Source of the DNA: Leptolyngbyaceae cyanobacterium JSC-12
GTDB lineage: Bacteria > Cyanobacteriota > Cyanobacteriia > Leptolyngbyales > Leptolyngbyaceae
Direction: 5' to 3'
NCBI GenBank assembly: GCA_000309945.1
Contig: CM001633.1
Location: 642,723-706,722 of the forward strand
DNA length: 64,000 bases
Within the stretch, counting starts at the first letter, position 1. Every line of letters starts with the position of its first letter. Made by a program: the position numbers and the translations under genes. Positions 1-64,000 of this stretch are shown piece after piece. The notes under the pieces are model-generated. The model was given only the letters and a program-made list of their open reading frames with translations, was not told the origin of the DNA and did not search any database.

Positions 1-8
1 TTACAGTT

Positions 9-23
9 CTCGAACTGTTCAAG
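9..23. promoter_or_regulatory. 15-bp palindrome, CTYGAA-NNN-TTCRAG type
   Basis: CTCGAACTGTTCAAG, an exact match to the dispersed palindrome. It overlaps the end of the 156-aa gene and would lie upstream of whatever minus-strand gene follows outside the window. Function as an operator is inferred from its recurrence. Confidence 0.45.
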
Positions 24-489
24 AAGCTCTTTGACTTCTTTCTTTACTTGACTGGTGGAAGTTGACCGACCTTGAAGCTTCAGAGCTTGATATTGAAGTG
101 AGTTTATTAACGTCTGTAATCTTTGATGGTAAGGTAACATCGATAGTTCCATCCTCTATATATTGTTTTGCATTTTGCTGAAGTAGGCGTTTGTAGTTAG
201 TGTTGAGGTCTAACCAATTACGACCTTTTTGCGTAATTGCATAAGGGCACCTACGCTCTATACCTTTGTGAGTTAATTTTTCTGTAAGACCTTTTTTAGC
301 TAGGTTGAACAAGGCTTTAGCAATAGCATTTGGCGTGTATTCCCAAACACTACCTTGCTGTGCAGCCACTTTATGCAAGTAATGGTGCAGCACTATAGGC
401 TGAAAGCTTTGATTTTTCAATGCGATTAGACATATCTCTTCCAGTCTAGAAACACTACTAAGCGGAGTTGCGAGGTTTATAGCTTTCAT
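19..489 (-). CDS. Hypothetical winged-helix-like protein, 156 aa
   Basis: I do not recognise a named family. Residues 15-95 look like a winged-helix fold: an early helix, then ALFNLAKKGLTEKL (a helix and turn typical of a recognition helix) and a basic wing around RRCPYAITQKGRNWL. The 'ITxKGRxWL' ending is common in small DNA-binding wHTH proteins. The C-terminal 50 residues are Ser/Lys-rich and probably disordered. ATG start at 489. A DNA-binding role is inferred from this pattern only. Confidence 0.6.
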   Translation of the reverse strand: MKAINLATPLSSVSRLEEICLIALKNQSFQPIVLHHYLHKVAAQQGSVWEYTPNAIAKALFNLAKKGLTEKLTHKGIERRCPYAITQKGRNWLDLNTNYKRLLQQNAKQYIEDGTIDVTLPSKITDVNKLTSISSSEASRSVNFHQSSKERSQRAS

Positions 490-551
490 AAAAATATGAT
501 TAAATCGAGTACAAGGGTTTTATCTATCGAAAATAGCGCCTCGTGCGCGCC

Positions 552-713
552 TTAGGAAAGTTCCTGTTCAATACACAAGAAAATAAAAAGAAAGGCTAAC
601 GTTACGTATACTGCACAAAGTATGGCGGTAACTTTGTCCAGGGTTATCCCAGCAACTACTCCTAAGAAGATAGCTCCGATTAAACACCCAACGCAAGCTT
701 CACGGTATTTCAT
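552..713 (-). CDS. Small two-TM membrane protein, 53 aa
   Basis: Translation begins MKYREACVGCLIGAIFLGVV and has two hydrophobic stretches (about residues 7-24 and 28-48) with a short acidic tail. Its ATG overlaps the TAA of the preceding 59-aa membrane gene (TAATG), so it is the third gene of a coupled set with the C39-like peptidase. Size and topology would fit a holin-like or export accessory role, but no family is recognised. Confidence 0.6.
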   Translation of the reverse strand: MKYREACVGCLIGAIFLGVVAGITLDKVTAILCAVYVTLAFLFIFLCIEQELS

Positions 714-892
714 TATTTTAAAGCCGAAACTATTAATGGAGCTGCTACTACACAGCTTAAGACGCTTAGAAAAGTAGCAGGCAGGAGAAAAATAGGATTG
801 TCGTAATTATTAAAAATAACAAGCAGTGCTTGCCCTGAAAAAAGAGCAAACACTGCTGTAAGGAACAAACAAACCCTAGTTAGCAACTTCAC
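713..892 (-). CDS. Small two-TM membrane protein, 59 aa, GTG start
   Basis: The GTG start overlaps the TGA stop of the C39-like peptidase gene (GTGA), and its own stop overlaps the next ATG. Residues 5-26 and 33-57 are strongly hydrophobic, with NNYDNP in the loop between them. This looks like a two-helix inner-membrane protein translated together with the peptidase. No family recognised. Confidence 0.6.
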   Translation of the reverse strand: MKLLTRVCLFLTAVFALFSGQALLVIFNNYDNPIFLLPATFLSVLSCVVAAPLIVSALK

Positions 893-1659
893 AATGAAGT
901 TTTTCCATCGACACTCTGTACAAGCCTACCCCATCCAGTGTGTGTACCGTCAACCTGCCAGCGGCGATCTAAAGAGGGATAAAACGGTATTTCAATTGAA
1001 CGTCCATTATGACTGGCATAGCTAAAAGCTACACCCCACGGATCGTTTGCAATGAACACCTGTTTATCTTCATCTACACCTGTTATTAACAGCACATGCC
1101 CACCACCAGTAGGAGCGTGTACAGGTCCGTGGTGTAATACACCAATCACAACCGGAAACCCACGCTTTAGTGAGTTAATAAGGTCGTCGAATCCCAGATT
1201 TTGGAAGTATCTAGAAACAATTCCAAATTTTGCAAGTGCTGCGGTATGAACACCCCAGTCGGTACTGTCACCAACTGGTTTCACAAATCTTTGAAAGTAA
1301 TCATCATCTCCAGCGATCGCTTGTGGTTTTAAGTACTTTAGCAACATAGCGTGGCTACTAGTTGAGCATGTTCTCCACCACTGTTCTTGGTTATCTCTTT
1401 GAGAGAAATAAGGAACTTTTAGTTCGATCTTGACTTTTTCTCCTGGACAATCAACATGTTCATCAAAGGCTAACCAAGTCTGGTAGCCTCCTATTGGCTC
1501 CTTAAAAGTAATAGAGCGGTGTTGGGCAACATCCGCACTATGCTTTGTGATTTCGAGTTCTGTACCTGATTTAATAAAATGCTTGTGGTTTTCTGCTAGA
1601 CGTGCAGCAGGTAAGACATCTTGTTTAAGGAAAGTATCATGAGTAAACTTGGCTTTCAT
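889..1659 (-). CDS. C39-like cysteine peptidase (Peptidase_C39_2 type)
   Basis: The 256-aa protein has a central papain-fold C39-like domain. VPYFSQRDNQ is followed by the catalytic Cys in TCSTSSHAMLL (about residue 98). GGGHVLLITGVD supplies the catalytic His, and ANDPWG matches the usual 'N-D-P' after it. There is no signal peptide. About 75 residues precede the catalytic domain. Family members cleave peptides or peptidoglycan cross-bridges, or act as phage-type lysins; the substrate here is unknown. Two tiny membrane proteins are coupled directly downstream, so a lysis- or secretion-like cassette is possible. Confidence 0.8.
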   Translation of the reverse strand: MKAKFTHDTFLKQDVLPAARLAENHKHFIKSGTELEITKHSADVAQHRSITFKEPIGGYQTWLAFDEHVDCPGEKVKIELKVPYFSQRDNQEQWWRTCSTSSHAMLLKYLKPQAIAGDDDYFQRFVKPVGDSTDWGVHTAALAKFGIVSRYFQNLGFDDLINSLKRGFPVVIGVLHHGPVHAPTGGGHVLLITGVDEDKQVFIANDPWGVAFSYASHNGRSIEIPFYPSLDRRWQVDGTHTGWGRLVQSVDGKTSL

Positions 1660-1723
1660 ATTTTTATTTTTTAACTCTTACGCCATTCTTACTTAGTAAT
1701 CTATACTATGCCAAGAGTTATTA

Positions 1724-1969
1724 TTAAGCACATTCGTCAAATCCAAAGCTTTTTAGATCGTTTAGTTGCTGCTGCTTAATGATGTGTCGAGGTCCGTATA
1801 ATTTGTCGATGCTAATCGTACCGTCTAGACATTTGGACAAGCTCAAGACACATGCAGTGTAAAAGATGTTGGGTGGTATCAAGATTTTCTGCTTGCGAGA
1901 TTCGACAACATGAGCGATCGCAGCCTGGATGTCAGTTGATGCAAAGTAGCAGATGCCATAATCACGCAT
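1724..1969 (-). CDS. Hypothetical protein, 81 aa
   Basis: Unrecognised. It begins MRDYGICYFASTDIQAAI and contains two Cys in a central segment (TACVLSLSKCLDG). It has its own ATG and is separated from neighbours by about 60-90 bases, so it is probably a separate transcription unit or a loosely spaced operon member. A HIP1 octamer (GCGATCGC) lies inside the gene. Confidence 0.45.
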   Translation of the reverse strand: MRDYGICYFASTDIQAAIAHVVESRKQKILIPPNIFYTACVLSLSKCLDGTISIDKLYGPRHIIKQQQLNDLKSFGFDECA

Positions 1970-2058
1970 TCCCTATCCTCTGTTGGTTTTCACTTTGAGT
2001 ACTCACAAGAAAAAAAATAGCTGCTGCTAAGAACCAGCAGCAGCCATCCCTAAAATTG

Positions 2059-2511
2059 TCAGTCTGCAACTACTCGAACATCTTTTGAAGAAAACTCACG
2101 TTGCCGACCAATAAAATAGTTACCCGGTTGTAATCGGATCGAATTGTGTTCCCCAGTCAAGGAATTATTTTTTGTGTGAGCAATAATAACTGGACGTTCT
2201 ACCACTAGAAATCCAATCATCAAATTAGGATCGTCAACAACTTTCGTAGCTGCTGCTTCATCTAAATAGAACTTAGCTGCTGGTGCCGCTTCTAGTGTGT
2301 AAAGAGCTTCTAAACTTCGTCGGTCTGATAGTGTACTATCTGCATAGACTGCGTGTACATGACCAGAAGATTCTCCTTCTAGTAAGGAAATTTTGTTCTG
2401 CTTTAGGGAAACCTCTTGAGTTTGGTCAATTTTGAATGATTTCTGGAGTGGGTATATCATCAGGTCACCCTGAAAAGCAATTCCTGATTTTGGGTTGTAG
2501 TCAACAATCAT
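2059..2511 (-). CDS. DUF6745-partner protein, 150 aa
   Basis: Starts MIVDYNPKSG; this ATG overlaps the stop of the upstream DUF6745 gene (ATGA), which decides the start over a longer frame reaching 2577. It contains QGDLMIYPLQ near the N-terminus, ESSGHVHAV in the middle and a C-terminal block ending RQREFSSKDVRVVAD. Proteins with this 'GDV..P', 'GHxHxV' and 'PGxYxxxRQREY...VxD' pattern are, from memory, encoded beside DUF6745 genes in actinobacteria and cyanobacteria. Function is unknown; the pair probably works together. Confidence 0.7.
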   Translation of the reverse strand: MIVDYNPKSGIAFQGDLMIYPLQKSFKIDQTQEVSLKQNKISLLEGESSGHVHAVYADSTLSDRRSLEALYTLEAAPAAKFYLDEAAATKVVDDPNLMIGFLVVERPVIIAHTKNNSLTGEHNSIRLQPGNYFIGRQREFSSKDVRVVAD

Positions 2512-4034
2512 GTTCTGACTCCTTCTTTGTAACTGTCTGTAGATAAACCATACGACCAGGCTACTCCTGCAGAACAAGTATTAATTTCTGTGGGTACGCC
2601 TAGTAAAAAACGTCTTCTAGAACCATTTTCAACAGTTCCGTTGAAAACTTCTAAAAGTCTGACTTCCTCGTTATTTAACTTTATTGACAGTAGTCTTCTA
2701 GGCAATTCTAGCGACGTATCTGAGTCAATTACAACAGGGTCAAAAAGCTCTAGCGTTTTGTCCCAGCCAATAATTTCGCACATTGACCTACGAATCTCAA
2801 CGTTTGTTTCAGCAAGAATTTTTTCTTTGGTTATTAAATTCTTGTGCTCAATCGTCCAAGCAGGAACTCGAACTCCATGCCAACTGTATAGTTTTGAACC
2901 ATCAGCCCATTCACAAAATGGACCTTCAGAATTATGTGGACGGTTCTGATTATCTACAGTTAACTTGATTGGAAAATCGGATACTATGCAAAATTTTTCG
3001 TGGACGAATCTAATTGCTCCATACATACAAGCTTTCTCGTATGGGTCCCACACATCCCAATTTATAGGTAGTTTAGCCACATATCGAAAGAACGTGTAAT
3101 AAGAGACTATTGAACTTTGTTCTTTCCCAAACTGTAAGAATTTATAAGCGTTTTCAGCACACTTTAGCCCATATTTACCAATCCCTAATTTTTTCGATAT
3201 TGGTTTTGGGTCAAAAGATACATACCATTTGTCTAAATTTTTAGATTGATTAGTATTTTCAATGGTAGTTCCCTTCCTTGTTGCATCCCAAGTTGCATCA
3301 CAAGTTGCATCTTCAGTTGCATCCCAAGTTGCCTCCCAAGTTGCCTCCTCAGTTGCATCCCAAGTTGCATCCCTAGTTGCATCCCAAGTTACATCCCTAG
3401 TTACATTCTCAGTTGCATCCCTAGTTGCATCCCAAGTTGCTTTCTCAATTGCATCCATAGTTGCATCCCTAGTTGCATCCCAAGTTGCATTCTCAGTTGC
3501 ATCCATAGTTGCATCCCAGGTTTCATCCCTAGTTGCATCCCAAGTTGCTTTCTCAATTGCATCCCAAGTTGCATCCCTAGTTGCATCCCAAGTTGCATCC
3601 CAAGTTGCTTTCTCAATTGCATCCCAAGTTGCATCCCTAGTTGCATCCCAAGTTGCATCCTCAGTTGCATCCTCAGTTGCATCTCTAGTTGCATCCTCAG
3701 TTGCATCCCTAGTTGCACTCCTAGTTGCATCCTCCGTTGCACCCCTAGTTGCATCCTCCGTTGCATCTAAAGGTGATTTACTTCCTTCACTATTTTTCTT
3801 TAAGTACCATATTGCTGCTGCAAAGCCTGCAGCAAACCGTGCTATAAACGGTGAAGAAACCAAAACAATGTTGGGCACTTCTAGTCCTGCAACTTCATAC
3901 AATCTTTTGATTGCATCAAAAAGCAGTGGTTTTTCTTGTTCAGTTAAAGGAGTTGCACGCATGGCGTGCGCAATCCATTGGTCTTTCCACGTTTTCAGGA
4001 TCTCTTTGTGTTCAGGCGTGAGTTTGTAAACCAT
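2508..4034 (-). CDS. DUF6745 protein with long tetrapeptide repeat
   Basis: 508 aa. Residues 1-85 are helical. Residues about 88-250 are a run of four-residue repeats (DATW, DATR, DATE and variants). The C-terminal half carries the DUF6745 pattern: YSWHGVRVPAW, KILAETNVEIRRSMCEIIGW, RRLLSIKL and RRRFLLGVP. The biochemical role of DUF6745 is unknown. The stop overlaps the start of the 150-aa partner. The repeat keeps a perfect multiple of 12 bases, so copy number can change without breaking the frame. Confidence 0.8.
   Translation of the reverse strand: MVYKLTPEHKEILKTWKDQWIAHAMRATPLTEQEKPLLFDAIKRLYEVAGLEVPNIVLVSSPFIARFAAGFAAAIWYLKKNSEGSKSPLDATEDATRGATEDATRSATRDATEDATRDATEDATEDATWDATRDATWDAIEKATWDATWDATRDATWDAIEKATWDATRDETWDATMDATENATWDATRDATMDAIEKATWDATRDATENVTRDVTWDATRDATWDATEEATWEATWDATEDATCDATWDATRKGTTIENTNQSKNLDKWYVSFDPKPISKKLGIGKYGLKCAENAYKFLQFGKEQSSIVSYYTFFRYVAKLPINWDVWDPYEKACMYGAIRFVHEKFCIVSDFPIKLTVDNQNRPHNSEGPFCEWADGSKLYSWHGVRVPAWTIEHKNLITKEKILAETNVEIRRSMCEIIGWDKTLELFDPVVIDSDTSLELPRRLLSIKLNNEEVRLLEVFNGTVENGSRRRFLLGVPTEINTCSAGVAWSYGLSTDSYKEGVRT
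3275..3770. repeat. 12-bp tandem repeat tract, about 40 copies
   Basis: Variants of GTTGCATCCCAA (plus strand) are repeated head to tail for almost 500 bases inside the DUF6745 gene. All units are 12 bases, so several reading frames on both strands stay open; the long plus-strand frames here are by-products. Low-complexity variants (CTA, TCA, CAA before GTTGC) are interspersed rather than uniform, suggesting an old array with ongoing slippage. Confidence 0.9.
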
Positions 4035-4060
4035 GTGTGTACCTAAATTTGGAACTATAT

Positions 4061-4163
4061 TAATGTGACATACTCCCGACGCTGTACCGCCTAAGCGGTC
4101 AGCGCGGGCTTCTCTTCCGAGCCGAAGCTGGTTGAGCGTTTTTGAGTAAGCCGATGTCCAAGC
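4061..4163 (-). ncRNA. TnpB right end / omega-RNA-like 3' part
   Basis: On the minus strand the tnpB stop is followed by a structured stretch with a GCTGACCGCTTAGGCGGT hairpin that ends in GTCGGGAGTATGTCAC. A near-identical ending (GTCGGGAGGATGTCAG) occurs at 32275-32290 beside another TnpB remnant. This is the expected place for the IS200/IS605 right end and guide-RNA scaffold. Assignment as RNA is by position and motif only. Confidence 0.5.
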
Positions 4164-5362
4164 CTACTTTTTGATGAGAATTGCCGCATTGGTATCCCTG
4201 TCGAGTTCTGTACCGCAATGTGGGCAGGAATGCCATCGGTCAGACAACTCTTTTGAAACACGATTCAGGCAGTTTGAGCAATGCTGTGAGGTTCCTTTGT
4301 GGTTAACCTTGACCACTCTCGAACCAGCTTTTTCAGCTTTAAAAGCGAGTATGTCAATGAATTGACTCCACTCTGCATCAGCAATACTCTTGTTCAGTCC
4401 AGACTTAGCCGATTGACCCTTGGGAAGAAACTTACCCGCTTCATCCTGTTTGGGCTTGGCTCGTCTGGACATATTCTTTGCGTTAAGGTCTTCAGCAAAT
4501 ACCACATCGGCTTTACTGAGAACCTTTTGTGCTGTTTCGCAATGAAACTGTTTGCGTTGCCGTGCAATTTTCTGATGCAGCTTAGCAACCTTGCGAACTA
4601 GCAGCTTTCGGGCACGACTCCCTTTTTTGGCAGTCGATACTTTCTGCTGCAAACGTACAAGCTTTTCTTCTGACTTTCTGAAGTGCTGAGGTATCGGCTT
4701 AAATTCCCCTTCTGAGTCAGCCAAAACTTTTCAAGTCCCAAGTCTATCCCGATAGAGTTGTCTGCCGTTGGCTTAACATCTGGGGCAAATTTTGGGACAG
4801 ATACATCTTCCAGAGTTAACGTGATATACCAACCATCCGCTTTTTGGGTGATGATGGCGGTTTTGACATTGAAGCCTTCAGGCAGTGGACGATGCCAAAT
4901 TACCTTGAACACCCCAAGCTTAGGTAGCTCGATTTTGTTGCCATCAATCCAGTCGATTGAGGCTTGAGGATAGGTGAATGAGCGGTAGCGGTTCTTCCCT
5001 TTAAAGCGCGGCTTTCCGCTCCGGTTGCCATTACTATCGCCATTGAGATAACGGTCAAATGCCAGTTTGACCCGCTTCACCATATCCTGAAGCACTTGAG
5101 AGTGAATCTCTTTGTACCAGGGTCTATCCTGCTTCAGTGGAACAAGGGAGCGTTTTTGGCTGTAGTAGTCGGGTTGATCTTTCAGTTCCGGTAGATGACA
5201 CAGCAACGGGCAAGCGTTGACTGGGGTACGATTTCCTTCCCACCATTGAAACCGCTCTGTCAACATCCAGTTATATTGCAATCGCAACATATCGAGCCAG
5301 CGCGACATTTCAGCGCGTTGTTCAGAAGTTGGCAGTAGGCGGTATTGGTAGGCGATTCGCAT
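4164..5362 (-). pseudogene. tnpB: tnpB (IS200/IS605 OrfB), single frameshift
   Basis: Two overlapping frames together make a full TnpB. The first (5362 down to about 4725) has [15 protein letters not shown] and [11 protein letters not shown] with RuvC-I Asp. The second supplies [18 protein letters not shown] (RuvC-II Glu), the zinc ribbon CSNCL...CPHCG and DRDTNAA (RuvC-III Asp). The shift falls at a TTTT run (minus strand; 4723-4726), where one more T would restore the frame. All catalytic residues remain, so the lesion is recent, a sequencing error, or read by slippage. The start overlaps the stop of the zinc-finger ORF upstream. Confidence 0.85.
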
Positions 5363-5667
5363 CAGCTTTTCTCCGACAATTGGCGAAATCCAGCCATAGC
5401 AATCAACTTAGCTCGATTGACCGATTCCTGTTCTTCCTCGGTTGCGGGTCTGAACTCATGCCCAGTGAATGCGCCAGCAGCGCACATATGATAGACGTGG
5501 AGGAATCCTTGAGGTTTGGCTGGATGCTTCCAATCAGGGTTGGCTTTGCAGTCTCCACTACAGGTGTAGTAGTTGCAAGGAAGAACCTTTGACTTTCTGA
5601 CCGTCTGAGTCCTTCCACATCCAGGACAGGAAACAGTTACCCTCTCCGCCGTCTTGTGTTTTGCCAT
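5362..5667 (-). CDS. TnpB-coupled zinc-finger accessory protein, 101 aa
   Basis: Contains [11 protein letters not shown] and YYTCSGDCK, two Cys pairs that would form a zinc knuckle, followed by an acidic C-terminal half ([16 protein letters not shown]). Its TGA overlaps the tnpB ATG (same base, 5362), and it follows the RHH gene by 15 bases. This makes an RHH - zinc finger - TnpB operon. Role unknown; DNA/RNA binding is inferred. Confidence 0.65.
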
Positions 5668-5682
5668 AACAATCCAGATGAT

Positions 5683-5810
5683 TTAACAGTAATAGTCTTT
5701 TAAGACTTTTTCAATCTCCTGAGAAACGCTTCGGTTTTCACGTTTTGCTGCCGCTTTGATAACTTCCAGTAAACTTTCATCCAGAGTTACAGACGTTTTT
5801 TTTTTTTCAT
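5683..5810 (-). pseudogene. Ribbon-helix-helix protein, frame broken at poly-A
   Basis: After ATG and 12 A, the frame beginning TSVTLDESLLEVIKAAAKRE and ending EKVLKDYYC is a clean Arc/CopG-like ribbon-helix-helix of about 40 residues. The ATG is out of frame: 10 or 13 A would be needed. It is therefore an off-state phase-variable gene, a pseudogene, a sequencing error, or a gene read by slippage on the homopolymer (5796-5807). It would encode an autoregulator of the zinc-finger/tnpB operon. Confidence 0.55.
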
Positions 5811-5834
5811 TTCTTATATTAGGTATAATAGCAT

Positions 5835-6335
5835 ATATGTAAGTATATCAGGAATTTTATAGTCTGCGGAATTTACAAAATCACAAATATAGCGACGGGT
5901 AAGGTTTATGTTGGGTCTAGCAAAAATATCAAACAGCGGTGGCTCAACCATCTTTCTGAACTCAGGGTTGGCAAGCATTACAACCCAAAACTTCAGAGAT
6001 CTTTTGATAAGCATGGGGAAGGTTGTTTTGTTATGGAGGTTCTTTGTGAGGTTCAGGAGTGTCAGTTAATAGAAGTAGAGCAGCAGTTTATTGACCAATA
6101 CCAGTCATGGCAACTTGGGTACAACATTTCACAGGTTGCAGGCAGAAGTGGCAGAACAAGTACCTTTGGCAAAAAGTTAAATATTCGAGTCACCGATAAA
6201 GAATGGGATAAGTTGAAAGCTTACTCAGACAAAAAAAGGGTTGAGTATGGCAGAGGTCCTTATTTCGAAGAATTTCTAAGCTCTTGTGCAGCTGCTTCTA
6301 GTTTCTTAATTACTTCATTTATGTCTGTCATCTGA
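5835..6335 (+). CDS. GIY-YIG endonuclease, no standard start codon
   Basis: The frame from 5835 reads ICKYIRNFIVCGIYKITN, then KVYVGSSKNIKQRW, a textbook GIY-YIG core with the catalytic Arg, followed by HYNPKLQRSFDKHG and a Glu in LIEVEQQFIDQY. The C-terminus adds a basic segment and helical tail. The first ATG (6033) lies after the catalytic core, so it cannot be the true start. The frame opens with ATA after a TAG, just downstream of a TATAAT box (5824-5829). It is likely a homing-type nuclease with a lost or unusual start; convergent overlap with the next minus-strand gene. Confidence 0.7.
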   Translation: MCKYIRNFIVCGIYKITNIATGKVYVGSSKNIKQRWLNHLSELRVGKHYNPKLQRSFDKHGEGCFVMEVLCEVQECQLIEVEQQFIDQYQSWQLGYNISQVAGRSGRTSTFGKKLNIRVTDKEWDKLKAYSDKKRVEYGRGPYFEEFLSSCAAASSFLITSFMSVI

Positions 6336-6603
6336 ATAAATTGGGTTTATTATCTACAAATCGCATTGCTTCTTTTGCTGTTACACAACCTACGCAGTAC
6401 CCTGTGTAGCTAAAGTCGCTGTTTGCTCCAGCATTGACGCAAAACGACCAACTGCCCTCTTTACCAAACACAGTCACAGGAACTTTGCGGTTGTTATTAA
6501 AGGGGTTAGAGAATTTCTTTGTGAAGCTCAATAACCCAAGACTTGGGTTTCCTTCCCACTCTGTGTCTTGTTTCCAGTCTGCTATAACCTGGTCAGAAGT
6601 CAT
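6328..6603 (-). CDS. Hypothetical protein, 91 aa
   Basis: Start chosen at MTSDQVIADWKQ. The gene overlaps the end of the 162-aa gene by 11 bases, indicating coupling. It contains CVNAGANSDFSYTGYCVGCV with three Cys near the C-terminus. Unrecognised. It is the last gene of the operon that begins near 8693. Confidence 0.5.
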   Translation of the reverse strand: MTSDQVIADWKQDTEWEGNPSLGLLSFTKKFSNPFNNNRKVPVTVFGKEGSWSFCVNAGANSDFSYTGYCVGCVTAKEAMRFVDNKPNLFR

Positions 6604-7081
6604 ATTTGAAATCTCCAGAAACGAAGAACCCTTTGGACTCCTCAAACACTATTGGGTCCAACTTCTCTAGCAACTTTTCAAAATGTTCAGAATCAGACTT
6701 ATCGGTAATAGCAGCGATCGCATCTTCAACATTTGGAGCAACTGCAAAGGCAAACCCGAACCCTAAGTCTCCGACAGATATATCCTTCCAGATATACAAC
6801 TTAGGTGTTTCTGCGTTAGTAACTACGTAGTGCATTCCTTGCAGAAATCCTTTTGCAACTTCAAAGTCTACAGAGTGCTGCCAGATTTCAGGAACGTTGA
6901 TCATTTTTGATCGTGACATCTCATGAATACATTTTTCTAGGTCATCACTTAATGCGGTGTAACGATCACCTTCAGCACTACTCATTGCATTTAGAATACG
7001 GTCGTATTCTTCCTGAATGCTTTTATAGTCTGTTTGCGCCTTATAAATTTTTTCCCAAACGGCTTTAACATCTAACGTCAT
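6593..7081 (-). CDS. Hypothetical protein, 162 aa
   Basis: N-terminal 60 residues are a probable coiled coil (MTLDVKAVWEKIYKAQ, then EEYDRILNAM). The rest is mixed alpha/beta with no recognised motif. The ATG overlaps the stop of the 36-aa membrane gene (ATGA). Part of the NlpC/P60 operon. Confidence 0.55.
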   Translation of the reverse strand: MTLDVKAVWEKIYKAQTDYKSIQEEYDRILNAMSSAEGDRYTALSDDLEKCIHEMSRSKMINVPEIWQHSVDFEVAKGFLQGMHYVVTNAETPKLYIWKDISVGDLGFGFAFAVAPNVEDAIAAITDKSDSEHFEKLLEKLDPIVFEESKGFFVSGDFKYDF

Positions 7082-7188
7082 TGGTGCAATACTCCGAAGA
7101 ATACTAATAATGGCATGATTGTTGAAACGAGATAGGCGACGGTTGAAAGTCCTATCACCAATACAAACAGTGGGCGATTGTTTCTCAT
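7078..7188 (-). CDS. Tiny single-TM protein, 36 aa
   Basis: Begins MRNNRPLFVLVIGLSTVAYL and is hydrophobic almost to the end. Both its start (over the NlpC/P60 stop) and its stop (over the next start) use ATGA overlaps, which supports a real coding sequence. Role unknown; probably inserted in the inner membrane. Confidence 0.55.
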   Translation of the reverse strand: MRNNRPLFVLVIGLSTVAYLVSTIMPLLVFFGVLHQ

Positions 7189-7811
7189 AGTCCTGTTAAC
7201 GAAACACCTGCAAGAAATTTATAGTGGTTAATGTTCACAATTCGGACAGGAATAGAACCAGTGGGGCGGTCGATTACTTTACCGTTACCTATTGCTATCC
7301 CAACGTGGGTGATTGTTCCTTTCGGATAGTCTCCGTAGGTATTCACCCAAGCTACCAGATCACCGGGTTTAAGTTTGTTAGGGTCTTTTATTAAAAGTCC
7401 GATGTCAGGACCAAAAAACGAGTTAGCATGTCCTTTCTCTGCAGTAAACCCATCAATCGTTTGTTTACTAACTCCTACATTTACCCCAGCCTGCTCCAAT
7501 ACATGCCTAACAAAAAATGCACATTGTGCACTATGTCCGGGTTTGAATTCTTTGCCTTCCCAAGATTTTGCAATCTCAACTATGCGTTCTGAGGCAGTTT
7601 TTGTAATCTTTTCAGGAGTCGTAATAGGTTTATTAACTTCTGCAAGTTTTACGTCTGTCTTAGAGTACTGTGTTTCACGGTTAGTAGAGTTACCAGACAC
7701 GAGAGAATTTGAGATGACTACTACAAAAATCCCAACAGCAAGCCCCTCTAATACTTTACGTTTGGAGGCTTGCTGTTGAGCTGTTTTTGGAGAGTAGTTA
7801 GAAACACTCAT
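7185..7811 (-). CDS. Membrane-anchored NlpC/P60-like (CHAP-type) hydrolase
   Basis: 208 aa. An N-terminal TM anchor (GLAVGIFVVVISNSLV, residues 23-40) is followed by a linker. The hydrolase domain has Cys in HSAQCAFFVRHVLE, PGDLVAWVNTYG, and His in GTITHVGIAIGNGKVID. This Cys-His arrangement is that of NlpC/P60 peptidoglycan amidases or endopeptidases, acting outside the membrane. Its neighbours are small membrane or secreted proteins, so an envelope function for the operon is likely. Confidence 0.75.
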   Translation of the reverse strand: MSVSNYSPKTAQQQASKRKVLEGLAVGIFVVVISNSLVSGNSTNRETQYSKTDVKLAEVNKPITTPEKITKTASERIVEIAKSWEGKEFKPGHSAQCAFFVRHVLEQAGVNVGVSKQTIDGFTAEKGHANSFFGPDIGLLIKDPNKLKPGDLVAWVNTYGDYPKGTITHVGIAIGNGKVIDRPTGSIPVRIVNINHYKFLAGVSLTGL

Positions 7812-7814
7812 TCT

Positions 7815-8033
7815 TCACATATTTAATAAGTACTGAGCAACTCGATCAAAAAGATTGTCTTTTCCAAACACGGTTGATTTAGTTATTGGATCGGCACCGC
7901 ACACAAGTGACATATGACGGAGAACTGGGAAAGACACTGGAAGATTATCCTCGTCAAGTCCATGCACCATAAGTACAGGACTACCAGAAAATCCAAGTCC
8001 TAGCTTTACCTTTCTTATTTTTATTCCGTGCAT
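7815..8033 (-). CDS. Hypothetical protein, 72 aa
   Basis: Begins MHGIKIRKVKLGLGFSGSPV; no recognised family. It overlaps the 50-aa membrane ORF in another frame and ends 3 bases before the NlpC/P60 gene. Either this or the 50-aa frame is translated, or both by coupling. Confidence 0.4.
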   Translation of the reverse strand: MHGIKIRKVKLGLGFSGSPVLMVHGLDEDNLPVSFPVLRHMSLVCGADPITKSTVFGKDNLFDRVAQYLLNM

Positions 8034-8133
8034 ACTTCTGCTGCTCTGGGTCTAACTCATTAATAAAGTGCCAACCGATAGCACTTGTTACTGATATTCC
8101 GACTAAGAATAGTAGTCCGATCAAAACTTCCAT
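7981..8133 (-). CDS. Small single-TM protein, 50 aa
   Basis: Begins MEVLIGLLFLVGISVTSAIG, a clear TM segment, then a charged tail (DPEQQKYARNKNKKGK). It starts 5 bases after the stop of the 184-aa secreted protein and overlaps the next gene. Typical of small membrane members of secretion or lysis operons. Confidence 0.5.
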   Translation of the reverse strand: MEVLIGLLFLVGISVTSAIGWHFINELDPEQQKYARNKNKKGKARTWIFW

Positions 8134-8138
8134 GAGAG

Positions 8139-8693
8139 TTACTTAAATATGTTTTCAACGCTTTCTTTTGATAAGTTGCTTGGTTGCCATTCTTGACGAC
8201 CAGAACTAACCCAGGTGCTTACCCTAATGACCTCACCTTTAATAAACTGTCCGATTGGTTCGAAAGAAGTAACCTCACCTTCTTTGAAGGTTGTTTTGAT
8301 GTTCCCGCAAAACTGGTAGATTTCGCGGCGAGACTCTACTACATAGCACCCTTCATCGTTATGCCGAATTTTGCCGTCAATGGGGGTGTAAAACTCACCG
8401 TCTTCATTAGGTAAGAACGCAACTTCATTCCAGGAGTTAACGGAAGTGACTTTATTAAATACTGAACCTGCGTAGATAGAACCTGACTGAGGTAAACTAC
8501 CACGCCCATCGTCTGGACTGTCAGTAGGTGACGTTGAAGGTAAAGGGCGGGGACGGTTACGATCTCGCCACCATTGGGGAGGAGCGTCAGCTTGTGCGTT
8601 GTTACCCTTTGTACCAAAAACAGCAGCTCCGATAAGTCCCCCCGCCATTACTAGAGAAATTCCAATAGGAATCAGGATTAAATTAAACTTCAT
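8139..8693 (-). CDS. Secreted protein, 184 aa
   Basis: N-terminal signal or anchor (NLILIPIGISLVMAGGLIGA), then a Pro/Arg/Ser-rich linker (residues 35-65), then a beta-rich domain with GEFYTPIDGKI, CYVVESRRE and FIKGEVIRVSTWVSSGRQEW. Two Cys may form a disulphide. Unrecognised. First gene of the minus-strand operon running to 6328. Confidence 0.55.
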   Translation of the reverse strand: MKFNLILIPIGISLVMAGGLIGAAVFGTKGNNAQADAPPQWWRDRNRPRPLPSTSPTDSPDDGRGSLPQSGSIYAGSVFNKVTSVNSWNEVAFLPNEDGEFYTPIDGKIRHNDEGCYVVESRREIYQFCGNIKTTFKEGEVTSFEPIGQFIKGEVIRVSTWVSSGRQEWQPSNLSKESVENIFK

Positions 8694-8736
8694 AGAGAAA
8701 GAAAGAATTGAATTTCTCTTTTAGCTTATCTAAAGT

Positions 8737-8910
8737 TCACCCGATTTGCATACAGAAGACACCATTTTCAATACACGTTTCTCTGAAATCAGTAGCCTGT
8801 TCAGAAGAAACGTGAAAGTAAAACCGCTCGGTACTTCTGGCAGTTAGTCGAAATTTAGCAAACGTTAACTTCTTTGCATCTATATCTGACTGAACTAGAA
8901 ATATAAGCAT
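8737..8910 (-). CDS. Small hypothetical protein, 57 aa
   Basis: A short frame between larger genes: begins MLIFLVQSDIDAKKLTFAKF and ends ENGVFCMQIG. It fills most of an otherwise empty 320-base gap. ATG start, no strong ribosome binding site. Sense is plausible but unproven. Confidence 0.4.
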   Translation of the reverse strand: MLIFLVQSDIDAKKLTFAKFRLTARSTERFYFHVSSEQATDFRETCIENGVFCMQIG

Positions 8911-9012
8911 GTTCGTTAACTATCTATTAACTTGGGCAAGTTAGATACCAGACTTTTTGAAGCAACCAAAATGTGACAGAAGTGATTGAAAACAACGATA
9001 TGGAGTTAATCG

Positions 9013-9231
9013 CTATTGAGGTAGATAAAACCTTAAAAGTTTGTAATCTAAATTAGTGATTCCTACCTCTTCCAACTCGTCATCTGTAAATAAAGAAGTA
9101 CCATTGGCAGCACCTAATCCAAGAAAAACTGTTCGATTTCTGAAGAGGTAACTAGCATTCCACAATTCTGTTACATCTATGTCTTCGTCTGGTAGCTCAA
9201 ACGAACCTGATAAAGTGAATTCAACTTTCAT
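9013..9231 (-). CDS. Hypothetical protein, 72 aa
   Basis: Acidic protein beginning MKVEFTLSGSFELPDEDIDV. Its ATG overlaps the stop of the 48-aa gene (9228-9231). Unrecognised. Confidence 0.45.
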   Translation of the reverse strand: MKVEFTLSGSFELPDEDIDVTELWNASYLFRNRTVFLGLGAANGTSLFTDDELEEVGITNLDYKLLRFYLPQ

Positions 9232-9374
9232 CGCACAATCCTTTGATAACGAAGACTAAATTCTTGAGGAAGTTGTTTTACTGAAGCAGGCGCAGCTTTT
9301 ACTACACCTTTCATGATAGGTGTTGGTGTCTGTTCGTAATATTCAATTGCTTTAATTAACAGATCTATCGACAT
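9228..9374 (-). CDS. Small hypothetical protein, 48 aa
   Basis: Reads MSIDLLIKAIEYYEQTPTPI and ends LRYQRIVR. AGGAG lies just upstream of the ATG and the stop is coupled to the next gene by ATGA, both supporting translation. Confidence 0.5.
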   Translation of the reverse strand: MSIDLLIKAIEYYEQTPTPIMKGVVKAAPASVKQLPQEFSLRYQRIVR

Positions 9375-9381
9375 AAAACTC

Positions 9382-9612
9382 CTAAGTATTAGATAGTTTA
9401 TTTTGGATTTTTTCTAGCACTGCTGCGTTTAGAGTCTCAACAGCAATAGTTTTGCCATCTTCACTCAAGAATTCAACCTCAAAATTTTCTGAGTCGTAAA
9501 CATGCACAACAGTTCCGATCGAACCCCTTTTAACAGTTAAACAATCAGCTAACAATCTCACACGAGATAGAAGAGAGACCTTATCCACGTTGGCTACCTG
9601 TATAAAAGACAC
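9382..9612 (-). CDS. DUF4926-like protein, 76 aa
   Basis: The core VRLLADCLTVKRGSIGTVVH, then YDSENFEVEFLSEDGKTIAV, matches the DUF4926 pattern (small SH3-like barrel, 'KRGDIGTVVHVY...YEVEF.DEDG.T'). DUF4926 genes are often paired with DUF6883 partners in suspected toxin-antitoxin modules. The coupled upstream 100-aa gene here does not look like DUF6883, so the pairing is unclear. Confidence 0.75.
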   Translation of the reverse strand: MSFIQVANVDKVSLLSRVRLLADCLTVKRGSIGTVVHVYDSENFEVEFLSEDGKTIAVETLNAAVLEKIQNKLSNT

Positions 9613-9883
9613 GTCCTAAGTTTTTCTCAACTTCTTCTGGTCGCACTACGATGTACCTATTGTGAACAACAAAGAACCGCACACCTCTAAGAAGCAGCAG
9701 TACTCTGTCAGTGCAATACTTTGCAGTGTCGTAGAAGTAGTTATTAAGACCAATTTGCTCGGCTGGAAACCAAGAAGGAATGCTACCGTTCCAGTCGTCT
9801 GTCCAAGCTTGACAAAGCGTAAAGTTGTAGCGAAGTATACCGGACTTCACTACAACGGTTACTGGGAGATTGGTTTTAAGCAT
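9581..9883 (-). CDS. Hypothetical protein, 100 aa
   Basis: Begins MLKTNLPVTVVVKSGILRYN. It overlaps the DUF4926 gene by 32 bases and its start abuts the 144-aa gene's end (9883). Mixed beta/alpha; unrecognised. The two-gene arrangement with DUF4926 could be a toxin-antitoxin-like pair. Confidence 0.45.
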   Translation of the reverse strand: MLKTNLPVTVVVKSGILRYNFTLCQAWTDDWNGSIPSWFPAEQIGLNNYFYDTAKYCTDRVLLLLRGVRFFVVHNRYIVVRPEEVEKNLGRVFYTGSQRG

Positions 9884-10317
9884 TAGTTAGATAGGTGGAT
9901 TATCAAAGCCTTTTTATGTAGTTCTGAACCTGCTTCAGCTTTACGGCAGACAAATTTAATTGCTCGGAAATCCTCGTCAAAAATTTCAGCCTCGTCTAAA
10001 CGCTGGATTTGATAGACGAACCCATTATGAAAAACATCCCAACCTTCTGTTACTGCTTGGATTGAGTCTTCTTTAGTCCAAACCTCATGTTCGTAAACAG
10101 TTAATAATTCTGGAGGACTGCTTTCCCAAACGTCTAAAGCTTCTTCAATATCATCGTATGACATTGACGCTACTTTTTCTTTAGCTAAGTGACCTAAAGC
10201 TAATATTTCTTTATCAGGAGTATCCGAGAACATCTCAACAAATTCATGCCCGTTTAACTCCTGTTCGCACTCCAGTTTAAGTCGAAGATATACATTGATT
10301 TTCTTTTTGATTTTCAT
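9883..10317 (-). CDS. Hypothetical protein, 144 aa
   Basis: Begins MKIKKKINVYLRLKLECEQE. Acidic middle part with VTEGWDVFHNGFVYQIQRLD, a beta-rich block also seen in small domains of unknown function. Overlaps the upstream gene by about 40 bases. Unrecognised. Confidence 0.5.
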   Translation of the reverse strand: MKIKKKINVYLRLKLECEQELNGHEFVEMFSDTPDKEILALGHLAKEKVASMSYDDIEEALDVWESSPPELLTVYEHEVWTKEDSIQAVTEGWDVFHNGFVYQIQRLDEAEIFDEDFRAIKFVCRKAEAGSELHKKALIIHLSN

Positions 10318-11008
10318 AGAGGATTTTGTTTAAACTGATAACACTGTTTCCAACTACTTTATAAGTTTGAGTTGCCCAATCTGGTAACTCAGCTGAATAC
10401 ACGGCTCCCAACTTTTCCAATTCCTCTTGGTTACATAAAATGTCTGCCTGCAAATCGTCCATTTGGTGAGGAGTTAAATCTACCCAATGACTATTAACTA
10501 TCTGCTGAGCAGCAATTAATTCATCGTGGTGAACGTCAAAAACCCAACGAGTTGTATAGGTTCTGTCACTATCTCCGTAAATATGATCCCAACCATCTGA
10601 ATGCGCATAGCGCTTCGTCAAAGTGACGGGAATAGTTTGTCTCCACTCACCTTCCTCCCGATCTTTATCCAATGCTGCTTCAATTTCAGCAAGACTTTGC
10701 GGTTCTAGTAGACTAAAAATTAATCCTTTCGCAAGAGTTGATGCTTCTTCATAGTTTGCACAATCCCAAATTTTGTCTTCAAATCTGGGATTATCTGTGT
10801 CGTAACTGATTTCAGAATTTTTATCTACCATCGAGAAGAGAGCGTCGGAAACTCCGTTTACGTTAGTTACGGTAGAAGAACGTTCTGTTTTAAGATGGAA
10901 GGCTTCTACCTCTAAACGCTCTGCAAAAACATATTCAGGAATTGGGTAGCTCTGAATAGAAAAGGTATAGTCATGACCTACGATTGTGATTTCCATGTTA
11001 TGAGGCAT
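10277..11008 (-). CDS. Hypothetical protein, about 243 aa
   Basis: Start uncertain among several close Met codons (MPHNMEITIVGHDYTF). No recognised motif. Contains many Trp and acidic residues (REEGEWRQTIPVTLTKRYAH). Lies in a string of minus-strand genes with overlaps on both sides. Confidence 0.5.
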   Translation of the reverse strand: MPHNMEITIVGHDYTFSIQSYPIPEYVFAERLEVEAFHLKTERSSTVTNVNGVSDALFSMVDKNSEISYDTDNPRFEDKIWDCANYEEASTLAKGLIFSLLEPQSLAEIEAALDKDREEGEWRQTIPVTLTKRYAHSDGWDHIYGDSDRTYTTRWVFDVHHDELIAAQQIVNSHWVDLTPHQMDDLQADILCNQEELEKLGAVYSAELPDWATQTYKVVGNSVISLNKILYENQKENQCISST

Positions 11009-11023
11009 TACCTGCAATAGCTA

Positions 11024-11461
11024 TTAAACAATCGGAAATTTGTTTTTATATTGGTCTAACAATTGAAAGAAGTACTTTAGAGGTTCCTCAGTTACTACTG
11101 CAATTGCTCTATCCCAAGAGTTTCCTGGTGCAACATTTAACGTTTGAAGTACCCAATCACCAAAATCTGCAAAGTGCTCTTTCTCCTTAGAAGGAACATC
11201 CCAGGTGGCAACGTTGTAACCACAAATGAATGCATACAACCGATGAATACAAGCACCTCCTAGATACATTTGTGGGCGTTGCTCAATTTTTTCTAGTAAT
11301 TCGTAAAATTCCATTCTTGACACACTTTGATAATACAAACAAGATTGAGCTTCGCACTTAAACTCTCTTTCTATTAAATCTAGTTTAGGTGCATACTCAG
11401 TTTTAATGGAGGTAGCAACTGAGCAGGTTTGAAAATAAATACAATTGCTACACGATTTCAT
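11024..11461 (-). CDS. Cys-rich N-terminus plus RPxMYLG domain protein, 145 aa
   Basis: Residues 1-45 carry CSNCIYFQTC and CEAQSCLYY, a possible zinc or Fe-S binding cluster. Residues 50-145 follow a pattern I know from uncharacterised bacterial proteins: LLEKIEQRPQMYLGG, a Trp-containing middle, and an aromatic C-terminus (PLKYFFQLLDQYKNKF). Function unknown. Confidence 0.5.
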   Translation of the reverse strand: MKSCSNCIYFQTCSVATSIKTEYAPKLDLIEREFKCEAQSCLYYQSVSRMEFYELLEKIEQRPQMYLGGACIHRLYAFICGYNVATWDVPSKEKEHFADFGDWVLQTLNVAPGNSWDRAIAVVTEEPLKYFFQLLDQYKNKFPIV

Positions 11462-11592
11462 AGCTTCAAATTACGAATTCTTTACCGTTCTATATCAAGA
11501 GTGCTCCAACCTTTTGCAATCATCACTCCTTCTAAGCTCAGAATCTTTTTGGTACAAACTGATCTCCTTGGTTAAGTGATGACAAACTGCAC

Positions 11593-12120
11593 TTATTGTG
11601 CGTTTTTGATTGCCGTTTCTAATACCTTTTCAATTTCTACTGGGTAGAAATTCCAAGCGTCAACACCTACGTCAGCTCGACGAAGATTGTTGCTGTATTC
11701 ACACGGAGTTTTCGAATGTCGATGTCCATGCAAGTGAACACTCCCATAATGAGATCCGTTCCACTCTTGTATTGGATAGTGGAATAGTATTACAAACACC
11801 CCACCGACTTCAATTTCTGCATAATCTTCAACGCTTGTGATACGCCCGTGATTTCGAAAGAATTGCTTTTTTTTAAGGTCATGGTTTCCCAATATGAGAT
11901 GTATTTTGCCGTTTAGCTCTTCTAATATCAAATTGGTTTGATGAGAATTTCCAAAAGAGACATCACCTAGTAAATAAACATGGTCTTCATCACTGATGGT
12001 AGAGTTCCAGTTATTAACAATAGTTGAGTTCATTTCTTCAACGGAGTTAAATGGTCGTTTTGCATACTGGATTATGTTTTTGTGGAAGAAATGCAGGTCG
12101 GAAGTTACGAAAGTTTTCAT
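11593..12120 (-). CDS. Calcineurin-like metallophosphoesterase
   Basis: 175 aa with the full two-metal motif set: SDLHFFHKNII (D-x-H), GDVSFGNS (GD), LILGNHD (GNHD), FHYPIQEW and HLHGHRHS (GHxH). It resembles the small YfcE/phage-type phosphoesterases that hydrolyse phosphodiesters. The substrate cannot be told from sequence. ATG start; sits alone between small genes. Confidence 0.9.
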   Translation of the reverse strand: MKTFVTSDLHFFHKNIIQYAKRPFNSVEEMNSTIVNNWNSTISDEDHVYLLGDVSFGNSHQTNLILEELNGKIHLILGNHDLKKKQFFRNHGRITSVEDYAEIEVGGVFVILFHYPIQEWNGSHYGSVHLHGHRHSKTPCEYSNNLRRADVGVDAWNFYPVEIEKVLETAIKNAQ

Positions 12121-12136
12121 TTATTTTTCTCTAAAT

Positions 12137-12394
12137 TTAACTACACGCAAAAGTATTAGACGCAATAAAACCAACCTTACCCTTATATTTAACGTGATAA
12201 TAGGAACCACTCTCTTTTAAGACTTGAATGGTTCCACCTTTAGGAATAACCATTGCAGAGCCATCTTTATTTCTGTAAGTTATATAAGGTGAAACTTTAT
12301 AGACAAAAGTTGTTGGCTTTACGGTTGAACAAGTCGATGGTTGAGCTTTTACTGGTAGAGCTTGAGTTTGGAGTGCAATAGATGCTACCAGCAA
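12137..12394 (-). CDS. Small secreted SH3-like protein
   Basis: Signal-like N-terminus (LVASIALQTQALPVKAQP), then a bacterial SH3 pattern: KGGTIQVLKESGSYYHVKY, then GKVGFIASNTFAC. One Cys pair may be linked. The annotated start codon is TTG; the frame is open further upstream, so the signal peptide may be longer. SH3b domains usually bind cell wall. Confidence 0.6.
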   Translation of the reverse strand: MLVASIALQTQALPVKAQPSTCSTVKPTTFVYKVSPYITYRNKDGSAMVIPKGGTIQVLKESGSYYHVKYKGKVGFIASNTFACS

Positions 12395-12451
12395 CCAATG
12401 AAGTTTTTGTATTTTGACAAATGTGAAAAGAACAAGACTTTGTTTCCAGAC

Positions 12452-12802
12452 TTATTTTACTTGTATCCTCCCTACAAGGGAAGGCATCTCAGACTTTAAT
12501 CTTTCCTGGATTGCGAGAGCTTCAGATTGATTCGAGAAGTTAATAAATACTACTGCCCTTTTGTTTTTTGTGGTCAGACAACGATAGCTGCGGGAATTCA
12601 AAGCTTTGAATTCTTCGTTGATAAGGTGCTTAGTGAATTGATCTTCTTCCTGGGATGGTTCGGTAAGTTCTAGGTGTACTTGCTGGTTATGTGTATACCT
12701 TTGGCACGGACTAAGAGCACCTGGTCCTGCCTGTGCAGGTATTGTTAATAAGACTAACCAGGTTAATGAAAACGGTACATGTTGAAATCTACACATTTGC
12801 AT
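12452..12802 (-). CDS. Small secreted protein, 116 aa
   Basis: N-terminal hydrophobic stretch (SLTWLVLLTIPAQAGPG) looks like a signal peptide cut after AQA. The mature part has two Cys and ends in a helical region (EALAIQERLKSEMPSLVGRI). Divergent from the metalloprotease gene across a 56-base gap. Unrecognised. Confidence 0.5.
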   Translation of the reverse strand: MQMCRFQHVPFSLTWLVLLTIPAQAGPGALSPCQRYTHNQQVHLELTEPSQEEDQFTKHLINEEFKALNSRSYRCLTTKNKRAVVFINFSNQSEALAIQERLKSEMPSLVGRIQVK

Positions 12803-12858
12803 AGCTGTATTCGACGGTTCGAACTGTAAGTTAGAGATAGTGAATTGATGAAAGACTT

Positions 12859-14190
12859 ATGCTCGGTGTTCCTACTCCATCTACTCAGTTTGAAGACTTT
12901 GGCTATCTCCAATCTAACCAAAGAATTTCTCTAGTCAACACTTCTCAATCTAATGATACCTTTCAGTTTTACTTGGAGAAGGAGGGGTACGTCACAGCAA
13001 GTACAGATGCCGTGGATGCCACCCTATCTTTATTGTCGTCAAGCGGTAGAGTTATTGAGCAGTCGGACTCGGACCTGGTTCGCAAAATCATTCCTGGACT
13101 TTACTTTATTAAAGCTGAAACCCCTTCTGGTAAATATGCTATTCAAGTTAAGCATTCTAGAAATCCAGACCTACCACCTTTGAAATTTGAAGATATGCAG
13201 TTCATTGGTCATGAAGGGGCTGTTGGCACAGTAAAAGTAAGTCTGAAGCAGAAACCGTTAAAACCTATCACCGCAGTATTTAACCCGGATCGTATTCAGT
13301 ACACTACAGCGGATACAGACGGGGATATAACTAACGTTACTAAGAAGGAACTAAAGTTCACGCCGAAAGATTGGAACAAACCCAAAACGATCGCATTTGT
13401 TGCGGAGTGGGATAACACTTCTAGCAATGCAGAACGGGAGCTTGGTTACGAGATACAAGACGGTAACCGTAAGAAAGCCTTTGAAAAAGCGATCGGCACA
13501 GTGACAAACACTTACGCGCCTGACCCAACTAAGTTTAATGTCCTGGTCGATTACCGTATGGTTGAGAACAACCCCGCCTGGACGCAAGCTCGTCGTAGCT
13601 GGCTAGAGCAGGAAATTAATAAATGGGTGGCTCGAATTAGAAATGAGCTGCAACCTTACGACGACCGTTTTAATGTTTTTATCGACCAGGCTCCATTTAG
13701 TACGTATGCCCATGTGGATGACATGATCATTTTTATAAGTGAAGACAACACGCCTGGGGCATTAGCCAGAACAGGTGCTATGTACGGAAATTTAGCTGGT
13801 GAGGACACTTATCCTCGACTAATTACGATGCGTTTTAACTCAGACGTATATCAAGATACTGAGCTGCAATTTAGAGAGCTGGTTTCCCATGAAATGACTC
13901 ATGCACTTGGTATGGTTGCATTAGAAGATAACGGTTTAGGTTTCCAGCATTTGCAGGGTTCCCCTGTACACACTGCTTTTAATGGTCCCTATGCTCGTGC
14001 AGCCAATGGTAACCAAGCCGTTCCGTTGTATTCACAAGATACGTCCAACGAAGACGATCGAATTCACGTTCGGAACAGTGTGAATTCGATTATGGTTGAC
14101 AATTTAGATAATGCACCATCAAGTTTTCCAACCACTTTGGATTGGGCTATTCTCGCAGACCACGGCTGGTTAGTACAGGGCGTCAATTGA
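12859..14190 (+). CDS. Zinc metalloprotease with PPC-like N-terminal domain
   Basis: 443 aa. Residues 10-95 resemble a bacterial pre-peptidase C-terminal (PPC) beta domain (NDTFQFYLEKEGYVTAS, GLYFIKAETPSGKYAIQV). A second beta domain follows. The catalytic site is VSHEMTHALGM (HExxH). No obvious signal peptide is seen from this start. It likely cleaves proteins extracellularly. One of few plus-strand genes here. Confidence 0.75.
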   Translation: MLGVPTPSTQFEDFGYLQSNQRISLVNTSQSNDTFQFYLEKEGYVTASTDAVDATLSLLSSSGRVIEQSDSDLVRKIIPGLYFIKAETPSGKYAIQVKHSRNPDLPPLKFEDMQFIGHEGAVGTVKVSLKQKPLKPITAVFNPDRIQYTTADTDGDITNVTKKELKFTPKDWNKPKTIAFVAEWDNTSSNAERELGYEIQDGNRKKAFEKAIGTVTNTYAPDPTKFNVLVDYRMVENNPAWTQARRSWLEQEINKWVARIRNELQPYDDRFNVFIDQAPFSTYAHVDDMIIFISEDNTPGALARTGAMYGNLAGEDTYPRLITMRFNSDVYQDTELQFRELVSHEMTHALGMVALEDNGLGFQHLQGSPVHTAFNGPYARAANGNQAVPLYSQDTSNEDDRIHVRNSVNSIMVDNLDNAPSSFPTTLDWAILADHGWLVQGVN

Positions 14191-14274
14191 GACTGAAACT
14201 TAATAATAGGAGTTACCTCTTATATATAGAGGGTGTTAGCTTGGATTTGAATGTTTCTTGAAATTAATAACTTT

Positions 14275-15126
14275 ATGAAAAAGCAACTCTTTGCTGCACT
14301 TACAGCAGTTGCTACTGTCGCAATTGGGGCAGTAGAGGCTAAAGCCGATGTCATTTGGGGTCAGGCTAACAGCCCAGTTCCTTACGAAAATGCTGAACCG
14401 TTTATTGGTACACAACTAGACGGGCTAACTGAAACACAGTTGAATGTACCTTGGTCTGTTGGTTGTCCTTCTGAGTCTTCTTCGAGTGTTGCGAGAGTTT
14501 ATGGTTTTGCAGATTTTAACCAAGATGGCAATAAGGACGTTCTCTATCACCTATCTGACGGCGATGTTTACATTGCTTTAGGTACCGGTGCTTGGAACAC
14601 CTACTCTTCTTGTGTACTTTTGCAAAACGTACCTCTTGATTGGTATGCTGTCCCCGCTAAATTAGTGGGTGATGGACATGTAGACATTGCTTGGCATAAC
14701 AAATCTAGTGGTGCTTTTGGACTTTGGGAGATGAACGGTACGGCTGTTGCTGGATATGCTGGAGTTTCGGGTGCAGATACTATTCCTCCTGAATGGATTC
14801 TATCCGCATCATCAGACTTTAACGCTGACGGAAAGGATGATCTTGTTTGGCGGAACACCACATCAGGACAGAACGCTATTTGGGTGTTAGACAACGGAAC
14901 CATCGTTGATGTGAAGTTTCTGACAGATGTACCTTCTGGTTGGTATATTCGTGGGGCAGGAGATTACAACGGTGATGGTAAGCCTGATTTATTGTGGTGG
15001 TCACCTTCTGCAGCTCCAGATGGACTAACTGCAGTTTGGGTACTAAATGAGTATCTGCAGATTACTGCTGCTCCTTTGCTAACATCCCCTGGTGCTAACT
15101 ACATTCCTTTAGGTGGTTGGGATTAA
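14275..15126 (+). CDS. Secreted FG-GAP/VCBS repeat protein
   Basis: Signal peptide MKKQLFAALTAVATVAIGAV cut near AKA-DV (start at 14275 preferred to 14251). Three or four repeats carry Ca-binding loops of FG-GAP type: DFNQDGNKDVLYH, DFNADGKDDLVWRN, DYNGDGKPDLLWW. Such repeats form beta-propellers in extracellular proteins. It ends just before a strong terminator and follows the metalloprotease by about 85 bases. Confidence 0.85.
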   Translation: MKKQLFAALTAVATVAIGAVEAKADVIWGQANSPVPYENAEPFIGTQLDGLTETQLNVPWSVGCPSESSSSVARVYGFADFNQDGNKDVLYHLSDGDVYIALGTGAWNTYSSCVLLQNVPLDWYAVPAKLVGDGHVDIAWHNKSSGAFGLWEMNGTAVAGYAGVSGADTIPPEWILSASSDFNADGKDDLVWRNTTSGQNAIWVLDNGTIVDVKFLTDVPSGWYIRGAGDYNGDGKPDLLWWSPSAAPDGLTAVWVLNEYLQITAAPLLTSPGANYIPLGGWD

Positions 15127-15142
15127 GTGCTAACTAAATAAT

Positions 15143-15175
15143 AAAACCGGGGAGAGTGTTCTTCCCGGTTTTGTT
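15143..15175 (+). terminator. Rho-independent terminator
   Basis: AAAACCGGG and CCCGGTTTT arms with a short loop, followed by TTGTT, 17 bases after the FG-GAP gene stop. Confidence 0.8.
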
Positions 15176-15182
15176 ATAAGAA

Positions 15183-15197
15183 CTCGAATGGTTCAAG
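15183..15197. promoter_or_regulatory. 15-bp palindrome, CTYGAA-NNN-TTCRAG type
   Basis: CTCGAATGGTTCAAG, exact match. It is the centre of a longer inverted repeat (15178-15202; AAGAACTCGAA against TTCAAGTTCTT, one mismatch). Intergenic, between convergent genes. Confidence 0.5.
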
Positions 15198-15298
15198 TTC
15201 TTAGTGTAGCTAGAGTATGCCTTCTCCCGCCGTATTTAGTAATGTGTACGGTTAGCTACTTCTATATAGTAGCTTATGATGCACGAGATCGAAGCATT

Positions 15299-16000
15299 TT
15301 ATCTTTTATATATGTCTGAAGCACGTCTTAAAATGAAGTTTTCATACCGTTTAAGAATTTGGACTGCTGGAACTTTTGGTGTGTTGAAAGGCAGTAAGAT
15401 TTGACCACTTGTTAGTTTTAGTGCTGCTTCTAAACCAAAGATAGAAATTAGACTCTCGCTAACTACTTGCCTTAAACGGGATGGCAGTGTAATTTCGGCA
15501 ACAGACTGCTGAACATCTTTTAGGTCTGAACAAATTACTAAAGGGTCTTCACCTAAATCTCCTCCTACTATTGCTGATCTATTAACACTACCCTCACTTG
15601 TTATGTAGTTCAAAGCACCGTTTACAAGCTCCACCTGTGTGGTACCGACACCAACAAAACGGGTGGTCATTATTGCTGCAATTCTACTTGGAGTAGCCTT
15701 TGCTATTCTTTCATACGGTATGTTAGCAGGATTACCTGACGTTTGAAACTGCGTAGTTTCGTCTATGCCTGACGGTTCACCACTAAGTGGTAAAAGAGAA
15801 ACTTTGTTATTAACTCTTTCTAGTCCAGCCCAAACAATATAAATGTTTGTTTTCGGTATTGCTGCACAGTACATTAGTCCGAAAAATTGGCTATCTCTTG
15901 TCTTTAGAATACTTGTACCTGATGCAAATACTGGTGTTATAGACGTTAGAAAAAACGTAACAGCTAAAAGAACAGACAAAAATGCTTTTTGAAAAGTCAC
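15299..16000 (-). CDS. Secreted protein, four-member family, copy 1
   Basis: Signal peptide (KAFLSVLLAVTFFLTSITPV) then RDSQFFGLMYCAAIPKTN near the N-terminus and SAIVGGDLGEDPLVICSDL in the middle. The same layout (aromatic-Gly strand with Cys, a 'RS-IV...GDL..P..C' block about 100-120 residues on, helical C-terminus) occurs in the proteins at 17730, 23501 and 28126. Function unknown; secreted with two conserved Cys. It shares no motif with any family I know. Confidence 0.6.
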   Translation of the reverse strand: MTFQKAFLSVLLAVTFFLTSITPVFASGTSILKTRDSQFFGLMYCAAIPKTNIYIVWAGLERVNNKVSLLPLSGEPSGIDETTQFQTSGNPANIPYERIAKATPSRIAAIMTTRFVGVGTTQVELVNGALNYITSEGSVNRSAIVGGDLGEDPLVICSDLKDVQQSVAEITLPSRLRQVVSESLISIFGLEAALKLTSGQILLPFNTPKVPAVQILKRYENFILRRASDIYKR

Positions 16001-16057
16001 AGTTTGAGACGTAATTCAACAGCATAATTATGCTGTTGAATTCTTATGCTTGTGTGC

Positions 16058-16714
16058 TTAATTATTCTCTTGCACCCACGGAGGTTTTTCAAACTTGTGT
16101 TTTGTTTTGTTGATTAGCCTAACACTGACGATGCTGCCTAAGAAATTATTAATATGGTACGGCTCAAGACCCAACGAACTAACTACCAAAGTTAGTTCGT
16201 CACTCTCCAATTCTTCGTCATTCATCTTCAACCCAGCTGGCAATCCAATCGAAATAGGAAAGGGGTTTAGACTTTCTACTTCTCTTAACAAAAAACTATG
16301 GTTGTAGCCTGAATTAGGCTCTTGCCTACTCATGTAGTGTTTGACTTGGACTAGACTTCTAGCCTCATCATATAGATATTCATCTTCGTCAGGAGGTAGC
16401 CTGTCAACAAAGTGCCGCAACCGACGTATCTCTGATACGACTTTAAACTCTTTATCTGTAAACACTTCGTCATTGAGATTTTCCAAAATTGGTATCGAAT
16501 CTCGATTAATAATCTCGGTGAGTTCCTCGTATCTTTGTTTATTGAAATCTAGAAACGTGTACAACTCCGTAAACAAAGTGTATTTGGCTAATTTTTCCCA
16601 CTTAAAGTAAACGTCTGAAATGGTCTGCTGTTTAGTTAGTACAGACTCTAAAAACCCATGCTGTTTTGCTAACCAAAGTACTTGTTCAAGTGACGGCGAA
16701 TAGTGTGCTTTCAT
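16058..16714 (-). CDS. Hypothetical protein, 218 aa
   Basis: Begins MKAHYSPSLEQVLWLAKQHG; acidic central region (DRLPPDEDEYLYDEARSLVQ). No recognised domains. Good length and coding pattern. Confidence 0.5.
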   Translation of the reverse strand: MKAHYSPSLEQVLWLAKQHGFLESVLTKQQTISDVYFKWEKLAKYTLFTELYTFLDFNKQRYEELTEIINRDSIPILENLNDEVFTDKEFKVVSEIRRLRHFVDRLPPDEDEYLYDEARSLVQVKHYMSRQEPNSGYNHSFLLREVESLNPFPISIGLPAGLKMNDEELESDELTLVVSSLGLEPYHINNFLGSIVSVRLINKTKHKFEKPPWVQENN

Positions 16715-16719
16715 AAATT

Positions 16720-17008
16720 GTTTAGTTTAAGTTAGACATTAAAGCCATGCATAATATTCTCTGGCTAAGAATGAGCAAGACTTTTGCAGGCTAGTCACAG
16801 TAATGTAATCAAGCATTACACATATTTTAACTTCTTTGTTATTAAACACTCTTCTGAAGAAAGATTGCGCATCTGTTTCGAATAGTGTGAACTCTTTGTC
16901 ATTTATATAGCCCAGACATTTAGATCACGCGGTTATTTAGATTGACCGTTCTATGAGGCAGAATGTGACTTGTGTTAGAAATTAAATAACTCACTTTATA
17001 AAACTGTC
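16720..17008. other. Intergenic, gene remnant possible
   Basis: No ATG-initiated gene of useful size. One minus-strand frame reads GYINDKEFTLFETDAQSFF for about 60 codons but lacks any standard start, so it may be a decayed small gene. Nothing else is seen. Confidence 0.3.
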
Positions 17009-17755
17009 ATGAACTTAACAACTCTTCTCAAGCAGGTAGACAAAGGGCTGTATAAACGGGAAGACACTGTTATATCCACTGAACTAGTTGATTTTTGTCT
17101 CTGGTATTCAGAAACTCAACCCAATCTTTACCCTCCAGATTGGCATCGTTGGTTAGGGTCTATTGTGATTGGCTGCTGTAGAACAGTTTTCTGGCAACAG
17201 CTAGATGTTTTGAATGTAACTCACAACTATTACTGCAATCGAAATAAAATAACCAACTTCAGATGTTTCGATCGTGATCATTTAGAGTCTTTACATCCGG
17301 TGGTGAATTGGTCACATGTCAAGCACGAGGATATTAGGACTTACTTTGAGGAGCGTTATTGCTGTGTTGCGGATACATACACAAATCTTAAACAGGTTGA
17401 AGAAAAATACCCTGATATTTCTGGAGATTTTCAGCAGCAAGCTGCTTTTTACTTATCAGTAGATGTTTCTGTTATTAACCAAGCTTGGGGTGATTTTCAG
17501 ACCTTTCGTAGAGTTCTGGGAAGAGATTTAGGCGAACCTGAAATTATAAATGAAGGAGGTCTAGTCTGTACTATTTACCAACCAGGTTATGGTGAAGGGT
17601 TTATGTGGTTAGACCAATATAAAAAGAAAATCGGAACATATGCATTGCCCGATTTTCTTTTTGTCAGTATTGTTGGTCAAGAATATCAGCTATTGAACTT
17701 AGATGAGTTTTTTCCTAATTGCGAACTTATTATCGGGGCACTAATGGACAAGTAG
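17009..17755 (+). CDS. Hypothetical protein, 248 aa
   Basis: Begins MNLTTLLKQVDKGLYKREDT. Cys/Trp-rich (PPDWHRWLGSIVIGCCRTVF). Convergent 26-base overlap with the next minus-strand gene. Unrecognised. Confidence 0.5.
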   Translation: MNLTTLLKQVDKGLYKREDTVISTELVDFCLWYSETQPNLYPPDWHRWLGSIVIGCCRTVFWQQLDVLNVTHNYYCNRNKITNFRCFDRDHLESLHPVVNWSHVKHEDIRTYFEERYCCVADTYTNLKQVEEKYPDISGDFQQQAAFYLSVDVSVINQAWGDFQTFRRVLGRDLGEPEIINEGGLVCTIYQPGYGEGFMWLDQYKKKIGTYALPDFLFVSIVGQEYQLLNLDEFFPNCELIIGALMDK

Positions 17756-18359
17756 CAGGTACTTTTGGCATAGTCCCTCGTGGAGCTGCTTCTGGAAAGC
17801 GTTGCTTGATAATGATCGGAGGTGTCTCTCCATCTAAGAAAGTATCAATCTTGTTTCTCAACTGACTAGACCGCCCTAATAGGTCATCTTCCCACCAGCG
17901 TGCTGTAGAACAAGTTGTGGTAGGTGATATATCTGTGCCACGACGCACAACTCGACTTCCACCTTTAGTCCCCGTCTTATAGTTTTGCCATAAGGCTGTT
18001 CCTTGAAACCTCATCCCAACAGGACTTAGAATTGGCTTACTTCCTAACAAAACTGCTCCTAGACCATAAAAACCATACCTAAAAGGAATTATCATGTCGA
18101 TGCTGCCTGTAGTTCTGACAGCACCAGCCCACCCTCTACCAGCAAAGATGCTACCTTTTGTTGTTCCTAATTCAAATACATTTCTAGGTGCTATCGCGTA
18201 GATTGCAAATCCAGCTGATTCATAATTAGTTGGAGTACCGCTTAACGCATACAGAGCTACAGAGCCTCTAGCAACTGTAGGAGCAATAGCTGTTGCAAGA
18301 GTGTCGTCGTCATCTTGAGCGACACCATCAGGAGTTCTCTCCTGAAATAAGAGGTACAT
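17730..18359 (-). CDS. Four-member secreted-type family, copy 2, no signal peptide
   Basis: Shows the family features: ESAGFAIYAIAPRN, GSRVVRRGTDISPTTTCS and a helical end. Unlike its three relatives the N-terminus (MYLLFQERTPDGVAQDDDD) is acidic and has no hydrophobic leader. The tnpB right end at 18387-18400 lies just 28 bases upstream, so an insertion or deletion probably removed the original start and signal peptide. If translated, the product would stay in the cytoplasm. Confidence 0.5.
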   Translation of the reverse strand: MYLLFQERTPDGVAQDDDDTLATAIAPTVARGSVALYALSGTPTNYESAGFAIYAIAPRNVFELGTTKGSIFAGRGWAGAVRTTGSIDMIIPFRYGFYGLGAVLLGSKPILSPVGMRFQGTALWQNYKTGTKGGSRVVRRGTDISPTTTCSTARWWEDDLLGRSSQLRNKIDTFLDGETPPIIIKQRFPEAAPRGTMPKVPATCPLVPR

Positions 18360-18386
18360 TATTGGTTTCTTAGTTTTAGGTTCTAA

Positions 18387-18419
18387 TTGACATCTCCCCC
18401 TGCTAGAAGCATGGGGATT
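18387..18419 (-). ncRNA. TnpB right end / omega-RNA-like hairpin
   Basis: On the minus strand CCCCATGCTTCTAGCAGGGG forms a hairpin followed by GAGATGTCAA. The equivalent sequence behind the TnpB at 20752 is CCCCTGGCTTCTAGCCGTGG. Position just after the tnpB stop fits the element end. Confidence 0.5.
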
Positions 18420-19808
18420 CTAAACTGATGTTGCTACGGCGGCTATAAGCCGCACTTCGCAACGTTTACGATATGATTTATTTAACCTCTTAAACAAGTC
18501 ATATCGCTGTGGCACTGTCAAAGATGCCCTACCCACCTCGACTAGGTTTAATCCTAGCTGTGTGGCTACTTTTCTCATGATGTTGGCACTTCCATTACAA
18601 TCAGCGTTAATTAAGTGACCATCACGACTTTTATACAATCCACGTTTTACCCGTTGTCCTGACGGTTTCCATCCGTTGGGTTTTTCACCGTGTTTATGGA
18701 GGCTGTCGCCATCTAGGTAAGACACTTTCGATGTGTAAGCTTCTTCAGTAATTGTTAACTGTATTCCGTATTCTGGGCAAAGTTGTTTTAAGCGCTCAAT
18801 CAATCTGCCTGTAGGTATGACCACAAAGTTTTGATTTCCACGCTTGCCCATATTGGAGCTATTCTTTTGACCGTCGTTCCATCCAATAATCAGATTACCA
18901 ACTTTATCATTAAGACATTGATTAACAATAAATCTTGCTGCTTTGTTAGTAGCATCCCGCATCTGATTATTACGTTTACGCTGTACTCGGTCTAAGTTGC
19001 TATCCCAATAAAAATCTGACTTCCCTTGTTTGTATTTAGCGACCAGACGGCAGTATCCTTGATTCATTGACTTAAGTTTCCTGCCATCAATAATCAAGCT
19101 TTTACCGCGAGTTGAAACACCTGTTAGCCAGTTAGTACCGCCGTGGTCAAAACTCCAAGCTTGGGAGTAATCAAGATTAGGATTAACATCGATTGGTTCT
19201 TTGCCATCATCAATAACCCAATCAATCCATAATTCACCCAAATAAGGTCTGACTGTCACCTCTTTAACCCAATCAGAGTCAATGAAATCTGGTAAGTGTA
19301 AAGTGATTTCAGTTAGTAACTGTGGTTTAGTTTCCTTGCTTATTGAAGGGTAAAAACAACCGTTTTTGTAGGTCAAAGCTTGACGTGGAAATGTTACTGC
19401 TGCTAAACCTCCCTTTTTACGATACTTAGGCAAAGATGGTCTATCAACATCACCTTGATAATATTTTTTGACCAACCCGTTGTAACTGGTTATTGATTCT
19501 CCCACAGTCTTGAGCGTTTGTTGTGCTGACTGTGCAGCCATTGCCTTGTAATGTGGGTTGTCTTTAAGAATTTTATCTAGCTCTGGGTAAGTAGTTTTGC
19601 AATGGTAGGTTTTCCACCCATAACGCAATTCATCACCTTTCCAGTATGTCGTAAAAGCATTTTCGGATTCTTGCAAACTTGCATAATGGGCTTGCTTTGT
19701 CACGTATATGGCGCAATTAATCAAGCTGTTAGCGTGTTCACATTGGTCAACCCAAAAAGCTTTTTCTTCATCGGGGAATTTAGCTTTTAGCGGTATTGTT
19801 CTGTACAA
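18420..19808 (-). CDS. tnpB: TnpB-family RuvC endonuclease with E-to-D in RuvC-II
   Basis: 462 aa, TTG start preceded by AGGAGGTGAT. RuvC-I: AWSFDHGGTNWLTGVSTRG. RuvC-II: NLIIGWNDGQKN, where the close relative at 25376 has GWNEGNKD; the catalytic Glu is thus Asp here. RuvC-III: LINADCNGSANI. The zinc ribbon is not of Cys4 type in this subfamily. Programmed by a guide RNA in related proteins. The substitution may weaken cleavage. The 5' end overlaps the 190-aa gene by 22 bases. Confidence 0.85.
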   Translation of the reverse strand: MYRTIPLKAKFPDEEKAFWVDQCEHANSLINCAIYVTKQAHYASLQESENAFTTYWKGDELRYGWKTYHCKTTYPELDKILKDNPHYKAMAAQSAQQTLKTVGESITSYNGLVKKYYQGDVDRPSLPKYRKKGGLAAVTFPRQALTYKNGCFYPSISKETKPQLLTEITLHLPDFIDSDWVKEVTVRPYLGELWIDWVIDDGKEPIDVNPNLDYSQAWSFDHGGTNWLTGVSTRGKSLIIDGRKLKSMNQGYCRLVAKYKQGKSDFYWDSNLDRVQRKRNNQMRDATNKAARFIVNQCLNDKVGNLIIGWNDGQKNSSNMGKRGNQNFVVIPTGRLIERLKQLCPEYGIQLTITEEAYTSKVSYLDGDSLHKHGEKPNGWKPSGQRVKRGLYKSRDGHLINADCNGSANIMRKVATQLGLNLVEVGRASLTVPQRYDLFKRLNKSYRKRCEVRLIAAVATSV

Positions 19809-20359
19809 CTTGTTATCACCTCCTGTTTAGGAGTATAGGCAACAGACTGGTAATACTCCAGTCTCTTTTCATCGAACGCAATGTCTGCTTCTTTTACACT
19901 AACCAAGCTAAATCCTCTATATTTAATCAGACGGTCTTCACCTTCTTCAAAACAAAAGGTATTAGCATTGTCATTTGAAAAAGGTGTTCCAGTCCAAATT
20001 GGATTTCCGTCATCGTCTTCGCCATCTAAATAAGTGCAGGCGATCGACTTGGCGTAATCTTCAGCTAGAGCTGAGTTTGGACAGTTAAATGTAATTGCAT
20101 CGTCATACTCGTGCTCTCCATCAATTATTGTGACTCGAAGCTCGTAGTTAGTTGACTTGCCAGCTTCTTGTTCTAGATGCTCTATGTAGCCACACAGTCC
20201 AAGGCTGTACTCATGGAGTAATCTAATCTGATAGACCAGTTCTTCACCAGATTGACTATTTTTACCATTGATACCATTGCACAGTTGTGCAGATAGCTCG
20301 TGTATTTTTACAACATCCTTCTTGATGTACTGAAAGTCTTGTTCGTTTAGAGTTATCAT
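19787..20359 (-). CDS. Hypothetical protein, 190 aa, 3' end in TnpB element
   Basis: Begins MITLNEQDFQYIKKDVVKIH; acidic with DGEHEYDDAITFNCPNSALA. The last residues (KQEVITSCTEQYR) are encoded by the ribosome binding site and first codons of tnpB, a stretch that closely matches the same place in the IS605 at 26758. So the natural C-terminus was probably replaced by element sequence. Confidence 0.5.
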   Translation of the reverse strand: MITLNEQDFQYIKKDVVKIHELSAQLCNGINGKNSQSGEELVYQIRLLHEYSLGLCGYIEHLEQEAGKSTNYELRVTIIDGEHEYDDAITFNCPNSALAEDYAKSIACTYLDGEDDDGNPIWTGTPFSNDNANTFCFEEGEDRLIKYRGFSLVSVKEADIAFDEKRLEYYQSVAYTPKQEVITSCTEQYR

Positions 20360-20370
20360 TGTTACTTCTG

Positions 20371-20586
20371 CTAGAAGTTAAACAGCAAGGTGAAACCTGC
20401 TTTCTTAGTCGCCTTCAAAACAGCATTCGGGTGCTGGTTTCCACCTCTTAGCTCTTTTAGAATTTTGTCTTCAACTTTTTTGTCGTAAATTTTGTCCCCG
20501 GAAGCCATTGCATTTCCGCGAACAGGTGTATCTTCTTCGATGGCTTTTACACTAATCTGAACTTCTCCAATTTTTTCAATGTGCAT
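20371..20586 (-). CDS. Hypothetical protein, 71 aa
   Basis: Begins MHIEKIGEVQISVKAIEEDT. Lys-rich. 11 bases upstream of the 190-aa gene and likely co-transcribed. Unrecognised. Confidence 0.45.
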   Translation of the reverse strand: MHIEKIGEVQISVKAIEEDTPVRGNAMASGDKIYDKKVEDKILKELRGGNQHPNAVLKATKKAGFTLLFNF

Positions 20587-20714
20587 ATAGGGTTTAAGTC
20601 AAGTTGCAAATAACTAAGTAGCGTTATGTTCATATGAAAATAACTTATGAAGGCGTTTAACTCCTTCAAGGTCAGTAGTGGTGCTGACTGTTATGCGATT
20701 GTTTTCAACCTTAA

Positions 20715-20751
20715 ACTGACAACTTCCCACGGCTAGAAGCCAGGGGGTTCT
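20715..20751 (-). ncRNA. TnpB right end / omega-RNA-like hairpin
   Basis: Minus strand: CCCCCTGGCTTCTAGCCGTG, then GGAAGTTGTCAG. Same hairpin type as at 18387 and in the two orphan copies at 23290 and 50846. Confidence 0.5.
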
Positions 20752-22308
20752 TTAGGTTATCGGTTTCTCCCTCAGGCTCTCGCACGAAGCTACAGCATCC
20801 TGGGTCTTAAAATCTTCCCCTAAAGCTTTCGAGACGACCCTCTCCGACGCAGCGTTGTCACTACGTTGACAAACCATCGGTTTGCCGATTGAAGATTGGT
20901 TATAGCGCGTGGTCGCCTGTTGCCAAGCCTTCATCAGGATGGTGTCCCAACCTTGACCCCAGACTTGATTGGCTAGAGTCGCATTGAAACAGGCGGTTTC
21001 AAGATCCACAAATTGACCCAAGAATCCGCTAAACAGATCCCGTTGGGCAATAATGCCGCACTCACAGCGATGCACTCGCATTGAGAGCGGCTTTTTGTGG
21101 ATTCGACCACAGAGACAACGTTGAGATAGCTTGGTTTCCCTGGTTGGAAACTCAAATACAGTGGCTGACGCAGCAGTTTCAGCTATCCGTCGCAACCGCT
21201 CAACAAACATACCGGGGGCACGTCTGCCCACCGACTTTCCGTACATCCTTTGGAAGGCTCTGTACGAAAGCTTTTCTAGCTTCACCACATTGCCCAAACT
21301 GAACACTTCATGGGCGAGTTGATTTTGCAAACTTTTTCGATGTGCCGTCAGTTGACGCTCAATCTCTGCCTTCGAGGAGCGGGTTTTGAGATAGGTCTTG
21401 GAGTGCTGCCAACGCTTTGAACCTTTCTTGACTTTCCCTTTCTTCTTACGCCCCTTAGCATCGACAAAATTAGGTTCAAAGTTGTCTGGGTTGTTGGCTC
21501 TGCGTTGCCGCTCCATTTTGCGCTGCAATCGTCGAACCTCTCTATCCTTGTTCGCCAGTTCATCGCAGAACGGTTTTAATTCGGCTTGCTCATTGCCAAC
21601 AATCGCAATGGTGGATGTGCCGATGTCCAGTCCGACAACGCCTTCTCCCATTTGATGCTTGGGCTTCTGAAAAGGCTTCCCTTCGTTGATGAGTTGTACG
21701 TAAAACAGGTTTTGTCCTCTGACCTTACGACGCACCAGACGAACGTATTTAACTGGACTATTTAGCCCGTGCAGGATGACCGGATCATTCTGATCAATCA
21801 GTGGATTCAGAACCAGTCCCGACCAATGGACTTGCTCATTCCTCCAACGAATTCCGGTTGTGTTGGTCTTCCCTTCTAGGCTATCAAGCTGATTTTTGCT
21901 CTTGAAGCGAACCTTCCTGGCTTTGCCGAAATTGACTCGCTCTGTTGCCTGAAATGCGCGAGTTGCAAGTTTCTGAGCGGTGTTGGCATCAATATGTTTG
22001 GCAATCCATCCACCTCCACCATTGCGGATTTCGGTTGCATAGGCATGGAGCGCATATTCGGTATAACCTACAAATTCCCGTGCGGTCTGAAAGGCTTTGG
22101 TTCGCTCTTTCCCTTTCGATAAGGTCTTAGCAAACTGGTACAGCTTCGATTGCTTGTAGAGTCCCAATCGCTTCACCGATTCTCCCAGGCAGGCGTTATA
22201 GAGTTGACGACCAGCTTCTAACCGAGCCAACAAGACTCGCGCCTCTGATGGACTAACCACTAGAGGAATGTCGGTTACAAAGCTGGGTGTTTTTGCTCTT
22301 TTTGCCAT
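20752..22308 (-). CDS. tnpB: TnpB-family RuvC endonuclease, 518 aa
   Basis: A long TnpB branch. RuvC-I VVGLDIGTSTIAIVG; RuvC-II VVKLEKLSYRAF; zinc ribbon TKLSQRCLCG and HRCECG; then IAQRDLFSGFLG with the third Asp. A basic segment (RRLQRKMERQRRANNPDN) precedes a long helical region. About 110 residues follow the ribbon, longer than usual TnpB. It starts 2 bases after the 82-aa gene, the third gene of a coupled operon. Confidence 0.85.
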   Translation of the reverse strand: MAKRAKTPSFVTDIPLVVSPSEARVLLARLEAGRQLYNACLGESVKRLGLYKQSKLYQFAKTLSKGKERTKAFQTAREFVGYTEYALHAYATEIRNGGGGWIAKHIDANTAQKLATRAFQATERVNFGKARKVRFKSKNQLDSLEGKTNTTGIRWRNEQVHWSGLVLNPLIDQNDPVILHGLNSPVKYVRLVRRKVRGQNLFYVQLINEGKPFQKPKHQMGEGVVGLDIGTSTIAIVGNEQAELKPFCDELANKDREVRRLQRKMERQRRANNPDNFEPNFVDAKGRKKKGKVKKGSKRWQHSKTYLKTRSSKAEIERQLTAHRKSLQNQLAHEVFSLGNVVKLEKLSYRAFQRMYGKSVGRRAPGMFVERLRRIAETAASATVFEFPTRETKLSQRCLCGRIHKKPLSMRVHRCECGIIAQRDLFSGFLGQFVDLETACFNATLANQVWGQGWDTILMKAWQQATTRYNQSSIGKPMVCQRSDNAASERVVSKALGEDFKTQDAVASCESLREKPIT

Positions 22309-22310
22309 CT

Positions 22311-22559
22311 CTATCCAGGGAAAGAATCTGAAAAGTAGCGGTTATAAGCGATGCGATCATACTGCCCAAAGTTTTTGGGATTCTGTTTCAGGACGTTGAG
22401 ATGCTGACCGTACTTCAGCCTGTACCCGTTTGGCAGTTGAATCTCAAACCGCCGAGAAAGCTTGCCTAAAAATACAAGTTGTTGCCACCTATCCTGTGTC
22501 ATCGGGCTGGGGAATACGGCAATTAAATCACCTCGTTTGTTGCGCCGAATCACATTCAT
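22311..22559 (-). CDS. TnpB-coupled accessory protein, 82 aa
   Basis: Basic protein beginning MNVIRRNKRGDLIAVFPSPM. Overlaps the upstream 155-aa gene by 4 bases (ATGA) and ends 2 bases before tnpB. Unrecognised; nucleic-acid binding is inferred from charge and context. Confidence 0.6.
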   Translation of the reverse strand: MNVIRRNKRGDLIAVFPSPMTQDRWQQLVFLGKLSRRFEIQLPNGYRLKYGQHLNVLKQNPKNFGQYDRIAYNRYFSDSFPG

Positions 22560-23023
22560 TCGCTGATCATCTCCCCTTCAAACTTGCGCTCACGCAACAT
22601 CACGTTTACCCGGTCAATTAAGCCTCTACGTTTTGCTTCTTTCTTAACCTCTTTAGACTCTTCGATGCACATTTCCTCTTCAATCCCATAGACCGCTTCT
22701 TGAAACTGCTTGTTGATGCGTATCCAGTCATCTGCTAGTTCTCGCGTTTTGACTTCTTGCGGATCAAGTTTTTGATGTCCAGATGCCTGCATCAAACCAG
22801 TAACCTTTTGCTTGTTCCACCTGAAAAACGGAGTCCCATCTTTGAGCGGAGTTGACTTGCAGAACTCCTCAGATAAAGCTTGCTCAGTGGGCTTGCCATC
22901 CTCAGAGCGTAATCCCAACTCTTTCAGCTTCTTTCCAATTGCCACAGCCGACAGTCCAAACTGCTTTCCGAGCGTGGTTTGATTGACCCAGGCATCTGAA
23001 AATTTCTGTTTCTTTTTGCCCAT
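22556..23023 (-). CDS. TnpB-operon HTH-like protein, 155 aa
   Basis: N-terminal HTH: WVNQTTLGKQFGLSAVAIGK followed by KLKELGLR. Then a basic/acidic C-terminal coiled coil (GIEEEMCIEESKEVKKEAKR). First gene of the 155-82-TnpB operon, probably a DNA-binding regulator or targeting partner. A divergent RHH gene begins 59 bases upstream. Confidence 0.6.
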   Translation of the reverse strand: MGKKKQKFSDAWVNQTTLGKQFGLSAVAIGKKLKELGLRSEDGKPTEQALSEEFCKSTPLKDGTPFFRWNKQKVTGLMQASGHQKLDPQEVKTRELADDWIRINKQFQEAVYGIEEEMCIEESKEVKKEAKRRGLIDRVNVMLRERKFEGEMISE

Positions 23024-23082
23024 ACCGCGATTCCACTATAAGATCATTAGGTATCTATATGTATAGCGCATTGTATAGCGAT

Positions 23083-23232
23083 ATGGCAAGAACAAATACA
23101 CTACCAATTCGATTAACAGACTTGGAGTTAGCAAAGCTAAAGGCTGAGGCAGAACGACAAGACATCTCAATGTCAGAAGTGATTAGAGCCTGGATTAACG
23201 TCTTGCCTGAACCAGACGGGAAACGTCGATAA
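23083..23232 (+). CDS. Ribbon-helix-helix protein, 49 aa
   Basis: Reads MARTNTLPIRLTDLELAKLK, then AEAERQDISMSEVIRAWINV: beta strand plus two helices of a CopG/Arc-type repressor. Divergent from the TnpB operon, so it could repress both. Compare the frame-broken RHH beside the TnpB at 4164. Confidence 0.7.
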   Translation: MARTNTLPIRLTDLELAKLKAEAERQDISMSEVIRAWINVLPEPDGKRR

Positions 23233-23241
23233 GCGAATACT

Positions 23242-23350
23242 CTGCCGACCTCCGGGGCATCGAACCCCATCGGTCGGCGCGGGAGGGTTCCGCTTCCTCA
23301 CCCGTGTCTAAAGCCAGGGGCATCCGCGTTCCCTCCCCAGCCCTCCCATT
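23242..23350 (-). ncRNA. Structured, omega-RNA-like region without its own TnpB
   Basis: GC-rich against the background. 23242-23282 folds as nested hairpins (GCCGACC/GGTCGGC around GGGG/CCCC). On the minus strand 23290-23350 reads GGGAGGGCTGGGGAGGGAAC, then GCCCCTGGCTTTAGACACGG, homologous to 50846-50900. It lies about 1 kb upstream of a TnpB operon rather than behind a tnpB. Could also serve as terminator for the RHH gene. Confidence 0.45.
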
Positions 23351-23500
23351 TCCGGTGACAAAATACTAAAAAATTTCTCAACTACTTAACAGTTTCGTAG
23401 GGAGTTTGCATCTTTCTGCATTAGTACTGAACAAAATATTGAACACCTTGCGCGCAGATAAACAATCTATGGTTGTTGCAGCTCTGTTCAACACTTTTTT

Positions 23501-24259
23501 ATGAAACCAATATTAAAAAGGTTTTTCTGTTTCTTAGCTCTTCTCGTTACTCTCTCGAACCTTGGAACTTTACCTTCTCTGGCAGGCTCGGTACCTGTAC
23601 AATTTGCCACTACCAGTGGTAACGAAGCAAGCGGGTACTTTGGTTGTGTGATCGAGAGTAAAACTAAACGCCCGGTTTTTGGAACTATTCTTCATGCTTC
23701 TCCAACACCCAGCAGTGTTGGAGGTAGTGGTAAAAACCTTTTAAGCGCTATCAAAGGTAGCGTTTTATTTACTACTAACAATATAACTGAGAGAGTACAG
23801 CTTAGACCTCTGTCCCAGACGATCAAATACGGTCAATCTTTTGGGTTTTCCGTGCGTATCCCTGATGGAGGCTTGGCTTTGGTTGCTGTGGGTAGACCCG
23901 TAACTGCTTTAACTTCCTATAAGTTAGATGCAAAACTCTTTTGGGTTGACCGAGCAGTGAACCCGATTCGTCCGAGAAATTCACAACTGGTTACAGTGGA
24001 TATAGACGGAAAAACTCCAACTCGTTTGTTACCTAGCGGCATTTGCGTCGATGAATCCAAATTTGATGACCAGGACAACCTTAAAATCTTTAACTGGGGC
24101 TGGCAATCTATAAAGGCTCGAATCTCTCAATACTCGCTATCTAACGATAACTTAAGAGATGGATTTTTCGGATTTGTTCTTGGAGTTGGTGAAGTACTCC
24201 GCTGTCTTTTCGGTGGATGTAGTATTGAAAGACCTGGCGGATTTCAGTTTTCACCTTGA
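23501..24259 (+). CDS. Secreted protein, four-member family, copy 3
   Basis: Signal peptide (RFFCFLALLVTLSNLGTLPS), then ASGYFGCVIESKTKRP and later LLPSGICVDESKFD. It aligns with the copies at 15299, 17730 and 28126 by the aromatic-Gly-Cys strand and the second Cys near residue 185. Ends in a Gly/Phe-rich tail. Function unknown. Confidence 0.6.
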   Translation: MKPILKRFFCFLALLVTLSNLGTLPSLAGSVPVQFATTSGNEASGYFGCVIESKTKRPVFGTILHASPTPSSVGGSGKNLLSAIKGSVLFTTNNITERVQLRPLSQTIKYGQSFGFSVRIPDGGLALVAVGRPVTALTSYKLDAKLFWVDRAVNPIRPRNSQLVTVDIDGKTPTRLLPSGICVDESKFDDQDNLKIFNWGWQSIKARISQYSLSNDNLRDGFFGFVLGVGEVLRCLFGGCSIERPGGFQFSP

Positions 24260-24724
24260 ATTTACGCTAGTAGCGTAAGAGAGCCACACCTGAATTAAAT
24301 CTTCATTACTAACTAAACCACTCGTCAGACTACCAACCTTGCTATTTGCATCTCTTACAATTAAAGGTTTGTTCTTTAACAAACAAGGATGCACCCCGCA
24401 CAAGTCTGTTAGTTCTACGCCATCTGAGCCAAATAGTGTATAGATTACTATTTCAAACTCAGGTGGCGTTTTTAGTCCACCCACTGCATCAACTAAATCA
24501 CTAATAAGTGGGTCTTCGAGATTAGGCTCTAATGAGTCAGGGCAGATTATTAGCTCATTTATTTCTTTGTTTAGCCCTAACGCACGACGATTAAGCTCGT
24601 CCGTCGTTAGCTCCTCATTTATTAAGCTTAACAACTTTGGTAAGTTAACTAAACTAGCCTCAGTTGGCGAGACTAGATGCTGGTTATTTTCTGCAAAACG
24701 GAATAGATCTTTTAACGTTTCCAC
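24251..24724 (-). CDS. Hypothetical protein, 157 aa
   Basis: Acidic, Leu-rich; begins METLKDLFRFAENNQHLVSP. Two Cys in LCGVHPCLL. Convergent 9-base overlap with copy 3. Unrecognised. Confidence 0.45.
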   Translation of the reverse strand: METLKDLFRFAENNQHLVSPTEASLVNLPKLLSLINEELTTDELNRRALGLNKEINELIICPDSLEPNLEDPLISDLVDAVGGLKTPPEFEIVIYTLFGSDGVELTDLCGVHPCLLKNKPLIVRDANSKVGSLTSGLVSNEDLIQVWLSYATSVNSR

Positions 24725-24845
24725 GAGTTTTGCTCAACAAATGCAAAAAAATACTTGACCACCTTAGTCAAACACCATCGGCAGTCAAGCATTCATAATT
24801 TTCTTGTCTTTACTGTATCACATCTTAAGAGTTTTTGGAGGTTGG

Positions 24846-25016
24846 TCAGACTGATATAAACCAGTCCATCCAATACTGGATGAACTCTTCAGACTTTTCA
24901 AGTTGTTTCAGTTTTGTTGCTACTCCTTCTTCTATAGCAAGGGCAGTTTCCGCAAACCCAGTACCCAGAACAAGCATTAAGAGTAATGCCACTAATATCT
25001 TTTTTATCCTTTTCAT
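24846..25016 (-). CDS. Tiny secreted protein, 56 aa
   Basis: MKRIKKILVALLLMLVLGTG is a classical signal peptide; the mature part is a 30-residue acidic helix ending QYWMDWFISV. Too short for most gene callers. Role unknown. Confidence 0.55.
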   Translation of the reverse strand: MKRIKKILVALLLMLVLGTGFAETALAIEEGVATKLKQLEKSEEFIQYWMDWFISV

Positions 25017-25119
25017 TGAAAAATCTCTCTGTTAATAAGCCAAGTCTACAAAGAGGAATATTTTCTTTTGAGTTTGAATTATTAATTTTGGCTGTAAACC
25101 TGAAAATTTTTTCTAAAAG

Positions 25120-25151
25120 AAATCCCCTCAGGATTACTCCATCGGGGATTT
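25120..25151. terminator. Hairpin, possible terminator
   Basis: AAATCCCC and GGGGATTT arms around a 16-base loop, with T-rich flanks on both sides. No clear gene ends here, so it may be a relic. The rest of the 25017-25375 gap shows only the IS605 end. Confidence 0.4.
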
Positions 25152-25375
25152 GTAGGTTAAGCAAGAAGTTCAGTCCTTCTCACTCAAATTCTAGCAAATG
25201 CTGGCTTGTTAGACTTCAAACGCTTGGGAATGCTTTTGAACTTTTAACCCTGGCGTTCCCCATTTTTCACAAGCTATATACTGTTCTGTGTACTCTTTCC
25301 GGTGTTGCACCGAGGTGTAAAAGTTAATGTTGACTTCTCCGCCATTTGAAAAAGGCGGATTCTAAGCGGATGTTG

Positions 25376-26758
25376 CTACGCGCTCTGAAGAGACGCTTCG
25401 CAACGCTTACGATATGATTTCTTCAATCCCTTGAATAGATCGTATCGTTTTGGCAGAGTCAAAACTGCCCTAACGGACTCGGTTAGAACGATGCCTAACT
25501 GTGCCGATACCTTTCTGAGGATATTAGCCGCTCCATTGCAATCTGCATTAATCAGAATGCTTTGAGCGGTTTTGTATTGCCCCCGTTTGATGCGCTTTCC
25601 CGATGGTTTCCAGCTTGCGGGTTTTTCACCGTATGTTGGCAAGAAATCCTCATCAATGAATGACGCTTTCGATGTGTACGATTCTTCAGTTTCAGTAAAC
25701 TGAATGCCGCTTTCTTCGCACAGTTGCTTAATGCGATTCTTCAATCGCGATGTGGGAATCTGCACAAATTCTTGATTGTTCTTCGCACCGATATTGATTC
25801 CGTCTTTGTTGCCTTCATTCCAACCGAAAACGACATGACCGATACGGTTTTCGAGGCAGTGATTGATTACTAATCTTGCTGCTTTGTTAATCGCATCTCT
25901 AATTTGACGGTTACGTTTTTCGGTGATTCTAGCTAACTCGAAATCCCAGTATTTAGCAGGCTTGCCAGTCTTGAGAGAGGCAACGCGGCGATTGTAATTC
26001 TGGTTAATCGATTTGAGCTTGCGTCCGTCAACGATGAAACTTTTACCGCGTGTTGAGACACAGGTTAACCAGTTTGATAGACCTGGATCAATCCCTAGCG
26101 CTTGAGTTGAATCTAATCCTAAGTGACAGGTTGCGCCATCGTTACCATGCTTATAAACGTACTCAGCATAGAATTCGTTGTTTCTGGGCAGAATTCGCAA
26201 CTCTACAATTTGATCTGCTTTGATGCCAAAAGCACCATTGATTCTAAGCTCTGACAATCCGAAATGTTCTTTGACAGACGCGGCATTTTCTTGGCTAATC
26301 GGGATTCTGCATTCACCCGTTTCGATATCGAACTGCAACGCCTGTGCAGGAAACGTAATCGGAGCTAAACCGCCTTTTGTCCGATAATTCGGCATTCTGG
26401 GCTTATCAACTTCACCCTTAAAGAACAGTTGCAGCAACTTGTTGAAACTGGTGAAAGACTCAGAAACGCTCTTTAACGTCTGTTGAGCGCATTGACCGCC
26501 TAGCACCTTGTAATGCGGATTGTCTTTCATGACGCTGCACAGATGAGCGTATGGTGCTTTTACCGTTTTCGTTTTGAACTCAGAGCGGTAAAAGCCATTT
26601 GCATCAAAGAATTCAACCCGTGGGCAATCCTCAAAATGAGATTGACGCACTTCAAACAAAGTGGAGTTAATCAAGCTGTTTGAATGTTGGCACTGATGCA
26701 CCAAATACGCCATTACTTCGTCCGAAACATTGAGTTTAACTTGAATCGTGCCGTACAT
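25376..26758 (-). CDS. tnpB: TnpB RNA-guided endonuclease of IS605
   Basis: 460 aa. RuvC-I ALGIDPGLSNWLTCVSTRG; RuvC-II HVVFGWNEGNKDG; RuvC-III LINADCNGAANI. All three acidic residues are present. Close relative of the protein at 18420, sharing ribosome binding site and N-terminus. In characterised systems TnpB plus omega-RNA cuts the donor site after excision and keeps the element in place. Confidence 0.9.
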   Translation of the reverse strand: MYGTIQVKLNVSDEVMAYLVHQCQHSNSLINSTLFEVRQSHFEDCPRVEFFDANGFYRSEFKTKTVKAPYAHLCSVMKDNPHYKVLGGQCAQQTLKSVSESFTSFNKLLQLFFKGEVDKPRMPNYRTKGGLAPITFPAQALQFDIETGECRIPISQENAASVKEHFGLSELRINGAFGIKADQIVELRILPRNNEFYAEYVYKHGNDGATCHLGLDSTQALGIDPGLSNWLTCVSTRGKSFIVDGRKLKSINQNYNRRVASLKTGKPAKYWDFELARITEKRNRQIRDAINKAARLVINHCLENRIGHVVFGWNEGNKDGINIGAKNNQEFVQIPTSRLKNRIKQLCEESGIQFTETEESYTSKASFIDEDFLPTYGEKPASWKPSGKRIKRGQYKTAQSILINADCNGAANILRKVSAQLGIVLTESVRAVLTLPKRYDLFKGLKKSYRKRCEASLQSA

Positions 26759-26819
26759 TCTGAATCACCTCCTGTATTCTAGTACAATATTAACAACGCG
26801 GTCTAACAATAAAATCCAT

Positions 26820-27230
26820 ATGAAGTTATCACCCAAAGATTACGAATACCGTCGCACTGAAGGATCTGTGTCCTCAATCAACTATCACTTCATCTCTGTC
26901 CCTAAACGGCGTAAAGCGGTTCTTGTTCAAGATGTGGCGAAACGATTGCAAGAAATTATCTTTGAGTTAGTCACTGAGCATAACTGGAGACTGATTGCGC
27001 TCGAAATTATGCCGGATCACGTTCATATGCTCAATAACGCTCCGACCGATGAATCAGCAGCACAGATAGCTAGATGGGTTAAAGGCAGAGCGGCTAGGAT
27101 ATTGAGGTTAGAATTTCCGCAACTTAAAAAACTACCATGTCTGTGGAGTCCCAGTTACTTTGTTGCAACCACTGGGCAAGTCAGCACAGACACGGTGATG
27201 AAATACATTGAGAACCAACGGAATAAATAA
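26820..27230 (+). CDS. tnpA: TnpA Y1 HUH transposase of IS605
   Basis: Start at MKLSPKDYEYRRTEG (ATG 26820). HUH motif MPDHVHML and catalytic Tyr in VMKYIENQ. Length (136 aa) is normal. It catalyses single-strand excision and integration. Divergent from tnpB with a 61-base gap. Confidence 0.9.
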   Translation: MKLSPKDYEYRRTEGSVSSINYHFISVPKRRKAVLVQDVAKRLQEIIFELVTEHNWRLIALEIMPDHVHMLNNAPTDESAAQIARWVKGRAARILRLEFPQLKKLPCLWSPSYFVATTGQVSTDTVMKYIENQRNK

Positions 27231-27361
27231 CCCGGACACACAGAGGGCTAAAGCCCGTTGTTAGCTTTCACCCCTCGATTAGAAATCGAAGGCTCTCAGC
27301 ATGATTCAGGTAGGTTTGTAAAACCGGACCCACGGACAGGCTGAATGTATCTTTATTGGTT

Positions 27362-28003
27362 TTACACATCAACAAAAAGAAAAATTACTTCTTGACTACC
27401 TAGAACTAATTTTTCTTCACTTTTTAACTGTCTATCTGACCTTACGACAAATGTGACTTTGTTGGTCATCAATCCTACAAACTTCTTCAAGACCTGTTGA
27501 AAGGTAGACTCTTCGTTGAGGATGAAGTAATAATTGTCATCTACCTCCCAGGAGTTGTCCGTGTTATTAATAGCACTTTGTACAAAACCCGGCAGGTTAT
27601 TACTTAAACTTAGTCTACTCTTTACAAACTCTGTGTTTAATAGATTTTTGTAATTTTCTGGTATATCTATATTAACTATAGGACTAAGACTTTTGACGAA
27701 TTCTGCAAGTTTTAGGTCCGTAGGGTCTGGTTTTACTACAAGTTCTTCTAGTGTTACTTTCGATTTTTCATACAAATATTCGTATAGTGTTTTTCCGGTA
27801 AGTTCATTTGGATGATTTTTGAACCTAAACACTTCCTGCTCTTTTGCATCTATTAAATCGTTGTGGCATGACCAACACACTTTTTTTACTATATCTTTAA
27901 CCCAGACTTTCCACTCGTCAGGTTCGTCACCTCTAAACTGTAGAAAATCACGAACCCAAAAAGCTTTCTCAAGCTCATAGCTCCAGAAGTAAGGTATTTC
28001 CAT
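27362..28003 (-). CDS. Hypothetical protein, about 213 aa
   Basis: Start taken as MEIPYFWSYELEKAFW. Acidic, with DEWKVWVKDIVKKVCWSCHN. No recognised domain. The frame is open to 28045 with other Met codons. Confidence 0.5.
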   Translation of the reverse strand: MEIPYFWSYELEKAFWVRDFLQFRGDEPDEWKVWVKDIVKKVCWSCHNDLIDAKEQEVFRFKNHPNELTGKTLYEYLYEKSKVTLEELVVKPDPTDLKLAEFVKSLSPIVNIDIPENYKNLLNTEFVKSRLSLSNNLPGFVQSAINNTDNSWEVDDNYYFILNEESTFQQVLKKFVGLMTNKVTFVVRSDRQLKSEEKLVLGSQEVIFLFVDV

Positions 28004-28125
28004 ATTTTTTCTCATAGTATAAAGGTTGAGCATAGTATAGCTCAACCTTTAATTCGTTTAATAAGTTTTAGACTTAATGGTTAAGATGATTCTGAGTTTG
28101 GGACTTCACACTTGTCTTTAGACCA

Positions 28126-28842
28126 TCAGAAACTTAGCTGACGTTGTTGAATTGATGAGATAACAAAGTCTATCAGCACTTTAATAATCCCAGTAAGTGC
28201 ACTTAATCCTGCACCAACAAGGGTTCCAGCTCCACCAACTTTAATTGCTAAATCTGCCATTCCGATTGCCATCTGTCTAATGAAACCTTTAAGCGTTGCA
28301 TCTATCGACAGGGCATTCAAACCATCTAGAAAGTCGATGTAGCTAGCACACGTTACACTTGGGCTAAGGTCACCACTGAAACTCTCGACAATTTTTGACC
28401 GATTAAGAGCATTGTTGTTGTTGAAGTAGTCTAGCCTAGCACTTAGAACTGCTGGTATCTCTTGCAATCCAGACACTTGTGTGAAGAAAGTTGCTACTGC
28501 GATTTTTCCTTGTTTAATTGTTGCTGCGTATGGATTTCTTGTTGTTACTCCTTCACGATTTCCTCCAGCCTTACTGTTAAAAGTTTGTGCTCTTACAATT
28601 ATTCTGTACAACCCTGTGTATCTCTCTAAAGCTTTTACTTCACTTGACTTTACTGGGACTAATCCAGATATTGCAAACGCCCAATTAGACTTTGGGATTA
28701 CGAAGCATCCGAATGCACCATACAGTTGATTATCCTGAGTTCTTACGGCTATAACGTTATTAGCTAAAGCATTGACAGGATTAGTAATTACAATCAATCC
28801 TGTTAACACCACGCACAGCAGCACTTTAAGGACTTTATTCAT
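28126..28842 (-). CDS. Secreted protein, four-member family, copy 4
   Basis: Signal peptide (VLKVLLCVVLTGLIVITNPV), then NQLYGAFGCFVIPKSN and NRSKIVESFSGDLSPSVTCA. It gives the clearest match to the copy at 15299 (RSAIVGGDLGEDPLVICS). Ends with a hydrophobic segment (GGAGTLVGAGLSALTGIIKV) that may associate with membrane. Confidence 0.6.
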   Translation of the reverse strand: MNKVLKVLLCVVLTGLIVITNPVNALANNVIAVRTQDNQLYGAFGCFVIPKSNWAFAISGLVPVKSSEVKALERYTGLYRIIVRAQTFNSKAGGNREGVTTRNPYAATIKQGKIAVATFFTQVSGLQEIPAVLSARLDYFNNNNALNRSKIVESFSGDLSPSVTCASYIDFLDGLNALSIDATLKGFIRQMAIGMADLAIKVGGAGTLVGAGLSALTGIIKVLIDFVISSIQQRQLSF

Positions 28843-29016
28843 TTTTTTAGTAAACTCTTCTTTTCTCTTTTAAGCTTTTATTGCTCTTATTATGTACTCA
28901 TAAAAATGATTGGAGATAAGTATTTTTATCGATCGCTCGTAAAACCCCTGTGCCTAGCTACAAGCCCCGTCCCCTTGTGGGCGGGGTAATTGACTTAACT
29001 TGCTGCTGTGGTTAAT

Positions 29017-29044
29017 AAAAAGGGAGGTTTACCTCCCCTTTCTG
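29017..29044 (-). terminator. Terminator of the TctA-like gene
   Basis: AAGGGAGGT/ACCTCCCCTT hairpin 29 bases beyond the stop, with T/A-rich flanks. A second hairpin (CCCCGTCCCCTTGTGGGCGGGG) lies at about 28963-28987. Confidence 0.7.
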
Positions 29045-29072
29045 TAATTTACCGAAACCATTCAATTTCAGC

Positions 29073-30203
29073 TTACAACACGCCACCTAAGAACAACAGG
29101 CTGCGTACAGTACCAGGCGCACCCACTGATTTAATAACAAAGTGAGTCACCAGTCCGGTAAGAATTAGCACGGCACCAGGGATTACTCCAGCACCGAGGA
29201 TAACCGTTAGTGTGGCAATTGCCAGTGCAATAAAGTGAGCACCAGATTGCAGCCCTATCACTTTGTAGTTGTTGTAAACGTAAGGTAGGAGGATTCTTGA
29301 AACGATTGCTCCCACGAGAAGTAGTGCGATCGCTTCAAACCCAACACCTAGCGGCAACTCCATCGCCAACACAGATTTACCCGTTGCGATGCCCTGAATA
29401 GTTGCAATCAAACCGAATGCTTCGATTGCTTGTTCGGCAGCAGCGCTTGTTAATTGGGTTCCGGCATTAGTCTTACGACTGGTTGCTTGGGTTATTAAGT
29501 TAGGTGAGATACCAGGCGTTGCCATTGCAAGGATGGTACCAATTGATAACTTAATAAAGTCGGGAAGCCAGATGGTTTTGATTACGCCTTCAAACTGAAG
29601 GCGGGGGTCAGGCTGACCGGGTTCTGTTTTCTTAGGACGCATTGCATCAATGCAACCTGGAATTAAAAAGACTGCTGCTCCTAACACGTAAATTGGGTTA
29701 GAGATATTTAGCATTGGTGCCAGGGCAAAGAATGCTTGAGAGAAGAACAGATAACCCAGAATTACCCACCAATGTTGTTTGAAACTACCCCACAGCAATG
29801 CAGTTATTAACACTGCAACAACTGGAGTGATAGGTAGGGTTGTGAATGGGATAACAATTCCGCCGAGCCAGGTTGCTGCAAAGATGCCTAGAGCACTACC
29901 GATTACTTTTGCCCAGTAGGATGATTCGGTCATCTGTTTGGGGTCAATTTGGTGTTGCTCTTCTTGAGCGCCGCTAGCAACGTTTACGTTACCGCTGGCA
30001 TTAGGTGTAAGTGCTTCTTTGGCACTACCTAAAATATTTGAAACTGTATAGGCAGTGATAGTAGCAGCGATTGCTGCATCTGGTCCAAGTAGACCAAGGA
30101 CTGAGGCACCTGCAACTGCATGTTGAGGTCCGAGTCCGGGAATTAAGGCAGTCCCTACTCCAATGAGGGTACCACCGATCGCTCCTGCAATTAGTCCGAT
30201 CAT
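29073..30203 (-). CDS. TctA/DUF112-like integral membrane protein
   Basis: 376 aa, about ten TM segments. Near the N-terminus GTLIGVGTALIPGLGPQHAV matches the 'G.IPGLGP.H/N' signature of the TctA (tripartite tricarboxylate transporter permease)/DUF112 superfamily, and a second copy-like loop (LAMATPGISPNLITQATSRK) occurs in the second half. No TctB/TctC partner is nearby, so the substrate is unknown and transport is inferred. A 15-bp palindrome lies 45 bases upstream of the start. Confidence 0.65.
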   Translation of the reverse strand: MIGLIAGAIGGTLIGVGTALIPGLGPQHAVAGASVLGLLGPDAAIAATITAYTVSNILGSAKEALTPNASGNVNVASGAQEEQHQIDPKQMTESSYWAKVIGSALGIFAATWLGGIVIPFTTLPITPVVAVLITALLWGSFKQHWWVILGYLFFSQAFFALAPMLNISNPIYVLGAAVFLIPGCIDAMRPKKTEPGQPDPRLQFEGVIKTIWLPDFIKLSIGTILAMATPGISPNLITQATSRKTNAGTQLTSAAAEQAIEAFGLIATIQGIATGKSVLAMELPLGVGFEAIALLLVGAIVSRILLPYVYNNYKVIGLQSGAHFIALAIATLTVILGAGVIPGAVLILTGLVTHFVIKSVGAPGTVRSLLFLGGVL

Positions 30204-30247
30204 GTCGTTACCCTCCTTGGGTAAGTCTTTATGGTTGTAGTTGAAAA

Positions 30248-30262
30248 CTTGAACAGTTCGAG
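30248..30262. promoter_or_regulatory. 15-bp palindrome, CTYGAA-NNN-TTCRAG type
   Basis: CTTGAACAGTTCGAG, exact match, between the NblA-like gene terminator and the TctA-like gene start; positioned like an operator or promoter element. Confidence 0.5.
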
Positions 30263-30275
30263 AACTTAAAACAAA

Positions 30276-30302
30276 AAATCCCGCCGGGTGATGGCGGGAT
30301 TT
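30276..30302 (-). terminator. Terminator of the NblA-like gene
   Basis: AAATCCCGCC/GGCGGGATTT hairpin followed on the minus strand by a run of T; 27 bases beyond the stop. Confidence 0.85.
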
Positions 30303-30328
30303 AGCAGTTCGGACGTGATGAAACGTGT

Positions 30329-30631
30329 CTACAGCTTATCACTTACTTGTTCTTTTAGAAATGGGCTTCCAGAGAGCAACATGCTGCTAATAATGTTCTG
30401 TCGTGCCATGCACAGAATTAATGTGTCTTGCAGTAAACCGACCAGCTGCTCTTTGCTGGCATTGCGAAACTGACGGCACATGTTTAGATAATGGAATTGT
30501 TGCTCCATTGATAGATCTTTAGCCTTTTCAGCTAGTTCTCTATCAGTGTATCCGCCGCAAGAGTCTCCTCTCATTTCGTTAAGGTCAGGTTGGTTGGGTT
30601 GATCATGGTCGTCTGGATAAAGAATGGTCAT
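30329..30631 (-). CDS. NblA-like phycobilisome degradation protein
   Basis: 100 aa. Residues about 40-85 follow the NblA pattern: LSMEQQFHYLNMCRQFRNAS, then KEQLVGLLQD, and ARQNIISSML, compared with NblA 'LSLEQQFxxxxFxxQVxxMSxxQAxxxLxxLYxQMxxRxxxxxxLL'. A 38-residue acidic N-terminal extension (YPDDHDQPNQPDLNEM) is unusual; chromosomal NblA is about 60 aa. NblA targets phycobilisomes for proteolysis under starvation; plasmid and phage copies are known. Own terminator. Confidence 0.65.
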   Translation of the reverse strand: MTILYPDDHDQPNQPDLNEMRGDSCGGYTDRELAEKAKDLSMEQQFHYLNMCRQFRNASKEQLVGLLQDTLILCMARQNIISSMLLSGSPFLKEQVSDKL

Positions 30632-30817
30632 GGTTTTTTTCCTGCGTAATAGAAGAAGTTTGGTCTAAGTGTAACGGGAAATCGGAGTAAACCGGAATTC
30701 CACTTTTATACTCTCTCCTCTGTAAGCCATCAAACCAGCACCTAGAGACTTGCTCACACTGATTTGAGGTAAAGGGTAGGAAAGAACTAGGGAGTTACAC
30801 TGCCCTTGTGATAAGGT
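30632..30817. other. Intergenic, element boundary
   Basis: No gene seen. It should contain the 3' end of the TnpB-like element ending at 30818, but no GGGAG-TGTCA ending like the other elements is visible. Confidence 0.3.
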
Positions 30818-32215
30818 TCAAGTAGGTCGCGCTACTGGTCGTATAGAACCTTCATCACACCACCCTGTTACTAGGAGTGGCTTTGAATAGTAACGCTGGC
30901 AGAATTTGAGCGCAATATTGCGACACGCATTCAAGCCAGCGTTAATGATTTTTCCAGATCGGGAAACTGCCAAGGAGCCAGGATGATAACCTTCCGCTTG
31001 CCGGAAGTAATCCCAGTTCTCCTCGTCAAAAACCAGCCATTGAGCTTGCCACATCGCACTGACCCGCATTACAGGTTCACCGCTTATCGCCTCGGTGTTC
31101 GATGTGTTTCGAGGGTTGACCCTGGCAGTTAGAATGTTGTGGTCCTGTCGCGCAATCCGGGCTACTTGCTGCCACACTGCCGACTTCAGCCAGTAAGCTC
31201 GTTTTTGGTTTGAACGTCTGGAGTACTTCCCTTTCTGGGGTCGCAACCTAGTCAGGTGTTCAAACACAATGACAGCGCATCCATGACGAGCGGCAAACTC
31301 AGTAATTTGCCGAGCCTGCTTTCTGGCTTGGTCTTGCTCGGTATTACGAACTTTCTGCCAACGGGTTGAGGCAAACCCTTCGCCAATGATCCCAGTCCGA
31401 TTCATCGATTGGGCAATCTTGCCGATTCGTGACTTCCTAAGTGTTGTATGGCATTTGTGACCGGATGTTATCATCCGGGCGACTTCACGTAATTTGCCAT
31501 TCACTTCCACGTCGTAGACTGCACATTTGGTGAGTTCCCCATCCAGGTCAAGATCAACCGAGCAGATCCGGCTTCCATCCTGCATCACCTTGTTTAATCC
31601 ACCAGTGGCAAGCTGGTAACGTTCCACGACCCAACTTAGCCATGCTGAGCCATTTGCCCTGGTGACCAGGGTGGGGGTAGAAAGCGTCCATCCCTCTGGG
31701 TGCTGGGGAGATTGATAGGTGAATTTAACCCATTTCCAGACTCCTTTAACGACAATCTTCAAGACTATGGACCGCCCGTCATCCTCTTTGAACATCCCTG
31801 CGTATAGCGTGGCATTGAGGCGTAATTCAGTGGGCAAGGTGGGAGGACGATGCTTCTTGGACGACTTACCCCTCCTGGCTAACCGCTTCGCTTCTCGCGC
31901 CTGCCAGTTCTGATAACTAGAGCGCCAGGATTTATAGATGCCAATCGCCTTCGCTAAGGCTGCACGTCGGAATAGCTGTGGGCAGTCAAACGGGAATGTT
32001 TGGGCTGCCTCTGGGCTGAAGAATCGCGGTTCATAGTAACGCTTGAAGTCAGCCACATCTACGCCACCTGGGTCCTCTGCAATAATCAGCAACCAGAATA
32101 AAGCAATATCACTGAACAGTTGATTGGTTTCGGTTAAATCAAATCCATCACGCAGCAACTTGGTTTGCAGCGTTTTAGTTTCAATTCGATAGCCTTTCTT
32201 TTTGCTCAGTGGCAT
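30818..32215 (-). CDS. TnpB-like RuvC protein, probably cleavage-defective
   Basis: 465 aa. RuvC-I ICSVDLDLDGELTKCAVYD and RuvC-II CAVIVFEHLTRLRP keep their acidic residues. The zinc ribbon has lost its Cys (ARVNPRNTSNTEAISGEP). The third site reads SGKIINAGLNACRNIALKF: where TnpB has 'DRDxNAAxNI' this has NAGLNACRNI, so both Asp are missing. An N-terminal 150 residues are unlike the other TnpBs here. It may be a nuclease-dead (repressor-type) TnpB or a Cas12-like lineage; alternatively decayed but with an intact frame. Confidence 0.7.
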   Translation of the reverse strand: MPLSKKKGYRIETKTLQTKLLRDGFDLTETNQLFSDIALFWLLIIAEDPGGVDVADFKRYYEPRFFSPEAAQTFPFDCPQLFRRAALAKAIGIYKSWRSSYQNWQAREAKRLARRGKSSKKHRPPTLPTELRLNATLYAGMFKEDDGRSIVLKIVVKGVWKWVKFTYQSPQHPEGWTLSTPTLVTRANGSAWLSWVVERYQLATGGLNKVMQDGSRICSVDLDLDGELTKCAVYDVEVNGKLREVARMITSGHKCHTTLRKSRIGKIAQSMNRTGIIGEGFASTRWQKVRNTEQDQARKQARQITEFAARHGCAVIVFEHLTRLRPQKGKYSRRSNQKRAYWLKSAVWQQVARIARQDHNILTARVNPRNTSNTEAISGEPVMRVSAMWQAQWLVFDEENWDYFRQAEGYHPGSLAVSRSGKIINAGLNACRNIALKFCQRYYSKPLLVTGWCDEGSIRPVARPT

Positions 32216-32274
32216 TGTTCTACTTGTTGTACTTCAGGGTCGTTTTGGATTTCTTTTTTGTACCTTCTTAGGAA

Positions 32275-32640
32275 CTGACATCCTCCCGACGCTGATGCTT
32301 CGCATACAGCGCGGGGTTCCTCCTTCATCCAGCCGACTTGTCCAAACCAATTGCTTGATTCAGATAGAGGTCGTTCTGTCCAGAGGCGTTCATTCCGGTA
32401 TGCCCTACCGTACTCAAACCAGCCAGCCTCAATCCCTTCTCCAGGATGTTCCACGCTGCATTTTTATCTCTGCATCGAACAGAGCCGCAGTGAGGACATA
32501 CATGGGTGCGAGTGCTGACTGGATACCCGTTTAGTTTTAAGTAACAGGACCACCAGATGGCGTTTTCTTTGACTATCCACCACCCTAACTGGATGGTCTT
32601 GAATACTTTGTACAACTGATACATTACGGTTTACATGGGA
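32275..32640 (-). pseudogene. TnpB C-terminal remnant with right end
   Basis: A 99-codon frame (32325-32624) contains VCPHCGSVRCRDKNAAWNIL and LRLAGLSTVGHTGMNASG, the typical C-terminus of Cys4-type TnpB. Everything before the second zinc knuckle is missing. GTCGGGAGGATGTCAG (32275-32290, minus) is the right end, nearly identical to that at 4061. Confidence 0.8.
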
Positions 32641-32653
32641 GATTAATAGGTTT

Positions 32654-33394
32654 TTAGCACAATTGGCTTATAGAGACATCCGTGTTGAATCGTGATACGT
32701 ATTTCTTTGGAGGAGTTCTACTGCAGTTGCATCTTTTGCATAGAATTCTCAGCGTTGCGTTCTTTTTGTGGAATCTTCTCCATGTTGCTTTGAACTTATT
32801 ATCCTCCTTCTTAAATATTCGGAAGTGGTATACAGGGTCGTCATCAAACTCCATTGGGACGCTAGTTACAGTCTCCTCGAATTTTTCCACTAAGGTTATT
32901 AATGGTTCTATATGGTCAACTTCAGGACGATCTAAGCTTCCACACAGCTCACATACAAGTGGGTTATCGCTTTTGAACTTAAGGATTTGGTCATCAACTG
33001 AATTTCTGTACGCTTCTAACCTACTGTTATCTGGCGTGTCTTTTTCAGGAGATATGCACACTTCATAACTGAAGTCTACAGAAGACCCATCTAGACGCTG
33101 CACGTAAAAACAATAACAGTTAGACTTATTAACCCCTTGTTGATTTTGTGTCCGTTTCACAAATATAGCTTTCACACCATTTCCGATCTTTTCATTTGCT
33201 TGAGGGTGGCGATCAAGCAATGCTCTGATGATCTCGAACTCCCGACCTCTCAGTTGTTTATTAATGTTCTTCTTTAGCAGGAACTTTATATTTCTAGTCG
33301 CCTCAGCCTTTGTTTCATACTTGACTATGCCAAGGTCTACAGGTTTAGCGTGTTTTGGTGGTTTTCGCTTTTGTTTTTGGTGTTCTAGCAACAT
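32654..33394 (-). CDS. DUF3223 (DCL-like) plus HNH endonuclease
   Basis: 246 aa. Residues 30-115 match DUF3223: FLLKKNINKQLRGREF, LLDRHPQANEKIGNGV and DGSSVDFSYEVCI. The C-terminal half is an HNH-type zinc nuclease: CELCGS, EVDHIEP and LRILCKRCNCSR. The combination is known from endonucleases of mobile or defence type. It may act as a homing or restriction nuclease; no modification partner is adjacent. Confidence 0.75.
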   Translation of the reverse strand: MLLEHQKQKRKPPKHAKPVDLGIVKYETKAEATRNIKFLLKKNINKQLRGREFEIIRALLDRHPQANEKIGNGVKAIFVKRTQNQQGVNKSNCYCFYVQRLDGSSVDFSYEVCISPEKDTPDNSRLEAYRNSVDDQILKFKSDNPLVCELCGSLDRPEVDHIEPLITLVEKFEETVTSVPMEFDDDPVYHFRIFKKEDNKFKATWRRFHKKNATLRILCKRCNCSRTPPKKYVSRFNTDVSISQLC

Positions 33395-33524
33395 GCGTTT
33401 GCTCTATTAATATCAAAAGAACTCCAGCATAAGCTAGAGTTCCGAGTTAAAGTAAAGGTGGTAACTAACACAACGCTTCTGCTGGGTGCCAACCGCTGAA
33501 GCATTCCCCCTTTTACAAGTGCTA

Positions 33525-33677
33525 ATGAAAGCTTACCTGTTAAAAGAGTGTCAAAGACTGCTTGGAGCTTTTAGCTATCAAGGGGCTTCTAGATTGGTAG
33601 AAGTTTGTAGCTATCAAGGGGCTTCTAGATTGGTAGAAGTTTGTAGCTATCAAGGAGTCTCGACATTCTTATGGTAG
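33525..33677 (+). CDS. Possible leader peptide of rep, repeat-encoded
   Basis: 50 codons beginning MKAYLLKECQRLLGAFSYQG; the 36-bp direct repeats encode a repeated SYQGASRLVEVC. Its TAG (33675-33677) lies inside the first codons of rep, so it may couple or attenuate rep translation. It may equally be an accidental frame across iterons. Confidence 0.35.
   Translation: MKAYLLKECQRLLGAFSYQGASRLVEVCSYQGASRLVEVCSYQGVSTFLW
33573..33660. repeat. 36-bp direct repeats upstream of rep
   Basis: TAGCTATCAAGGGGCTTCTA begins each unit. Two full copies start at 33573 and 33609 and a partial third at 33645, exact 36-base period. Location directly in front of rep suggests iterons or a Rep-binding control site. 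Confidence 0.8.
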
Positions 33678-35539
33678 CAGTTGTTCAGTTAAAACACCCA
33701 CTCTTTGCAGATAAACCTGAAAAAGTATCAAGGGCGATCGCTTCACTAAATGCCTGTAGTGGTTCATCTGATACTCTTAGAATTCTTCAAAAACCCACTC
33801 AAACCTGCGCCAGCCAAGCATTCCAACTCTTACGTTCTTCTGACCACTCTTCCCACTCTTCCCACTCTTCCCACTCTTCCCACTCTTCCCACTCTTCCCA
33901 CTCTTACAACGCATTCCAACTCTTACGTTCTTCTGACCACTCTTCCCACTCTTACAACGCATTCCAACTTTTACGTTCTTTAGACCACTCATTCCACTTA
34001 AGTTATTCCAACGATCCTAACTGCTCTAGCTATACATCCCAACTCTTACATTTTTCTAACCACTCAAATCACTCAGCCTGTTCTAGCTGTTCTAACCGAT
34101 TTAGTTGTTCTAGCCACTCATTTCAGCTTTTACATGTTTCTAAAGCTTCAAGCTGGTCTACTTGTGTAAGAGATTCTAATGGGTTTAATCCATCTTACGT
34201 TTCTAACCCTAGTCAGGTTAGTTCTAGTGGCTCTGATGATCTTTCGTTTGTATCAAGTAGGAGTGGTCAGAGAGTATCTAGGTGGTTAGGCAAGTTATTA
34301 GGGTATTTATCAGACAGCGATGCCGGGGCGAGTGGGAATAGAGATCAGTTTAATAGTTCTAATAAGGTTATTGGTAGCAGTTGCGAGTCAGCTGGGCGGC
34401 AGTTAGTTGGCAAACGTTTGTCTTTGGTTGATAACAGCATTGGGTTAGGTGTTATCAGTAGCAAGACTGGGGCGGCTGGCAGTTACGCCTCTAATAAGGT
34501 ATCGTCTAGTTCACGTAGAGAGCGTTCTGTTCGTGGGTTATCCCGCAGTGGTTCAAAAACTATCCGGCGTGGGATTTTAGAGTTAGCCTCACGAAGTCAG
34601 TCAGCTGGTGGGTTAATGGAGTTTATTACTTTGACAGTACCTACCAGGCGAGCTGGTGGGGATTTGTCATCTATGGATTTCAGCGCACTCAACAATAACT
34701 TTGCCTCTATAGCCACAGAGATACGTAAGGGGTTAGAGAATGTTAATAAATCTGCAGGTAAGGCTGGTGTGCCGACCGTTTCAGTCACGTCAGAAGTTTT
34801 TCTGGTTAAGGAATTACAGGTTAGCCGTTCTCTTTTTAATCATGTTCCCGTACCACATTTGCACATTGTTTGTAGGGTTGCTGGGAGTGCTGACAGTGGT
34901 GGGATGAATAAACACGAGCGCGACGTGTGGCGTGAGATTATCACTAACTTGTGGAAGAAAGCCTTATTAAAGCGATTTACTAATAAATGGAATTATTACA
35001 ACTGGGCGGCGTGTTCGTCTTCTCAGCCTGTTCGTAACGTAAAAGCCACAGCACGGTATCTTGCTAAATGGGAGAGTAAAGGTAGCAATGATATTGAGAA
35101 CTTGAAGGATTCGGGTATTGACGTTACTTCTCTAGCTGGGCGTTGGTATTACTGCTCTAACCGTCTTCGGAAGGTGCTAGAAGACCAGACAGTCGTTTTA
35201 ACGGATCAGCAACAGGAGCGTTTACAGGAGTGGGTTCAAACTAGAGATCGTAGGTATATCCGCCACGCTCATTTTGTGAAACCACATCAGCATTGTGGGT
35301 CTATTGGAGCTTCTGTCCAGTTGACAGATGAAGGTATTGCTGAATTGTTGTTGGAGTCGGAAGAAGTTAAGCAAGCGTCTGTTTTACCATCTACGAACTT
35401 TATTTACAAGATTGCTCTTTTCTTGTGTCTTTTTTGCCCGATGTCTGCTTTCGCTTGTTGTGTCGTCACACTGCACTACTTTGACTATTTCTTATTAAGT
35501 GCCGAACGTGGTCCTCCTCCTCCTCCTGCGAAAACCTAA
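33671..35539 (+). CDS. Rolling-circle (HUH) Rep-like protein with SHS repeats
   Basis: 622 aa. Residues 1-170 are low complexity Ser/His/Asn (SSHSSHSSHS) encoded by 9-bp repeats. The folded part starts near residue 310: LMEFITLTVPTRRAG, then VPHLHIVCRV (HUH motif), W-rich helix DVWREIITNLWKKAL, and ATARYLAKWESKG, which supplies the candidate catalytic Tyr. This is the rolling-circle replication-associated pattern. A hydrophobic segment (IYKIALFLCLFCPMSAFACC) near the C-terminus is unexpected. Preceded by 36-bp repeats and followed by a 20-bp-stem hairpin. Confidence 0.65.
   Translation: MVAVVQLKHPLFADKPEKVSRAIASLNACSGSSDTLRILQKPTQTCASQAFQLLRSSDHSSHSSHSSHSSHSSHSSHSYNAFQLLRSSDHSSHSYNAFQLLRSLDHSFHLSYSNDPNCSSYTSQLLHFSNHSNHSACSSCSNRFSCSSHSFQLLHVSKASSWSTCVRDSNGFNPSYVSNPSQVSSSGSDDLSFVSSRSGQRVSRWLGKLLGYLSDSDAGASGNRDQFNSSNKVIGSSCESAGRQLVGKRLSLVDNSIGLGVISSKTGAAGSYASNKVSSSSRRERSVRGLSRSGSKTIRRGILELASRSQSAGGLMEFITLTVPTRRAGGDLSSMDFSALNNNFASIATEIRKGLENVNKSAGKAGVPTVSVTSEVFLVKELQVSRSLFNHVPVPHLHIVCRVAGSADSGGMNKHERDVWREIITNLWKKALLKRFTNKWNYYNWAACSSSQPVRNVKATARYLAKWESKGSNDIENLKDSGIDVTSLAGRWYYCSNRLRKVLEDQTVVLTDQQQERLQEWVQTRDRRYIRHAHFVKPHQHCGSIGASVQLTDEGIAELLLESEEVKQASVLPSTNFIYKIALFLCLFCPMSAFACCVVTLHYFDYFLLSAERGPPPPPAKT
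33839..33990. repeat. Nested 9-bp and about 57-bp repeats in rep
   Basis: CCCACTCTT is repeated head to tail about seven times and the larger unit GCATTCCAACTCTTACGTTC recurs at 33820, 33910 and 33958. The same 9-mer, in opposite orientation, reappears at 49741-49800. Confidence 0.8.
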
Positions 35540-35556
35540 CCCTTACCTAACCCTTG

Positions 35557-35600
35557 CCGATCTCAAGCATAAGTACTAGCGTACTTATGCTTGAGATCGG
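35557..35600. other. Perfect 20-bp-stem hairpin downstream of rep
   Basis: CCGATCTCAAGCATAAGTAC, loop TAGC, then its exact complement. No T run follows, so it is not a typical terminator. Such hairpins serve as nick or single-strand origins for HUH Reps; that role is inferred from location. Confidence 0.6.
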
Positions 35601-35670
35601 GGCGCGATTGCGTTTCAGCCCCCTCTCGCTCCTTTCGTGCCTCTTTTCGCCTCTTCTGCGTCTTCCAACC

Positions 35671-35997
35671 TTAGTGAACCAAGTGTTCTCGTAGCACAGC
35701 GGCTATATTTCCCACCATATGTTTGTGCTGGTGTACTTGCTCCAGGGACATCCACTCCCCGTCTTCTGCTCTACCGAGGCAAGTTACAGAGTCTTCTGGG
35801 ATTATTAATCCTGGTTCATCAGATTCAGCGTGGCTGAAATATTGAGCCACTCTCACAGCATAGTAAAAACGGCTGAAACCCACTGTTTCCTCGGACTCCA
35901 CAGAATTGTGGAATCGGGAGTTAGTTCCCCCGTACTGAATGAATCCCCTCTTTATTAAACTGAACCCACCCGTGTCCTTCCACCTTTCCATACACAC
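35671..35997 (-). CDS. Hypothetical protein, up to 108 aa
   Basis: The frame overlaps the secreted protein gene by 77 bases, so the true start may be later. The C-terminal half (EPGLIIPEDSVTCLGRAEDG, EWMSLEQVHQHKHM) looks like coding sequence. Unrecognised. Confidence 0.35.
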   Translation of the reverse strand: MCMERWKDTGGFSLIKRGFIQYGGTNSRFHNSVESEETVGFSRFYYAVRVAQYFSHAESDEPGLIIPEDSVTCLGRAEDGEWMSLEQVHQHKHMVGNIAAVLREHLVH

Positions 35998-36340
35998 CGT
36001 CGCCGTGTTCTCTGACTTCTAGCAGCCTTCCTTCAACTGCTGCATCTTTGTCAGGTTGCCATTTCACGAGGCTGAAGGTGCCCCCTTGTTTAGTAAGGGT
36101 TGCTTTGCCACGACCGAGCTTGCCATTGTCTATAGACCCATATGCGTTCAGCTGGTGACCTGTTTGGTCAGTGATGGTTACGCTGCGTCCGTCTTGATGG
36201 ATTACCTGAGCATTGTTAATAACAAAACTCGAACTGTTCGAGATCTGAGCTTGTGCGATAGTTACCTGCTTGGTTGGTGTGATTCGCATGACGAGTCCAA
36301 CTGCGATCGCAGTAACCGCACCGAAAATTAATAATTTCAT
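35921..36340 (-). CDS. Secreted protein, 139 aa
   Basis: Signal peptide (KLLIFGAVTAIAVGLVMRIT) then an OB-like beta-rich domain (VEGRLLEVREHGDGVYGKVE). It contains QVIHQDGRSVTITDQTGHQL. Topology recalls small bacterial OB-fold (BOF-like) secreted proteins, unproven. An exact copy of the 15-bp palindrome lies inside the gene at the signal-peptide junction. Confidence 0.55.
   Translation of the reverse strand: MKLLIFGAVTAIAVGLVMRITPTKQVTIAQAQISNSSSFVINNAQVIHQDGRSVTITDQTGHQLNAYGSIDNGKLGRGKATLTKQGGTFSLVKWQPDKDAAVEGRLLEVREHGDGVYGKVEGHGWVQFNKEGIHSVRGN
36228..36242. promoter_or_regulatory. 15-bp palindrome, perfect copy
   Basis: CTCGAACTGTTCGAG, perfect 7-1-7 palindrome, within the 5' third of the 139-aa secreted protein gene. 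Confidence 0.4.
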
Positions 36341-36371
36341 GATCTTTGTCCTCCAGATAGATTACCTTTGT

Positions 36372-37142
36372 CTATTCATTGAATTCTTTTTTGTTTTCTT
36401 CAGTTAGGAAGTTCCTAAGTTCTGGGTGATCAGCAATTAAGATTGATAATTTTTTCATCGTTGTTAGGTCGTTTCTGTTACTTTCCACAAGGTTGTTTAG
36501 GTTATATGCTGCCTCTTTCCAATTCACTATTTCAGTCAGTTCTTTTGCAATTTTGCTAATCTCTTTTAACACTGATTTTTGACCTTCTATAGCGTCTGAC
36601 AGTTCTCTTATATTTCTATTCAGCTGTGCAAACGTTAGTAACAACCCAAAGTCATCTGTCGTAGGTTCTTTCACTTCTTTTTTATAATTGCTGTCTGCTG
36701 CAAACTCCGCTAGTACCCTTATGCCTTTGCGAACCGGGTCTTTAAGTCTTATTGTTATTTCGTTTATCAAATAGTTTATTTTCTCTAATTTCAGTTCTCT
36801 TAACTTGTCTTTCAGCGTTTCTAATTCTTCATCTGGACCGCAGTTTAACGACCCGTTTAGGATTGGGTCGTACTTATTGATCAACTTGTTTTCAAGTTCT
36901 CTTAGTCCATTAGTGCTTGCTTCTAACCACGCTATGTGCACATCTCTTTTGTCAACTAAGAATTCCAACTTATGATGTCTTCTCCACCTGTCTTTTATGT
37001 TGGTGCTCATTCCTATATAAAGTATTTCTGTTCTACCTAGTACGAAGTACACTCCTGCTACTTCTGGTAGGTTACTTCTATTACTTACTGCTACCTTAGG
37101 TAGTTCAGTTATGTTGACTTCATTTATGCAGTAAATATCCAT
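36372..37142 (-). CDS. GIY-YIG nuclease with coiled-coil C-terminus
   Basis: 256 aa. Residues 25-95 give the GIY-YIG domain: AGVYFVLGRTEILYIGMSTN, KDRWRRHHKL, AWLEASTNGLRELENKLI (Glu) and DPILNG (Asn). The remaining 150 residues are helical and probably coiled coil. Homing-type nuclease; no intron or intein host visible. Confidence 0.8.
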   Translation of the reverse strand: MDIYCINEVNITELPKVAVSNRSNLPEVAGVYFVLGRTEILYIGMSTNIKDRWRRHHKLEFLVDKRDVHIAWLEASTNGLRELENKLINKYDPILNGSLNCGPDEELETLKDKLRELKLEKINYLINEITIRLKDPVRKGIRVLAEFAADSNYKKEVKEPTTDDFGLLLTFAQLNRNIRELSDAIEGQKSVLKEISKIAKELTEIVNWKEAAYNLNNLVESNRNDLTTMKKLSILIADHPELRNFLTEENKKEFNE

Positions 37143-37182
37143 ATTTTTAAGTTTTTGTCGTTTTGACTATGCTAGTTTATAT

Positions 37183-37239
37183 TTGTGAGGTCACAAGCCT
37201 CACAACTTAAAGTCTTGTGGTCACAAGTAATGTCACAAC
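37183..37239. promoter_or_regulatory. Tandem operator-like inverted repeats
   Basis: TTGTGAGGTCACAA (37183-37196) and CTTGTGGTCACAAG (37214-37227), followed by a half site TGTCACAA. They sit immediately upstream of the start of the 263-aa HTH protein and more TGTGACA-type half sites lie in its first 40 codons, suggesting autoregulation. Confidence 0.6.
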
Positions 37240-37246
37240 ACAAAAT

Positions 37247-38038
37247 ATGAACTCTAAAATCCGTGAAACTCCCGCTACTGCTGACTTTTCTGTTTCAGAC
37301 TCCGACTCTTCGCCTAAGGGGTCACAATGTGGTGTCACATGTGAACCCCTTGTGAGGGGTTGTGAACCCCTTGTGAGGGGTTGTGAACCCCTTGTGAGGG
37401 ATAACCCTGATTTTTATACTCGCAAGAATTTATCTGAGTTGTTGGGTGGTATTCACGTCAATTCCGTAGATAACTACCTTCGTAAGATGAGTGAAGTTAA
37501 CTGGGGTGGACGTATCTTTCGCGATGCCAATGGTTATCAACCTTGGGTTTTAGATGAATTGCGAATTTACCAAAAGTCTTGTGCACCTACTGTTTTTGTA
37601 GACGGGACGTTGGTTACTAATACCAATCGGATTTCTTTTGAGCAATACAAGGAGCAGGTTGAGCGACGTATAGGTACGTATGTCGAACCTGTTGAGGTAG
37701 AAGATGAAGAGGACTGGTTGCCAGTTGTTTCAGTTTCTCAAGCTATCAATGACTCTTCTATACCTTCTTCTGTGGAAGGGTTTACGGCTGCTCTTCGTAC
37801 CTTTAGCAGTAATACTGACCAACAGTTGATTATGCAGGGGTTTGAGCAGGGTCGTCAGTTAGGTAAACGGGTTCGAGAGGCTCGTATTGCTGGGTTTGAA
37901 CTGGAAATAGCTGCCGGATCGGTTGAACTTTCGAATGATAGAGCTAAGACCCAGCAGGAAACGGTTGCTCAGGCAGAGAAGCAAGTTGAGAAGCGAGTTA
38001 GTGCTGAAAAAAAGCGTTTCAAGCAACGCTCTTCTTAG
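37247..38038 (+). CDS. DNA-binding-like protein with CEPLVRG repeats, 263 aa
   Basis: Start taken as MNSKIRETPATADFSV; an earlier GTG would place the operators inside the gene. Residues 30-52 hold three 7-residue repeats (CEPLVRG) from 21-bp DNA repeats whose units contain AACCCCTTGTGAGGGGTT palindromes. An HTH-like part follows (YTRKNLSELLGGIHVNSVDN), then an acidic linker and a C-terminal coiled coil (TQQETVAQAEKQVEKRVSAE). Lying between Rep and iterons, it may be a copy-control or partition regulator. Confidence 0.55.
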   Translation: MNSKIRETPATADFSVSDSDSSPKGSQCGVTCEPLVRGCEPLVRGCEPLVRDNPDFYTRKNLSELLGGIHVNSVDNYLRKMSEVNWGGRIFRDANGYQPWVLDELRIYQKSCAPTVFVDGTLVTNTNRISFEQYKEQVERRIGTYVEPVEVEDEEDWLPVVSVSQAINDSSIPSSVEGFTAALRTFSSNTDQQLIMQGFEQGRQLGKRVREARIAGFELEIAAGSVELSNDRAKTQQETVAQAEKQVEKRVSAEKKRFKQRSS

Positions 38039-38137
38039 CATTTTTGCTCTTAGTCACTTACTCTTTCTACATCATCCATAATTGCCAGCAGAACGTCTCT
38101 AGCCCTCAACAGGTACAAACACGCCAGAAACCATAAG

Positions 38138-38168
38138 AAAACCCCCAGGAAAGCTCCTGGGGGTTCTT
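38138..38168. terminator. Bidirectional terminator
   Basis: AACCCCCAGGA/TCCTGGGGGTT hairpin between convergent genes; T-rich on both sides. Confidence 0.8.
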
Positions 38169-38204
38169 GCGTTTGTGGTATCTTTTCTACACTGACTGGG
38201 TTAA

Positions 38205-38936
38205 TTATCCCACGATAACCAGATTTTCAGCCGCAGTTTGATCGATAATCTCTTCTCTAACCAACATTGGCTTAACCTTCGTGTGGGTTTCTGGCTCAAC
38301 CTTGTTTGTCCAGATTTTACTGCTATGCAACAGTAAGTCTCCGGGAGTGAACAAAGGTTCACCACGTCCGCCCTTCAAGTAGCGTGGAACTCCAGCTGGG
38401 TTGTACAACTGTGAAACACTGCCTACACTTGCCTTGAACACTGACTTTTTCAGGTCTTTGCAAACCAATGTGACCGGGGTTGTGTACGTCGGAGATACGA
38501 TGTTTGCGCGAGTTACGCTGTATCTCGTAAACTCCTGCCCATTGTCGAACACAGTAGTGAATTCTTCAACGATGTCGGTTGCAACAACATTGAACTGCAG
38601 GTAAAAACAGAACCGATTTCGACGGGCACGAGCGTACTTATTAAATACATCCCGGAAGTCAACCTTGTTGAACACTGCATGTATGCTCAGCATTACTGCA
38701 TCATCCCCATATTGGGAAATCTCTTCAGGCTGGTTCTTTGAGATAATCGCTCTACAAATCTTTAGCGCCAAGCTATATCTGGGTTTTACTTTGCCAGTAA
38801 TGCCGATCAGAACGTTTTCCTGACTTAGATTTGCGTTATTATCGCTCGATTCTTCACTAATCTTATTTTCAGCTTTTCCGATTTTAACTGGGTTGTACCA
38901 CAAGAGGTCTTCAGATGTCAGTGTCATGTCAATCAT
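38205..38936 (-). CDS. Hypothetical protein, 243 aa
   Basis: Begins MIDMTLTSEDLLWYNP. Central basic segment (VFNKYARARRNRFCFYLQF) and beta-rich second half. Good coding quality, no recognised family. Confidence 0.5.
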   Translation of the reverse strand: MIDMTLTSEDLLWYNPVKIGKAENKISEESSDNNANLSQENVLIGITGKVKPRYSLALKICRAIISKNQPEEISQYGDDAVMLSIHAVFNKVDFRDVFNKYARARRNRFCFYLQFNVVATDIVEEFTTVFDNGQEFTRYSVTRANIVSPTYTTPVTLVCKDLKKSVFKASVGSVSQLYNPAGVPRYLKGGRGEPLFTPGDLLLHSSKIWTNKVEPETHTKVKPMLVREEIIDQTAAENLVIVG

Positions 38937-39088
38937 TAGTTAGGTTTACAAAGGCTTTTTCAAAGTAATCTCACTTTACTTCAATAGAATTCAAAATGGA
39001 ACAGTTTAGAGCCTAAAACTGACCCTAAACTGTCACTTTATTGTTTCTTCATGAAGAATAATGAGATTTTTAAGTGCAATTGGGCACA

Positions 39089-39132
39089 AACAAAGCGGTG
39101 CATAAAGAGCCTAGAAAATGCACCGCTTTGTT
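39089..39132. terminator. Strong hairpin terminator
   Basis: AACAAAGCGGTGCAT and its complement ATGCACCGCTTTGTT with a 14-base loop. It follows the 45-aa minus-strand gene. A related arm (CAAGCGGTG...CACCGCTG) recurs at 51605. Confidence 0.7.
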
Positions 39133-39151
39133 CATGTCCGATAGATTGTGG

Positions 39152-39289
39152 CTATTCGATACTTAATCCTCTCAGGTTACGGATTATTATCTCTCTAGCG
39201 TCTACTACGCTCATGTCTTTACGGACATTCTTGTTCACTTTTTTAACCTTTTGTGCTGTTTGTTCACGCACATTCCTTGACACGGGCAT
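39152..39289 (-). CDS. Small basic protein, 45 aa
   Basis: MPVSRNVREQTAQKVKKVNK, ending RGLSIE. Highly basic helix; ends 20 bases before a strong terminator, which supports it being a gene. Possibly nucleic-acid binding. Confidence 0.45.
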   Translation of the reverse strand: MPVSRNVREQTAQKVKKVNKNVRKDMSVVDAREIIIRNLRGLSIE

Positions 39290-39367
39290 TAATGTCATGT
39301 GGAGTAGACGGATTCATCTCTTTCTCCGAGAAACCCAATCCCCTTGTGGGTTGGGTTGTTGACATAG

Positions 39368-39889
39368 CTAAACGGTTAATCCATCTACATCTACAGTTTT
39401 GTAAGAGACATACTCTCTTTGCCTACGTGCTGCACTCTTGTATTTATGCGCTGGGTTAACGCATTGATCTTTATTTGTACAATTGTGCATTGCTAGGAGA
39501 CTTACGCTTTTTGGTAGTTCTTCACTGGTAGAGCATACCCACACTAGTCTCGCAGCTTGGATTGGCTGCGAGTTTATATACATCGTTGGGTATCGCCTCG
39601 TTGTTGTTTTCCCATTCTTGTTTGTCTTCTTAACTGTGTGAAATTTACCTTTCCACAACCAACAGGCATCGTTTGGGTCTGCATTTTCAGGTACTAAGGT
39701 GAAATATCGACTTCGACCATATACCGTCAGTGCAACTTGGTCTAAGGGACTAAGTATTTCCCTAGTTAGTATGTCCGGTGTTCTTCTCAGCTTATTTGCC
39801 TGTTTTTGAGCTTCTGTTATTACTCCTTTGGGGACACCCATCTTCATCAACTCTTCTATGAAGCGTTGCCGTTGCTTTGAGGTTTTCAT
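39368..39889 (-). CDS. HNH endonuclease (HNH_3 type)
   Basis: 173 aa. DACWLWKGKFHTVK, AARLVWVCST, HNCTNKDQCVNPAH and KSAARRQRE give the Cys/His set and final helix of phage/homing HNH_3 nucleases. N-terminal 60 residues are a helical DNA-binding arm. Free-standing homing nuclease. Confidence 0.8.
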   Translation of the reverse strand: MKTSKQRQRFIEELMKMGVPKGVITEAQKQANKLRRTPDILTREILSPLDQVALTVYGRSRYFTLVPENADPNDACWLWKGKFHTVKKTNKNGKTTTRRYPTMYINSQPIQAARLVWVCSTSEELPKSVSLLAMHNCTNKDQCVNPAHKYKSAARRQREYVSYKTVDVDGLTV

Positions 39890-39995
39890 ATCTCACATCT
39901 AATTCAACTTCTATACAATAGCTTATGACTAGGTACGCTGAATAAAACTAAGATTGGGCGCGTAACACTTTTGTGTTGTCGTCATAACACTGAGG

Positions 39996-40097
39996 GTTAG
40001 GGTCGCATACACAATTGTTTAGGGTCGCTGACAGAATGCTTTAGGGTCGCAGCTATACTTATTTATGTTCACCCTAAAGATAGGTTTTAGGGTCGCA
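39996..40097. repeat. Iterons, TTAGGGTCGC at 22-bp spacing
   Basis: TTAGGGTCGC occurs at 39997, 40019 and 40041 (exact 22-base spacing) and again at 40087, with an inverted ACCCTAAA at 40070-40077. Spacing of two helical turns is typical of Rep-binding iterons at theta-type plasmid origins. No iteron-type Rep protein was recognised adjacent. Confidence 0.7.
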
Positions 40098-40137
40098 TAA
40101 CGCTCTCAAGCTCAATAAAGTCGTTGATTTATAAGAA

Positions 40138-40167
40138 AAGGGCGCAAAAATCGATTTTTGCGCCCTT
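40138..40167 (-). terminator. Perfect 30-bp palindrome, terminator
   Basis: AAGGGCGCAAAAATC and its exact complement, no loop. 43 bases beyond the stop of the 215-aa gene. Confidence 0.7.
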
Positions 40168-40209
40168 CTACTGTCTTGGAGGACATGCTTTGAAATTTCA
40201 CGTCGAGCG

Positions 40210-40857
40210 TTATTTCTTCACGCTACGCCGACGAGGAGACTTTGAAGTTTGTTCAACGCCAGGTGCATCGCTACCTGAGATACTGCTGAAATCGTTTTCT
40301 ACTGGACTTTTCAGTGAATCCGTATTATTAATTTCACCTGACTCTGTAGCGCTATCAGGTTGTTCAGTAGTCTCTGAGCTTGCTTGATCTTCAGTTAATA
40401 AAACGGTTTCCAGATCAGCAGCAATGCTGTTATTAGTAGTAGTGCTACTAAAATCATCTGAAGTTAATAACTCAGTGTTTGCTTGAGCTTGTGTATCTTC
40501 AGTCACATCACTTTCTGCTGCTTCAGTGCTTGAGTTGGTGATAACTAAGTTATTAACTGTCTCAATGTCCGATTCTTCCGTGAAGTTATTAAACTCCTCG
40601 TTTTTGGCATGTGCTCGATTACTCAAGTACGCCTGTATTTTAATAACCTGTTGAAGACCAAGTGCAGAGACAGCGCTCAAACTTTTAATAAAGATGAGGC
40701 TGATAATAAACAACACCTTACTCAGAAGATTGAAGGTAGCGATCAGCTCTTGCTTGGTTTGTTCAGTTAATAAGTTTTCTTTGACTTGAGTGTGCAGACG
40801 AACTGATGCATCAGATTGGAGCGCATCAAGTTGCGCGATCGTATTTTGTACGTTCAT
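40210..40857 (-). CDS. Single-TM protein with long acidic Ser/Thr tail
   Basis: 215 aa. Residues 40-70 form a hydrophobic helix (LLSKVLFIISLIFIKSLSAV); residues 85-200 are acidic, Ser/Thr/Glu-rich and disordered, ending in a basic SPRRRSVKK. Unrecognised; topology suggests a membrane-tethered linker protein. Confidence 0.55.
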   Translation of the reverse strand: MNVQNTIAQLDALQSDASVRLHTQVKENLLTEQTKQELIATFNLLSKVLFIISLIFIKSLSAVSALGLQQVIKIQAYLSNRAHAKNEEFNNFTEESDIETVNNLVITNSSTEAAESDVTEDTQAQANTELLTSDDFSSTTTNNSIAADLETVLLTEDQASSETTEQPDSATESGEINNTDSLKSPVENDFSSISGSDAPGVEQTSKSPRRRSVKK

Positions 40858-40915
40858 GGTTTTGATTTCCTAATTTTGTGATTGAAAGGGCATTGAAGGG
40901 TAGCCCTAGACTCCG

Positions 40916-40933
40916 CCAGGTATCGATACCTGG
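40916..40933. promoter_or_regulatory. Perfect 18-bp palindrome
   Basis: CCAGGTATCGATACCTGG, 58 bases upstream of the 215-aa gene start. Operator or recombination site; nothing else supports a choice. Confidence 0.5.
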
Positions 40934-41115
40934 TAAAACCGCCGCTGGTCGGAGTAGTTAGTTAATTACTTTCTGTGAGCCTATAATTCAAGTCTTGTTG
41001 TACAAGCGCACGTATCTAGCTGGAGCGCTGTTCTTTAGATATAAGTTGCTTAAACCGTTCAATAAAGCTTTCAGAGGCAGAAAAACTTAAAATTGTGCTG
41101 GTCTTCCTCCTTTTG

Positions 41116-41141
41116 GGTTTTCCCGAAGGAACGGGAAAACC
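41116..41141. terminator. 10-bp-stem hairpin
   Basis: GGTTTTCCCG-AAGGAA-CGGGAAAACC. Between the 215-aa gene promoter region and the IS605 end; likely a terminator or element-end structure. The rest of the 40934-41335 gap shows no supported gene. Confidence 0.55.
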
Positions 41142-41336
41142 TCATAGTCTTTACCTTTCACCCGATGACTTTATTTTTTCTTTTCTCCCAAGGATTTTTT
41201 CAGTGAACTTATCTGCTCCAACATTAAACCACCCGTACTGCACAAGTGTGTGCAGGAGTGCAGGAGTGCAGCAAGGACATATAAGTGGTTCGAGGTTAGG
41301 GAGCATTTTATTAACTCAGAAGACTTTGTGAACTAC

Positions 41337-42731
41337 CTACACCGCACTTCGTGTCGGTGTAGGCTTCTGGCACATTTTTAATGTTTCCAGAACTTCCTTC
41401 GAGGTACTATTAGTGGTAGATTCAGTTACCACCAGATTCCCTCTACGGCGTTTTATCGTGGGGAACAGTCCCAGCCCCACACGCTTTAGGTTGATTCCGG
41501 CGTTAATATCCCGGTCAACCCACAGCATTTCAGATTCATCCCAGTACCCTCGAATACTGCAATCCGTGAACACAAATTCATCACGATACGCCAGTAATTG
41601 AGATGTATATGCAGGTTTTACTGCCATTGTCCTAGCTCCAGCTTTTCCAGCTATGTATTCTAGGACTTTGAAAAAGTTACCAAATGCAGCATCATTCCAA
41701 GATTTGTTCAATCCTGATTTGGCTGATTGCCCATTAGGGAGATAATTACCATCTTGGTCTTGTTTTGCTTTATTCCTTTTTGATAAAGCTTTTAGATTTA
41801 AGTCTTCGTGGACAAAAACTTTTTTACCAGTTCTGACAAGTCTATGAGCAGTTTTAAAAGCGTGGTCTTTCCTTGCTCTGGCTATGCGCTGATGTTCTCT
41901 TGCTTCTCGTTTTGCTAGTTTGCGTCTTGCTCTACTACCTTTCTTTTTAGTAGACTTGCGATGCGACACTTTGGCTAGACGTTGTTCCGACTTTCTGAAT
42001 GATTTCAGTGCAGGGAGTTTGGTATTTTCGCTAGTAGCTAGATAATCATCTTCATGGAGTACCGCATCAATCCCAATCGTGTTTTCCCATGTTGGTACTA
42101 TTTCGTCATGGGTGAACTCCGGTACGCTTGGATCTTCTAGACAGATAGTTAAATACCACCCATCAGCTTTTAAGGTAAGCAGTGCATTTTTGAGCGTAAA
42201 CCCTTCAGGTAATGGTCGGTGCAGTCTTACCTTTACCCAACCTTTGAGTTTAGAAAAAGATAAAAATAACCAGTCTTTCTCTACACGCTCTATCGTTATA
42301 GCTTGCCCTTCTATCTTCATAGTGCGGTAACGAGCAGCATTCTTAAATCGTGGTTTACCACTACGATTGCCGTTACCATCACCCTTAATAAAACGCCCAA
42401 AAGCCAAGTCAACCCGTTTGCAAACATCTTGTAATGTTTGGGAGGGTACGCGAGAAAAATCTAGTAACTCGCCAGAATGAGCGACTTTTATCAAATCTTC
42501 TTTGATAATTGGTAACTGTTTTTTCTGGGAGTAAAAATCAGGATTGTCTCGCAGTTGAGGTAATGAGCAGATTAACGGGCAAGCGTTAATACTATTGCGG
42601 TTATTTTCCCACCAATCAAATCTATCTCCTAGTTGCTTGTTGTACCAGTATCGACAGACTCGCAACCAATAATTGAGTTCTAGTTTTTGATTGGTATTTG
42701 GATAAGTTCGATACTGATAATTAAGCAACAT
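41337..42731 (-). CDS. tnpB: TnpB of the second IS605
   Basis: 464 aa. RuvC-I TIGIDAVLHEDDYLATS; FRKSEQRLAKV; RuvC-II VFVHEDLNLKAL; RuvC-III LWVDRDINAGINL. The zinc ribbon Cys are mostly gone (TSQLLAYRDEFVFTDCSIRG), a feature I know from a cyanobacterial TnpB branch. N-terminus resembles the frameshifted TnpB at 4164 (WWENNRNSINACPL). Starts 2 bases after the 114-aa ORF. Confidence 0.9.
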   Translation of the reverse strand: MLLNYQYRTYPNTNQKLELNYWLRVCRYWYNKQLGDRFDWWENNRNSINACPLICSLPQLRDNPDFYSQKKQLPIIKEDLIKVAHSGELLDFSRVPSQTLQDVCKRVDLAFGRFIKGDGNGNRSGKPRFKNAARYRTMKIEGQAITIERVEKDWLFLSFSKLKGWVKVRLHRPLPEGFTLKNALLTLKADGWYLTICLEDPSVPEFTHDEIVPTWENTIGIDAVLHEDDYLATSENTKLPALKSFRKSEQRLAKVSHRKSTKKKGSRARRKLAKREAREHQRIARARKDHAFKTAHRLVRTGKKVFVHEDLNLKALSKRNKAKQDQDGNYLPNGQSAKSGLNKSWNDAAFGNFFKVLEYIAGKAGARTMAVKPAYTSQLLAYRDEFVFTDCSIRGYWDESEMLWVDRDINAGINLKRVGLGLFPTIKRRRGNLVVTESTTNSTSKEVLETLKMCQKPTPTRSAV

Positions 42732-42733
42732 AA

Positions 42734-43078
42734 TTAAGCTACAACCACCTTCATAAAACGAGTGGGACGGTTAAGCTTGTAGTCTACTGTGCGCTCATCA
42801 ATATATTCACGATGATTTACATATCCTTTAACGTAGTCACCAACACGGGCATCAAACTCTACAGTGTCTCCAGGTTTTAAGTCTAGGGATTGAATTGTTT
42901 TTCCAACGGTGAACCAGATGTGGTCTGTAACTTGCTTACCTGTATCCACAAGGCACACATCTTTAAACAATATTGTCGGTTCTGGGTATCCGTGATAGTT
43001 GGTCTTTTTGCCGAACCGTTCAACGGTAGCTCTGAACCTCATTCTTTTCTCATTAAGGGTTTTAAGCTCTTTACGCAT
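42734..43078 (-). CDS. TnpB-coupled OB-like accessory protein, 114 aa
   Basis: Beta-rich: KRMRFRATVERFGKKTNYHG, LKPGDTVEFDARVGDYVKGY and PTRFMKVVVA, the strand pattern of a nucleic-acid-binding OB fold. It ends 2 bases before tnpB and is divergent from tnpA. Comparable in position, not in sequence, to the accessory ORFs at 5362 and 22311. Confidence 0.65.
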   Translation of the reverse strand: MRKELKTLNEKRMRFRATVERFGKKTNYHGYPEPTILFKDVCLVDTGKQVTDHIWFTVGKTIQSLDLKPGDTVEFDARVGDYVKGYVNHREYIDERTVDYKLNRPTRFMKVVVA

Positions 43079-43143
43079 CTTATTAGCTGGGCAACGCTAT
43101 TATTTTAATATACACTGAATATGACGCAATCAATATAAAGTTT

Positions 43144-43599
43144 GTGAAAAATGATTTTGTCTCAAAGGGAAGGTCTATCAGTGACCTTAAAGCTCATCTC
43201 GTCCTGACAACAAAATATCGTCGCAAAGCCATCACAAGCGAGATGCTACAGCGATTGCATATTATCCTTGAAGATTTGCTGATTAGATGGGAATGTAAGC
43301 TTGTAGAGTTTAGTGGTGAATCAGACCACGTACATCTGCTGTTTCAATACCACCCCGACTTACAATTAAGTACGTTGGTGGGCAACATTAAATCCACAAC
43401 TTCCCGCAGACTCAGGCAAGAGTTTTCAGATCATTTAAGTCGCTTCTACACCAAAGATGTTTTTTGGAATGGTTCATATTTTATTGCTAGTTGCGGAGGA
43501 GTGACCATCTCAACTTTGAAACAGTACATTCAAGCGCAAGAAAAACCTGAAATTGGCGATTCCTCATCGACTCCCTGCCCTATCAATCCTGCGGATTGA
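43144..43599 (+). CDS. tnpA: TnpA Y1 HUH transposase of the second IS605
   Basis: 151 aa, GTG start. SDHVHLLFQ is the HUH motif and STLKQYIQAQ carries the catalytic Tyr. Core length normal; a 15-residue tail (PEIGDSSSTPCPINPAD) follows. Confidence 0.9.
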   Translation: MKNDFVSKGRSISDLKAHLVLTTKYRRKAITSEMLQRLHIILEDLLIRWECKLVEFSGESDHVHLLFQYHPDLQLSTLVGNIKSTTSRRLRQEFSDHLSRFYTKDVFWNGSYFIASCGGVTISTLKQYIQAQEKPEIGDSSSTPCPINPAD

Positions 43600-43681
43600 A
43601 TTGGTTGTGAGTCAATTCGTCATCGCCCAAAAATTCATCTCATCACTCCTGCTTCGCAGTGAGTGAGAGGCTTCTTTTTGT

Positions 43682-43993
43682 TTAAGCTAAAACTTCATCG
43701 AACACTTCTTCAGGTACTACTTCTAGAAACTTAATTTGTCTGGCTTTCCAATCTAAACTTCTTACTTGGTCAGTTAGAATTACGCCTTGAGTTTTACACA
43801 CGTCTGGTAGTCTTACTTCGAATGGATAGCCTTTTTCTTTGCTAGTGATTGGCACGGCTATCATCAGTAAACTTTTTTGGTTATAGGTTTTTTTACTTAT
43901 TACAAGGGCTGGTCGTTTGCCTTTCTGCTCTCTACCCATCGTAGGGTCTAAACTTAACAGTATTATCTCTCCTTGTTCAGGACAATAAAACAC
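43682..43993 (-). CDS. mazF: MazF-type mRNA interferase toxin
   Basis: 103 aa. Typical PemK/MazF residues: GEIILLSLDPTMGREQKGKR, PALVISKK, VPITSK and ILTDQVRSLDW. Cuts single-stranded mRNA at short motifs. Starts inside the 3' end of mazE (31-base overlap), so the antitoxin is made first. Confidence 0.9.
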   Translation of the reverse strand: MFYCPEQGEIILLSLDPTMGREQKGKRPALVISKKTYNQKSLLMIAVPITSKEKGYPFEVRLPDVCKTQGVILTDQVRSLDWKARQIKFLEVVPEEVFDEVLA

Positions 43994-44235
43994 CAGACCT
44001 CCTTGCCAGCTTGGTCACCGAAATCTACAGCTTCGTGTCTGTTTTCATCCGTGATTTTATTAACAAGGTCTTCCAGTACGTAGGTCCTTCTTTTTTTAAT
44101 CGGTTTGACCACTAGCTCATTACCTCTAAGCTCAATATTTACTGTTGCGCCTTCTGTTAAATTTAATTCTTGTGCGAATTGATTCGGTATTCTAATAGCC
44201 AAGCTATTTCCCCACTTTGAGACGACGTGTTTCAT
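43963..44235 (-). CDS. mazE: MazE-type AbrB-fold antitoxin
   Basis: 90 aa from MKHVVSKWGNSLAIRIPNQF, the AbrB/MazE swapped-hairpin DNA-binding domain. The ATG at 44235 is preferred to a longer frame from 44271. The C-terminus (VDFGDQAGKEVWCF) would neutralise MazF. Autoregulation expected. Confidence 0.9.
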   Translation of the reverse strand: MKHVVSKWGNSLAIRIPNQFAQELNLTEGATVNIELRGNELVVKPIKKRRTYVLEDLVNKITDENRHEAVDFGDQAGKEVWCFIVLNKER

Positions 44236-44339
44236 AATCAACACAATTTTGGATATACAAAGTATATCCACTACGTGTTATTTTACAAAAAAGTTTGGGC
44301 AGACTTCTGCTCAAACTTAATAAACCTATCTATTCTGTT

Positions 44340-44543
44340 TTAATTAATGCCAGCTAACCTTTCACCGATAAACTGTGCAGCTTTACCCACTAATGTCAGA
44401 AAGAATCCTACGATTGCACCACCTAACGGTAATGCAGGTTCAAGAAGGAAACTTTCTAACCAGCTAGGGTCTGCTTCAGCAAGGTTATTAAAGTAACCTT
44501 GTTTTTCACCAAACCACACTAGCCCATTTTTATCAAAGTACAG
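44340..44543 (-). CDS. Small membrane protein, start unclear
   Basis: Frame reads YFDKNGLVWFGEKQGYFNNL and then a TM segment PLGGAIVGFFLTLVGKAA. No ATG/GTG/TTG in frame; CTG at 44543 is the only candidate, and an out-of-frame ATG lies upstream. Truncated or frameshifted gene is likely. Confidence 0.35.
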   Translation of the reverse strand: MYFDKNGLVWFGEKQGYFNNLAEADPSWLESFLLEPALPLGGAIVGFFLTLVGKAAQFIGERLAGIN

Positions 44544-44678
44544 AGAAGGGGGGTTGTTGACGCATTACCTCGAACTGTTTACTTTACGTTCTCTCCAGGG
44601 CAGACCTATGCGCACCCATTCGTTGTTAATAAACTTTTCGCGTTGACATAGAACATACCGTCGAGTTTATCTGGTGAA

Positions 44679-44751
44679 CCCAGAGTGCAGGATTCGAACC
44701 TGCGTGGGGCATCTTAGAAGGATGCTGCTTAATCCGCTCAGCCAACTCTGG
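44679..44751 (-). tRNA. trnR-UCU: tRNA-Arg (anticodon UCU)
   Basis: Acceptor CCAGAGT/ACTCTGG is perfect. D arm GCT...AGC; anticodon arm GCATC-CTTCTAA-GATGC with anticodon TCT; T arm GCAGG-TTCGAAT-CCTGC; discriminator G. CCA is not encoded directly. A replicon-borne tRNA reading AGA. Confidence 0.9.
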
Positions 44752-44759
44752 TTAATAGG

Positions 44760-44880
44760 AGGGAGCGACCCTTCTATAGAGACTTCACGTATCTCATTTG
44801 AATGCACTACGTCCTGTAGGTCCCGGAGCAGTGGCAGTACGAGGAAACTCCACTGTCGTTGGTTAATAACAAACCCCGTC
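44760..44880 (-). other. Structured stretch upstream of the tRNA
   Basis: On the minus strand CAGTGG/CCACTG and CCTAC/GTAGTG stems lie 20-110 bases upstream of the tRNA. It could be a leader or an unrelated RNA. No tRNA fold was found here. Confidence 0.25.
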
Positions 44881-44926
44881 GAGTTGGTTTTAACCAATAC
44901 TTAACTTTTCTTAGTACATTGCAAGG

Positions 44927-45490
44927 TTACATTCCTAAACTTGAATTTACCTGCTTTGTGTTTAATCCGTATTTTCTTGCCCATTTACGTGCAGCATTGT
45001 CGCTTACTCCATATTTTAATCCTATTGCAACCCAGGACATCTCTGATATATCTTTTTCAAGCTCTTCTTTAGAAGGTCTGTTAACTTTTCTCTTTGCTAT
45101 TGCGCTGCATTCATTTGAGCAATATTTTTCATTTAAGGTTGATTGAATTATCTCATTGCAGGTCATACAAAATCTGGCACCGTCTACCGCTTTTCTTTCT
45201 TGGCTGCTAATTTTGAAGTTTCCTTCGTATGGTGCTCCAATACTAATCCAATAATGCAGTTTTGTATGTTGACTATTTTCTATAACAATTAGGTTTACGC
45301 TTCGGTTGTCATCTCTTATGCCATTAAGGTGATGAACTACCTCGTTTTCTCTGATTTTTCTGTTAATACTGTTTTCTGCCACTAAAATGTGCTCGTACAC
45401 ATATCCTAACCAGTTTTCACTTTTCATAGCTCTTGCGTGTTCTGGCTTATATATCACTCTATAACCGTTCAATATTCTTACTGATTTCAT
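44927..45490 (-). CDS. HNH homing endonuclease with C-terminal HTH
   Basis: 187 aa. GYVYEHILVAENSINRKI, NEVVHHLNGIRDDNR and NLIVI form the HNH_3 core. Then a zinc pair (FCMTCNE, KYCSNECSA) and an HTH (SWVAIGLKYGVSDNAARKWA). Close to the tRNA gene, a frequent target for such elements. Confidence 0.85.
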   Translation of the reverse strand: MKSVRILNGYRVIYKPEHARAMKSENWLGYVYEHILVAENSINRKIRENEVVHHLNGIRDDNRSVNLIVIENSQHTKLHYWISIGAPYEGNFKISSQERKAVDGARFCMTCNEIIQSTLNEKYCSNECSAIAKRKVNRPSKEELEKDISEMSWVAIGLKYGVSDNAARKWARKYGLNTKQVNSSLGM

Positions 45491-45598
45491 CTTTTTACCT
45501 ATAGGTGTTATCTGTAGTGGGAAACTTGATTTGACTTTAATATTTCAATAAAAAAGGACGACTTGCGCCGTCCCAGAGTACTAATTCCTGTTTCTAAC

Positions 45599-45784
45599 TT
45601 ACCACTGCTCGAAGGTGTAAGCAGGAATTAAAACAACATCACCTTCAACATCCACCCCTAACGATGAGCTAAGGATGACGCATTCAATAGCATCGCCAAG
45701 GTTGGCAAGTACTTCGAGAACGCTGTCGTTGATGAAAAGCATCAGACCAGGAACGAACGTTTCTTGGAACTTATTAATAGACAT
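45599..45784 (-). CDS. Hypothetical protein, 61 aa
   Basis: Start MSINKFQETFVPGLML, preceded by GGGAGAAAAACC. Ends VVLIPAYTFEQW. Unrecognised acidic protein. A huge hairpin sits in its leader. Confidence 0.5.
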   Translation of the reverse strand: MSINKFQETFVPGLMLFINDSVLEVLANLGDAIECVILSSSLGVDVEGDVVLIPAYTFEQW

Positions 45785-45811
45785 TGGTTTTTCTCCCATT
45801 TGGTTTAAGCA

Positions 45812-45857
45812 AACAAAAGTGGGGGCGATCAGATTACTGATCGCCCCCACTTTTGTT
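45812..45857 (-). promoter_or_regulatory. 21-bp-stem hairpin in 5' leader
   Basis: AACAAAAGTGGGGGCGATCAG, loop ATTA, then the exact complement ending in a T run on either strand. It lies 28 bases before the start of the 61-aa gene and no minus-strand gene ends upstream, so it behaves like an attenuator or a terminator lying inside a leader. It contains the HIP1-like GCGATC. Confidence 0.55.
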
Positions 45858-46077
45858 AACTCAAGATTTTTAGTCAACGTTTTCTGATTCCCACAGTCCT
45901 AATGGAATCACTTCTCCTGTTCTTTAATAATATTCATGGTGGAAGAACTTTAGAGGTTTATTAAACCTAACGGATTTTTACTTTTGTCTTTTTACTTTGA
46001 TGTTAAAGCACAATGGTATTAGCACAATAGGCTTCTGTTTAATTATTAAAGTTTTTTAATTTACCCATCGGTCTGTT

Positions 46078-46740
46078 ATGCCAACTGAAGAACTGCAGGA
46101 AATTCAAGAGATTATCGAGGCTTACAACAAACTAGGGCAGCTCTTGCAAAATTATCTAGGCAATGCCCCTTCTGTCCAGAATAGTAACGGAAGCGTTGAT
46201 ATTAAGGGCAGCAAAAAGGGTAGCAAGAAAGGTGACACTGGAAAATCTAACCATTTACTCACTTACCCATCTATATATATAGATGGTGCTTGCCAATCAA
46301 CCGAGGGTGGTTGGGGAGTAGTCGTTTATTTGGATGAAGGCGTTACTTTGGAGCGGGGCGGTTACGTTGCAGATACAACTTGCAATCGCATGGAATTGCA
46401 GGCAGCTATTGAAGCTGTCCGGTTGTTACAGCAACTTAACTTAGAGCTTGATTATAAAGTTCCTGTTTACACTGACAGCCAATACGTCCAGAAAGGTATC
46501 ACAATCTGGATTAATAACTGGAAGCGCAATGGTTGGCAGGGTTCATCAGGTGAGGTGAAGAATGTTAGTTTATGGGTTGAACTGGACACACTTAATAAAG
46601 AAGTGTTAGTCGATTGGAGATGGGTGAAGGGGCACATTGGTGTGCAGGGAAATGAACGTGCAGACTTCATTGCAACAGCGTTTGCTGCTCAAAAGCAGAT
46701 AACTTTACACAACAGTTTTGATTTGTCTGCTTTTGAGTGA
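46078..46740 (+). CDS. rnhA: Ribonuclease HI
   Basis: 220 aa. After a 60-residue basic/disordered N-terminus the RNase HI fold begins: IYIDGACQSTEGGWGVV (Asp), TTCNRMELQAAIEAV (Glu), PVYTDSQYVQKG (Asp), VKGHIGVQGNERADFIA (His, Asp). All catalytic residues are present. Removes RNA from RNA-DNA hybrids during plasmid replication. Isolated on the plus strand. Confidence 0.95.
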   Translation: MPTEELQEIQEIIEAYNKLGQLLQNYLGNAPSVQNSNGSVDIKGSKKGSKKGDTGKSNHLLTYPSIYIDGACQSTEGGWGVVVYLDEGVTLERGGYVADTTCNRMELQAAIEAVRLLQQLNLELDYKVPVYTDSQYVQKGITIWINNWKRNGWQGSSGEVKNVSLWVELDTLNKEVLVDWRWVKGHIGVQGNERADFIATAFAAQKQITLHNSFDLSAFE

Positions 46741-46750
46741 AATGCGATTC

Positions 46751-47626
46751 TTACAATTTTCCTTCGTATTCTTCTATTGTTACACTGTTCAGGTATTTTA
46801 TTTCTTTTTTTAGTTCTTTTACACGTTCATAATTTGGATTTATTTTTGATTCTAGTTTTGTTAGTTCTTCGTTGAGCTTGTTTAATTTACTTTCACGAAG
46901 TTCTTTTGTCGTAAGGGGTTTTATAACTGCACTACCTTCGTTTCGCTTGTATAACGTTCTAGTAGGCTTAAACGTCCTCGGCACTTCTTTTATGTAGTTA
47001 TAAATGGATATTGACCTCCAGCCTTGGTTTTCTGTTTCTATTTGTATGTGTGGAGTTGTTTTATTTTCTCCTGTTCCAACTAAGATTCTGGCGTTTGTTA
47101 TAACACCTCCAAATTTTTTGTTAGACCAAGAAGCTGCGTTTACTAACATACAAGTTAAAACTTTGTCTTTTTCTTCTAGTCTTATTTTACTACCTGGTTT
47201 TTTACCAACACACTTACTAAATATCCATCTGTAATGCGTTTTTATTTCTTCCATACTTCTAAAATCGTAGCCATTAATTTCATACACATAAAATTCTTTG
47301 TCTATTTCTGGTTCATAAGTTACAACAATGTCTAATTTACTGCATTCTGGCTTTATCACGTCTTCTACTAAATTATTTCTGCCATATTCTGGCACAATTA
47401 AATGGATTCTTTTCTCTTTTTTTGGAAAGCATACTCCATATAGGAGTACTTGTCCTATTGCTTCTTTCCAGCCTTTTAAGAATTTAACTTCAATTACTTG
47501 CGTTGCTGTTAGGATGTCTATCCTTCCAAACTTAGTTTGTACCTCTTTTTCAGCACCCATTATTGATTCAACCAACTTGTCTCTGTAGAAGCACTCTAAC
47601 GCTTTGTTGTTTGTTATTTTTGTCAT
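46751..47626 (-). CDS. PD-(D/E)XK endonuclease-like protein, 291 aa
   Basis: KFGRIDILTATQVIEVKFLK gives D...ExK, followed by WKEAIGQVLLYG, the helix typical of this fold in homing and restriction nucleases. C-terminal half has a DNA-binding-like part and a coiled coil (NKLNEELTKLESKINPNYER). AT-rich codon use like the GIY-YIG and HNH genes here. Confidence 0.7.
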   Translation of the reverse strand: MTKITNNKALECFYRDKLVESIMGAEKEVQTKFGRIDILTATQVIEVKFLKGWKEAIGQVLLYGVCFPKKEKRIHLIVPEYGRNNLVEDVIKPECSKLDIVVTYEPEIDKEFYVYEINGYDFRSMEEIKTHYRWIFSKCVGKKPGSKIRLEEKDKVLTCMLVNAASWSNKKFGGVITNARILVGTGENKTTPHIQIETENQGWRSISIYNYIKEVPRTFKPTRTLYKRNEGSAVIKPLTTKELRESKLNKLNEELTKLESKINPNYERVKELKKEIKYLNSVTIEEYEGKL

Positions 47627-47767
47627 CTTATTTCTACGCCTTTTTTTAATTTTTTTGTTTTTACCGTTTTAATCTCTAAATTTTAACTAACTAGAATAAC
47701 AAGGTTTACAAGCATCATTAATGTTGTTTGAAGTTTAGCCTGCTTGCGTTTGAGAGTCTCAAGAACT

Positions 47768-48589
47768 TTAAGAATTGAATCCAGTTCTACTGATCATTTT
47801 CTGAACCTGTTCCCCGACGTTAATGGTTTTAATAACAACATCAGGATTCTTCACACGATATACCCTGAAGATTTCATCAGCAAATGAATGTCCGATAGAA
47901 TCTACTGCGTGGAAATCTAGAACAATCTCTTTGAATGCTGACAACCTGTTTAATAATCTTTTTGCTTGAGAGCGACTCACTAGGTTCTCGTCGCTGCCAT
48001 ATCGAACCAGGTATACAGGAATTAACGTTCGATCGAAATAATACTCAATGTCAAGTGTGTAGCAGTCAAACACTTCATGCGTCCGTCGCGTCGTGTTGTC
48101 TGAAAGTTTCATAACAACACACGTGCCTTCAGTGAGTTCTTGTTCTTCCACAACCCAATCGTTTGGTTGGTCAAACCTGTGAGAGAACAACAAGTTCCCA
48201 GATCTAATTGTGAACTCGTCGAACATTCGTGAAGTGAAGAATATCCCTTGACCAGTATGCTCTTCCGGGCTGGTTGTAAACTTTCCTTTTACTAGCTCAA
48301 GTACAGCTAGCATTTCATTCCATAGCCCCGCCGCTTCTTGAACTTTCTTGAAAATCCCTACACCATCATCTTTAATCTCTATCTCTGTCACTCCGGCATC
48401 TCTGGAAAGACTGATTGTTAAAACACGCCCCTCTGAATGGTCAATGCAGTTATTAACCATCTCTGCAAACCCGTAGCTCCAGAACTCTAAGACCGTTCTT
48501 GCCAGGTCTTGGAATAAAGGTTGGAAGTCGCGGCTCCACACTTCTTCTTCTGAGATGTCTGATAGGTTATACGTTTTGGTTAACTTCAT
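47768..48589 (-). CDS. GHKL ATPase with C-terminal STAS-like DUF4325
   Basis: 273 aa. N box FAEMVNNCIDHSEG, G1 IKDDGVGIFKK, G2 EEHTGQGIFFTSRM are those of histidine-kinase-type ATPases without a His phosphoacceptor domain. Residues 205-273 match DUF4325: SRSQAKRLLNRLSAFKEIVL, DFHAVDSIGHSFADEIFRVY. The pair recalls anti-sigma/STAS switches, so a regulatory role by phosphorylation or ligand is inferred. Confidence 0.85.
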   Translation of the reverse strand: MKLTKTYNLSDISEEEVWSRDFQPLFQDLARTVLEFWSYGFAEMVNNCIDHSEGRVLTISLSRDAGVTEIEIKDDGVGIFKKVQEAAGLWNEMLAVLELVKGKFTTSPEEHTGQGIFFTSRMFDEFTIRSGNLLFSHRFDQPNDWVVEEQELTEGTCVVMKLSDNTTRRTHEVFDCYTLDIEYYFDRTLIPVYLVRYGSDENLVSRSQAKRLLNRLSAFKEIVLDFHAVDSIGHSFADEIFRVYRVKNPDVVIKTINVGEQVQKMISRTGFNS

Positions 48590-48608
48590 TCTTTAATCAC
48601 TACTTTTG

Positions 48609-48731
48609 CTAGAACCGCCTGCGTTGCATCTTTTCGATCAGTTTACTAATAACATTACTCAGTTTAACGTAATCGCTGTAGGACACATGCGGTTTTACTA
48701 AGGACAACGCTGCATCAGTGTTTACCGCTAA
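48609..48731 (-). pseudogene. Gene remnant beside TnpB element
   Basis: An ATG-less frame reads LAVNTDAALSLVKPHVSYSD, then YVKLSNVISKLIEKMQRRRF and stop. It begins where the TnpB element ends, so it looks like the 3' part of a gene cut by the insertion. Confidence 0.3.
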
Positions 48732-48767
48732 TTAAAACCTGATGAAATCTGTAATTTCTACAGAAAT

Positions 48768-49676
48768 CTAGGCTTTCGCAATCGTAGCGGTACGATTACT
48801 GCACCGTGGGTTCGCACCACGCTTAGAAGTGCTTTTACGCTTGCTCTGCACTCTGCCAGAAGGTTCGGCACAAAGCATGGCCTCTAATTGGCTGTTAGCC
48901 AGTGTAAAATACTGATGCCGTCTGATAGGCTTCAGCTTGTTATGTAGCGTGTACCATGCTGACCATACGTGCTTTGCCGACTTCACATCAGCATAGGCGT
49001 TGCGGTTAGGTACACGCTCTGACAATCTCATGGCTCTACGCGCTAGAACCATTGCAGCAGCGGTATCCAAAGATAGGCCGTACTGTCTCATAAATTTCAC
49101 TAATCCAATCGTTGAACTATAGGCAGGATTGACTTTAATCAATTCAATTCCTGCCAGTTCACATTTCTGCTCCAGCAACGTGGTGAACTTGCCATAAATA
49201 AAACCTGAGAGCATCCTCGCATACCGCCTACCTTGCTCTCTCATCTGTGACTTCTTACTCTGGAAGTCCAGATTTTCAATCACAATTGGGCACCGAAAGG
49301 TTTGAGCCAGTGTTACCAGTTGCTTCGTCACATCATGCAACGTGGCGGCAATCTGACCAGATCGACGGCTATGCAAGTTGATTTTGAACTGGCCGTGATG
49401 CTTCAGGTTGCCGTCTCGATCCACGTATGTCCAACCGATGACACCTGGGTTAATATCCACTCCCAAGCAACCATACTGTTTTGGCAAGCTCTTACGGTCT
49501 GGAACTAATTCCCCGGTCTGCTCCCACTTGCGGAGAGTCTCTATTGAAACCCCTAGCAAGTCTGCTGCTACCCCTATCTTGATAAATCTGCTTTTAGGAG
49601 AATGCACCGCTAACTTGTACTTTAGACTGCATGTAATGTTCAAGCATCTCAATCCTACGGATATTGATCGCAGCAT
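48768..49676 (-). CDS. HTH (MerR/IS607-like) fused to TnpB RuvC domain
   Basis: The frame carries IKIGVAADLLGVSIETLRKW (HTH of IS607 TnpA/MerR type) and, only about 15 residues later, the RuvC half of a TnpB-related protein: CLGVDINPGVIGWTYVDRDG, IVIENLDFQSKKSQM, GLSLDTAAAMVLARRAM. D, E and D are all kept. The usual 200-250 residue N-terminal TnpB part and the recombinase domain of TnpA are both missing. Start is uncertain (ATG 49676 or GTG 49607; the frame is open to 49994). Could be a deletion relic or a new DNA-binding RuvC protein. Confidence 0.7.
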   Translation of the reverse strand: MLRSISVGLRCLNITCSLKYKLAVHSPKSRFIKIGVAADLLGVSIETLRKWEQTGELVPDRKSLPKQYGCLGVDINPGVIGWTYVDRDGNLKHHGQFKINLHSRRSGQIAATLHDVTKQLVTLAQTFRCPIVIENLDFQSKKSQMREQGRRYARMLSGFIYGKFTTLLEQKCELAGIELIKVNPAYSSTIGLVKFMRQYGLSLDTAAAMVLARRAMRLSERVPNRNAYADVKSAKHVWSAWYTLHNKLKPIRRHQYFTLANSQLEAMLCAEPSGRVQSKRKSTSKRGANPRCSNRTATIAKA

Positions 49677-49740
49677 ACCTACGTTGGAAACTGCTGAGGC
49701 GTTTATTAATGCTGAAGAGGAAGAGAGTAGGGAAGAGTGC

Positions 49741-49800
49741 ACGGCGTAGGTAAGAGTGGGAAGAGTGGGAAGAGCGGGAAGAGCAGATTGGATTGGGAAG
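49741..49800. repeat. GGGAAGAGT-type 9-bp repeats
   Basis: GTGGGAAGAGTGGGAAGAGC and flanking copies; reverse complement of the CCCACTCTT repeats inside rep at 33839. GGGAAGAGTGCACGGCGTA also occurs twice here (49730, 49796). Confidence 0.7.
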
Positions 49801-50020
49801 AGTGCACGGCGTAAACACCCTTGAAATGAAGCGTGGGAAGGGTTAAGTTTACATTCTGATGAGAGGATTAAATAGACGGCTATTACAGGGTTAAAAGTGA
49901 GCACATAATCAACGTAGAATGTGCTAGTAAAAAAATTGCCGATCGCACTCTTCCCATATAGCGCGCCCACCCCCAAACTCTTTACAATACTCACTCCCGA
50001 ATTTTCACACCCCCTCTAAA

Positions 50021-50099
50021 ATGCAAACCTCAGCCATTCTCCATCGGATGAGGTTTGCATATGAACCTGCCAAATGCTTTCCCGGCTGTAGGCAGGTTC
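50021..50099. other. Two tandem stable hairpins
   Basis: ATGCAAACCTCA/TGAGGTTTGCAT (50021-50060) and GAACCTGCC/GGCAGGTTC (50063-50099), then TACTTTTTGGG. A small RNA or tandem terminator on the plus strand is possible, but no gene precedes it. The rest of 49995-50236 holds only short repeats. Confidence 0.45.
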
Positions 50100-50136
50100 T
50101 ACTTTTTGGGTATAAAACTAATATGCTTGTATTACC

Positions 50137-50233
50137 CAACGAGTTTATTGGGTTTCAGCCGCCTATTCCTTAAAAGTTGTATTGGGATTGTACAGGTGTT
50201 CTATTAAGTCAACGAGTTTATTGGGTTTCAGCC
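50137..50233. repeat. 24-bp direct repeat pair
   Basis: CAACGAGTTTATTGGGTTTC(AGCC) at 50137-50160 and 50210-50233, 49 bases apart. Thirteen bases of it (inverted) recur inside the small zinc-ribbon gene at about 50297. Only two full copies, so not a CRISPR array. Confidence 0.7.
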
Positions 50234-50236
50234 TTT

Positions 50237-50374
50237 CTAGTGCATCCTTCCCTTCCTGTTTCCTAGTCTAAACTCTTCGCATTCTGCACACATACCAACA
50301 ATAAACTCGTTATCTTTTAGAGGACAGCCGCATATGCGACATACCGATTTGGATGGGTTTATTAGTCTTCTCAT
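50237..50374 (-). CDS. Small zinc-ribbon protein, 45 aa
   Basis: MRRLINPSKSVCRICGCPLK, then FIVGMCAECEEF: CxxC...CxxC ribbon with a basic tail. ATG start. Small ribbons like this are common in phages and plasmids; role unknown. Confidence 0.55.
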   Translation of the reverse strand: MRRLINPSKSVCRICGCPLKDNEFIVGMCAECEEFRLGNRKGRMH

Positions 50375-50500
50375 TTAGTTTTTATAAAAATTTAAAAAAC
50401 ACACGTACAAGCAGTGCGTGTGTTTCCAAAATGGATATTGCGTTTGTGTTTTAAAGAAGCTTTCTATAAAGCATCACCTGTACTTAGGCGCGATCGCCAC

Positions 50501-50710
50501 TCAATTCAACTCTGCCGCGTGTACCTGTTTAGCTTCTGCAGCTACGGACTGTACCTTTTTCAGAGTATTAATGCATTGTTCCAACTCTGCGTAGGTTAAC
50601 CCATGTAGCAGGATGTGTTCTTCATCCACAGTTACCCGCAGACCCATCACACAGTCTACAGCTTCATCGCAAAGGTTAATAATTTCTTGAAATCCACTTA
50701 CAGCATCCAT
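50501..50710 (-). CDS. Hypothetical protein, 69 aa
   Basis: MDAVSGFQEIINLCDEAVDC...; acidic, helical, no recognised family. Separate gene with its own ATG. Confidence 0.5.
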   Translation of the reverse strand: MDAVSGFQEIINLCDEAVDCVMGLRVTVDEEHILLHGLTYAELEQCINTLKKVQSVAAEAKQVHAAELN

Positions 50711-50741
50711 ACACCAAATTTTTAATAAACAACAGTAAAGT

Positions 50742-50776
50742 AGCCACGGGTTAAATGAAAATATGTACCCGTGGCT
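50742..50776. terminator. Hairpin, probable terminator
   Basis: AGCCACGGGT/ACCCGTGGCT stem with TTTATT after it on the plus strand, between minus-strand genes. Confidence 0.55.
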
Positions 50777-50845
50777 TTATTCTCGTCAACTGCGTCCTCA
50801 CCAGTGTCAGCCTCGCTCCAGATCTGCGCCAAATAGTTTACAGAT

Positions 50846-50900
50846 AAGGAGGGCTGGGGAACCGGATAAAGCCCACTGGCTTCAGCCGTGGGAGTGGATC
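50846..50900 (+). ncRNA. Orphan omega-RNA-like end sequence
   Basis: GGAGGGCTGGGGAACCGGAT, then AAGCCCACTGGCTTCAGCCG and TGGGAG, aligned with the minus-strand copy at 23290-23350 and with the ends behind the TnpBs at 18420 and 20752. No tnpB precedes it on the plus strand. Confidence 0.45.
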
Positions 50901-50937
50901 AATGGTATAACCTCTTGGGGTTTTGACGTATGTCAAA

Positions 50938-51087
50938 TTAGCTTTCCTCCAACCAAATTACTCCAATATCCAACCATTCGTTGTCCAGTAATATTTGCCG
51001 TTGGCAGACCAGCTTTCCAGTTGGTTCTCCATCACACATTTCTGGTTCTCGAATGATTCGAGTTCTGTATCGTTCTAACACGGTCAT
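50938..51087 (-). CDS. Small hypothetical protein, 49 aa
   Basis: MTVLERYRTRIIREPEMCDG, ending IGVIWLEES. Fills a gap between genes. Contains an exact 15-bp palindrome in its first codons (51048-51062). Confidence 0.45.
   Translation of the reverse strand: MTVLERYRTRIIREPEMCDGEPTGKLVCQRQILLDNEWLDIGVIWLEES
51048..51062. promoter_or_regulatory. 15-bp palindrome, CTYGAA-NNN-TTCRAG type
   Basis: CTCGAATGATTCGAG, exact match, 25-39 bases downstream of the ATG of the 49-aa gene. Confidence 0.4.
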
Positions 51088-51176
51088 GGGTTAAACTCCT
51101 ACAGTTTGACTGTATTGCTTTAACAAACCTTGCACCCGTTGCACTTTCTTGAACAACTCTGCCCGGTAGTTTCGAC

Positions 51177-51506
51177 TTAGTGTATCGGCTTCCAAACATC
51201 TGGAGTACCTAGAATTTCACTTTTGTTACTGTACCACTCACCTTTTATGAAGTAGCCATATTCGGTCCGGTCTTCCAGCAGCCAATGCATGTGAATTCCA
51301 ACAAACTCAACCGGGTTAATCCCACTGATCCAGGCGTTCTCATACTTTGCGATCGCTATGATTGCATAAATAAGAGAAGTCTTGTTAAGACCACTTGGTA
51401 AGTTAATAACTACACTACGGTCTTCTTTCTTCTCGGCTTCTGGTCTTTCTAGCACTAGAACTGTGTCGCCGCCGTAGATGTTTCTGTTGACTTTAATTCT
51501 GTTCAT
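51177..51506 (-). CDS. Hypothetical protein, 109 aa
   Basis: Begins MNRIKVNRNIYGGDTVLVLE; contains a helix (NKTSLIYAIIAIAKYENAWI) that may be buried. A 34-codon TTG-initiated frame follows it (51090-51190) with a good amphipathic helix but weak support. Unrecognised. Confidence 0.5.
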   Translation of the reverse strand: MNRIKVNRNIYGGDTVLVLERPEAEKKEDRSVVINLPSGLNKTSLIYAIIAIAKYENAWISGINPVEFVGIHMHWLLEDRTEYGYFIKGEWYSNKSEILGTPDVWKPIH

Positions 51507-51604
51507 TGCTTTCCAAAATTAAACTATACTGTCACAGCTTTAATAAATATTTTTCTCTCGACTGTCAGACCAAATTAAATATAGCTGTAAACCATAAGAA
51601 AACA

Positions 51605-51638
51605 AGCGGTGCAATCTCCTAAAGGAAACTACACCGCT
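51605..51638. terminator. Hairpin AGCGGTG/CACCGCT
   Basis: Similar arms to the hairpin at 39089; lies in a 290-base gap without a gene. Confidence 0.5.
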
Positions 51639-51715
51639 GCTGCACTTATCACAAGGAACCCAAACTTAACTTTTCAAGCCTGTCTCATTCAGTTTGCGTA
51701 GGCTAACCCGCAAAG

Positions 51716-51754
51716 ACTACCTGGCTAAGTTAATAAATTAATTAACCAGGTAGT
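51716..51754 (-). terminator. Terminator of the 85-aa gene
   Basis: ACTACCTGG/CCAGGTAGT arms around an AT-rich loop, about 45 bases beyond the stop. Confidence 0.6.
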
Positions 51755-51797
51755 TTCGACTAATCAACTAGGAAACACACGACCGACCACCTACAGC

Positions 51798-52055
51798 TTA
51801 CTTCCTGCGACCAGGAGTATAAATAGGTTCGCCATGAGAATTTTCACTAGAATCTAGAGTTTCGACAGCTTTTGCCAAACAGCGCCTTTGGCCAGCACCC
51901 GTGGACGCGGAACCCAAGCAAGATAATTGACCGTTCGCTTCAGCAGGAGTAATAAACCCTACTAAACCAACAACAAAAGAAATGCTCAGCGCAGCTAAAA
52001 TATTCCAAACAGCAAACTTTAACACGTAACCATCAACAGTGTGATTCTGACGCAT
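51798..52055 (-). CDS. Small membrane or secreted protein, 85 aa
   Basis: N-terminal TM or signal (LAALSISFVVGLVGFITPAEA), then CLGSASTGAGQRRCLAKAVE with two Cys. Preceded by GGAGGATTAGGTT. Downstream member of the replication block; role unknown. Confidence 0.55.
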   Translation of the reverse strand: MRQNHTVDGYVLKFAVWNILAALSISFVVGLVGFITPAEANGQLSCLGSASTGAGQRRCLAKAVETLDSSENSHGEPIYTPGRRK

Positions 52056-52058
52056 AAC

Positions 52059-52253
52059 CTAATCCTCCAAGTCGTTTAGATAAACAAAAAACCCTCCAAT
52101 TAACCCGAAAGTTAATAAGAAGGTTTGTTGTGCATCTAAACTAAAATGCGCCGGAACTACATCTATATATATATATATATATATATATAGATATAAATGA
52201 GTCCGACGCACTATTAGCTTACTTACGACCACCCAAAGAAGCAGGGATTGCAA
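52059..52253 (-). CDS. Small single-TM protein, start uncertain
   Basis: The trustworthy part is AHFSLDAQQTFLLTFGLIGG and FFVYLNDLED. Upstream codons run through the TA repeat (LYIYIYIYID) and may be untranslated. Spaced 3 bases before the 85-aa gene. Confidence 0.35.
   Translation of the reverse strand: MQSLLLWVVVSKLIVRRTHLYLYIYIYIYIDVVPAHFSLDAQQTFLLTFGLIGGFFVYLNDLED
52161..52192. repeat. (TA)n microsatellite, perfect palindrome
   Basis: ATCTA, TA units, TAGAT; 32 bases and fully self-complementary. A 16-base version (ATCTATATATATAGAT) occurs inside rnhA at 46269. Length likely variable. Confidence 0.85.
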
Positions 52254-52887
52254 CCGGGCGGCGAGTCACAGGAGCAGAAGCAACAGCTTGAACTTCAGTA
52301 CTTCCAGAGAAAGGTGTCTCGCGACGGGTAACATTACCCTTCTTGAGTTCACCAACTGGAGCAACAAAGCTAGCACCGTTACCCATCCAGAAGTTGTCGA
52401 TTGCATAGCTCTCCCAAAGAGAACCATTAATCTCAACATCTTCTTCCTGCATCAGGTCAAACACGATGAACGAGTCAGCTTGAGGCAGCGCAGGAGACAA
52501 GAAGTATGCACCAGAACCAGTGGTTAGTACAACTTCCCCGCTTTTGAACTCTTGACCAATCATGCGGGTAGCATAGTTAGACAAAGACTTCCAAATGCCA
52601 GCTTCAAAATCAGACTCGCGGATATTGATTGCAGCTTTAGCATGTTTGTGATTGCCGTTCTCATACGCCATACCAAGAGCATGGAATAAGTCGATACGAA
52701 CAGACACTTGGATACTGCCATCATCTTGATGAACAGCACCACGAACAGCCAAAGCACAACGCTCCCGAACAACTCCATCCTTACCAGTCTCTTTATACAT
52801 CAAAGACTGCAAAGAAATAGGCGTAATACCATCCTTAAAGGAAGGAGCAGCATTCAGTTCAGCGTTGTAAATAGCAATAGTCGTCAT
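52219..52887 (-). CDS. Replication-block protein, 222 aa
   Basis: Start MTTIAIYNAELNAAPSF, preceded by AGGAGA. Beta-rich first half with RCALAVRGAVHQDDGSIQVS; C-terminal 40 residues are Pro/Val/Arg-rich and disordered (VTRRPVAIPASLGGRK). Layout resembles single-stranded-DNA-binding-type proteins (folded domain plus flexible tail), but no motif proves this. Next to the helicase. Confidence 0.55.
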   Translation of the reverse strand: MTTIAIYNAELNAAPSFKDGITPISLQSLMYKETGKDGVVRERCALAVRGAVHQDDGSIQVSVRIDLFHALGMAYENGNHKHAKAAINIRESDFEAGIWKSLSNYATRMIGQEFKSGEVVLTTGSGAYFLSPALPQADSFIVFDLMQEEDVEINGSLWESYAIDNFWMGNGASFVAPVGELKKGNVTRRETPFSGSTEVQAVASAPVTRRPVAIPASLGGRK

Positions 52888-53011
52888 GGTCAATTTCTCC
52901 TAAAAGTTTAATATGGTGGCTTCATACCGCGAAGCGCTCCACCCCCGGTTAATACCCGCATTCCATGTATTCAGGTATTCCAAGAGATTCACGCACACAG
53001 GCGAAGCCTCC

Positions 53012-53032
53012 ACCCCCGGCTTATACCGGGGT
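53012..53032. terminator. Hairpin CCCCGG/CCGGGG between operon genes
   Basis: Two similar units (GCTCCACCCCCGG at about 52936 and GCCTCCACCCCCGG at about 53005) lie between the helicase and 222-aa genes; the second folds into a GC-rich hairpin. Confidence 0.5.
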
Positions 53033-53074
53033 AGAGTATGGGACTGAGAATAAGAATTTTAATAACTGTCAGAA

Positions 53075-54952
53075 CTACGCGGCAACTTTTAAGTCATCTG
53101 GTGTAAACCAAACAAACTGAACGTTGTCTTTGATCCAAGTGAAGGCTTCATCATCGTTGAGTAGTAACTCACCCATTGCAGCCCTGTCCTTTACACACAT
53201 CCCAATGATGTTATCCATCTGATAGATAACACACGTTTCGGATTCAGATAAAACGCTGGCTTTAGGATTCGCTACGTATTCAACTTCCATAAGTAAATGG
53301 TCACGCACCCAAACTTTGCTGTCGCCAGCGTCAGACCAAACGGCTGGGTAAACCTTTTGCCCCAAGGCTCTAAACATCCCTATTTCAGCTTTGGTAATAA
53401 ATTGCTTCACTCGATGTTCGCAATGCACCACTTTATTAAGGATGTTTGGTTTGTTGCACAGGATATGCAAATATTCCGGGTTTGTCACCCGACTGCACAC
53501 AACATACAACAACCCGTGAGTTTTTCTCCCACTATTCAGGTGATACACCAGCGGTTCGTTGATTGTTAACCCTTGGCACTTCCAAGGAGTCATTGAATGA
53601 CACAGTACGCCGGGTAAAGCCCTGAATTTACCAATGGGTTTACCCTTTTTCCCAACAGGAAGAGGAACATCAACAGGGCTAATCCAGTGAAGTTCACCAT
53701 CTGGTAACTCAATCTGAATACGTGTCGGTTCAAGCTTCTTGATTATTCCAACTGTTCCGTTAACCAGCTTCTCGCTGATGTTCACTCGAACCATGAACTT
53801 TAACCCAGTTGCCAGAGTCATCTCTTCACTTAAAGGAGCCACTTCTTTGAGAATTCGTGCTCTCAAAGATTTAAGAGACTCATTATCTGAAGTCGCCATC
53901 CCCATATCAGCAGTGTAAGTTCTGATCGTCTCACCCCGCTGCTTCGCAGCTTGAAGAACAACTTTGTTGTGGTCTGCTACTTCTTTATTAGTATTGAACA
54001 AGTGGATCGCATCATCTAATGATGCCAAGTCCAAACGTTCGTTACTTCTAAAGTTAATAAAGTCGTCACCTCTTTGGGTCCAGACTCGACTTAGTAACCG
54101 AGATACTTTTGGGTGATTAAAGTTGTTACCGTCACCCATCTCGTTTAGAGCTTCCACAAACCAACCATCACTACTTTTCTGACGATGATTAGTAACGAGC
54201 GAAATTGCAGTTGCTCTCCAAGGTTGCTCATACTTTCTACGCTCTAATTCAAATGGTCCTTCACCGTCTACTAGCATAGAGCCGTATAGTCGAACATCAT
54301 CTTTGTGAGAGCCAGCTTGGTGAAACTTAGCCTGCTCAAATGCCAAACTGTTAAAAACCTGCCAGGGAAGATTTTCTTGTTTGTCAATGATTAACAACTG
54401 ACGGAAGTCACCAGTCAGGACAAATCGAACCCGACGGTTTGGACAGCATCGTTTAATAACTTGGTAAGTAAGTACCAAGTCCTCAGATGAAACCATTGAC
54501 ATTTCATCAATGAACACAACTAAGTCGCATTTCTCACGAGGATCAAAGTTAGCTGCAACATCTTCGGCTCTAGCGATCGTGCTGACACGAATCCAATGGT
54601 CACTGCAGAAATCGCGCATTCCAGCAGGAAGTGTAGACCCACCTGCACGTAATCCTGCAAACTTATTAAGTGTGCCTTCACCTTGAGCGTTTCTGGCAGC
54701 AACACCTGTGGATGCACACACACGTACTTCATGTCCCTGCATTTTGAGCAAAGTTCTAGCTGCATTAATGATGAAAGTCTTTCCACTTCCACCTCTTCCT
54801 AACAACGCAATGCAATCATATACACCTGACCCAATTGTTGACATAGCTACTAATTGGTCGTCACTCATCGTTTCCCAGTAAGGCAAATCTTGAATTGCCT
54901 CGTTTTGATTAGATAACCAGGCTTTTGCAGCTAGCAAATCCATCTCTTTCAT
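53075..54952 (-). CDS. Pif1/RecD-type SF1 DNA helicase
   Basis: 625 aa. Motif I ALLGRGGSGKTFIINAA; Ia VRVCASTGVAARNA; II VVFIDEMSMVSS; III RFVLTGDFRQL; late motifs VLCHSMTPWKCQGLTI and LLYVVCSRVTNP. This is the Pif1/Dda-RecD (SF1B, 5'-3') signature. N-terminal 40 residues carry the Q-like motif; C-terminal 120 residues are extra. It likely unwinds DNA in replication of this replicon. An upstream palindrome (54968) and GGGGGACAT lie before the ATG. Confidence 0.9.
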   Translation of the reverse strand: MKEMDLLAAKAWLSNQNEAIQDLPYWETMSDDQLVAMSTIGSGVYDCIALLGRGGSGKTFIINAARTLLKMQGHEVRVCASTGVAARNAQGEGTLNKFAGLRAGGSTLPAGMRDFCSDHWIRVSTIARAEDVAANFDPREKCDLVVFIDEMSMVSSEDLVLTYQVIKRCCPNRRVRFVLTGDFRQLLIIDKQENLPWQVFNSLAFEQAKFHQAGSHKDDVRLYGSMLVDGEGPFELERRKYEQPWRATAISLVTNHRQKSSDGWFVEALNEMGDGNNFNHPKVSRLLSRVWTQRGDDFINFRSNERLDLASLDDAIHLFNTNKEVADHNKVVLQAAKQRGETIRTYTADMGMATSDNESLKSLRARILKEVAPLSEEMTLATGLKFMVRVNISEKLVNGTVGIIKKLEPTRIQIELPDGELHWISPVDVPLPVGKKGKPIGKFRALPGVLCHSMTPWKCQGLTINEPLVYHLNSGRKTHGLLYVVCSRVTNPEYLHILCNKPNILNKVVHCEHRVKQFITKAEIGMFRALGQKVYPAVWSDAGDSKVWVRDHLLMEVEYVANPKASVLSESETCVIYQMDNIIGMCVKDRAAMGELLLNDDEAFTWIKDNVQFVWFTPDDLKVAA

Positions 54953-54967
54953 ATGTCCCCCTTAAGA

Positions 54968-54982
54968 CTTGAATCGTTCAAA
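54968..54982. promoter_or_regulatory. 15-bp palindrome, one mismatch
   Basis: CTTGAATCGTTCAAA, 16 bases upstream of the helicase start. Confidence 0.45.
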
Positions 54983-55021
54983 AGTAAACAAACAGGGGAG
55001 GAGTTACCCTCCCCTACCGAG

Positions 55022-56122
55022 CTAAAACAAATCAAGGTCAATCTCTACAACCTCTCCTTGTATCGCTACTGCAATCGTTTTGCAGAACTCCCAGCATTGA
55101 GCAACTGTGATTGATTTCTCAACCAAGCTCAAAGATGGGTTTATGGTTGTTAGCCAACTTACGAAGTTGTCAACCATCGACTTGTGTGTGTCTTCTCCAG
55201 CAACATCAAACTGCCCTTTGGATATTAGTGCTGCCATCTCTGCAGTCAACTTAATAAAATCTTCCGGGCTTTCATAGAAGTCAGTCACTTCTCCAGACTT
55301 TGAGATGTTCCTACAGGCTGCAACTTCCTTAGCTGCTGAATAAATATCCAGTGCACAAGCACCGTTCATATCAGCAGCGTTCAGTTCTTTCTCAAACTTT
55401 GCTATCACTTCTGGGTTCGTTGTACCCAGATCCATACCCTGGATTACTGGAATCAACGTACCAAAAATGACATCGTATGCTTCCCAGCTTAGACCTCCTA
55501 GAGGTACTTCGTAAATCTCAGCAAGGATCAGGACTAAAGATTTGTTCTTTGTGAACTCTGGAGGAGTCCAATCTGGGAACAGTTTCTTTAGGTCGTCTTG
55601 CAAAGACCAGACAAGGCTCAAGTACAGATCAGCTGTTAAGAACAATCTATGCACCCAACCAACAGCCTCTTGAAACATCAAGGTGCTTCCTTCCAGCATC
55701 CCAGGCAAGCTCTTTCGAGTTTGCTTGTCTCGTAAATCAGTCGAGCATAAGTCAATGCTGAGATTCTTTGCACCCAAACCACGTTTCTTGGCTACTGCCT
55801 TTTCAGAAGGTACGTTGTAGTGGTCACCCCAATAGGCACCACCTGGTACTAGTTGATCTGAACCTGTCCTTTTAACTACGTTACTAACAACATCATCAAA
55901 TGTCGTTAACTCTAAGTTGGAGTCTCCTGCATCGCAGAATACTCTGTTATCACCATCACAGTCACCCGCATCACGTACATTACCGATCGGGCTAATGTAC
56001 GCAGTATCTTCTTCAAACCAATCTGCAAGAGGATGATCATCGTAAATGACACGAACCTTCATAATAGAAGGTGTTGTCATGGGAGCACGACTCATCATTA
56101 CTTTCTTTCCGTCTAAACTCAT
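55022..56122 (-). CDS. DxDGD protein, candidate RNA polymerase beta-prime-like half
   Basis: 366 aa from MSLDGKKVMMSRAPMTTP; GGAGG lies 5 bases upstream, so this start beats the longer frame. The key stretch is VMMSRAPMTTPSIMKVRVI, then HPLADWFEEDTAYISPIG and VRDAGDCDGDNRVFC. In two-barrel RNA polymerases (YonO, QDE-1/RDR) the order is R-x-P ... VRVL ... (D)C-V-F-P-x-G ... (S)DxDGD, where the three Asp bind catalytic Mg. The remaining 300 residues are helical, as in the beta-prime-like C-terminus. Identification is by motif and order only. Confidence 0.5.
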   Translation of the reverse strand: MSLDGKKVMMSRAPMTTPSIMKVRVIYDDHPLADWFEEDTAYISPIGNVRDAGDCDGDNRVFCDAGDSNLELTTFDDVVSNVVKRTGSDQLVPGGAYWGDHYNVPSEKAVAKKRGLGAKNLSIDLCSTDLRDKQTRKSLPGMLEGSTLMFQEAVGWVHRLFLTADLYLSLVWSLQDDLKKLFPDWTPPEFTKNKSLVLILAEIYEVPLGGLSWEAYDVIFGTLIPVIQGMDLGTTNPEVIAKFEKELNAADMNGACALDIYSAAKEVAACRNISKSGEVTDFYESPEDFIKLTAEMAALISKGQFDVAGEDTHKSMVDNFVSWLTTINPSLSLVEKSITVAQCWEFCKTIAVAIQGEVVEIDLDLF

Positions 56123-56203
56123 ATGTCCTCCAAGAAAATGAGTAAGCGGAGCCAAACTGACTCCGCTCGGTGTACGACGTGATATTGGTCATTGAACTGT
56201 TAC

Positions 56204-59200
56204 TTAACTGAAAACTCGTTCCATCAAAGAATGAACCGAGTTCTTACGAGCAGAATCCCGCACCCACACTTCATTTACAGGGATACCTGGTAACGCCATC
56301 GTCTTTGCCTGCATGGACATGCGGCAGAACGCAGCAGATTTTACCAAAGCACCACTCTCAGTCAACTTCGTAAGAGCACCCTTTGCGCGACCCGCAAGCT
56401 GTAGATATTCAGGACTATTCGTTGCAGCACCGTTGATGTATTGAACAACCAGTTGAGTGATCAGGTCACTCATTCCATCTACACTTGCAAAATCTGTATT
56501 TGCATCCTGTGCTGCCACAGCGGGTAGGTACACACTGAAGTGCCCCTTAATGCCACAGCAAACACTGAATACACAATTTCTAAACATTGGAGCCAGAAGT
56601 TTCAACAGGTTACCTGCATTAACCGGGTTATTAACCAGGTCACGAAGCTCCTCGGTTTGCAGCAGACTAGCTGCATTTGAGTCGCCTAGCATATACATTG
56701 GTAAATCGTTTCCACCTTTGGCTTTGATGGTTTGATTCTTTGCCATCGCAAAGAATACAGCAGATTTGTGGACCTGCTTGAACCCATCCTTTACTAGTCG
56801 TTGCGCAAACGCAGGATCTTCTGTCTCAACAGCACGGGCTACTCCAGCCATCAAAGGTGTTTGTCCTACACTTGCACGAACACTTGACAACTCAGCTTTC
56901 ACTGGTTGCCACACTGCACCCGTCTTATTTGTCCCTGCATAAGACCAAGCACGTTGTACAAAATACTCCACACCTTCAACAGTGTAAAACACAAGTACGT
57001 TGGTCTTATGGTTTTCAATGCACCCGTCAGCATAAACTTCAATGCTTTCTGCATTACTTGGGATGGCATACCCTACAGAAGTAGGTTCAACCGTTTCCCA
57101 ACCTTTTGCACCCTTGTACATTTTCTTCAGCACAGTAGTCCACTCTGCAGAAGCGTCTGCATGTCTGAACCAAATTGCGCGTCCGAACTTGGCTTCAAAC
57201 CAGTTGATTAGCTGCTGGTATTTACCCATTACAGCCAGAACTGGTGACCACTCCAGATAATTCGCACCCTCAACCCCGACTAAAGAGTTACACTCTTCAA
57301 TCAGTTTCAAACCTTCTGCATCGGCATTATTAATTGCAGTGCATACTGCAACATCTGCGATAGATTGCACCAGGTCTAGCCACTTATTTGTGTCTGCAAA
57401 GAATACAGACCGTGCATTCAACTCTGCGTTGAGGTTGTTGTGAACAACGTCAGGTGTGTAGCGGGAAAGCATACACTTGATATTGTTCCGACCTTTGATT
57501 TGATGTTCTCTAGTTTGTGTCACTAACACAACTTGCAGAGTGGTGCGGTTCCCTGCAACTTTAGCCAACCGCCAGCGGATCTCTAGCAAGTAAGCATCAG
57601 GAGTGTTATTTGTGATGGTGTGTCTAAAACAACCCTCTTCTGTAATGTAAGGTACATCACAGATAGGTTCCTTATCAGCAATCCGCAATGGTTGTTCCAT
57701 GCGAATCACTTGCCAGCCTCTACGTTCAAATTGCTGACCACCAACCAATGACACTACAGCACCCGCTAATTCCTCCTCCTTAATTACTCCTGGTACATTA
57801 GGTTGTACCGTTTGCGTATGTTTGACTAACAGTGTTGGTCCTTCACCCCAGTAAACTGCCATACCAGCAGGAAAAGTGGCATGAGGTGAAACTACTGCTT
57901 CCACAACCCAGTTATTACTTGATTCAACAGATTGACCAAAGCGTTTCAAGCCTCTGGTACTTCCTCCTTCCAGCAAACCAACACAAGCTGCGTCCATTGC
58001 TGTACGCTTAATCAGCTTGGCTAATTTAGAAGACAACCCGATAATTAGATGCTGAGAAGCAGTCTTAATAACCTCCTCGTCAGAACCACTCAAACCAAAC
58101 TGTTGACGGGCATATTCTGCAATTGCAGCTTCAGTGTTGTCAGTTAGCTGACTTAGCACTTCCCGCACAAACTGCTCACGCAGCTCGCTTGGTACGTGCT
58201 TTGCTTGGATGCAACTGCGACGACCATCGATAAACTGACCCCGTGGCATACGAACTAAGTTGAACCCTAACAAAGCACTACGGTCCACAACATGCTTTGC
58301 AGGTAACTTTGCACCCTTTATTTGGACACCGTTCTTCTCTACATCACCAAGACTGGTTACTCCAATCTCACGGTTGTAAATAACTTTGGTGTTCCATTCA
58401 CCGTCTACTTGATACCGAGCAAACCCAAAGGGCATATCGGTTGCAGATAATCTGGTGACCGTAACATAACGGTCGTAGTAAGTGCGATCGCCATCATAGG
58501 CTTGCGCTTCATCATCTGACTGCACTGGCAGCTCAACGAACATTTTCTTAGATACCAACTGACCCAATTCAGGAACAGGAGCAGTTAGATATTTTGCACC
58601 CAACATGACCAATCCGTACAGGAATGTGCCATAGCTATTAACTAAGGACATGTCTTCTGCAGGAATGCGTACTCCACGACCACGACCAGTCAGGCTGCTA
58701 ACCAACAGCATGTTATTAAACCGTAGGTTACGGCTAACTTCAAACACGCCATCCTTAGCAGTGACTCGGAATTCGTACTCGTCGATCCACACGCTGAAAC
58801 CATCTTCTCCGGTGGCAGACACTTGAATAGGTGAGACACCACCTTTACAGAGTGCTCCTGCTAACCAATCAATTACAACTGCAACGTCAGCTTGTGTTGC
58901 ATTGAAATCAAAACAACGGGTCCAGTTGTGATCGACGTATACGATGCGGTCTTGCACCCCAAACACTTGCTCAATCACTGGACGAGCAAGTGCATAAGTT
59001 AATAACTTGAACTCTACTCCTAAGTTGGCGTAAACACCTGTCAAGAGAGCTTGACGTACACACCATTCTTCTAGCGCGTGTGTGTGAGCTAACCTCTTAA
59101 CAATTTCACCGTCCTTAATCAAAGAACGGTATTGAGACATTGCAGTACCCAATACAGAGGGTTGTTGTACAAACCGACCGTATTGTTTCAGCACGTCAAG

Positions 59201-59521
59201 TCCTGCAATGTGCAGACTGTTGTTACGGGTGTGATCTGCAAAGTAGAACACTTCATCCAGCTCAATAGGAAAAGTAAGTTGAGCTGTTTGTCTTAAACGC
59301 AAATAACACCATGCAGCAAACAAAGAAGCTTGCACAGAGCTTACAGCGTTAATAACGTTGTTGCTCAGAATACGACCAGCAAGCTTCTCACCCATAACAG
59401 CGGTAATAGCTTCACCAGGTGTGAGCTTACTTACAGCTGCGATATTGAATTGTGTGCGACCTTTCATAGCGTAGAAAGGATCAGCAAGTACGTTCCAGTT
59501 GTTGTTCAATTGTAAATCCAT
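56204..59521 (-). CDS. 1105-aa protein, candidate beta-like half of split RNA polymerase
   Basis: Start MDLQLNNNWNVLADPF with CTTGGAGG 7 bases upstream (the longer frame begins at TTG). No family is recognised with certainty. It precedes the DxDGD gene by 81 bases. HQIKGRNNIKCMLSRYTPDV (about residues 665-685) recalls the beta 'GDKxxxRHGxKG...PD' lysine loop: G-R-x-x-x-K is kept. KHVVDRSALLGFNLVRMPRG resembles another conserved stretch. N-terminal third is helical. It could equally be a large structural or replication protein. Confidence 0.45.
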   Translation of the reverse strand: MDLQLNNNWNVLADPFYAMKGRTQFNIAAVSKLTPGEAITAVMGEKLAGRILSNNVINAVSSVQASLFAAWCYLRLRQTAQLTFPIELDEVFYFADHTRNNSLHIAGLDVLKQYGRFVQQPSVLGTAMSQYRSLIKDGEIVKRLAHTHALEEWCVRQALLTGVYANLGVEFKLLTYALARPVIEQVFGVQDRIVYVDHNWTRCFDFNATQADVAVVIDWLAGALCKGGVSPIQVSATGEDGFSVWIDEYEFRVTAKDGVFEVSRNLRFNNMLLVSSLTGRGRGVRIPAEDMSLVNSYGTFLYGLVMLGAKYLTAPVPELGQLVSKKMFVELPVQSDDEAQAYDGDRTYYDRYVTVTRLSATDMPFGFARYQVDGEWNTKVIYNREIGVTSLGDVEKNGVQIKGAKLPAKHVVDRSALLGFNLVRMPRGQFIDGRRSCIQAKHVPSELREQFVREVLSQLTDNTEAAIAEYARQQFGLSGSDEEVIKTASQHLIIGLSSKLAKLIKRTAMDAACVGLLEGGSTRGLKRFGQSVESSNNWVVEAVVSPHATFPAGMAVYWGEGPTLLVKHTQTVQPNVPGVIKEEELAGAVVSLVGGQQFERRGWQVIRMEQPLRIADKEPICDVPYITEEGCFRHTITNNTPDAYLLEIRWRLAKVAGNRTTLQVVLVTQTREHQIKGRNNIKCMLSRYTPDVVHNNLNAELNARSVFFADTNKWLDLVQSIADVAVCTAINNADAEGLKLIEECNSLVGVEGANYLEWSPVLAVMGKYQQLINWFEAKFGRAIWFRHADASAEWTTVLKKMYKGAKGWETVEPTSVGYAIPSNAESIEVYADGCIENHKTNVLVFYTVEGVEYFVQRAWSYAGTNKTGAVWQPVKAELSSVRASVGQTPLMAGVARAVETEDPAFAQRLVKDGFKQVHKSAVFFAMAKNQTIKAKGGNDLPMYMLGDSNAASLLQTEELRDLVNNPVNAGNLLKLLAPMFRNCVFSVCCGIKGHFSVYLPAVAAQDANTDFASVDGMSDLITQLVVQYINGAATNSPEYLQLAGRAKGALTKLTESGALVKSAAFCRMSMQAKTMALPGIPVNEVWVRDSARKNSVHSLMERVFS

Positions 59522-59557
59522 GATGTCCTCCAAGAAGTAAAATGTGAGTGAAAGAAA

Positions 59558-60742
59558 CTAAGCAAACGGATTTGGTCTTTTAGAGATGTTGCCGATGGGC
59601 ATACTTTCGATAGGTTCTTCAACATCTTCTTCAGACTCTTCGCAGTAGTCATCATCTGCTACACCAGAACTAGCTGTCTCTATGTCCATAAGTTGAAATT
59701 CATCGTCTTCTTCAACGGAAAGGTGCTGAAGCTTTTCGAGAATTGCAGCAGAGGTCATTTGAGTAGCAGTAGGCTGGGTAACAGGAGTTTGAGTGTTAGC
59801 AGTTACTTCAACTTTGCTCTTTTGAGGAAGAGGAGTTTCAGCAACTTTGGTTGCAACAGTTGGCATTCTGCGTTCTACTTTTGGAGTAGGAATACCAACT
59901 TCACGACGGGACCGTGCTTGCATCACCTCTTCAGCAAGCTTTTCTTTTAGGCTCTTACCACCAACCATCAAGTCTGCTCTAACACGGAGTTTGTTCAACC
60001 CAGTAGCTAGAGCGGTAGAGCTACCAACTTTCCGACCACCAACTAGGTAAGCTCCGTTAAATGCAGCACCCCAGAACGGTTGACCGTCAACACCATCAAA
60101 GGATTTTGTGTACTGAGGAAATCCAACCATGCAAACTAGAAACTGCTCTCCAGCAGCAACACCTAATTCGTCTGCCAGGTCGTTCATTAACTCCGTAAAC
60201 TGCTGACGGGCAGCATCGTGATAGTCAGACCAGTTATCAACTGTTCTATTTGCAGTAGATAACTGCATAGAAACTGCTGGACGGTCTTCCCCCTTGCGAT
60301 TAAAGGGTTCTCGATACATTACAGGTACAGGCACAACTAAGTCGTCATCACCATAAAACTCTGCTTCTACAAACAGGTCTGGTTTGACAACCGCGTTCTT
60401 ACCCCATTCACCACAGGGTAGATACTTAGACTCTTTAGCAAAAGCAGCATTACGAATGCTTGGTGATGCGTAGGTCAAGTTACCGTCTTTATCTAGACGA
60501 ACTGCAAAGACACCTACACATACACTTTTCGCTCTAAACTGCTTTGCAGGTGCAACGGCAAGGTCAGAGCGGAATACAAACAACTCCCGTAGGCGGGAGG
60601 GAACCATGTTGAGGTCAACATCTTCGATGTCAACACCAACCGGACGTAATCCTAAGTCTTCTCCGATAGAAGGGCTACCAGCTCCGCTATCTCCTAGACC
60701 CTGTTCAATTAACTCAACAATTGTCTCGCTTAAAACAGTCAT
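59558..60742 (-). CDS. Replication-block protein with acidic C-terminal tail, 394 aa
   Basis: Start MTVLSETIVELIEQGL with GGAGAG upstream. Residues 50-270 are beta-rich (PVPVMYREPFNRKGEDRPAV, EQFLVCMVGFPQYTK). Residues 280-350 are Pro/Thr/Lys-rich. The tail EESEEDVEEPIESMPIGNIS-KRPNPFA is acidic with an aromatic end, the arrangement used by SSB and phage gp2.5/gp32-type proteins to recruit partners. That resemblance is only compositional. Confidence 0.55.
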   Translation of the reverse strand: MTVLSETIVELIEQGLGDSGAGSPSIGEDLGLRPVGVDIEDVDLNMVPSRLRELFVFRSDLAVAPAKQFRAKSVCVGVFAVRLDKDGNLTYASPSIRNAAFAKESKYLPCGEWGKNAVVKPDLFVEAEFYGDDDLVVPVPVMYREPFNRKGEDRPAVSMQLSTANRTVDNWSDYHDAARQQFTELMNDLADELGVAAGEQFLVCMVGFPQYTKSFDGVDGQPFWGAAFNGAYLVGGRKVGSSTALATGLNKLRVRADLMVGGKSLKEKLAEEVMQARSRREVGIPTPKVERRMPTVATKVAETPLPQKSKVEVTANTQTPVTQPTATQMTSAAILEKLQHLSVEEDDEFQLMDIETASSGVADDDYCEESEEDVEEPIESMPIGNISKRPNPFA

Positions 60743-60911
60743 CGTTTTACTCTCCGTGTTTGAGTTAGAAATCTTTTCGTCAGCAGCAATTGCTTCGTCT
60801 TCTTCAAAACGCCAGAAGGCTTATGAATAGAAGACTAGCTGTGTTTTCTTCGCAAGAGCGATCATTTCGTGATTGATGTTCAACATTGGATTTCTCCTTA
60901 AAACAAGATTT

Positions 60912-61036
60912 ACGGCTGTAAAAACAGCCACCCATAAGTTGAACTTCTTGAACGGTTCAACTTATGGGTGGCTGGGCGAGAGTTGCCCCTCGCCAGAATC
61001 TTATATATAGGGGGCTGTATATACAGCCTCCTATAT
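60912..61036. other. Three stacked hairpins between operon genes
   Basis: GGCTGT/ACAGCC (60913-60928); an 18-bp stem AGCCACCCATAAGTTGAA and complement (60927-60974) that contains the 15-bp palindrome; and a third hairpin with GGCTGTATATACAGCC (about 61001-61036). Likely terminator or attenuator between the nuclease gene and the 394-aa gene, combined with an operator. Confidence 0.65.
60947..60961. promoter_or_regulatory. 15-bp palindrome, one mismatch
   Basis: CTTGAACGGTTCAAC, in the loop and right arm of the 18-bp-stem hairpin. Confidence 0.45.
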
Positions 61037-61043
61037 ACGTACC

Positions 61044-61661
61044 TTACTTAGTAGGTGGGTTACCAAACACAAACGTATCCTTCTTCTCTACCGCTAGTCC
61101 CAGTAGTAGTAGCATACGCATACCTTCTACCCCGAACGTAGTAGTAGCTACCTTGGTAGGTAGGTTCCACACACCACGTTCTACTAGACTACGGCGTGTC
61201 TGCCACACTGCTAGTACACTAGGCTTCCACCGGATGTACTTCATCATGTAGGCTTCTACATCCTTAACAAAGGACAGTCTATGCTTACGCTCTGTGATGT
61301 CCAACCACATTACAGGTACGTCTGTGTCCTTCTGTAGGTGCATGTGTGCACCATTGAGACTAGACTTCACTTGGTACCCAAACAGATGACCACCATCAGT
61401 CTCTACCACTAGGTCGATCTTCAGGTCATCATCTGCCTTGCTACCAGTAGGTGCAAGGTACACATCCTTGACACCATCAAAGCATCCTAGTAGTAGGTCA
61501 CGTACCAGTTGCTCTGTTGCTCTACCCTTGTTGTACTCAGGGGTGTTGTATCTGTTACTCATCTTCATACGCTTACGCCAGTTACCTGACGCACTGTTGT
61601 TGTACATCACGTCTAAGAACAGCTCTTCTGTTAGGCTGTACTCTCTACCGATGATATGCAT
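61044..61661 (-). CDS. PD-(D/E)XK nuclease-like protein, 205 aa
   Basis: Start MHIIGREYSLTEELFL, with GGAGAG upstream. ATEQLVRDLLLG (Glu helix), KADDDLKIDLVVE (Asp) and GYQVKSSLNG (Q-x-K) form the nuclease core. Holliday-junction resolvase and Vsr-like enzymes share it. Its codon use is odd: many rare TAC/CTA-type codons and CTACTAGG runs. First large gene of the replication block. Confidence 0.65.
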   Translation of the reverse strand: MHIIGREYSLTEELFLDVMYNNSASGNWRKRMKMSNRYNTPEYNKGRATEQLVRDLLLGCFDGVKDVYLAPTGSKADDDLKIDLVVETDGGHLFGYQVKSSLNGAHMHLQKDTDVPVMWLDITERKHRLSFVKDVEAYMMKYIRWKPSVLAVWQTRRSLVERGVWNLPTKVATTTFGVEGMRMLLLLGLAVEKKDTFVFGNPPTK

Positions 61662-61727
61662 GTTGTCTCTCCAAAAGCAGTGAAGAAACAAGATGATTGG
61701 CAATGGCTTAATCGCCCTGCTGTTCAC

Positions 61728-62068
61728 CTCGTCTCACCGAAGAGAGAATTAATCTGAAAACTAAAAGACCCCCTATCCCCTATCCGTATAAATTACCCAA
61801 TTTTTTAGCGCCCCAATTTTCTACACGGAAATTTCCTCCGTCCAGAAAATTATACTCAACCCACTATTTCTCTAACCACCCTCACATTCACAGGAAACTT
61901 ACTTCATTCCTTAGAGCACTCAAACAAAGAATCCAGCTTATTAAGCTGAATCTTTCTACTCACTGTCTATGTGCTACACCATTAATAGAGCAATCTTTAA
62001 CATCTATAAAAGCTCAACGCTAACTCTTCTGCTAAATTATCGTTTGTTCCAGTTTTTACTATTAGAAC
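61728..62068. other. Intergenic, no gene seen
   Basis: C-rich, G-poor plus strand. One hairpin (AAAGAATCCAGCTT/AAGCTGAATCTTT, 61935-61964). Probably promoter region of the nuclease operon. Confidence 0.4.
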
Positions 62069-62735
62069 CTAGCAGTGATAAAGGTAGCCAAACCAAGTTT
62101 GGAGTAGTTCGTCTAAACTTGCAGTAACCATTTTGTGTACTGATTTCACGTCTGCATCTGCATTAATTCGGATGATTGCCCTGGGATACTGTTCGTGCAA
62201 CTGCTTATAGACAGCTCGAACTTTTTCGTGAAAGAGTAATGATTCTTCGTCGAAATGATTGTTTTGGACTCTGACTTTAAGACGCTCTAGCGCTATTTGT
62301 GGAGACACGTCTAACCATATAGTAGTACTCGGTAATACTCCTTGCACACTAAAGTTGTTTAACCAATTCAAAATACCCATATTAAACCCACGACCGCCCC
62401 CCCTGATATGCAAGAGTGGAGTCGATAAACCGATCGCACAGTACCAGATTTCCCTTTATTAGTTCAGGTTTAATAACTCTTGAAACATGCTCAGCACGGT
62501 CAGCTTGGTAAAGCAACAACTCTGCGTGGGTGGATAGCTTATTGTTCAGTAGTAGTGAATGCAACTCTTTACCTAACTCAGTACCACCTGGCTCTCTTGT
62601 TACGATAATCTTCTTCAAACCCTTTTCTATTTTCTCTTTCCAACCACTGGTTTCTAACCACTGCACTAGCATGATAAGTTGTGTGGTTTTTCCAGAACCA
62701 TCTATTCCTTCAAAGGTTACTAACTTTCCGTTCAT
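62069..62735 (-). pseudogene. tmk: Thymidylate kinase, one-base frameshift
   Basis: First frame from [20 protein letters not shown] (P-loop), [33 protein letters not shown]. Second frame continues [14 protein letters not shown] and PSTTIWLDVSPQIAL. The join is in a run of seven G (minus strand; 62397-62403); six would restore the frame. All TMK motifs are intact, so this is a recent mutation, an error, or slippage. The enzyme makes dTDP from dTMP. Confidence 0.85.
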
Positions 62736-62742
62736 AAAATTC

Positions 62743-63045
62743 CTAATCAATACTAATTCCACGGCAGCGCGTGGGGATTCCGTAACTAAATGTTGGTCTT
62801 GCTAAAATGAATGCATCAAGCACCAGTACTTTACAATCCCACGGCAAAATAACGGATCGACCGTGACTTACAGTACTAAACCGACACGTTTGAGTTTCTT
62901 GATCAAGCTTAATAAAGGGTATCTCTACCCAAATTTCTTTCTCTTCAAATGCCTGCTCCATCCATTGAGAAGGTACCTTAGCTTTTATAGGAGTTTGCAT
63001 ACTCGCATGTAACTCCAAATCACGTAAAGTTATTGGTTGTGTCAT
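62743..63045 (-). CDS. Hypothetical protein, 100 aa
   Basis: Begins [20 protein letters not shown]. Its ATG overlaps the stop of the 74-aa gene (ATGA). Middle segment [20 protein letters not shown]; unrecognised. Confidence 0.5.
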
Positions 63046-63266
63046 AGTACTTCTTTCACACTAATAGACTGGGTACCAGGAATGTATACATACGTGGGGC
63101 TTTCAGTATCATTACGACAAAACTCTAAGACAATCATCCCAGTATGAATCTGCGTCTTGCGATACTCTCCAGTAAAGCAATGCTTACCGTCATGAACTTT
63201 GTAAGTTTTATTATTTTGTAGAGTTATTAATTCAGACAACTTGAACCGTTCAAGTTTTTGTGACAT
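63042..63266 (-). CDS. Hypothetical protein, 74 aa
   Basis: Begins MSQKLERFKLSELITLQNNK; small beta-rich protein with GTQSISVKEV. Contains a perfect 15-bp palindrome within its first codons. Unrecognised. Confidence 0.5.
   Translation of the reverse strand: MSQKLERFKLSELITLQNNKTYKVHDGKHCFTGEYRKTQIHTGMIVLEFCRNDTESPTYVYIPGTQSISVKEVL
63240..63254. promoter_or_regulatory. 15-bp palindrome, exact
   Basis: CTTGAACCGTTCAAG, extended to 19 bp (AACTTGAACCGTTCAAGTT) and 12-26 bases after the ATG of the 74-aa gene. Confidence 0.45.
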
Positions 63267-63393
63267 CACTGTTCTCCATATTAATTTTATTAAGTTCGAT
63301 GGAGAGTTTTTTCCATCCGTTTTGTTCTAGGTAACCACTTGCAACTGTCAGGTCAGTAACATTGTTTGAGCCGTTCACAGCACAGATAACCAT
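63250..63393 (-). CDS. Small hypothetical protein, 47 aa
   Basis: MVICAVNGSNNVTDLTVASG, ending MENSDVTKT. The stop overlaps the next gene's 5' end. The frame continues upstream without an ATG, so the N-terminus is uncertain. Confidence 0.4.
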   Translation of the reverse strand: MVICAVNGSNNVTDLTVASGYLEQNGWKKLSIELNKINMENSDVTKT

Positions 63394-63504
63394 GACTACT
63401 GCAAGTTTTATGGCAACGTATTTATCGAGGGTTATTAGCCTAAATGCATATAACCACTATGAGCGTTTTTGCACTCTGTAAATCTTTTTAGGAATTTCTT
63501 TAGG

Positions 63505-63735
63505 TTATCTTTGCTTTGCATTTGCAATCTCATTCCTTTTCTTCTGTGCCTTAGTCATCCAATCTGCTGGAACATGCTTTCGAAACCAGTAGTAAACAGT
63601 GTTTTCACTAACACCAGCTTGTTTAGCAATTTCTTTCACTGAGACTCCCTTCTCGTAACAGGTAAATGCTGCGAGGTACTTTTTATCTCCACTCTGCATT
63701 TGGGTTGAATACTCCTTGTTCTTGATTATAGTCAT
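63505..63735 (-). CDS. Small HTH protein, 76 aa
   Basis: AFTCYEKGVSVKEIAKQAGV, then SENTVYYWFRKHVP: a homeodomain-like HTH as in transposase N-termini and phage terminase small subunits, with a basic tail. Possible DNA-binding regulator of the adjoining genes. Confidence 0.65.
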   Translation of the reverse strand: MTIIKNKEYSTQMQSGDKKYLAAFTCYEKGVSVKEIAKQAGVSENTVYYWFRKHVPADWMTKAQKKRNEIANAKQR

Positions 63736-63997
63736 CCGACAAATAACTTTTTCCTGGTGGCTTTAGTCGTGTGTTGTAACTTGTATTGGGTGGGTGAACC
63801 AACCAGCCTTGGTCAAAAGCATTAATAAACCCGAATTCTTGAATCCAGTATTCGCCATACAGGAATAGATGAACTTCTTCTACGACTCTGATAACCGGAA
63901 CAAGTTCAGGTAGCATGGTTATTTCATTAATAACTTCTTCTTCTAAGTAAGGACGAGTAATACTTGGAGCAACTACTCGGATAATTGGATGCGTCAA
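63683..63997 (-). CDS. Hypothetical protein, 104 aa or more, runs to window edge
   Basis: Frame open to the window end (first in-window codons ALTHP). Contains ITMLPELVPVIRVVEEVHLF and YNTRLKPPGKSYLSDDYNQE. Overlaps the HTH gene by 53 bases. Unrecognised; start may be outside. Confidence 0.45.
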   Translation of the reverse strand: MTHPIIRVVAPSITRPYLEEEVINEITMLPELVPVIRVVEEVHLFLYGEYWIQEFGFINAFDQGWLVHPPNTSYNTRLKPPGKSYLSDDYNQEQGVFNPNAEWR

Positions 63998-64000
63998 AGC

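Follow-up and report, generated by a model that had tools for sequence, protein, structure and literature searches.

The locus lies in a 64,000-nucleotide stretch of the genome of Leptolyngbyaceae cyanobacterium JSC-12, called the window here, which corresponds to positions 642723–706722 of a 5.53-Mb chromosome (C1) bearing phycobilisome genes. Two open reading frames of 1105 and 366 aa follow each other in the same frame on the minus strand, separated by 84 nt that include the stop codon of the first (56204–56206). For the larger of the two, an alternative start at a TTG (59533) would give 1109 aa. Table 1 lists these genes with their motifs and neighbours.

Table 1. Genes and sequence features at the locus. 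Coordinates are those of the window unless C1 (chromosome) or L006 is given.
Feature	Position	Strand	Description
PIF1/Dda-like helicase, 625 aa	53075..54952	(-)	Next downstream gene in both viruses; 42% identity to the gene of the orthologous virus
Probable small polymerase piece, 366 aa	55022..56122, ATG 56122	(-)	ORF; putative remainder of the DxDGD barrel and downstream helical part
DCDGD, putative catalytic metal-binding motif	55949..55963	(-)	Aligns with QDE-1 DYDGD and orthologue GDFDGD
R-A-P, putative second strand	56081..56089	(-)	Aligns with QDE-1 R-S-P
Gene-splitting in-frame insertion, 84 nt	56123..56206	(-)	TAA, TGA five codons later, hairpin and ribosome-binding site; absent from the orthologue
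GGAGG, putative ribosome-binding site of the 366-aa gene	56127..56131	(-)	Four bases upstream of the ATG
11-bp hairpin in the insertion	56144..56168	(-)	Minimum free energy of a 95-nt stretch -25.4 kcal/mol, z-score -2.6
ALPGIPVNEVWVRDSARKNSVHSLMERVFS, putative first strand of the DxDGD barrel and next helix	56207..56296	(-)	End of the large protein; runs into the second strand in the orthologue
Probable large polymerase piece, 1105 aa	56204..59521, ATG 59521	(-)	ORF; N-terminal region, presumed lysine barrel, putative first strand of the DxDGD barrel
IKGRNNIK, candidate lysine loop	57476..57499	(-)	Residues 679-686 of the 1109-aa reading; motif evidence only
Function-unassigned protein, 394 aa	59558..60742	(-)	Upstream gene in both viruses; 34% identity to the gene of the orthologous virus
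Late-strand protein, 3311 aa	C1:708725-718660, L006:2725-12660	(+)	Just past the window; LGDFDGD from residue 2271

A provirus of roughly 206 kb, a relative of Microcystis phage Ma-LMM01, contains the window. Its major capsid protein is 30% identical to that of Ma-LMM01 over 93% of its length (E=1e-48), and its tail sheath and portal proteins match PHROGs with E=6e-57 and E=1.6e-13, respectively; since capsid, sheath and portal are homologous, we group the provirus with the Ma-LMM01 cyanomyoviruses. IMG/VR holds the region as a provirus of 195 kb. Judged from its genes, the element reaches somewhat beyond that call, from about 607.4 to 813.9 kb of C1, with a weak integrase match at its left end, parA-like genes nearby, and znuA and a zinc-type ABC permease gene apparently flanking it on the outside left and right. 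An earlier note on this DNA had envisaged a replicon with its own enzyme; a separate replicon is not borne out, and the genes instead belong to an element integrated in the chromosome. Elsewhere in the provirus we observed an RNase H gene (window 46078–46740, plus strand; Pfam E=1.8e-35), the start of a MerR-type resolvase fused to a TnpB/Cas12f-like TNB stretch, the remains of an IS607-type transposon (window 48768–49994, minus strand), and a 1523-aa ribonucleotide reductase-like protein with two intein-like insertions recognised by eye (C1:775613–780184, minus strand). A 5284-aa protein (C1:755464–771318, plus strand) is kept at 4700 aa in the related virus described below; it is probably the tape measure, to judge from its place and size, and PLD-like HxK motifs can be picked out by eye at its N terminus.

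The neighbouring genes had been read as a Pif1-type helicase, a PD-(D/E)XK nuclease and a thymidylate kinase. The helicase was confirmed, with matches to AAA_30/PIF1 and to the PHROG Dda-like helicase (E=8.6e-36). Pfam also recognises a thymidylate kinase (Thymidylate_kin), but its sequence falls into two overlapping ORFs in different frames (window 62069–62762, minus strand) and is thus a frameshifted gene. The nuclease had been assigned by eye only, and here Pfam yields just a sub-threshold match to DUF4143.

As had been claimed, the 366-aa protein contains R-A-P, KVRVI, YISPIG and DAGDCDGD, all present and in that order. The pattern R.P.{25,60}GD.DGD arose by chance in 9 of 200,000 shuffles of this protein, and scans of large collections also retrieve it, in its bare form, from low-complexity ORFs of no relation. 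Counting against the assignment, a cysteine stands in the middle of DCDGD; this position of DxDGD is usually taken by a bulky residue (PMC7598289).

Queried directly, neither window protein found a relative in Pfam, PHROGs, the PDB, phages, plasmids, 58 related genomes or GTDB contigs. Two weak genome matches were rejected as not being genes of this kind. Scanning IMG/VR with a DNA pattern that encodes R-[AT]-P and, 38 residues on, GDxDGD gave matches in 27 contigs, among which a single true relative was found apart from the provirus itself, the syntenic virus UViG_3300043540_000321 (G390, 195 kb). This virus encodes the same protein as one chain of 1442 aa, which aligns with the large window protein along its length (E=4.9e-250); with the window pair, translated across its stops, it shares 44% identity. 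Its residues 1–1091 correspond to the large piece (41.5%) and residues 1095–1433 to the small piece (46%). More than 60 further provirus ORFs match G390, including the gene before the polymerase and the helicase after it. Final viral and genome scans added no member to the family. The contig that bears a related capsid gene in another cyanobacterial genome (G167) encodes no DxDGD protein.

The orthologue continues without a gap across the junction of the two window proteins, between ERVFS and MSLDG, with 38 of 60 residues identical. Sequencing error was rejected as the cause of the split because the break is an in-frame insertion of 84 nt and not a frameshift. No second copy of the insertion was found in a 224-kb stretch. 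Its hairpin, together with the SD-like sequence and the occurrence of AGT both directly before the stop and directly after the ATG, is reminiscent of programmed bypassing (cf. T4 gene 60), by which ribosomes would skip the gap and make one chain. An ordinary GGAGG–ATG start accounts for the second gene, however, and a codon match at a single place, with no second case, may be chance, so that we consider bypassing highly improbable.

More weight has to be given to the possibility that the insertion destroyed a former two-barrel polymerase and left the two frames as relics of a gene that no longer works, in a prophage undergoing decay. The adjacent thymidylate kinase in two frames is a sign of possible decay, the window contains transposon remains, and no second virus carrying the split was found among the viral and genome collections scanned, so the split may be a recent accident. 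Against this, the frames are intact on both sides, the insertion is a multiple of three, GGAGG stands at a workable distance from the ATG and the catalytic motif is retained. The two halves (46% and 41.5% identical to G390) are also as conserved as other viral genes such as those for the helicase (42%) and the 3311-aa protein (44%), though such values are compatible with a very recent loss; GC and GC3 are alike for both halves. We therefore judge a dead gene unlikely, if still worth keeping in mind, and infer that both halves are functional.

The pair had been proposed to carry its two barrels on separate polypeptides. The gene is indeed split, but the break falls within the DxDGD barrel itself, after strand 1 and before strand 2 as assigned from an alignment with QDE-1 and relatives. 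The arrangement is not one barrel per chain because, in the orthologue, a single domain takes in the equivalents of the large protein's 30 C-terminal residues and of the small protein's 60 N-terminal ones. The large protein would thus comprise the presumed lysine barrel together with strand 1 of the catalytic barrel, and the small protein the rest.

For the catalytic domain we used a hand-chosen segment of the orthologue (residues 1045–1185) that covers both the junction and DxDGD in searches of Pfam and the PDB. Its sole Pfam match was RdRP, a marginal one (E=0.0039; 16.4 bits against a curated cut-off of 23.8), starting at the segment equivalent to ALPGIPVNEVWVRDSARKNSVHSLMERVFS; with the whole 1442-aa orthologue the same family matched at E=0.13. 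Among 177,635 PDB sequences the top three were all QDE-1, again marginally (E=0.056–0.12, over 56 residues), in an alignment running from KVLMSRAPMTNPS to NGGDFDGD. QDE-1 still came first in the PDB when the window fragments were added to the query (E=0.21). For the equivalent segment of a protein of Microcoleus phage My-WqHQDG a weak match to CDC48_N was obtained (E=0.12), a domain that we take to be a double-psi barrel itself. R-x-P precedes DxDGD in the window pair, in the orthologue, in the Ma-LMM01 protein MAP_064 and in the Microcoleus phage protein. AlphaFold models, from jobs with both barrels and with one, had a pLDDT of about 36 and were unusable for fold comparison.

That these proteins are no polymerase at all, with DxDGD a chance occurrence or a calcium-binding motif, would fit with the absence of a significant database match for either window protein and with the presence of DxDGD in repeat proteins of the same region. 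Yet the best matches, QDE-1 and RdRP, extend over the whole stretch of strand, R-x-P, strand and GDxDGD, beyond DxDGD alone, and no Pfam family was matched by the controls, one of them a reversed sequence and two shuffled with RAP and GDFDGD left in position; this reading seems to us quite improbable. Weak scores are typical of the superfamily, since gp96, gp64 and gp66, phage two-barrel enzymes of proven activity, matched no polymerase family in the same test either, and PMC10770324 likewise describes stronger matches as wanting. The QDE-1 and RdRP matches, weak and marginal as they are, are specific and consistent with each other. The likeness to YonO/QDE-1/RDR polymerases suggested in the earlier note is thereby retained for the catalytic domain, where the best matches of the orthologue are QDE-1 and RdRP; the window proteins alone match nothing significantly. 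From their sequences, the window pair is probably a divergent two-barrel RNA polymerase, distantly QDE-1-like.

The other barrel is less readily recognised. GRNNIK had been put forward as its lysine loop, and the basic residues of IKGRNNIK are kept in the orthologue (IKARNGVK), but profile searches for the lysine barrel gave no match in support. Two of the three MAFFT modes align it, in one column, with LKLRGLGKK of MAP_064 and AKLRGLGIK of the Microcoleus phage protein. In QDE-1 the corresponding barrel is described as essentially without detectable sequence conservation (PMC1750930). On the motif evidence, GRNNIK is a plausible lysine loop.

The order and spacing of strand, R-x-P, strand and GGDxDGD in the catalytic barrel are those of QDE-1 and the cellular RDR enzymes (Pfam PF05183), and the orthologue is, like them, a single chain; unlike them, the window copy is in two polypeptides, the remainder cannot be aligned and barrel 1 is unrecognised. 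As a phage-borne enzyme of presumed two-barrel type it resembles YonO, P23-45 gp64/gp96 and crAss-like gp66, and the R-x-P to DxDGD layout is seen directly in gp64 and gp96. It differs from these phage enzymes in lacking detectable sequence similarity (a profile built from gp96/gp64 did not find the pair) and in its split, lying in two genes where the YonO/QDE-1-type enzymes are single chains. As in phiKZ/AR9-type jumbo phages, the polymerase would be spread over several polypeptides, with two sets per virus, but there the beta-prime subunit is split after the catalytic barrel (PMC7598289), whereas here the split is inside it. Unlike the jumbo-phage subunits, the window proteins gave no match to the Pfam Rpb families.

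A second DxDGD protein, of 3311 aa, is encoded on the opposite strand of the same provirus, about 6.5 kb away and in divergent orientation to the polymerase pair. It is kept in three viruses (3395 aa and 44% identity in G390). Its N-terminal domain is PLD-like (Pfam PLDc_2, E=6.5e-6, just under the cut-off), and no polymerase family was matched. Some viruses carry two polymerases (PMC10770324). With P23-45 as a model, which likewise has two polymerase candidates in one virus, the motif, size and position of the 3311-aa protein make it a candidate virion polymerase; it differs from the single-chain phage enzymes above in being a separate protein and no established tape measure.

In Ma-LMM01, the likely counterparts of the two DxDGD proteins are MAP_064 and MAP_080, which lie about 9 kb apart. 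MAP_080 (3562 aa) is a BLAST homologue of the 3311-aa protein across the LGDFDGD region (E=9e-15). MAP_064 (L021:43811–48832) is, unlike the window pair, one chain (1673 aa), and has LKLRGLGKK, RTPM and GDADGD in order, that is, K-RGLG-K, R-T-P and GDADGD arranged as in the pair. It has no significant sequence similarity to the pair; since profile searches likewise show no significant link, it is by motif order and neighbourhood that the two are taken to correspond. Between MAP_064 and the Microcoleus phage protein the relationship is clear (E=2e-14). The N-terminal third of MAP_064 contains HELVHH, a zincin-like protease motif that precedes the polymerase-like part and where Pfam finds nothing. 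The Microcoleus phage protein, polymerase-like and 3410 aa long, includes a NADAR domain (L044, about 20900–21500; Pfam E=1.3e-20) downstream of its GDTDGD, and a profile including this protein retrieved only the inserted domain.

Taken together, we estimate with a probability of roughly two in three that the two genes encode pieces of one functional two-barrel RNA polymerase that transcribes the genes of this integrated, Ma-LMM01-related cyanomyovirus. The ancestral gene would have encoded a single chain of about 1440 aa, in which the presumed lysine barrel preceded the DxDGD barrel; the insertion, with its two stops, hairpin and ribosome-binding site, would then have divided this chain inside the DxDGD barrel. 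On one mRNA, ribosomes would terminate the large piece and re-initiate the small piece 84 nt further on. The pieces would then fold together, the large protein contributing strand 1 of the catalytic barrel and the small protein its remaining strands, which bear the three aspartates. The polymerase is most likely the non-virion transcriptase of the virus; encoded on what would be the early strand and perhaps made early, it may, once the virus has infected a cell or been induced, transcribe its genes from DNA, the 3311-aa protein being the candidate for the virion enzyme.

Such an enzyme might instead make replication primers or copy RNA, as its best matches are RNA-dependent polymerases and a Dda/PIF1-like helicase adjoins the gene in both viruses. 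However, YonO, gp64, gp66 and the jumbo-phage enzymes transcribe DNA (PMC5467207, PMC10770324, PMC7598289), and Ma-LMM01 encodes a separate putative DNA primase, which makes a task other than transcription of viral genes improbable.

Phage two-barrel polymerases, virion/non-virion pairs and split subunits are already known (PMC7598289, PMC10770324, PMC7824862), and some Firmicutes and Cyanobacteria are reported to have genes for non-canonical RNA polymerases in their prophages and in what are likely mobile elements (PMC7598289). Within the literature searched, the break inside the catalytic barrel and the presence of such genes in Ma-LMM01-type phages are new, although the supplementary survey of PMC10770324 may already list some of these genes. 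We lean, if only slightly, towards the full proposal of a working polymerase whose catalytic double-psi barrel is built from two polypeptides by way of a small insertion, in a group believed to be free of RNA polymerase.

Ma-LMM01 and MaMV-DH01 are held to depend on host transcription throughout (PMC5780444, PMC9927357), the genome having been reported to be without an RNA polymerase (PMC9927357) and phages of the Ma-LMM01 type to use host sigma-70-type promoters throughout (PMC5780444). If proteins of the MAP_064 and MAP_080 type are two-barrel polymerases, this host-transcription-only view would need revision, and PHROGs 30979 and 31006, to which they respectively belong and which are both function-unassigned, would gain a function. 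The separation of the barrels onto subunits is a step proposed from the QDE-1 structure (PMC1750930), and a break inside a barrel would bear on the route by which cellular RNA polymerase came to have its two barrels on separate subunits.
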